Virus record (IMG/VR): IMGVR_UViG_3300025120_000656
Span: 1 to 21,651 of that record
Origin: a virus
Strand: one strand, 5' to 3'
DNA length: 21,651 nucleotides
A program made the position numbers and the translations under genes. Shown piece by piece: positions 1 to 21,651 of the stretch. Each line of letters begins with the position of its first letter. Within the stretch, counting starts at the first letter, position 1. The notes under the pieces were generated by a model. The model saw only the letters and a program-made list of their open reading frames with translations, did not search any database and was not told the DNA's origin.

Positions 1-101
1 GTAGACTCTGAAGAAAGGATTGGATAAGCACGAGTTTCCACAGTGCCTCCACCAAGTCTTCCTATAGGTCTAAGCCCAAAAGGGGCAGCAGTTGCAGTCA
101 T
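1..101 (-). CDS. N-terminus of probable phage head/major structural protein (partial)
   Basis: Only the first 33 codons are present; the gene runs off the left edge. The ATG at 101 follows a perfect AGGAGG (107-112) with 5-nt spacing, the strongest ribosome binding site of the late module and typical of a highly expressed virion gene. The start of the protein (MTATAAPFGLRPIGRLGGG) resembles the N-termini of structural proteins I recall from uncultured aquatic phages, but no fold can be judged from 33 residues. It lies directly downstream, in transcription order, of portal, scaffold and a conserved head-region gene, which is where the major capsid protein is expected. The capsid assignment is inference from position and strong translation signal. 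Confidence 0.55.
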   Translation of the reverse strand, partial: MTATAAPFGLRPIGRLGGGTVETRAYPILSSES

Positions 102-143
102 AGCAACCTCCTATGTATCGAGTTAAACTAAAGCTTAGATAGA

Positions 144-605
144 CTACCTATCTAAGCCGCCCTTCCCAAAGACAGTCCTTGTTTTATGCTCTGGCTCTAG
201 CATAGGCATACGAGGATCACTTTGAGACATATAGTTGTTATCGACACCATCCATTTGATTAGCTGCTAAATTGCGGTAATATTCATCACGCTTGTCCATG
301 TTTTCCTTTGCAGTACGACAAAGAAGCAAACCGCCTACTTCAATATTTCCTGAATACTTTGAACCCTCATCACTTTTGAGCATCAACTCTGGATGATCCT
401 CTGCTTTGACAGGCTCCCAGCCTTCACGAAAACGCATTGAAATATTCCTATTATCCGCTTGTCCAACAGTGCTCGTTCTGCACCACCTATATACATAGCC
501 TTCTTTAGGCTCTGGATCAGGTAGAACAGATGGTGGTGTCCAAGACTTTGTGCGTTCTGCACTCTCACGAGTACTAGCGTTTCTTTTTTCTCGCTTTTCT
601 GACAT
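144..605 (-). CDS. Conserved head-region protein of unknown function (153 aa)
   Basis: A 153-residue hydrophilic protein with no signal peptide or membrane segment. The ATG at 605 has AAAGGA about 8 nt upstream. The central stretch (YRWCRTSTVGQAD, then REGWEPVKAEDHPEL, then GNIEVGGLLLC) and the ending SDPRMPML...TVFGKGG match a family I recall as a conserved virion-region protein in aquatic phage genomes, always near the capsid gene. Its place between scaffold and probable capsid gene suggests a head-assembly or minor structural role, for example decoration or head completion. This is inferred from position alone; no catalytic motif is visible. Confidence 0.7.
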   Translation of the reverse strand: MSEKREKRNASTRESAERTKSWTPPSVLPDPEPKEGYVYRWCRTSTVGQADNRNISMRFREGWEPVKAEDHPELMLKSDEGSKYSGNIEVGGLLLCRTAKENMDKRDEYYRNLAANQMDGVDNNYMSQSDPRMPMLEPEHKTRTVFGKGGLDR

Positions 606-617
606 TGATTAAATCCT

Positions 618-1568
618 TTAAGTTCCAAGTTTACGGATTTGTTCCGCATACTGTTCGTTTGTTATTCCAAGTTTTTTAGCCAAGTCAACTGCGGTTTTTG
701 ATAACTTAACAGTGCGTGAGCTTTTACTACCAGTTGCTCTAGTAGATGGTGCTACAACGGATGCATACGATTTGGAGGGAGATCCAGCGTAAGTGTTTGC
801 GTCTTTAGAATCTTCCTTAAAGTAAGTAGGGAATACTTCTCTTAGACGATTGTCTATTTCAGACCAGTATTGATCTGGGTTGTCTCTAGCGTTAATACCA
901 TTGTTTTCAAGTTCTTGATGTTTACCCATAGCTAGGGCAGTCATTTGTTCATAACCTTTTTGCTGATACCAAGGGTTTTTAGCAACCCAAGCTGTAACTT
1001 TTGGATCAGTAGGTTGTTGAGGTTGAGGTTGAGGTGTATTCTTAAATTTAGCTGTGTTTTCTTGAGGCTTCCATTCAGGAACAGCAGTGTGTGCAAGCCT
1101 CTCTCTTTCAAAAGTAAGTTGTGCAAGTTTTTTCTGAGCCTCTACAATAGCTTCATTATCACCTTCATCATAAGCAGTTTTTAATTGGGACTCTACAGTT
1201 TTTAAATCTGCATCTGCTTTTGCTTTGCTGACATGTGATAAGGCTTGCCCACCTTCTGTAAGAAGCTTCCTAAGTTTTTCGTTTTCTGTTTGCTGGACTT
1301 GTGCAAAGTTAACAGCCTCTTCACGCATTCTTTGAGCTTCTTCTTTAACTCTTCTTTCTTCATGCCAATCATGCTTTAACTTTTTAATTCTTTTTTGAAC
1401 TCTATCGCTATAATTTTCAAGATCATCATTATCTTCTGTAGTGTTATCTGCTTTTTCGATATCATTATTTTTAAGATAAGGAACATCCTCTTCAGGAACA
1501 TCATTAACAACTTCAATATTCATCTTGAGTTGTTCTTCTTCTTTTGGTGCATTAATTGCTTCACTCAT
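618..1568 (-). CDS. Scaffold-like capsid assembly protein (316 aa)
   Basis: Highly charged, mostly helical protein. Residues 1-52 are acidic, residues about 54-162 form a long coiled-coil region rich in E, K, R, Q and A, residues 165-195 are a proline/glutamine-rich linker, and the C-terminus (about 280-316) is a basic helical segment. Acidic helical body plus basic C-terminal helix is the usual layout of phage scaffolding proteins, whose C-terminus binds the capsid subunit inside the procapsid. Length (about 300 aa) and position between portal and capsid fit. The start ATG overlaps the stop of the GroES-like gene by 4 nt (ATGA), so the two are translationally coupled. Function is inferred from architecture and position; sequence identity to a named scaffold was not tested. 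Confidence 0.7.
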   Translation of the reverse strand: MSEAINAPKEEEQLKMNIEVVNDVPEEDVPYLKNNDIEKADNTTEDNDDLENYSDRVQKRIKKLKHDWHEERRVKEEAQRMREEAVNFAQVQQTENEKLRKLLTEGGQALSHVSKAKADADLKTVESQLKTAYDEGDNEAIVEAQKKLAQLTFERERLAHTAVPEWKPQENTAKFKNTPQPQPQQPTDPKVTAWVAKNPWYQQKGYEQMTALAMGKHQELENNGINARDNPDQYWSEIDNRLREVFPTYFKEDSKDANTYAGSPSKSYASVVAPSTRATGSKSSRTVKLSKTAVDLAKKLGITNEQYAEQIRKLGT

Positions 1569-1960
1569 AATCTTTTGTACCCCCGTGGATCATCAACAAC
1601 AGCTTCAACATTATCGTCATTAATTAACCTAAACTCTTTGCCGTGAATTTGGAACCTAGTCCCCTGGAAAGCTCGGACCAGAATAAAATCACCCTTCTTA
1701 CAAAAAGGTCCGTTAGGAAACCTTTTAGTATCCATATAGCAATCTGGACCCATTTCTAATACAAACCCAATAACAGAAGCTATCGACTCTGTTTCAATAA
1801 TAGCGTCAGGTTTAATAATGCCGCCAGTTGTTTTATCTGTGATTTCAGGAAGACCGATGAGTATTTTATACCCACAAGGCTTGGGAAGCTGAGAAGATTG
1901 ACCCTTCTCTTGAGTAGACTTTTTATCTACAACTTTTAATTTAGAAGTATTTGCAGTCAT
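1565..1960 (-). CDS. Phage GroES-like co-chaperonin (131 aa)
   Basis: Residues about 29-125 match the Cpn10/GroES fold in order: a first strand (GYKILIGLPE), a mobile-loop-like segment with the GroES-type GGI (TDKTTGGIIKPDA, about 41-53), a central strand and turn (ASVIGFVLEMGPDCY), the KKGDFILV strand corresponding to the GroES VGDIVIF segment, and an end (GKEFRLINDDNVEAVV) matching the GroES C-terminal strands. An extra N-terminal tail of about 28 polar residues is not part of the fold. GroES proteins cap GroEL and assist folding; T4 gp31 replaces host GroES for capsid folding, and the location beside scaffold and capsid genes suggests the same job here. The ribosome binding site is weak (GGATAAAAA before the ATG). 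Confidence 0.82.
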   Translation of the reverse strand: MTANTSKLKVVDKKSTQEKGQSSQLPKPCGYKILIGLPEITDKTTGGIIKPDAIIETESIASVIGFVLEMGPDCYMDTKRFPNGPFCKKGDFILVRAFQGTRFQIHGKEFRLINDDNVEAVVDDPRGYKRL

Positions 1961-2020
1961 TTTTTATCCAATTTGCAGGTATAAACCTGTTTGCGTAAAT
2001 TTAAAGGCTTACGTTTACCA

Positions 2021-2212
2021 TTAGTTTTCTTTGTTTGCTCTTCGTAATAGATCACTTATTTCTAAATCTATAATTCTTAATCCCTCTATTCTGCCAACCA
2101 GCCTTTGATAATCTTCAAAGTTTTTAGCACCGCCTACAGAAAGGTGCTCTTCACCTTGCTTCTTATGATCGTCAATTGATTTCCTCAAAATAGAGATAAT
2201 ATCAATACTCAT
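2021..2212 (-). CDS. Small helical protein of the head module (63 aa)
   Basis: A 63-residue, predicted all-helical protein with heptad-like hydrophobic spacing (ISILRKSIDDHKK, then YQRLVGRIEGLRIIDLEISDLLRR). Similar short proteins with a YQRLVGRIEGL-type core sit between portal and capsid-assembly genes in phage genomes that I recall, but their role is not established. ATG at 2212 with AAGG about 11 nt upstream. No cysteines, signal peptide or membrane segment. It may be a head-assembly accessory; function is not assigned. Confidence 0.6.
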   Translation of the reverse strand: MSIDIISILRKSIDDHKKQGEEHLSVGGAKNFEDYQRLVGRIEGLRIIDLEISDLLRRANKEN

Positions 2213-2241
2213 TTATACCAACCTTTCAACAACAGCGTCAA
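2213..2241 (-). promoter_or_regulatory. Possible leftward promoter upstream of the co-chaperonin/capsid genes
   Basis: Reading the minus strand, TTGACG (2236-2241) is followed after 17 nt by GTATAA (2213-2218), a fair sigma70-type pair. Transcription would begin just inside the 63-residue gene, so it would serve the GroES, scaffold and capsid genes rather than that small gene. The 90-bp gap between portal and the 63-residue gene is very AT-rich and otherwise featureless. A chance match is quite possible. Confidence 0.3.
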
Positions 2242-2303
2242 TACACTCAGTTATTATTATTAATATTACTGTTAAGTAATTGTTTTTATTATAAATTTAT
2301 GCA

Positions 2304-4763
2304 TTATGGCATTAAATTTTTAGCTATATCAACACCTATCTTAACCCCTTCGGATGTTTGAGATGCAGATAATTTTTCTCCATCAGCAATAAGATCAAGG
2401 TTTTTTTCTGCAATACTTGCTCCTATTTTCGCACCTTCTATTTCTTTTTTAGTTTCTAACTTCTGAATTTCTAGTTGATACTTAGAAAGGAATTTCTCCA
2501 TATCTGCCTGAAGCCTCGCTTGCTCTGCTTGTGCTTTACGCTGTATGTCTAGTTGTTTTAACTCTAGCTCTTTCATTTGATTCTGAATAACTGGATCTTG
2601 CATCTGTTTCATATTTTCTTGAGCCTGGGCTTCAGCAACATCTTTCTGCAAGAGTTTGTCGGCAGCCTTAGATACAAGATCAGAAAGAGACTTTTCAATA
2701 TCTTCTGGCAATGGATCGCCAATAGGAGGCAGAGAAACACCTAGCTGTTCTTCAATTTGTTTGCGATATTCAAAAGCTAAATGCTCTCTAATATGAGTTT
2801 CAGTAGCAGATTGAATAGCACCAGCCAAAGGAGATTGAGAAACAAGCTGTTGTATCTTTGGATCTTGCATAGCTGTCATATGCACTGTGATATGTGCTTG
2901 ATGATCTTGATACTCAAAGGCTTTAACAGGTTTTGTATTGATAAGGTTCATATTTTCTACAGAAGGCTCTTCTGGTTTAACTTCAGAAGAGGTAGGAATA
3001 ATCTTGTCAACGTCTTTAATTCCTAGTGTTTCTAGCATCTGTCTGTGTAAAACAGGCAGATCATACATCTGAGGAGCTTGTTGGGCTAACTGAAGTGCCG
3101 CTTGATATTGTGTAATTCTTTGTGCCATTGTTGAAGCATTAGGATCAGAAACGGGGATAACGTCTACTTTTTCATTAAAGTCTTTTACTCTACTAAACTC
3201 TTCTACCCCGTATCTCTCATATTTTTCTGGTAAATTCTGATGGATAACACGAGCAAGTATTTTAAACTCTTGTCTTAAAGCAGCGTGAAGTCTTGCTTGT
3301 GTGGCAGAAACAACTTTCATTGATCTTTCCATAAGAGCAAGAGTTGTTCCCACTGGGGCTTCTGTACCAGCTTGAGGAAGCTGCATATCTGGAATAGCAG
3401 CATACCTTCTCGCTTCTTCAACTATTGTTTGCATTAAACTAAACAATGTAGAAGATGGTTCTTTATAAGGAATAAAGGTTATGTTATCCCGAATAGCTCC
3501 ACCAGGCACATCAACATCTCTAAACTCACCTGGTGCTATAGGGCTGTCATCACCCTTTATACGCAGACCACGCGACTTTAGACCAGCAGGTAAATTGGCG
3601 AGCGTTCCAGCGTCTACTAGCTGTCTAAGAATGGATGTCGCTGATTTCGCCATACCGCCAATCATATGAACCAGACCTAATCCGTAAAAACCTAGACCTG
3701 GCATAAACTTATAATGCACAAAATGATTTATTTTTCTTTTCTTGGGATCATCTTCTTCCCAGTTTCTTCTAATTGATAATATCTTCTGAGTTGACTTTTC
3801 AATAGTAATTACATAAGGCAGAGCTATACCAGTAGGCTCCCCATCTTTCATGTCTTCATCGTTAATAAGATCAACATTAACGTGCATCTCAAGTAAGACA
3901 AACCTGTCATCATACTCTGGTTCAGGAGATGATCCTTCTATATCATCATAAGCTTTCTGAATATCAGAATAGTCATCAGTAGGTTCAAGCAAATCAACAT
4001 CTCGATAAAACCCAAGAACCTGTAACTTTTTGATTTCATTGTAAGATTTTTTCATAACATGTGTAAATCTTCCACATGTCATAAGATCAGAGGCTCCATA
4101 TGAAACAACAAGATCTTCAGCAGGAACAAACACAGAATCTGCACGACCCATATCAATATCATAATAAATCTTTTTAAAAGCAGAACCAGCCAGAGGAAGA
4201 CTAAACAACAACTGTTCATGCTCAGGTCTGTAATTTGTCATAACCTCTGTAATCTGATAGTTCATTTCGCTTTCAACACGATTAGCTTGTTTTTCAATAT
4301 CAATATCTATAGGACCAAGTATCTGTGTTCTTACGGGACCAGCAGCAGGAAAGGTTTCCATAATAGAATGTGCCTGAAACCTAATAATAGATTCCGTTAA
4401 GACAGGGTGAAACACACCACAAGCTCCATTCCAGGGAGAAGTTTTCTCTTCAATCTCAAGACCCAGAAGTTTTAAACCTTTAACATAGGTTCTCTGCCAG
4501 TCTTTACGAGAAGAATTATCCGCATTAAATTGAGAAACAAGATCAGATGCTAAAGCGTCTAAATCATTATCCTCTATAATTTCAACAAGATTACCCCCAT
4601 GAGAGATTCCCATAACCTCAGAAACCTCTGGGTTAAAATCTATAAGCATACCTCCGTCTTCTGTTTCTAAAGAAACGGATTCAGGATTTTCTATTTGTAT
4701 AGTTACACCTTCAGTAGCAGAAGGCTCTCCTAAAATTGATTGTAATGCTTTTTCAATAGCCAT
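2304..4763 (-). CDS. Portal protein, P22-like, with long C-terminal coiled coil (819 aa)
   Basis: The portal forms the ring at one head vertex through which DNA is packaged and ejected. Seen here: an acidic N-terminus, then a conserved block typical of large portal proteins (SPWNGACGVFHPVLTESIIRF, about 109-129; EMNYQITEVM...EHEQLLFSLPLAGSAFKKIYYD), a central region with GLGFYGLGLVHMIGGM and AGTLANLPAGLKSRG, and a C-terminal helical tail (about 720-780) rich in Q, K and E that should form a coiled coil or barrel like the one in P22 gp1. At 819 residues it is longer than P22 gp1 (725). ATG at 4763 with AGGA upstream. It follows the large terminase gene by 10 nt, the standard order. Portal identity is recognised from family features and context. 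Confidence 0.88.
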   Translation of the reverse strand: MAIEKALQSILGEPSATEGVTIQIENPESVSLETEDGGMLIDFNPEVSEVMGISHGGNLVEIIEDNDLDALASDLVSQFNADNSSRKDWQRTYVKGLKLLGLEIEEKTSPWNGACGVFHPVLTESIIRFQAHSIMETFPAAGPVRTQILGPIDIDIEKQANRVESEMNYQITEVMTNYRPEHEQLLFSLPLAGSAFKKIYYDIDMGRADSVFVPAEDLVVSYGASDLMTCGRFTHVMKKSYNEIKKLQVLGFYRDVDLLEPTDDYSDIQKAYDDIEGSSPEPEYDDRFVLLEMHVNVDLINDEDMKDGEPTGIALPYVITIEKSTQKILSIRRNWEEDDPKKRKINHFVHYKFMPGLGFYGLGLVHMIGGMAKSATSILRQLVDAGTLANLPAGLKSRGLRIKGDDSPIAPGEFRDVDVPGGAIRDNITFIPYKEPSSTLFSLMQTIVEEARRYAAIPDMQLPQAGTEAPVGTTLALMERSMKVVSATQARLHAALRQEFKILARVIHQNLPEKYERYGVEEFSRVKDFNEKVDVIPVSDPNASTMAQRITQYQAALQLAQQAPQMYDLPVLHRQMLETLGIKDVDKIIPTSSEVKPEEPSVENMNLINTKPVKAFEYQDHQAHITVHMTAMQDPKIQQLVSQSPLAGAIQSATETHIREHLAFEYRKQIEEQLGVSLPPIGDPLPEDIEKSLSDLVSKAADKLLQKDVAEAQAQENMKQMQDPVIQNQMKELELKQLDIQRKAQAEQARLQADMEKFLSKYQLEIQKLETKKEIEGAKIGASIAEKNLDLIADGEKLSASQTSEGVKIGVDIAKNLMP

Positions 4764-4773
4764 CTAATTATTC

Positions 4774-6288
4774 CTAATAATAATCTGCTTGTACGGGGAC
4801 AAAGGAACCATCATCATCTTCATCGCTTGATAACTTTACAAAACCACCTTGTCTAAACCTTAGTATTGCCTGAGTACATGAATCAACAAGATCATCGTGA
4901 TCTCCAGAAGGAAAAGCAGCAAATTGTTCAACCACCTCGTCAGCCCATTTTGTTTCAGGACACCATATAGCACCTGATGCAAAAAGATCAGATACTGCGT
5001 TCACTCTGGATATCTTATCATTTCCTCGGCTTGGAGTAAACTCACTTACAGGAATACCCATAACACGCAATTCTTGGATCAAAGAATGACCAGATGCCTT
5101 GGCTTCTACAATAAAAGCATCAGGATGCCATTCATGGTAATAATCAAAAGCCACACGTTTTAAATCTGGAAACTCGTATCTATCTTGAAAAGCATCTAAA
5201 AGAATAAGTTCGTAGTTATTATTATTGCGTTCATTGATAAAAACACCCCAGGTTGTACATGCTGAGAAGTCACTACGTTCTTTTCTTGTAAAAGCAGTAT
5301 CCCATGATTGGATAACAAACTCATATGGAGGAGGGATATCACTATCCCATTTTTTCCACCATTCCCTTTTAATAATAGCACCTTCTTCTGAAGTGGGATT
5401 TTGTTGATACTGAGCTTGCCATTTACTAACAGGAAGATCTGTCCTTAATGCTTGTAACTCGTTAATATCCCAAAACTCCCCCCATAGAGGTTTGTCATTA
5501 GGCATGATCGCAGGAAACTCGATTAACTCCCAGCCTTCAGATTTTATATTTTCTATTGAGTTCTTAATTAACTTTCCAGTTAAATCTCTTTTGTGCCAAC
5601 GAGTCATCACTATGCAAATAGCTCCACCAGGTTGGAGTCTCTGTCTTGGACCTGATGTATACCACTCATGCACCTTATCAAAAACTTCAGGACTATACGC
5701 TCCTGCTTGTGCTTCTTGTTCCGAATGAGGATCATCAATAATAAGAAGATCCGCACCCTTACCTGTTACAGCACCGCCAACTCCGATAGAAAAATAATCA
5801 CCGCCTTTATTTGTGTTCCATCTCCCAGCAGCTTTTGAATCAGATCTCAATTGAACATCTGGAAAAATTTCAGTAAAGATTTCATCTTGGAAAAGATTAC
5901 GAACCTTCCTGCCAAATCCCGTAGCCAGCTCCGCAGTATGTGCCGTTTGAATAATTTTCTTTTCTGGATATTTCCCCAGGAACCATGCTGGGAAAAGATA
6001 AGAAGCAAATTCAGATTTAGTATGACGAGGAGGCATATTAATAATTAATCTTTTTAATTCCCCCTTAGCAATTCTTTCAAAAGCATTTGCCATAATTTTA
6101 TGATGCCGACCTTCAATAAAAGAAGTCCAAACAGAATTAACAAAATGCATAAAATCTTCTTGAGCTTTTTCCCTATTTTCTTTTTCTTTTAATAAATCGA
6201 CAATCTGAAGAGTTTCTTCAATAAGATCTTTATTCTTAGAGTTAGCTTTTGCAATAATATCAAAAGGATCAACTGAATTTTTTCTCAT
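4774..6288 (-). CDS. terL: Terminase large subunit, ATPase and nuclease (504 aa)
   Basis: The packaging motor that cuts concatemeric DNA and pumps it through the portal. From the preferred ATG: the ATPase domain has a Walker A-type loop (MPPRHTKSE, about 85-93) and Walker B (LLIIDDPHSEQ, about 181-191), with VMTRWHKRDLTG as a further ATPase motif. The C-terminal RNase H-like nuclease has the expected acidic residues in SWDTAF (about D330), FIVEAKASG (about E395) and GDHDDLVDS (about D465/D466). I prefer the ATG at 6288 because it overlaps the stop of the methyltransferase-like gene as ATGA; an in-frame TTG at 6297 would add three residues. Family: Terminase_6 with 6C nuclease domain. Confidence 0.95.
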   Translation of the reverse strand: MRKNSVDPFDIIAKANSKNKDLIEETLQIVDLLKEKENREKAQEDFMHFVNSVWTSFIEGRHHKIMANAFERIAKGELKRLIINMPPRHTKSEFASYLFPAWFLGKYPEKKIIQTAHTAELATGFGRKVRNLFQDEIFTEIFPDVQLRSDSKAAGRWNTNKGGDYFSIGVGGAVTGKGADLLIIDDPHSEQEAQAGAYSPEVFDKVHEWYTSGPRQRLQPGGAICIVMTRWHKRDLTGKLIKNSIENIKSEGWELIEFPAIMPNDKPLWGEFWDINELQALRTDLPVSKWQAQYQQNPTSEEGAIIKREWWKKWDSDIPPPYEFVIQSWDTAFTRKERSDFSACTTWGVFINERNNNNYELILLDAFQDRYEFPDLKRVAFDYYHEWHPDAFIVEAKASGHSLIQELRVMGIPVSEFTPSRGNDKISRVNAVSDLFASGAIWCPETKWADEVVEQFAAFPSGDHDDLVDSCTQAILRFRQGGFVKLSSDEDDDGSFVPVQADYY

Positions 6289-6809
6289 ATAATCCAACGT
6301 ATAACAGGTTTGTTTTCTAATTTAGAATTATTCCAAACAATCCAACAATAATCTGTACTTCCTTTTCCAAGTTTTATAGGTGTCCCTCCTGGTGGCATAG
6401 AGGGTCTGTGCGACATAATAAGAACTTCATCTACAGGAGTGTAGCGAAAGAAGTCAAATCTTTTTAAAGATGCTAAAAAACCTAACGGAACAATAACGGC
6501 AATTTTATTTTGCACATGTTTAAGGGCATGGGTAACAATATTAACTGTTATTCTATACGGAGGGTTTGTAATTATGTTTTCTCTTTTTGTTTTATCTTTT
6601 AAAAAATCAACAACGGGATATCGACCTTCCGATCTATCGACAAGATCAGATCCTGTGCCACCCGTAATTTTTGGAATATTTCCCTGACCACAACACGGAT
6701 CATGTATATCCCCATCAAAGCTAACACTATCCATCAAAGCATCGACACAAAAAGCTGGCTCGACATACCAATCATTAACGACCCTTTTAAATTTAGCATT
6801 TACATTCAT
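6285..6809 (-). CDS. Short SAM-dependent DNA adenine methyltransferase-like protein (174 aa)
   Basis: Two signature motifs of amino-methyltransferases are present: the SAM-binding motif I as DPCCGQGNI (37-45) and the catalytic motif IV as TNPPY (81-85). Strands and helices after motif IV (IAVIVPLGFLASLKRF, then STDYCWIVW) fit the rest of the Rossmann-like core. At 174 residues it is shorter than usual phage Dam-type enzymes and shows no clear target-recognition domain, so it may modify DNA with low specificity or need a partner. The order is motif I then IV. It is coupled to terL (ATGA overlap) and preceded by AAAGGA. Possible role: protecting phage DNA from restriction or marking DNA for packaging (inference). 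Confidence 0.75.
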   Translation of the reverse strand: MNVNAKFKRVVNDWYVEPAFCVDALMDSVSFDGDIHDPCCGQGNIPKITGGTGSDLVDRSEGRYPVVDFLKDKTKRENIITNPPYRITVNIVTHALKHVQNKIAVIVPLGFLASLKRFDFFRYTPVDEVLIMSHRPSMPPGGTPIKLGKGSTDYCWIVWNNSKLENKPVIRWII

Positions 6810-6827
6810 AAAGAAATAACCAATCCT

Positions 6828-7178
6828 TTAGTTCATTAATATAGAACTCTTGTTTGGATAGTTGCCCCCATGTGTGTTTGACACTCTTTCAGTAGATCTT
6901 ATTAAAACACCTAAAGGCTTAGGTTTAATATCTAAGTTCATATGCCAATACCCTATGCCATGACTTCCTAATTTTCTAGGATCTTTATCAGGAATAGGAA
7001 ACCCTGCGACAGTTTGCCTTCTAACAACACCAGATTGTTTTAAAACACTACCAACACTACCCGTGGTTAATCCTAAAACATTGGAGATATGTTTATACGT
7101 GCGACCATTCTTATACAAGGCAACAACACTATTCTTTACTTTATCAGTAAGCCTATTGCGTATACGTTTTTTTTTCAT
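6828..7178 (-). CDS. Helix-turn-helix DNA-binding protein (116 aa)
   Basis: The basic N-terminal half (residues about 1-55: MKKKRIRNRLTDKVKNSVVALYKNG then RTYKHISNVLGLTTGSVGSVLKQSGV) is a resolvase/transposase-type helix-turn-helix, with the recognition helix around GLTTGSVGSVLKQ. The C-terminal half is polar (GFPIPDKDPRKLGSHGIGYWHMN) and not recognised. The ATG at 7178 is preferred over an in-frame TTG at 7184 because GAGG lies 9 nt before the ATG but only 3 nt before the TTG. Position between small and large terminase genes suggests a packaging accessory or late regulator; this is inference. Confidence 0.65.
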   Translation of the reverse strand: MKKKRIRNRLTDKVKNSVVALYKNGRTYKHISNVLGLTTGSVGSVLKQSGVVRRQTVAGFPIPDKDPRKLGSHGIGYWHMNLDIKPKPLGVLIRSTERVSNTHGGNYPNKSSILMN

Positions 7179-7418
7179 ACTCAATGACCTCGATACAAAA
7201 CATGTTTAAAACTATAATGTAATAAAAATACTAAAGCAAGCTAACATGATGATAGATAAAGAAAAATCAGGGCAAGTTGACATTTAGTGAAAAATATGGT
7301 ACTTCTTGATATATATTATATTGCATTAACTCTTTATACGTTATTTTCCCCTTTATAATGTATACTGAAGTATAACATTGTTTTCCTTTTCCAATGTTAT
7401 AACAAGAGTTAATTTCAG

Positions 7419-7444
7419 GCTCCCCTTTAAAAGGGGGAGCCTTT
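7419..7444. terminator. GC-rich hairpin, possible terminator or RNA-processing site
   Basis: AGGCTCCCC is followed by an 8-nt loop and GGGGAGCCT, a perfect 9-bp stem. There is no clear run of T after the stem on either strand (TTTAAAA on the plus side, GAAATT on the minus side), so it is not a textbook intrinsic terminator. It lies within the leftward terS to terL transcription unit and could reduce read-through or protect RNA ends. Confidence 0.4.
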
Positions 7445-7637
7445 AAAACATAAACTATATAAATATGGTGTAAGGGTACAAATCCATACATAGAGTCAGT
7501 AACATCCTATATGATACATATAGCTTCATACTGCTATAGTAAAACATACATAATATATCTCATAAAAAATAAATAAAAAAATCTTGGTGGCACAAAAAAT
7601 ACTGAATTACAAAAGTAATGGTGTTGTTTGTGCAGAA

Positions 7638-7700
7638 CTGTGTGTATAGGCGAGGCGTGACGCACACCCCTACACAGGGGGGTGGGGGGTAGGGGAGGGG
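7638..7700 (+). other. G-quadruplex-forming tract within nested inverted repeats
   Basis: On the plus strand, four G-runs of 6, 6, 4 and 4 (7677-7682, 7684-7689, 7692-7695, 7697-7700) are separated by loops of only 1-2 nt, which strongly favours a parallel G-quadruplex. The tract is framed by inverted repeats: CCCCTAC (7667-7673) with GTAGGGG (7689-7695), CTGTGT (7638-7643) with ACACAG (7672-7677), and the small palindrome GCGTGACGC (7655-7663). It stands out sharply in an AT-rich genome and starts about 100 bp downstream of the terS stop. It could be a packaging-cleavage, terminus or replication-pausing element; the role is not known. Confidence 0.6.
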
Positions 7701-7802
7701 TCTTTATCCTGTAAGTCCCCCCTATAGAAATGGCAGTATTCTGCGGTTCTTAGACACATTGGCGTTGTGTGTGTGTGAGTGCATGCCCGTCAAGCAATGG
7801 CT

Positions 7803-8318
7803 CTACCCTGCCGTTTTCATTATCTCCTGCAATCTTATTGCCAGCTCTTCACGTAGTTCCGCAGTGGTCTTATCATTGTTAGAGTTAATGTTGATCGTAT
7901 CCTCAAGTGCACCAGACGCTTTTGCGAGTAGCTCCAATGCTCGAATGCGGGAGCTAGAATTAGATGTCGGGCTTGAGGGGTCAGTGAGTATGCTTTCCGC
8001 TTCAAGCCTCTCTAGGATCTGTTCTCGTCTTGAGTGGGTCAGACGCTGTGTATCCCTATCTTTTTGACGTTTATGCTTATCTATCATCGGGGCGATATCG
8101 GGGTGACTTACTAGCCTATACGCTTCATTGCTAATGCTTTTTGCACTCATGCCTTTAGCGTTATAAACTATTTTGTACGCTTCAGATCCGCTTATAGCTT
8201 CCCCATCCTCCCCATACACATATACCCTTGCAAACTCCTCTTGCTTGTTTGTTAGCTTCCTGCCTGCCTTCTTAATTGGTTTAAGACTAACCACCTTGTT
8301 GCTTTTTGTATCAGTCAT
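7803..8318 (-). CDS. terS: Terminase small subunit (171 aa)
   Basis: Small terminases recognise phage DNA and hand it to the large subunit. The N-terminal third (about 20-80) has the Terminase_2-type DNA-binding pattern: LTNKQEEFARVYV, GSEAYKIVY, then SISNEAYRLVSHPDIAPMI. A helical middle (ILERLEAESILTD), a segment SSRIRALELLAKASGAL typical of this family, and a final helix (ELREELAIRLQEIMK) would form the oligomer core and the TerL-binding tail. Length is normal. The ATG at 8318 has GAGG upstream. Unusually, it is separated from terL by a 620-bp gap and two genes, and it is the first gene of the leftward late module. Confidence 0.88.
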   Translation of the reverse strand: MTDTKSNKVVSLKPIKKAGRKLTNKQEEFARVYVYGEDGEAISGSEAYKIVYNAKGMSAKSISNEAYRLVSHPDIAPMIDKHKRQKDRDTQRLTHSRREQILERLEAESILTDPSSPTSNSSSRIRALELLAKASGALEDTININSNNDKTTAELREELAIRLQEIMKTAG

Positions 8319-8726
8319 ATATACGCCTCGAATTAATTTTAATTTTAGTTATTGCCGTTATGATTAGAACAAACACAGAACCCAAAATTTTAAGTCATTG
8401 AAACTTAACACATTTATACCCTATCTCGGCAGCAGTTCGATCACATGGTTTTAACCATCATTTAACCATCATTTTGATACTCTTTTGATCACTGCCGCAG
8501 TTTATAAAATAACGTAAACGATTCGCTTTTTAATTTATTTTAGCACGTAAGCCGCACAAACCCTAGTTATTTTATAAACGAATCGCCTAACGAATCGCCT
8601 TCCATCTCAATAAGATGATTTAGAATATCGTTATATTTCAAGCACTTAGGTATTTAACCCAGAGTGCACCTTTCAAAAAGAGCATCTTTGATAAACCGCT
8701 GTTTTCTGGGGTTTAGATGATAGTTG
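8319..8726. promoter_or_regulatory. Divergent control region with tandem and inverted repeats
   Basis: This region separates leftward late genes from rightward early genes. It contains a tandem 11-bp repeat TTTAACCATCA (8450-8460 and 8461-8471) overlapping the palindrome ATGGTTTTAACCAT (8445-8458); a perfect 14-bp inverted repeat GTTTATAAAATAAC (8500-8513) with its reverse complement at 8566-8579; a 12-bp tandem repeat AACGAATCGCCT (8577-8588 and 8589-8600) with a close copy AACGATTCGCTT at 8517-8528; and CGGCAG (8428-8433) opposite CTGCCG (8493-8498). The arrangement looks like operators or origin iterons. No clear consensus promoter for terS was found on the minus strand. Confidence 0.65.
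8577..8600. repeat. Tandem 12-bp repeat, iteron-like
   Basis: AACGAATCGCCT occurs twice head to tail without a gap. A third copy with two changes (AACGATTCGCTT) lies at 8517-8528 in the same orientation, 49 bp away on the other side of a spacer flanked by the 14-bp inverted repeat. The core CGAATCG is close to palindromic. Likely a protein binding site, either an operator or a replication initiator site. Confidence 0.6.
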
Positions 8727-8754
8727 TTGACATTGACTGTCACCTGTTCATAAT
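8727..8754 (+). promoter_or_regulatory. Strong rightward sigma70-type promoter for the early operon
   Basis: A perfect -35 box TTGACA (8727-8732) is followed after 16 nt by CATAAT (8749-8754), five of six matches to the -10 consensus. Transcription would start near 8761, leaving a leader of about 300 nt before the first gene at 9065. This is the best promoter match in the divergent control region and it faces the early genes, as expected for expression by host RNA polymerase straight after entry. Confidence 0.65.
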
Positions 8755-9058
8755 GGGGTCAAGCCAATCGGCAACGACCCGAAACCTAACGGGTTAAGCA
8801 TAAATAGAAAACGGGTGAAGCAGTGTAACCTTGGGCGTACCAGCGTCAAATCTAACCGAAGGGTGAGGGGTGAGAACTGTAGCAAAAGACTCAGAGAAGG
8901 GAGCTTTTTAACAAAGGAATTAATACGGCAGGATGGAGCCATTGCTTGATGCAACCATGATCCATCCATAACTAAACAATCGACACCGCCGATTGGTTTA
9001 GAGTTAAGCACTGTAAAGCAGTGTTTAGCACTGAATCAATCACACATAAAAAAGGGGT
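8755..9058 (+). ncRNA. Structured 5' leader RNA of the early operon (candidate)
   Basis: The stretch between the early promoter and the first gene has no good reading frame on the plus strand but several stable pairings: GGGTC (8756-8760) with GACCC (8776-8780), enclosing GCC/GGC; ACCCG (8777-8781), which can instead pair with CGGGT at 8790-8794 or 8812-8816; GGATGGA (8931-8937) with TCCATCC (8961-8967), enclosing TTGC/GCAA; and a long hairpin domain with outer stem 8991-8998 / 9034-9041 and inner stem AAGCACTG (9006-9013) / CAGTGTTT (9019-9026). CAGTG can also pair with a second CACTG (9029-9033). Mutually exclusive pairings suggest a regulatory leader. No match to a known riboswitch class was recognised. 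Confidence 0.5.
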
Positions 9059-9064
9059 TTTATT

Positions 9065-9181
9065 ATGTATAACTTTACATCAAAGCAGATCAAAAACGTG
9101 AGAAACAACTGGAAAACTCAAGGCATTTACTTGACTAAAGCACAAGCAATTGACTTTTTAATTTCAATAAAAGGAGTCTAA
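9065..9181 (+). CDS. Small early protein (38 aa)
   Basis: A 38-residue basic protein (MYNFTSKQIKNVRNNWK...) preceded by AAGGGG about 9 nt upstream of the ATG and ending 1 nt before the next start codon; the AGGAG for that next gene lies inside its last codons. It is the first gene of the rightward operon, so it would be made earliest. Sequence suggests helices, with a motif LTKAQAIDFL. It is real on the evidence of ribosome binding site, tight coupling and non-random composition, but its function is unknown. Confidence 0.6.
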   Translation: MYNFTSKQIKNVRNNWKTQGIYLTKAQAIDFLISIKGV

Positions 9182-9182
9182 T

Positions 9183-9428
9183 ATGACTAATATAAACGAT
9201 AGCGGAGAAATGATTCTTGATCTAAAAACTAAAATTTTAATCCTAAGAGCAAGAGATTTTGCAGAAAAAAACCTTACCAAGGTGGGTATGGCTACGCTTT
9301 TAGATTACAACGATAATGATGACTGGGCAAAATTTATAAAGTTTAATTGTTGTGACAACTGGAGAGAACTAAAAGAAAGCATGTTGCACACTGCCAAGGT
9401 TATAGAAAGGGGAAGAGATTATGACTAA
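9183..9428 (+). CDS. Early protein of unknown function (81 aa)
   Basis: An 81-residue soluble protein, largely helical, with a mid segment DYNDNDDWAKFIKFNCCDNW and a charged C-terminus. The ATG at 9183 has AGGAG 6 nt upstream. The 3' end overlaps the next gene by 8 nt. It belongs to the short operon that ends with the ArdC-like gene. No domain is recognised. Position next to an anti-restriction gene makes a host-takeover or anti-defence role plausible but unproven. Confidence 0.7.
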   Translation: MTNINDSGEMILDLKTKILILRARDFAEKNLTKVGMATLLDYNDNDDWAKFIKFNCCDNWRELKESMLHTAKVIERGRDYD

Positions 9429-9681
9429 CGTATGGATTTTAGAAAAAAGAAACAATCAACCAGACATATTTTATCAAACCACTAAAGAGGATTTCACAGT
9501 ATTCACAGCCGCCGAAATGGATTTTTCGGTGTGGAATGTTGAGAACGACAGACACTTAGAGAAAGATAAGGATGAGACAACTTTAACTTTCGCAGACGCT
9601 GTGGAATATGCAGACCAATGCATAGGTTCAGTTCATGTGTTTAATTCACGTAAACAACTTAACAAATTCAGAGGGGAATAA
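9421..9681 (+). CDS. Early acidic protein of unknown function (86 aa)
   Basis: An 86-residue, net acidic protein (about 16 acidic against 10 basic residues), predicted to be strand-rich at the N-terminus (VWILEKR, then DFTVFTAAEMDFSVWNV) with a helix around TFADAVEYADQC. The ATG has a GGGGAAGAG ribosome binding site and overlaps the preceding gene by 8 nt. The next gene (ArdC-like) starts 2 nt after its stop. No known family is recognised. Co-expression with ArdC is seen; an anti-defence role is inference. Confidence 0.7.
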   Translation: MTNVWILEKRNNQPDIFYQTTKEDFTVFTAAEMDFSVWNVENDRHLEKDKDETTLTFADAVEYADQCIGSVHVFNSRKQLNKFRGE

Positions 9682-9683
9682 TT

Positions 9684-10634
9684 ATGGGTAAGTTCAAAAG
9701 TAAGAAACGTGACATAGATCAAGAAAGTTCTGATTTATTTTTAGAGGAATTGCAAGCATCAATGGCTGATGCCAAGGCTCAGGGTGAAACTTGGGAAAAA
9801 CCTTGGTTCACTGTTTCGGTGGAGGCTCCGACATCTGGTTCAACAGGTAAAGAATACAAGGGCATGAACTGGTGGAACCTTAACTTGATAGCCAACAGGT
9901 ACGGCTGGCAGGGTCAATGGATCACAGGCAAAAATGCTATGGACAGGGGGTGGATCTTGAAAGGCAAGAAGTCAGAGGCTTTTGTCTTTCAACCAAATTT
10001 GATACCTCAAAAGGAAGATTCTGAGGGTATCGTAACTCGCAAAGCCTTCACTATTTTCAAACCTATAGCGGTCTTCAACGAGAGCCAGTTTGATGAATTT
10101 GAAGCACCAGAACAACCCGACAGAGTTGACCTTGTGAAAATTTACGAGACAGCCGAGGATTTTGTAAAAAATACTGGGGCAATCATTAATAAATCACAGG
10201 GTTCAAGAGCCTTCTACAATGTCACTGGTCACGAAATCACAATACCTAAAACCGACATTTTCAAAGACACTTCAACGTCAACTGCTACTGAAAATTATTA
10301 CGGGACATTGTTTCACGAGCTAACGCATTGGACTCTTAAAGATCTCAAAAGAGATGAGTTTGTTGCCAAGATGTATCCAAATGGAGGTAAAAAATTTGGT
10401 TCGAAACGCTACGCTTTTGAGGAATTGGTTGCTGAAATCGGGGCGGCAATGTTGTGTCAAAAACTAAATATAAGCCAGTCAATTCGATCTGACCACGCAA
10501 AATATCTAAACTCTTGGGTTGAAGTAGTCAAGGAAGACAAGACAGTGCTACGCAAGGCTTGTACTCTCGCTCAGAAAGCAGTTGAACATCTGGTTTCATT
10601 TCAAGAGCAAGAGGAACTAGCAGAAGCGGCTTAG
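9684..10634 (+). CDS. ArdC-like anti-restriction protein with zinc metallopeptidase domain (316 aa)
   Basis: Two-domain layout of plasmid and phage ArdC proteins. The N-terminal domain (about 10-135; WEKPWF, GKEYKGMNWWNLNL, WITGKNAM, FKPIAVFN) matches the single-stranded-DNA-binding DUF1738 domain. The C-terminal domain (about 150-300) is a zincin-type peptidase with HELTH (211-215) and the third-ligand helix YAFEELVAEIGAAM (243-256, E246 or E251). ArdC proteins protect incoming DNA from host restriction enzymes. Ribosome binding site GAGGGG. It is the last gene before an intrinsic terminator (10641-10665), giving a compact operon expressed from the promoter at 8727. Full length with all metal ligands present. 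Confidence 0.9.
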   Translation: MGKFKSKKRDIDQESSDLFLEELQASMADAKAQGETWEKPWFTVSVEAPTSGSTGKEYKGMNWWNLNLIANRYGWQGQWITGKNAMDRGWILKGKKSEAFVFQPNLIPQKEDSEGIVTRKAFTIFKPIAVFNESQFDEFEAPEQPDRVDLVKIYETAEDFVKNTGAIINKSQGSRAFYNVTGHEITIPKTDIFKDTSTSTATENYYGTLFHELTHWTLKDLKRDEFVAKMYPNGGKKFGSKRYAFEELVAEIGAAMLCQKLNISQSIRSDHAKYLNSWVEVVKEDKTVLRKACTLAQKAVEHLVSFQEQEELAEAA

Positions 10635-10640
10635 TCAAAC

Positions 10641-10665
10641 GGGGGTTAGCCACCCCCATTTTTTT
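10641..10665 (+). terminator. Rho-independent terminator after the ArdC-like gene
   Basis: GGGGGT (10641-10646), a 5-nt loop, and ACCCCC (10652-10657) form a 6-bp GC-rich stem followed by seven T residues (10659-10665). It directly follows the ArdC stop codon, and no promoter is evident in the 18 nt between it and the next gene. Downstream genes therefore depend on read-through, anti-termination or a promoter within ArdC. Confidence 0.8.
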
Positions 10666-10682
10666 AAAAGGGAAATATTATT

Positions 10683-10988
10683 ATGAGTAATAAGAAATAT
10701 TATTTAGGAACGATACTGGTTTCAAGAGAGGATACGGATATCGAAGAAGATGTGAATGTTTTGTATTGCACGGCTAAAGACCCTCAAAAAGTATTAGGTT
10801 TGATTGCGGAACATTTTATTGATATGCCAATGGGTAAAAGCCCTGTTAAAGATGAAGATGATTGGTGGGTTTTTGCTGATGGGTATATGACTCAAGTTTA
10901 TAGTTACCATTCCATAAAAAAATCTACCTATGATGATCTGCAAGACAAAATATACACGAACAACAACCATAGTAAGGAGAATAACTAA
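10683..10988 (+). CDS. Protein of unknown function (101 aa)
   Basis: An acidic 101-residue protein with alternating strands and helices (KYYLGTILVSRE, VNVLYCTAKDPQKVLGLIAEHF, DWWVFADGYMTQVYSY). The ATG is preceded by AAGGG about 10 nt upstream. It is the first gene after the terminator and overlaps the next by 1 nt (TAATG). No family is recognised; the small alpha/beta pattern would fit a host-interaction or regulatory protein. Confidence 0.65.
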   Translation: MSNKKYYLGTILVSREDTDIEEDVNVLYCTAKDPQKVLGLIAEHFIDMPMGKSPVKDEDDWWVFADGYMTQVYSYHSIKKSTYDDLQDKIYTNNNHSKENN

Positions 10989-11191
10989 TGAATTTATTTA
11001 TACTGTGTTTTATTTGCTCAACTTTATGCTCAGGAATTTTTGGCATTCACGCATTTACTTATCAATATTATGGCTCAAACCCAGAAGCTGAGCTTGCCAC
11101 GCTGATGATAAAAGTCTTGTTCTTGGTGTTAAGTATGGTGACAGCAATGTCATCTATTTTATTTTTGAAAGGGATATTCCATGCAAAATAA
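10988..11191 (+). CDS. Small inner-membrane protein with two transmembrane helices (67 aa)
   Basis: Two hydrophobic segments, about 2-25 (LFILCFICSTLCSGIFGIHA) and 40-62 (MIKVLFLVLSMVTAMSSILF), flank a short polar loop, giving a hairpin membrane protein with a positively charged end (HAK). AAGGAG lies 7-8 nt before the ATG, and the start overlaps the previous stop (TAATG). No signal peptidase site is evident. It is too early in the transcription order to be an obvious holin; superinfection exclusion or membrane remodelling are possibilities, unproven. Confidence 0.65.
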   Translation: MNLFILCFICSTLCSGIFGIHAFTYQYYGSNPEAELATLMIKVLFLVLSMVTAMSSILFLKGIFHAK

Positions 11192-11414
11192 AAAGATTAA
11201 ATGCTTTAATTGCTCGACAGTTGGCAACGAAAGTAAGTTTGTAAATTTCATCCACGATGGTGCTATAGAAGCTGCTGATCTCATCTTTAGTGATGACACA
11301 TTGGACTCTAAACGATCCACGAAATATGTACCAACCAGTCACCTTCTCACAAATCTCAAATGTAAGTGTGGCTCTTTAGCCTACGAAGTAAACAATCAAG
11401 GAGAGTTAAAATGA
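11181..11414 (+). CDS. Zinc-ribbon-like small protein (77 aa)
   Basis: Four cysteines in two pairs, C8-x2-C11 at the N-terminus and C61-x-C63 near the C-terminus, as in a treble-clef or zinc-ribbon mini-protein. AAGGGA precedes the ATG, and the gene overlaps the membrane-protein gene by 11 nt. The middle (IHDGAIEAADLIFSDDTL) is acidic. The second pair is CxC rather than CxxC, so metal binding is likely but not certain. Function unknown. Confidence 0.65.
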   Translation: MQNKKIKCFNCSTVGNESKFVNFIHDGAIEAADLIFSDDTLDSKRSTKYVPTSHLLTNLKCKCGSLAYEVNNQGELK

Positions 11415-11650
11415 GTATTCAAAATTTACATTTAATATGGCACACCCACAACTTTTCAAATAACAAACAAGTTTTTATTTTTGAGGGTAAAGAACCTTGC
11501 AGTGAAAACCCCTTACACACCGAGGACGGCGACAACCCAGAGGATATGATTACATTTCAGTATCGAGTTGATCATGCTGATTCCGAAAATGAAGCATGGG
11601 ACATGATGTCTACTGGCTCTTGGGACACGCAGGAGAGGTGTTATGAGTAG
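11411..11650 (+). CDS. Protein of unknown function (79 aa)
   Basis: The ATG at 11411 is chosen because AAGGAGAG lies just upstream and the start overlaps the previous stop as ATGA; a longer in-frame GTG-initiated version has no such signal. The 79-residue product is acidic, with a strand-rich start (LHLIWHTHNFSNNKQVFIFEG) and a tail rich in D, E, S and W (HADSENEAWDMMSTGSW). No family recognised. It overlaps the following gene by 8 nt. Confidence 0.65.
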   Translation: MSIQNLHLIWHTHNFSNNKQVFIFEGKEPCSENPLHTEDGDNPEDMITFQYRVDHADSENEAWDMMSTGSWDTQERCYE

Positions 11651-11894
11651 AGCAAGAGAACACCTTGAATTTTTGGGGGGCAGTTGGGAAGATATATGCA
11701 GTTCATTGGCTTCTGAAAATTTATATGAAGATGGTGAACTTTCAATGAAACAGGCTGAACAAAAACGTAGAAATTTAATAACAAAATCCAAAGCACTTTA
11801 TGATGCGGGGTGTCCTTGTCCTCAATATATTTTTGAATGGTGCGAGGACAAAGAAGCAATAGAAAATTTTTTAGAGGAGACAAACGATGACTGA
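11643..11894 (+). CDS. Protein of unknown function (83 aa)
   Basis: An acidic helical protein of 83 residues. GAGAGG precedes the ATG, and it overlaps its neighbours by 8 nt on each side, consistent with translational coupling. Cysteines at CPCPQYIFEWC in the C-terminal third could bind metal, but the spacing is not a standard zinc finger. No family recognised. Confidence 0.65.
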   Translation: MSRAREHLEFLGGSWEDICSSLASENLYEDGELSMKQAEQKRRNLITKSKALYDAGCPCPQYIFEWCEDKEAIENFLEETNDD

Positions 11895-12099
11895 CATAGG
11901 AAACAGGTGCGTACATTGTAATCTTGATACATCTTTTGGAAGCGGTCGCTTTGTTGATCGTATTCCTGCTAATGCAGATTGTGAGGAAGAGGATTCCGAA
12001 GGTAATATAATTTTTAAAGAGGGGGAATATCGTGATGGATATGCATGTGTCAAATGCATAACAATAGAGGAGGTTGAAATATTACAATGTTATATTTGA
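11887..12099 (+). CDS. Zinc-ribbon protein (70 aa)
   Basis: Paired CxxC motifs at C8/C11 (RCVHCN) and C54/C57 (YACVKC) bracket an acidic middle and the motif GSGRFVDRIPA, a layout I recall from other phage zinc-ribbon mini-proteins. GAGGAG lies about 5 nt upstream of the ATG. The last codons overlap the start of a 55-residue gene. Likely binds zinc; target unknown. Confidence 0.65.
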   Translation: MTDIGNRCVHCNLDTSFGSGRFVDRIPANADCEEEDSEGNIIFKEGEYRDGYACVKCITIEEVEILQCYI

Positions 12100-12254
12100 A
12101 AGAAAGATCATTTGATCTCGAAGTTAAGGCATTCAGAAAACGTAAAAAAATAAAGCAACGGCTTCAAGATTTGTTAGCAATCTGTTTTATAATATACTTT
12201 ATCTACATAAGTTATTTAATAGTAAATAATATTATGTATTCATTAACAGATTAA
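12087..12254 (+). CDS. Small membrane protein with basic N-terminus (55 aa)
   Basis: A strongly basic N-terminal half (VKAFRKRKKIKQRLQ, 13-27) precedes one hydrophobic segment (LLAICFIIYFIYISYLIV, about 29-46), predicting one transmembrane helix with the basic side in the cytoplasm. GAGGAGG lies about 13 nt before the ATG, a slightly long spacing. It overlaps the preceding zinc-ribbon gene by 13 nt and is followed by a hairpin. The reading frame is short, so the call is moderate. Confidence 0.5.
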   Translation: MLYLKERSFDLEVKAFRKRKKIKQRLQDLLAICFIIYFIYISYLIVNNIMYSLTD

Positions 12255-12261
12255 ACTATTC

Positions 12262-12284
12262 ATGCCACCTTTTAAGGGTGGCAT
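12262..12284 (+). terminator. Hairpin after the small membrane-protein gene
   Basis: ATGCCACC (12262-12269) and GGTGGCAT (12277-12284) form a perfect 8-bp stem with a 7-nt loop. The following bases (TAATTTATAA) are AT-rich but lack a proper T run. It may be a weak terminator, an RNA-stability element or a processing site between the two halves of the accessory operon. Confidence 0.45.
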
Positions 12285-12309
12285 TAATTTATAATGAAAG
12301 GGATTAGTT

Positions 12310-12489
12310 ATGAATAACTTTAATAATTTAAGTGATGAGTTAAAACTATCAGTAGAGAGACTGGTTAACTCAGCATCTTCTATGGCAGGTCAGAGCCAAG
12401 TTTTAAAACATATGAAGGAAGATATAGATAGAATCGTAGAACGAAGGCGGCATGAGTCCCAATTAACTTTAAATCAGGAGGGGTATTGA
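12310..12489 (+). CDS. Small helical protein of unknown function (59 aa)
   Basis: A 59-residue polar protein predicted as helical throughout (LSDELKLSVERLVNSASS, then VLKHMKEDIDRIVERRRHES). AAAGGG lies about 10 nt upstream of the ATG at 12310. Its last codons contain the GGAGGGG ribosome binding site of the next gene, whose ATG follows its stop by 2 nt. No family recognised; a small coiled-coil adaptor is possible. Confidence 0.55.
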   Translation: MNNFNNLSDELKLSVERLVNSASSMAGQSQVLKHMKEDIDRIVERRRHESQLTLNQEGY

Positions 12490-12491
12490 CT

Positions 12492-12698
12492 ATGACATTC
12501 CAAACAGTTAGTGCCTCTCAAAATTATGAGGTGATGCAATGCACAAATTGCGAGGGGGAAGGGATGATAAAAACTTCAATCGGAGAAACCTATTGCCTAG
12601 AATGTTATGGAGTAGGTGAAGTGCTGACATCAAAGGGAAGGTTAAGAAAGTTCTTAGATACATTCGATATACCTAACAGATATAGTAAAGGATGGTAG
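12492..12698 (+). CDS. DnaJ-type zinc-finger protein (68 aa)
   Basis: Two CxxCxGxG motifs, the signature of the DnaJ cysteine-rich domain, occur at C17-C20 (CTNCEGEG) and C35-C38 (CLECYGVG). There is no J-domain, so the protein would not act as a full Hsp40; isolated modules of this type act as zinc-dependent protein-binding modules or thiol oxidoreductases in other systems. The ATG at 12492 is chosen over an in-frame TTG at 12486 because of GGAGGGG upstream. C-terminal tail of about 25 residues. Confidence 0.75.
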   Translation: MTFQTVSASQNYEVMQCTNCEGEGMIKTSIGETYCLECYGVGEVLTSKGRLRKFLDTFDIPNRYSKGW

Positions 12699-12700
12699 TT

Positions 12701-13135
12701 ATGAATTACGAATACAACGATGGTGGAAGAGCCGAAGCAGGGTTCAAAGGCGAGGCAGGAGATTGTGTTTGCAGAGCCATAGTTATAGCGTCAGGCAGAC
12801 CATATAAGGAAATCTATGATAGGTTAGCTGAAGGTAATGCAACGCAACGCAAAACAAAACGGATGAGCAAGCAGTCACGATCCGCTCGTAATGGAATTTA
12901 TACCACACGCAAGTGGTTTAAATCTTACATGATGGAATTGGGATTTACTTGGACTCCCACGATGCAGATCGGTTCGGGATGCAAGGTTCATCTTACATCA
13001 GGGGAGCTACCGAAAGGTCGATTAGTGTGTTCTGTTTCAAAGCATTATGTTTCTGTTATTGATGGGGTTATTCAAGATACTCACGACTGCTCACGAGAAG
13101 GGACACGATGCGTATATGGGTATTGGAAACTTTAG
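12701..13135 (+). CDS. Conserved phage protein, possible papain-like cysteine peptidase fold (144 aa)
   Basis: The N-terminal motif GDCVCRAIVIASGRPYKEIYDRL (20-42) and the C-terminal GRLVCSVSKHYVSVIDGVIQDTHDC (107-130) have the order Cys at a helix start, His on a strand (H115) and Asp/His after a beta hairpin (D126 or D129), as in papain/NlpC-like folds. A basic insert (TQRKTKRMSKQSR) lies between them. I recall this family in phage and bacterial genomes without an assigned activity. The ATG at 12701 is preferred to the ATG at 12692 because AAAGG lies at a usable distance only from the later one. Peptidase activity is inference. Confidence 0.6.
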   Translation: MNYEYNDGGRAEAGFKGEAGDCVCRAIVIASGRPYKEIYDRLAEGNATQRKTKRMSKQSRSARNGIYTTRKWFKSYMMELGFTWTPTMQIGSGCKVHLTSGELPKGRLVCSVSKHYVSVIDGVIQDTHDCSREGTRCVYGYWKL

Positions 13136-13148
13136 AAAGGGAAACACA

Positions 13149-13430
13149 ATGAGTAATTTAAAATATAAATGGTGGGACTTTCATAAGAAAAATCCACAGG
13201 TTTATGAACTTGTAGAACACTTTACATTTGAAGTTATCAAACGAGGTTTCAAAAATTACAGTATCAAATCTGTTTTTGAAAGGATCAGGTGGCATACTGA
13301 TGTCGAAACTACAGGTGTTAAGTTTAAGCTGTCGAACAATCACACAGCTTACTACGCAAGATTATTTATGGTTAAAAACCCAGATTATGAGGGTTTCTTT
13401 AGAACAAAACAAACGAGGGGTGATTTATAA
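13149..13430 (+). CDS. Conserved phage protein of unknown function (93 aa)
   Basis: The ATG at 13149 has AAAGGG upstream. The protein is aromatic and basic, with the pattern WWDFHKKNPQVYELVEHFTFEVI, SVFERIRWHT, then AYYARLFMVKNPDYEGFFRTK. I recall similar sequences as small conserved proteins in phages and some bacteria, without a known function. No metal-binding or membrane motif. It overlaps the next start by 1 nt (TAATG). Confidence 0.65.
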   Translation: MSNLKYKWWDFHKKNPQVYELVEHFTFEVIKRGFKNYSIKSVFERIRWHTDVETTGVKFKLSNNHTAYYARLFMVKNPDYEGFFRTKQTRGDL

Positions 13431-13570
13431 TGAAGATTGTATACGCTACATTTAAAATAATGATCGAGGATAATGCAGATATAGATGAGGTATCTGCTGA
13501 AGCAGAATATAATTTTAGACATGATGATATTGTAGCTACGGAATGGATAGCGACAGAAGAAACTAATTAG
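13430..13570 (+). CDS. Small acidic protein (46 aa)
   Basis: A 46-residue protein starting MKIVYATFKIMIED, strand-like at first, then an acidic helix (NADIDEVSAEAEYNF) and an acidic end (TEETN). The start overlaps the previous stop (TAATG), and GAGGGG lies about 9 nt upstream. A betaalphabeta-like pattern is possible, but no family is recognised. It is too short to be certain. Confidence 0.5.
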   Translation: MKIVYATFKIMIEDNADIDEVSAEAEYNFRHDDIVATEWIATEETN

Positions 13571-13608
13571 AATTATATATTTTTATTACAGAAAAGGGAG
13601 AAGTTATA

Positions 13609-14475
13609 ATGGATATTCAATACGTTGGGGAATATAAAAGAGGCAAGTACCACGGGCAGGGAACCTGCACTTATGCTAATGGTAACAAATATGTTGGTGA
13701 ATATGTATACGGCATGATGCATGGACATGGAACCTTCACTTTTTCTAATGGCAGTAAGTATATAGGTGAATTTAAAGACGGCAAATATCATGGGCAAGGA
13801 ACCTTCACTTTTACTAATGGCGAAAAGTATGTTGGTGAATATAAAAACAACAAACAAAACGGACAAGGAATACTTAAGTTAGCTGATGGTGACAAATACG
13901 TTGGGGAATTTAAAAAGAGTAAATTCTACGGGCTAGGAGTATTAACTTCTGCCGATGGCTCCCGATATGTGGGGCGGTGGAAAGACAACTTGTATCATGG
14001 TCAAGGAGCATTAACTATTGTCAATGGTGGCAATTATATTGGGGAATGGAAAGAAGGCAACCGACATGGTGAAGGAGTATTAACCTTTGTAGATGGTCGC
14101 AAATACGTAGGTAATTTTGCCAACAATTTATTTCATGCTGAGGGTACACTAACCTATCCAAATAAAACTAGTCGTGTAGGTCAATGGCACAAAGGTAAAT
14201 TTATAGAGCCAAAAGAAAAAATAGATACTGTAATGCCTGATGGTTTAAATAAATACACTTTTACTAAAGAAGTACTAGCACCTATATGGCTTTCAACTAC
14301 TGTGGTGGCGAACTCAATGAAGGAAGCCTTTGGTATCGGTGATAAACTAAAGTTAAATGATTTCACTATTACAAGTTTTGACTTAACTAATCCACAGCGG
14401 ATCACATCAGGGGTTGCAGAGTACAGCGAATATAATGTAATGATAAATGGAAAGGGGAATAAAGATGAAGTATAA
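13609..14475 (+). CDS. MORN-repeat protein with unrecognised C-terminal domain (288 aa)
   Basis: From residue 5 the protein consists of eight consecutive 23-residue MORN repeats (5-188) of the form YVGEYKxGKYHGQGTxTxxNGxK, with a ninth partial repeat at 189-204. Such repeats form an elongated beta sheet that in other proteins binds lipids or partner proteins. Residues about 205-288 (starting near KEKIDTVMPDGLN) form a different alpha/beta segment that I do not recognise. No signal peptide or membrane helix is seen, so it is probably cytoplasmic. GGGAG precedes the ATG. The final 11 nt overlap the next gene. MORN proteins are uncommon in phages; a role at the host membrane or in binding a host protein is inference. 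Confidence 0.85.
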   Translation: MDIQYVGEYKRGKYHGQGTCTYANGNKYVGEYVYGMMHGHGTFTFSNGSKYIGEFKDGKYHGQGTFTFTNGEKYVGEYKNNKQNGQGILKLADGDKYVGEFKKSKFYGLGVLTSADGSRYVGRWKDNLYHGQGALTIVNGGNYIGEWKEGNRHGEGVLTFVDGRKYVGNFANNLFHAEGTLTYPNKTSRVGQWHKGKFIEPKEKIDTVMPDGLNKYTFTKEVLAPIWLSTTVVANSMKEAFGIGDKLKLNDFTITSFDLTNPQRITSGVAEYSEYNVMINGKGNKDEV

Positions 14476-15160
14476 ATGCAATGCGTGTGGCAACACTGCT
14501 GTTGATGAACATGATGCGTGGTGTAAGTTTACAGTTGTGTCTGCAAAATCAGATATAATAAATCTAAGTTCAGAAACAAATAAATTCCTGGTGGATAAGT
14601 TTGGAGAGGGTTGCGTCTTAAAAAATGTTTCAACATTTGAGAACAAGCAGTTCTTGGTATGCAATAGTTGCAATACAATCGGACATGAAATAAAAACGAT
14701 AGCCTTGATGACCCCTGTTGATTGGGAGGAAGAGCCAGAGAATGAGGATGCGACTGACTTCAGAGACATTCAAAGCACTGTCACAAATGATGATCTGTCT
14801 ACATTAATAAATATTCGGAGCAATAATATTAAGATGTGTATTGCGGCTGTAACTCCTGAGATCCCTCAAGTTGATATACAAACAGTTGTTGTATCTAATT
14901 TAGATAAAATAAATCCAAGTTCATACGTCAAGGAAACAGACAGCATCAGTCTTTTATCTGATCTGTATACCAAAACTTGTAGACCTGTTGGATGGATTAG
15001 GGCTAAGGATTTCTTTCTTAATATAAATTGGGCTAATTTTTATTATAAAATAAGCACAGCTATTGCTAGTGGAGAAGGTAGTACTGAGTTAAATATATCT
15101 GAAGTTGCATCCTTTCCCGAAACTTATGAGGGAGAAGAGGTGGAAAATGATCTGCACTAA
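14465..15160 (+). CDS. Zinc-finger-containing protein of unknown function (231 aa)
   Basis: The ATG at 14465 is preferred because AAAGGGG lies 7-8 nt upstream; an in-frame ATG at 14447 is poorly placed. Cysteine pairs at C5/C8 (KCNACGN) and C66/C69 (VCNSCN), plus C20 and C50, suggest a zinc-binding N-terminal domain of about 75 residues. The rest (about 80-231) is soluble, acidic and mostly helical, with a stretch SYVKETDSISLLSDLYTKTC then GWIRAKDFFLNINW. No known family. It overlaps the MORN gene by 11 nt and the next zinc-ribbon gene by 14 nt. Confidence 0.65.
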   Translation: MKYKCNACGNTAVDEHDAWCKFTVVSAKSDIINLSSETNKFLVDKFGEGCVLKNVSTFENKQFLVCNSCNTIGHEIKTIALMTPVDWEEEPENEDATDFRDIQSTVTNDDLSTLINIRSNNIKMCIAAVTPEIPQVDIQTVVVSNLDKINPSSYVKETDSISLLSDLYTKTCRPVGWIRAKDFFLNINWANFYYKISTAIASGEGSTELNISEVASFPETYEGEEVENDLH

Positions 15161-15326
15161 TTGTAATGATACTAAGTATGTATTGTATAAAGATATTACA
15201 GATCGAGACAATGCGTTAGCACATTGTGGATACTGTAGCAGCAGAGAAAATGGGGATTCAGTTATAGTGAAAAGGGGTAGCTTAAATGATATTAAATCAT
15301 TCTTTAATTCTGGAGAGGACAGATAA
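15147..15326 (+). CDS. Zinc-ribbon mini-protein (59 aa)
   Basis: Two CxxC pairs, C3/C6 (MICTNCN) and C27/C30 (HCGYCS), in 59 residues: a minimal zinc ribbon. The ATG at 15147 follows GAAGAGG and overlaps the previous gene by 14 nt. Its C-terminus overlaps the primase-helicase start by 41 nt, so the two are likely coupled. The role may be in replication complex assembly given the neighbour, but this is inference. Confidence 0.6.
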   Translation: MICTNCNDTKYVLYKDITDRDNALAHCGYCSSRENGDSVIVKRGSLNDIKSFFNSGEDR

Positions 15327-17130
15327 TAAATTAAGGGCTAGGATAGTCTGTCCATTCTGTGAAAATGACAGGAAGAAAAAGAACGAGAGGTGTATGAGTG
15401 TTACACGTTTTAGAACAGGTGATAAACTAGCATTGTATAATTGCCACCATTGCAACGAGAGTAGTGCAATTTTTAAAAAGGGGAATGAAATGGTAGCAGA
15501 GCAGAAGAAAGTACAATTGATAGAGCCAAAGGTTACTGCCAAGGTTGTATCAATAGAAGCGTACAAGGGTAAGGATGCAGGAGAGGCAGTCTTTAAATGG
15601 TTAACAGATAATCGCAAGATATCTGTAGATATTTTTCATGCGAAGTATCATTGCTTTAGTGATAAGCAATTCTTTCCATCATCAAATAAAGAAGAGTTCT
15701 GTGTAGGTATACCTTTCTTTAATGAAGAGGGTGAGAAGTATGCTGTGAAGTATCGAAGTGTCGAGAGCAAAGCATTTACCCAAAGAAATATTATTGGAAC
15801 GGGAGGTGCTAAAACATTCTTTGGCATAGAGCAGATCCCAAATGATGCTGATCAAATAATAATTGTCGAGGGTGAGCTTGATCTATTAGCAATCAAAACA
15901 GTTATGCCTGATGCTCATGTAATGAGTGTTCCAAATGGTGCTCCTAATAAGATCTCTACTAAAGAAATAAATGAGGACACTGACAATGCTTTCAAATACT
16001 TTTACTCAGCTAAAGATAAGATATTGTCTGCTAAGAAGATTGTACTAGCATGTGACAACGATGCTCCAGGCGAGGCTCTTGTTGAAGAGCTTGCTAGAAG
16101 AATTGGTAAAGCTAAATGTTTAAAGGTTTCTTGGAACGGAAAGAAAGACGCTAATGATGTCCTGCAAGAAAGCACCGAAGCATTAGTGGAGTGTATCGAG
16201 AATGCTGTTGAGTTCCCTATCAAAGGGTTGTACAGCCCCAATCATTATAAAGATGGTGTCATGCAGTTGTACGAGGAAGGTTACGCAGGTGGTCTGTCAA
16301 CAGGTTTAGAGAACGTAGATAATCTTTTTACAATAGCCGAGGGACAGTTAACCATAGTTACTGGTCATCCATCATCAGGTAAATCAGAGTTCGTAGATCA
16401 GTTATTAGTAAACCTTACAGAGCTTCATGGTTATAAACATTGCTTATGTTCTTTTGAAAACGATCCTCGCTTACATGTTATAAAGCTCTTAGAGAAGAGG
16501 TTAAGAAAACCTTTTATGGATGGTCCGACTGCAAGACTAACTCGTGAAGAGGTAGAGGAAGGAATGAAATGGATTAATGAAAACTTTTTGTTCATGGAGA
16601 ATGCTGACGGCACACAATCTTCCATCGAGAGTATCTTAGAACGAGCAAGGGATGCTATATTTAAAATAGGGATACGGACTCTAGTCATTGATCCTTATAA
16701 CTACATTGATATAGATAAGAAGACTACGACTGAGACAGACGCTATAAGTACTTTACTAACTAAGATACGTTTGTTTGCCCAGGCTAATCAGATCCACGTA
16801 TTCTTTGTCGCTCATCCAAGTAAGATGGCGAGAGAGAATGGAAAGGTCCAAGCCGCTATGGGATATGATGTCTCTGGTAGTGCCAATTGGTTTTCTAAAA
16901 CGGACAACGGGATTACAATTCATAGAGATAAAGATAACGAGGGTGTGACAGAGTTCCATTGTTGGAAGGTACGTTATAAATGGGTAGGCAATACAGGTAA
17001 CACTACTGTGTCTTATGAGAAAGCAACAGGCATATACAGCTCTTTAAAGTTTGATGAGAAAGAGTTAGATAAACTAGACGCTATAATAAAAGATGATAAC
17101 AAAAGATGGTATGACAATTTAGATTTCTAA
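15286..17130 (+). CDS. Bifunctional DNA primase-helicase, gp4/Twinkle type (614 aa)
   Basis: Makes RNA primers and unwinds the replication fork. Domains in order: a CxxC...CxxC zinc ribbon (C22, C25, C53, C56) for template recognition; a Toprim domain with IIIVEGELDLLAI (191-203, E195) and the metal-binding VLACDNDAPG (253-262, D257 and D259), then DANDVL (288-293); and a DnaB-like hexameric helicase with Walker A GHPSSGKSE (360-368), Walker B LVIDPYN (466-472), and IHVFFVAHPSK (503-513) as the H4-like strand. Length and order match T7 gp4-type proteins. The ATG at 15286 has AAGGGG upstream. It ends 12 nt inside the oppositely oriented HNH gene. No DNA polymerase is encoded in this window. 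Confidence 0.93.
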   Translation: MILNHSLILERTDNKLRARIVCPFCENDRKKKNERCMSVTRFRTGDKLALYNCHHCNESSAIFKKGNEMVAEQKKVQLIEPKVTAKVVSIEAYKGKDAGEAVFKWLTDNRKISVDIFHAKYHCFSDKQFFPSSNKEEFCVGIPFFNEEGEKYAVKYRSVESKAFTQRNIIGTGGAKTFFGIEQIPNDADQIIIVEGELDLLAIKTVMPDAHVMSVPNGAPNKISTKEINEDTDNAFKYFYSAKDKILSAKKIVLACDNDAPGEALVEELARRIGKAKCLKVSWNGKKDANDVLQESTEALVECIENAVEFPIKGLYSPNHYKDGVMQLYEEGYAGGLSTGLENVDNLFTIAEGQLTIVTGHPSSGKSEFVDQLLVNLTELHGYKHCLCSFENDPRLHVIKLLEKRLRKPFMDGPTARLTREEVEEGMKWINENFLFMENADGTQSSIESILERARDAIFKIGIRTLVIDPYNYIDIDKKTTTETDAISTLLTKIRLFAQANQIHVFFVAHPSKMARENGKVQAAMGYDVSGSANWFSKTDNGITIHRDKDNEGVTEFHCWKVRYKWVGNTGNTTVSYEKATGIYSSLKFDEKELDKLDAIIKDDNKRWYDNLDF

Positions 17131-17466
17131 ATTATGCCTGGTTCTAAGAATAATATTTTTTATATGTGGGTTATCTTTATTTGAATACAGTTTGTTGCAT
17201 AGCTCAACGGGGTTGATGTTAAGTTTGTCCCAGAAGATATGCTCACCAGTATTGTGTTGTTCTCTATGATGCTTATTACATAGAGGCACACAGTATCTAT
17301 CGCTTGGTTTTAAAGATGTGCCTCCGTCAGTACCTATTCTAACATGAGCCGCCTCACATGGTTTACTAAAGCAGACCACGCAAGGTAGCTGACGTATAAT
17401 TTTTAAGTACTTGCTATCTCTAGTAGTTGGGAGACACGATCTCAAGGACTTCACCTTCCAATGCAT
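17119..17466 (-). CDS. HNH-family nuclease (115 aa)
   Basis: The zinc and catalytic pattern is IRQLPCVVC (C29, C32), CEAAHVRIGTDGGTSLKPSDRYCVPLCNKHHREQH (H41, C59, C63, H66/H67, H71), then GEHIFW. AHVR as the first His motif and the C-x3-C-N-x-H-H ending are typical of phage HNH/NHN nucleases of the Ref, NinG, YbcO or DUF968 group, which process recombination intermediates. The ATG at 17466 has GAAGG about 11 nt upstream. The gene overlaps the NinB-like gene by 47 nt, and its 3' end overlaps the primase-helicase 3' end by 12 nt on the other strand. Confidence 0.82.
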   Translation of the reverse strand: MHWKVKSLRSCLPTTRDSKYLKIIRQLPCVVCFSKPCEAAHVRIGTDGGTSLKPSDRYCVPLCNKHHREQHNTGEHIFWDKLNINPVELCNKLYSNKDNPHIKNIILRTRHNLEI

Positions 17467-17899
17467 CAGCGTCTGTACCTTCTAATAAGTTTATATCAGT
17501 ACATATAATCTGTATCGCATGATTAAAATAAATTTTAAACTCTTGCTCACTCATCTTGTCAAAAGAAAGTGAGTTGTATTCGATGTTAATAAAATTGTCT
17601 GGATCTACTATCTCTTTATAGAACCCTGCTTTTCTTTTGATATAGTTTGATACCTGTTCTTTACGAACAAACGAATCTGAATTGTCTACTACAATCTGCA
17701 TCAGTACCCAGTACAGGCTGTTTCTTTTCCTGTTCCTGGCTTCTTTTATGTTAACCTGATGTACACTCTCTATTTTTATTTGCCTTATTTCTTCTTCATC
17801 TGATTGATCAAAAGGAATTAAAGCGTCTACATGACCACCCTCTTTGATCAAAGGAAAGTCTCTGTTAATTCTTTGTTTAATTACCCAAAACTTTTTCAA
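17420..17899 (-). CDS. NinB/DUF1367-like putative recombination protein (159 aa)
   Basis: A 159-residue protein with the segment ARNRKRNSLYWVLMQIVVDN followed by a C-terminal helical region (MSEQEFKIYFNHAIQII), which resembles the RxxxQNxxxW-type core of NinB/DUF1367-like phage proteins that bind single-stranded DNA in recombination. The start is a TTG at 17899, supported by GAGGTG 7-8 nt upstream and by a 23-nt overlap with the RusA gene; no suitable ATG is nearby. Its place between RusA and an HNH nuclease matches the lambda nin-region theme. The family assignment is approximate. Confidence 0.5.
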   Translation of the reverse strand: MKKFWVIKQRINRDFPLIKEGGHVDALIPFDQSDEEEIRQIKIESVHQVNIKEARNRKRNSLYWVLMQIVVDNSDSFVRKEQVSNYIKRKAGFYKEIVDPDNFINIEYNSLSFDKMSEQEFKIYFNHAIQIICTDINLLEGTDADALEGEVLEIVSPNY

Positions 17900-18254
17900 T
17901 TTTTGACACCTCTATTTCAGCTCTTGGATTGTCTTTATCTAAACCCCAGTAGATATGTTTCTCTTTTACTTGACGATCATTCTTATAGATGAACCCCTCC
18001 ATAGCATCTAAAATAAGAGACTCATCCAGGTCAGGTCTTCTTGAAGCATAGTAGATAAACATAAACACTGAGACATCGCCCTCGATGAGAGGATCAAGAA
18101 CAATGCACTGCTTCTCAAATTCTTTTAGGTATGCCCTAGCTTTATCTGATTTAATAAACGCTGTTCTGTTTCCAAATCGAACAGCCTTACGACTGTTTGC
18201 CTTTGAATATGGCTGACCTTTAATCACAAACTTCACTGGTGTATCTGTTGACAT
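17877..18254 (-). CDS. rusA: RusA-like Holliday junction resolvase (125 aa)
   Basis: RusA family enzymes cut four-way junctions as homodimers. Conserved residues are present: PYSKANSRKAVR (15-26) with basic residues for DNA contact, RPDLDESLILDAMEGFIYKNDRQVKEK (73-99) with the catalytic aspartates D75, D77 and D93 plus the DRQV motif. Length is typical (E. coli RusA 120). There is no good ribosome binding site before the ATG at 18254, and the rightward promoter's -35 box overlaps this start codon. It is the first gene of the three-gene leftward cassette. Confidence 0.9.
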   Translation of the reverse strand: MSTDTPVKFVIKGQPYSKANSRKAVRFGNRTAFIKSDKARAYLKEFEKQCIVLDPLIEGDVSVFMFIYYASRRPDLDESLILDAMEGFIYKNDRQVKEKHIYWGLDKDNPRAEIEVSKIEKVLGN

Positions 18255-18277
18255 ACAATATTAATCAATGCTATAAA
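18248..18277 (+). promoter_or_regulatory. Rightward promoter of the recombination operon
   Basis: TTGACA (18248-18253) is followed after 18 nt by TATAAA (18272-18277); a 17-nt spacing with CTATAA is also possible. The start site would be near 18284, immediately before the GAAAGGG ribosome binding site (18284-18290) of the nuclease gene at 18298. The -35 box overlaps the first codon of the divergent rusA gene, so the two directions may interfere. Confidence 0.6.
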
Positions 18278-18297
18278 ATATTTGAAAGGGAAATAAT

Positions 18298-19209
18298 ATG
18301 AACGTCACAAACAAACATTGCTTGGATGAACGATGGTTAAAAATATATGAATATTACACTCACGATAAAGGTGATAGTCATTACTCAATAACACAACTGT
18401 TAAACCCACCTCAACTTGAGGCTTTAAAAATCATACATAAAGAACATCTTACTATAGATATTAGTGATCAAATTGCAAGTATTTTAGGGTCTATGATGCA
18501 TGAGAAACTGTATGACATATCTGACAAAAATTCTGATAGCATTGAAGAGGAAAGATTATACCTTACTATAAATGGTATAAGGTTTTCTGGTCAGCCTGAT
18601 AGGGTTTTTAAAACAAAAAGAGGTTGGACAATAGGCGATTGGAAACAGACTAGTGCTTACGCAGTTATGAAACCCAAGAAAGAATGGGAGGAACAGCTTA
18701 ACTGTTACGCATATCTTTTGAAGCATGGCAGTAATGCCGATGGCTTTGACTATAACATTGACGTTTCCTCATTAGAGATTACAGCAGTAATTAAAGATTG
18801 GAAGAGGCGTGATGCTCAGACAAGACATGATTATCCTCAAGCTCAAGTCGTTAATATTCCTGTGCCTTTATGGTCAGAGAAAGAGCAACTAAGATTTATA
18901 ACGGATCGCCTCAACACACATGCCGCTTACACTGTAAATTTAGGAGGCGGTGGAGAGGTTCTGTTTGAACATGTTGAATGTTCAGATGAGGAACGATGGG
19001 CAAACGGAGGTGGGTTTGCTGTTATGAAAGCAGGAAGAAAGACAGCAGTTAGGGTCTTTAATAATAAAGATAAAGCCACCTCATACATTGCAGAGAGTAA
19101 CTTTAAAAAAGATTTATACATCGAGGAAAGAGAAAGGACTTACATAAGATGCGAAAACTATTGTGAAGTATCTCAATTTTGTGATCAATTTAATAAAAGG
19201 GAAATATAA
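18298..19209 (+). CDS. PD-(D/E)XK nuclease, Cas4/AddB-like with probable Fe-S cluster (303 aa)
   Basis: RecB/Cas4-type exonuclease motifs in order: GSMMHEKLY (64-72, H68), SGQPDRVF (97-104, D101), WTIGDWKQTSAY (110-121, D114 and K116), and EWEEQLNCYAYLL (129-141, Q133 and Y137). Cysteines at C8, C285, C289 and C295 repeat the one-plus-three arrangement of the 4Fe-4S clusters of Cas4 and AddB nucleases, with CENYCEVSQFC at the C-terminus. It probably resects DNA ends to give the single strands used by the annealing protein encoded next. Start ATG 7 nt after GAAAGGG; the next gene begins 2 nt after its stop. Confidence 0.85.
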   Translation: MNVTNKHCLDERWLKIYEYYTHDKGDSHYSITQLLNPPQLEALKIIHKEHLTIDISDQIASILGSMMHEKLYDISDKNSDSIEEERLYLTINGIRFSGQPDRVFKTKRGWTIGDWKQTSAYAVMKPKKEWEEQLNCYAYLLKHGSNADGFDYNIDVSSLEITAVIKDWKRRDAQTRHDYPQAQVVNIPVPLWSEKEQLRFITDRLNTHAAYTVNLGGGGEVLFEHVECSDEERWANGGGFAVMKAGRKTAVRVFNNKDKATSYIAESNFKKDLYIEERERTYIRCENYCEVSQFCDQFNKREI

Positions 19210-19211
19210 TT

Positions 19212-20120
19212 ATGACTAACGCTAAAAAAGAAAAGCTAGAAACATTCGGTGAGGTGTTTAACAAACTTCAGAAAATAGATCTGTCAGATCATGTAGAGCA
19301 GAGAGGTTCAGGTAATCATAGCCTGACATATCTGCCCTGGTCCAAGGCAACCTCTGTATTAAGAGAACACTATCCAGAGTTTAAAGAATATCATCACACC
19401 TTTCCGCTATCTAATGGTACGGATGACAGGTATTACCCTGCTCAATTTGACGATCATGGCAATGCTTTTGTCCAGGTTACTATTGAGATAAATCCTAACG
19501 TAAAAGCTACAGAGATATTACCTGTGACAAACTATGCTCACAAGGCTGTTAAACATCCTGACGCACGAGATGTGAATGACAGCATCAAGCGGTGTTTGGT
19601 TAAGACTATGGCTAAACTTGGACTAGGGTTATACATATACAGTGGAGAAGGGTTACCTCCTAAAGAAGAAGATAGTAAGAAGGTTGTTAAAGAGACTTCA
19701 GTACCAAAGGATGTTAACTCTATATCTGGAGAAAATAAACCTCATGTAGATGTTTACTCCCCTGCTGTAATTGATGTTTTAGATTTAGCTATTACAACAT
19801 CAAAAACTTTTTATGGATTAAGTCGTGTGTATTCTCATAAACAGAACAAAGAAATATTTGATGATTTAGAATTGCAGGTTAATCTGACTGATGCAAGTGA
19901 CACATGTAAGGATCAGTTAAAAAGATTACAGACACTTGTAACTAATCAGTCAAAAGAGATTCTTCCAAAAGAGATAGAGAGTTTGAAAGGTTTAAAAGAA
20001 CTTGCTACCCTTTGGAAAGATAACCTAGATCTTTTTAATTTTATAAAAAGATATAGTGAGATGGAATGGCAATCCATTCGTGATCTTTTCACCAAAAGAA
20101 AAGATAGTTTAAACAAATAA
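19212..20120 (+). CDS. DUF1071/Sak3-type single-strand annealing protein (302 aa)
   Basis: The first 150 residues match the DUF1071 annealing family: TYLPWSKATSVLREHYP (39-55), AFVQVTIEI (85-93), and the hallmark VNDSIKRCLVKTMAKLGLGLYIYSGEGLP split across 121-149. These proteins pair complementary single strands during phage recombination. Residues 150-302 form a helical extension rich in K and E that I do not recognise; it might contact SSB or nuclease. AAAGGG lies upstream of the ATG. It is placed between a nuclease and an SSB-like gene, the standard phage recombination order. Confidence 0.85.
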   Translation: MTNAKKEKLETFGEVFNKLQKIDLSDHVEQRGSGNHSLTYLPWSKATSVLREHYPEFKEYHHTFPLSNGTDDRYYPAQFDDHGNAFVQVTIEINPNVKATEILPVTNYAHKAVKHPDARDVNDSIKRCLVKTMAKLGLGLYIYSGEGLPPKEEDSKKVVKETSVPKDVNSISGENKPHVDVYSPAVIDVLDLAITTSKTFYGLSRVYSHKQNKEIFDDLELQVNLTDASDTCKDQLKRLQTLVTNQSKEILPKEIESLKGLKELATLWKDNLDLFNFIKRYSEMEWQSIRDLFTKRKDSLNK

Positions 20121-20142
20121 ATTGTAAAAGGAATATAAAATT

Positions 20143-20445
20143 ATGGCTACCAACGAAAAGTATTTAGACAAAGGAACTCTTTGGATTAACAAAGATAAGA
20201 CAGACAAAGCACCAATAGCTAAAGGAGACTTGAAACTTAGTCCTCTTACAGTAAAAGGATTACTTGCAAAGATAACAGCAGGTGAAGACGCTGTAATAAA
20301 ACTTTCATCTTGGAAGAAGACTGTTACTACAAAGATGGGTGAGAAAGATATTCTTACACTCGCTGTAGATGATGAGTCCTGGAAACAAAACGGATCTTAC
20401 AATAACAACAAGTCAGATATGAGAGATGATCCACTTGACTTTTAA
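20143..20445 (+). CDS. SSB-like single-stranded-DNA-binding protein (100 aa)
   Basis: A 100-residue protein with a strand-rich core (GTLWINKD, AVIKLSSWKKTVTTKMGEKDILTLAVDD) consistent with a small OB fold, a flexible Asn/Ser segment (NGSYNNNKSD), and an acidic tip ending in DDPLDF. This resembles the C-terminal tip of bacterial SSB (DDDIPF) that recruits partner proteins. Position right after the annealing protein supports the call. AAAGGA precedes the ATG. The OB fold is inferred from pattern, not verified. Confidence 0.6.
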   Translation: MATNEKYLDKGTLWINKDKTDKAPIAKGDLKLSPLTVKGLLAKITAGEDAVIKLSSWKKTVTTKMGEKDILTLAVDDESWKQNGSYNNNKSDMRDDPLDF

Positions 20446-20460
20446 AGTAAAGGAAAGAAC

Positions 20461-20742
20461 ATGAATAAAGAAACTGAAATATCATTTAGTATTCTTCTTC
20501 CTAAAGAGTTACATCAAGAGTTAGAGACTAAGAAAACAATACTTGGTGTCAAGGGGATTGGAGAGTTAATAAGAAGAGGAATACCCTCTGTGCTAAACGA
20601 TGAAACATTTGAAGATGGTTATCATAAAGCTATGCAGGATGTATCAAAAATTGCTAAAGGCATTTTTCTAAGTAACGAAAATAACAAAAAGTTTCAGACT
20701 GCAATCGCTACAGCAATTCGTGATAGGTTTAATAAGCATTAA
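20461..20742 (+). CDS. Ribbon-helix-helix-like small protein (93 aa)
   Basis: The N-terminal ISFSILLPKELHQELETKKTILGVKGIGELIRRGI (7-41) fits a strand-helix-helix DNA-binding motif as in CopG/Arc repressors, followed by a helical C-terminal half (TFEDGYHKAMQDVSKIAKGIF). AAAGGAAAG is upstream of the ATG. As the last gene of the recombination operon it could autoregulate that operon or the control region at 8319-8726; this is inference. Confidence 0.55.
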   Translation: MNKETEISFSILLPKELHQELETKKTILGVKGIGELIRRGIPSVLNDETFEDGYHKAMQDVSKIAKGIFLSNENNKKFQTAIATAIRDRFNKH

Positions 20743-20771
20743 AACATGAAAGGTCTATGGCTTAACTATAA

Positions 20772-20803
20772 ACCCCACAGAGAGACATCTCTTTCTGTGG
20801 GGT
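20772..20803. terminator. Large hairpin between convergent operons
   Basis: ACCCCACAGA (20772-20781) pairs perfectly with TCTGTGGGGT (20794-20803), enclosing a 12-nt GAGA/TCTC loop. It lies between the last rightward gene (stop 20742) and the leftward small membrane-protein gene (stop 20872). No T run follows on either strand, so termination may be factor-aided. The rest of 20743-20871 holds nothing else recognisable. Confidence 0.55.
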
Positions 20804-20871
20804 GTGTTAGTATATGGAGGGGTAGAGATAGCTCTGTACGTGTAAATTAGGAGCAAAAATTACAGTAGTTT

Positions 20872-21054
20872 TTAGATAAAGTACCCGACTATAGCACCTA
20901 CCACAAATCCTACTACTGTAAACCCGACACAAACGTAAGGCATCTGATCAATGGCAATTGCCAGGTTGTTTCTTCTTTCGTTTGCCCACTTTTCTAAACG
21001 CTCGTCAATATCTGTCTTACTTAAAATCTTTTCTATCTTTTTCTTAACAGCCAT
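20872..21054 (-). CDS. Small membrane protein, possible lysis accessory (60 aa)
   Basis: A basic, amphipathic N-terminal half (MAVKKKIEKILSKTDIDERLEKWANERR) is followed by one transmembrane helix at about 38-59 (VCVGFTVVGFVVGAIVGYF). AAGGAA precedes the ATG. It is the last gene of the leftward set that includes a holin-like gene. Topology would be N-in, C-out or a membrane anchor. It could be an antiholin or spanin-related protein; not established. Confidence 0.6.
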   Translation of the reverse strand: MAVKKKIEKILSKTDIDERLEKWANERRNNLAIAIDQMPYVCVGFTVVGFVVGAIVGYFI

Positions 21055-21075
21055 ATTACTTGTTCCTTATTCAAT

Positions 21076-21375
21076 TTAATTAAATGGGTTTATCTTTTTA
21101 TTATTTTCTATATTTAATTCTAAGAAGACAGGAGTGTTCTCACCAACGTATGCTCCTTGAACATTGTACTCAAAGTATTCTTCAGCTTCTTCTCTATCCA
21201 TACCATCACGCATAATAAGTATATCAATACATTTATCTCTATTGTAGACAGCTACTGTTTGACTAAACTGGTTACCCACACCCATGAACGCATCTTCAAA
21301 TCCATCAGCAACCAGTAGCCCTTCTTCCCATACTCCAGGAAATTCTTCCTTCAGTTTATCATTAAAAGTAATCAT
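21076..21375 (-). CDS. Conserved phage protein of unknown function (99 aa)
   Basis: A 99-residue acidic soluble protein. The pattern FEDAFMGVGNQFSQTVAVYNRDKCIDILIMRDGMDREEAEEYFEYNVQGAYVGE (from about residue 26) is given here in parts: FEDAFMGVG, YNRDKCIDIL, MDREEAEEYFEYNVQGAYVGE-like end. I recall this family in many phages, without known function. GGGGAAT precedes the ATG at 21375. It sits between two small membrane-protein genes. Confidence 0.7.
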   Translation of the reverse strand: MITFNDKLKEEFPGVWEEGLLVADGFEDAFMGVGNQFSQTVAVYNRDKCIDILIMRDGMDREEAEEYFEYNVQGAYVGENTPVFLELNIENNKKINPFN

Positions 21376-21388
21376 GTATTCCCCTTAT

Positions 21389-21640
21389 CTATTTTTTAAA
21401 AAACTTTGCCGCACTTCTTACACCAAAACTTGCCGCAACAATAACGCCAAGACTTGCAGTGTACCAGGTCGGAGCCTTATCTAAAGCTTCAAAACCTTTC
21501 ATTACAATATCAACCCCTTTCTCACCTGTAAATGAAAGTATTAATGGTATCGACCAGAGTCCTAGTATCCATTCATCTTTCCAAGAATCTTTACTGGCTT
21601 CTGCCATCGTTTGATCCCAGTCTATCTCGCCTGTTGCCAT
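21389..21640 (-). CDS. Holin-like membrane protein (83 aa)
   Basis: Two hydrophobic segments, about 24-39 (WILGLWSIPLILSF) and 58-77 (TWYTASLGVIVAASFGV), with a basic C-terminus (RSAAKFFKK), give the size and topology of small class II holins, which form inner-membrane lesions at lysis. The polar N-terminus (IDWDQTMAEASKDSWKDE) is cytoplasmic in that model. The ribosome binding site is poor (AAGACAAAG). No endolysin is visible in the window; it may lie beyond the right edge. Confidence 0.6.
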   Translation of the reverse strand: MATGEIDWDQTMAEASKDSWKDEWILGLWSIPLILSFTGEKGVDIVMKGFEALDKAPTWYTASLGVIVAASFGVRSAAKFFKK

Positions 21641-21651
21641 CTTTGTCTTAC

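Follow-up and report, generated by a model that had tools for sequence, protein, structure and literature searches.

The window, meaning the whole 21,651-nucleotide stretch of DNA that was analysed, is a fragment of a tailed phage. Terminase, portal, and other packaging-side genes run leftward, and a series of accessory genes runs rightward, followed on its 3' side by genes for a primase-helicase, a PD-(D/E)XK exonuclease, and a Sak annealing protein. The portal gene was named from its position and from the annotation of its relatives (head-to-tail connecting protein) and had no Pfam match. Among annotated phages, the nearest TerL proteins were those of marine phage 023Pt_psg01 and Pelagibacter phage HTVC027P with 57 and 55% identity, respectively. 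A gene for a MORN-repeat protein belongs to the operon on the replication side, which is transcribed against the direction of the packaging and head genes, and the presence of terminase, portal, primase-helicase, and Sak genes in the same window identifies it as a phage gene. The following features were assigned around and within it:

9406-9686, plus strand: block with an 86-aa open reading frame (9421-9681), sharing 88.6% DNA identity with a block that lies close to MORN in marine phage contig L005
9684-10634, plus strand: ArdC-type anti-restriction protein of the same rightward series (PF18818, E=2.4e-34; PF08401, E=3.1e-9; phrog_7245, E=4.3e-58)
13430-13570, plus strand: 46-aa open reading frame of the MORN operon, its ATG overlapping the previous stop codon (read from the sequence; coding signal in frame)
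13594-13600, plus strand: Shine-Dalgarno-like AAGGGAG, 8 nt 5' of the MORN ATG (direct sequence reading)
13609-14475, plus strand: MORN-repeat protein gene, 288 aa, ATG start (open reading frame, Pfam, PHROGs, in-frame codon usage)
13621-14172, plus strand: eight 23-residue MORN units, residues 5-188 (motif starts, PF02493, AlphaFold2, Foldseek)
14173-14205, plus strand: partial ninth MORN unit RVGQWHKGKFI, residues 189-199, forming the strand pair that closes the array in the model
14203-14472, plus strand: C-terminal extension, residues 199-288, no detectable relatives (coding signal)
14465-15160, plus strand: orphan gene with a Cys-rich N-terminus, sharing 11 nt with the 3' end of the MORN gene (read from the sequence)

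The last of these genes is likely translationally coupled to the MORN gene. Elsewhere in the window, a 147-aa protein (12692-13135, phrog_3754) shared 51-61% identity with hypothetical proteins of Tunturi_5, Mx1, and Phosso, which are large phages of unrelated hosts. A leftward gene (6285-6809) encodes a protein of 174 aa whose DPCCGQGN and NPPY motifs resemble those of an adenine-N6 methyltransferase, with no Pfam match at E<=0.1, and a small zinc-finger-like protein (12489-12698) had weak anti-TRAP and DnaJ-type CXXCXGXG matches below the cut-off.

The motif [YR][VIL]G-x8-[GA]-x-G starts at residues 5, 28, 51, 74, 97, 120, 143, and 166 of the MORN protein with a spacing of exactly 23, while 20,000 shuffles of the protein yielded a mean of 0.017 and a maximum of 2 such motifs. 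Pfam MORN (PF02493) was matched in 8 stretches (E=1.3e-51, 169.9 bits against a cut-off of 22.5), a family characterised by tandem 23-residue units with GxG and Y-x-G-E-[WFY] motifs. Codon usage strongly favoured the MORN frame both across the repeats and in the C-terminus. The C-terminal 90 or so residues had a codon log-odds of +22 in this frame, while values for the five remaining frames ranged from -3 to -91, which identifies them as real coding sequence and not read-through. Motif spacing, Pfam, and codon usage therefore confirm the sequence-only description of eight MORN repeats with a partial ninth and a different C-terminal stretch. No domain other than MORN was found in Pfam or PHROGs, with no kinase, catalytic, or peptidoglycan-binding domain among the matches, and the PADLOC defence models gave no match up to E=1. 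As claimed earlier, the protein appears to have no signal peptide: no hydrophobic stretch reached signal-peptide or transmembrane length, the 19-residue Kyte-Doolittle mean peaking at 0.86, and nothing suggests export.

MORN repeats are best known from animal and parasite (eukaryotic) proteins. Modelling of the window protein by AlphaFold2 with 12 phage MORN proteins from other viral contigs aligned gave a continuous series of beta-hairpins over residues 1-200 with pLDDT mostly at 95-98. A run on the single sequence was uninformative (mean pLDDT 51, about 25 in the C-terminus, no significant BFVD match). In the predicted model, the units are hairpins stacked in a single sheet, as in the MORN fold, and Foldseek superimposed it on Toxoplasma MORN1 (6t6q) with 1.1 A over 200 columns, a TM score of 0.92 by target, and E=2.2e-21. 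A sequence search of solved structures likewise returned Toxoplasma MORN1 at 7.8e-51. The apicomplexan and trypanosomatid MORN1 proteins (6t6q, 6t69, 6t4d, 6t4r) are also all-MORN rods, with 38% identity over about 200 columns; however, they are longer and form antiparallel dimers via their C-terminal repeats, whereas the phage array ends in an extra segment. Foldseek matches also included the MORN4/Myo3a and junctophilin-2/CaV1.1 peptide complexes. The best viral structure matches were mainly giant-virus MORN proteins, a likeness of repeat type that is no evidence of common function.

The window protein belongs to the known phage MORN proteins (phrog_7324/PF02493) and carries an orphan extension. 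The phrog_7324 match covered the repeats with E=1.2e-37, while the 90-aa C-terminal extension matched no PHROG. This profile also matches L008, L020, and L012 and is therefore a general MORN profile, membership of which says little. A strict MORN DNA pattern was found in 30 stretches among 2.9 million contigs. MORN proteins were 37 times more frequent in long reads than in assemblies in a long-read marine study (PMC9238414), so their rarity in assembled contigs is partly an assembly effect. Two or three tandem MORN genes were observed in single viral contigs (L012:7110-9913 and L014:6048-8450).

Other marine phages carry the same repeat type fused to peptidoglycan-acting domains. The MORN arrays of L008:5880-8918 are joined to a tail lysozyme and PG_binding_1, and L010:75-3113 was assigned to the same type by its length and layout only. 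Fusions to PG_binding_1 alone occur in L022:6345-7067 and L031:6098-6970, while L002, L013, and L019 contain MORN arrays inside proteins of 1,200 to 3,000 aa. The fusions of L008, L022, and L031 are probably virion or lysis proteins, pointing to a possible cell-wall-related use of MORN, and MORN in phage endolysins has been reported (as cited in PMC9238414). These proteins are an argument for viewing the window protein as a lysis or entry protein stripped to its MORN module. However, none of the catalytic or peptidoglycan-binding domains of lysins and tail lysozymes was found in it, nor an export signal, and its gene runs with the replication side, away from the packaging and head genes, which makes a cell-wall or virion role rather unlikely. 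Given the variety of fusions and sizes, phage MORN proteins are not one functional family.

The sister contig L033/L139 is close to the window phage, with 76% identity in TerL and 71% in the portal protein. Its MORN protein (L006/L139) is 101 aa long, with ten residues beyond its five units, and the gene adjoins terS. A nearly identical 101-aa protein occurs in L003, and a 114-aa protein with five units in L004/L005, which overlap by 2082 bases with 14 mismatches. In these relatives just 4-10 residues follow the repeats, and the C-terminal extension is absent. Their genes occupy the variable region between the terminase and replication genes, as in the window phage, but differ from it in position and neighbours, the position changing from phage to phage. 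DNA identity between the MORN genes of the window and those of L003, L006/L139, and L004/L005 was 73-76% across the repeats and did not reach the C-terminal part. In L003 and L006, which are almost the same contig, the genes (2143-2448 and 7962-8267, respectively) differ at 4 sites, all non-synonymous, with 0 of 1439 bases differing upstream and 7 of 1872 downstream. Repeat recombination or errors of short-read assembly may account for this difference, which was not counted as evidence.

A MORN gene was found in one of 40 TerL-clade records searched, that of the sister, a rough lower bound as many of the records are fragments. The earlier description of MORN as unusual in a phage accessory operon is borne out: MORN genes are scarce among phages, and this one belongs to an accessory operon. 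Among 50,697 phage records, no significant relative (E<=1e-5) was detected save a MORN gene in Streptococcus phage Javan141. That gene lies at the record end beside RuvB and phosphatase genes, off the integrase side, and was rejected as a phage gene because it is probably host chromosome.

Residues 199-288 had no match in Pfam, PHROGs, the 50,697 phage records, or the scans of viral and genome contigs, and no homologue was found among the open reading frames of the collected MORN loci. Candidate matches were rejected: two genome-contig hits of 15 residues lay antisense to a flavin-oxidoreductase-like gene and were ascribed to chance, as was a GroEL match at E of about 10 in the phage search (E<=10), and a DpnD/PcfM-like small phage domain was not returned by Pfam at a cut-off as loose as E<=10. 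The AlphaFold2 model gave this part a pLDDT of about 40-50, with residues 213-288 below 50 and no confident fold; since no homologue of it was in the alignment, this is uninformative on whether the segment folds.

These results bear on the two-part effector proposed from the sequence, in which the MORN array would localise the protein and the C-terminal 90 residues would be directed at a host target. In favour of this, the C-terminus is coding and unlike the array in composition (pI 4.8 vs about 9.4), and may represent a new domain in its own right. The effector idea nevertheless loses its main support, since the closest phage relatives are MORN arrays alone and none of the phage relatives found has the C-terminal part. 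Together with the lack of any family or homologue in the searched collections and the low-confidence, unaligned model, this renders the reading quite improbable. Absence of a conserved C-terminus, against which the sequence-only reading had staked its effector, is largely what the relatives show. So far, the C-terminus appears private to this phage and the MORN array the recurrent part; the 90 residues are, as far as these comparisons go, a phage-specific add-on and not a conserved effector.

Action at the inner membrane, also suggested earlier, would accord with the name and history of MORN repeats and with the basic array. TbMORN1, the MORN-only protein studied in most depth, bound single phospholipids and co-purified with phosphatidylethanolamine from E. 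coli; however, neither in vitro nor in vivo did it bind membranes or vesicles (PMC7725318). The window protein has no hydrophobic segment, and no membrane-targeting features of the junctophilin or PIP5K type (transmembrane anchor, lipid kinase domain) were found beside its array. The net charge of phage MORN arrays ranges from strongly acidic to strongly basic, which also speaks against this reading. A membrane- or lipid-binding protein is thus very doubtful, and the claim gained no support.

The MORN units diverge by up to about half their bases, with Gly and Tyr kept while third bases vary. Among units 1-7, pS was 0.55 and pN 0.32, a crude measure as it was taken between repeats of one gene; the codons of the conserved Gly and Tyr residues vary synonymously. 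This fits an old array, its repeats apparently held by protein-level selection. A host- or phage-derived repeat gene decaying or drifting without function would fit the rarity and positional instability of MORN in the clade and the loss of consensus residues in unit 8, but is distinctly unlikely in view of the full open reading frame, the good Shine-Dalgarno sequence, the tight operon packing, the in-frame codon usage throughout, and the conserved Gly and Tyr with synonymous drift.

The surroundings of the gene may hint at anti-restriction functions. In L005, the MORN gene is divergent from genes for the 86-aa protein and ArdC, past which lies a DNA modification gene of the Mom family (PF25680, E=1.3e-42 in the L005/L004 lineage), while in L004 a DNA methyltransferase gene lies farther along (PF01555, E=3.3e-53). 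The 86-aa protein of the window is 94% identical to that of L005, and the DNA identity is limited to 281 bases. As this block is so similar although TerL and ArdC share 54 and 29% identity, respectively, it points to a recent exchange between the window phage and that of L005. An exact-peptide search of viral contigs found no other copies of the protein. MORN thus shares its variable region with anti-restriction genes in two lineages, the window (ArdC) and L004/L005 (ArdC, Mom, methyltransferase); no recognised anti-restriction gene was found near MORN in L139. With two lineages and gene-dense variable regions, chance is possible, and the association is suggestive only.

Structural work has shown that MORN1 proteins dimerise and has argued that MORN units are protein-interaction modules (PMC7725318). 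Together with the family assignment and the MORN1 fold match, this makes a protein-binding scaffold the likeliest role. We infer intracellular action, protein binding, and counter-defence, and tentatively propose, at somewhat less than an even chance and by analogy with these systems, that the gene encodes an intracellular accessory protein whose MORN scaffold serves perhaps in counter-defence or host takeover. The protein would be made inside the infected cell with the array as its working part. The eight stacked hairpins would form one long basic sheet whose stacked aromatic side chains face protein-protein contacts. Through it the array would most likely bind a host protein, or else one of the phage, as an adaptor or a sequestering scaffold or decoy in takeover or counter-defence. 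By analogy with eukaryotic MORN1, a dimer through the last repeats is possible, and the C-terminal 90 residues may alter partner choice or the oligomer state. Counter-defence is the favoured setting for this scaffold, but unproven. A more specific version, in which a marine phage group carries the MORN recognition sheet with ArdC, Mom, and methyltransferase genes for counter-defence or takeover and a 90-residue domain of new fold sets the target, is unlikely.

To our knowledge, almost no function has been assigned to MORN repeats in bacteria or phages. The nearly empty result from the 50,697 phage records suggests that cultured phages have largely missed this MORN group. The short MORN-only proteins of marine phages would form a compact group of expressible proteins with which to ask what binds to a MORN sheet inside bacteria.
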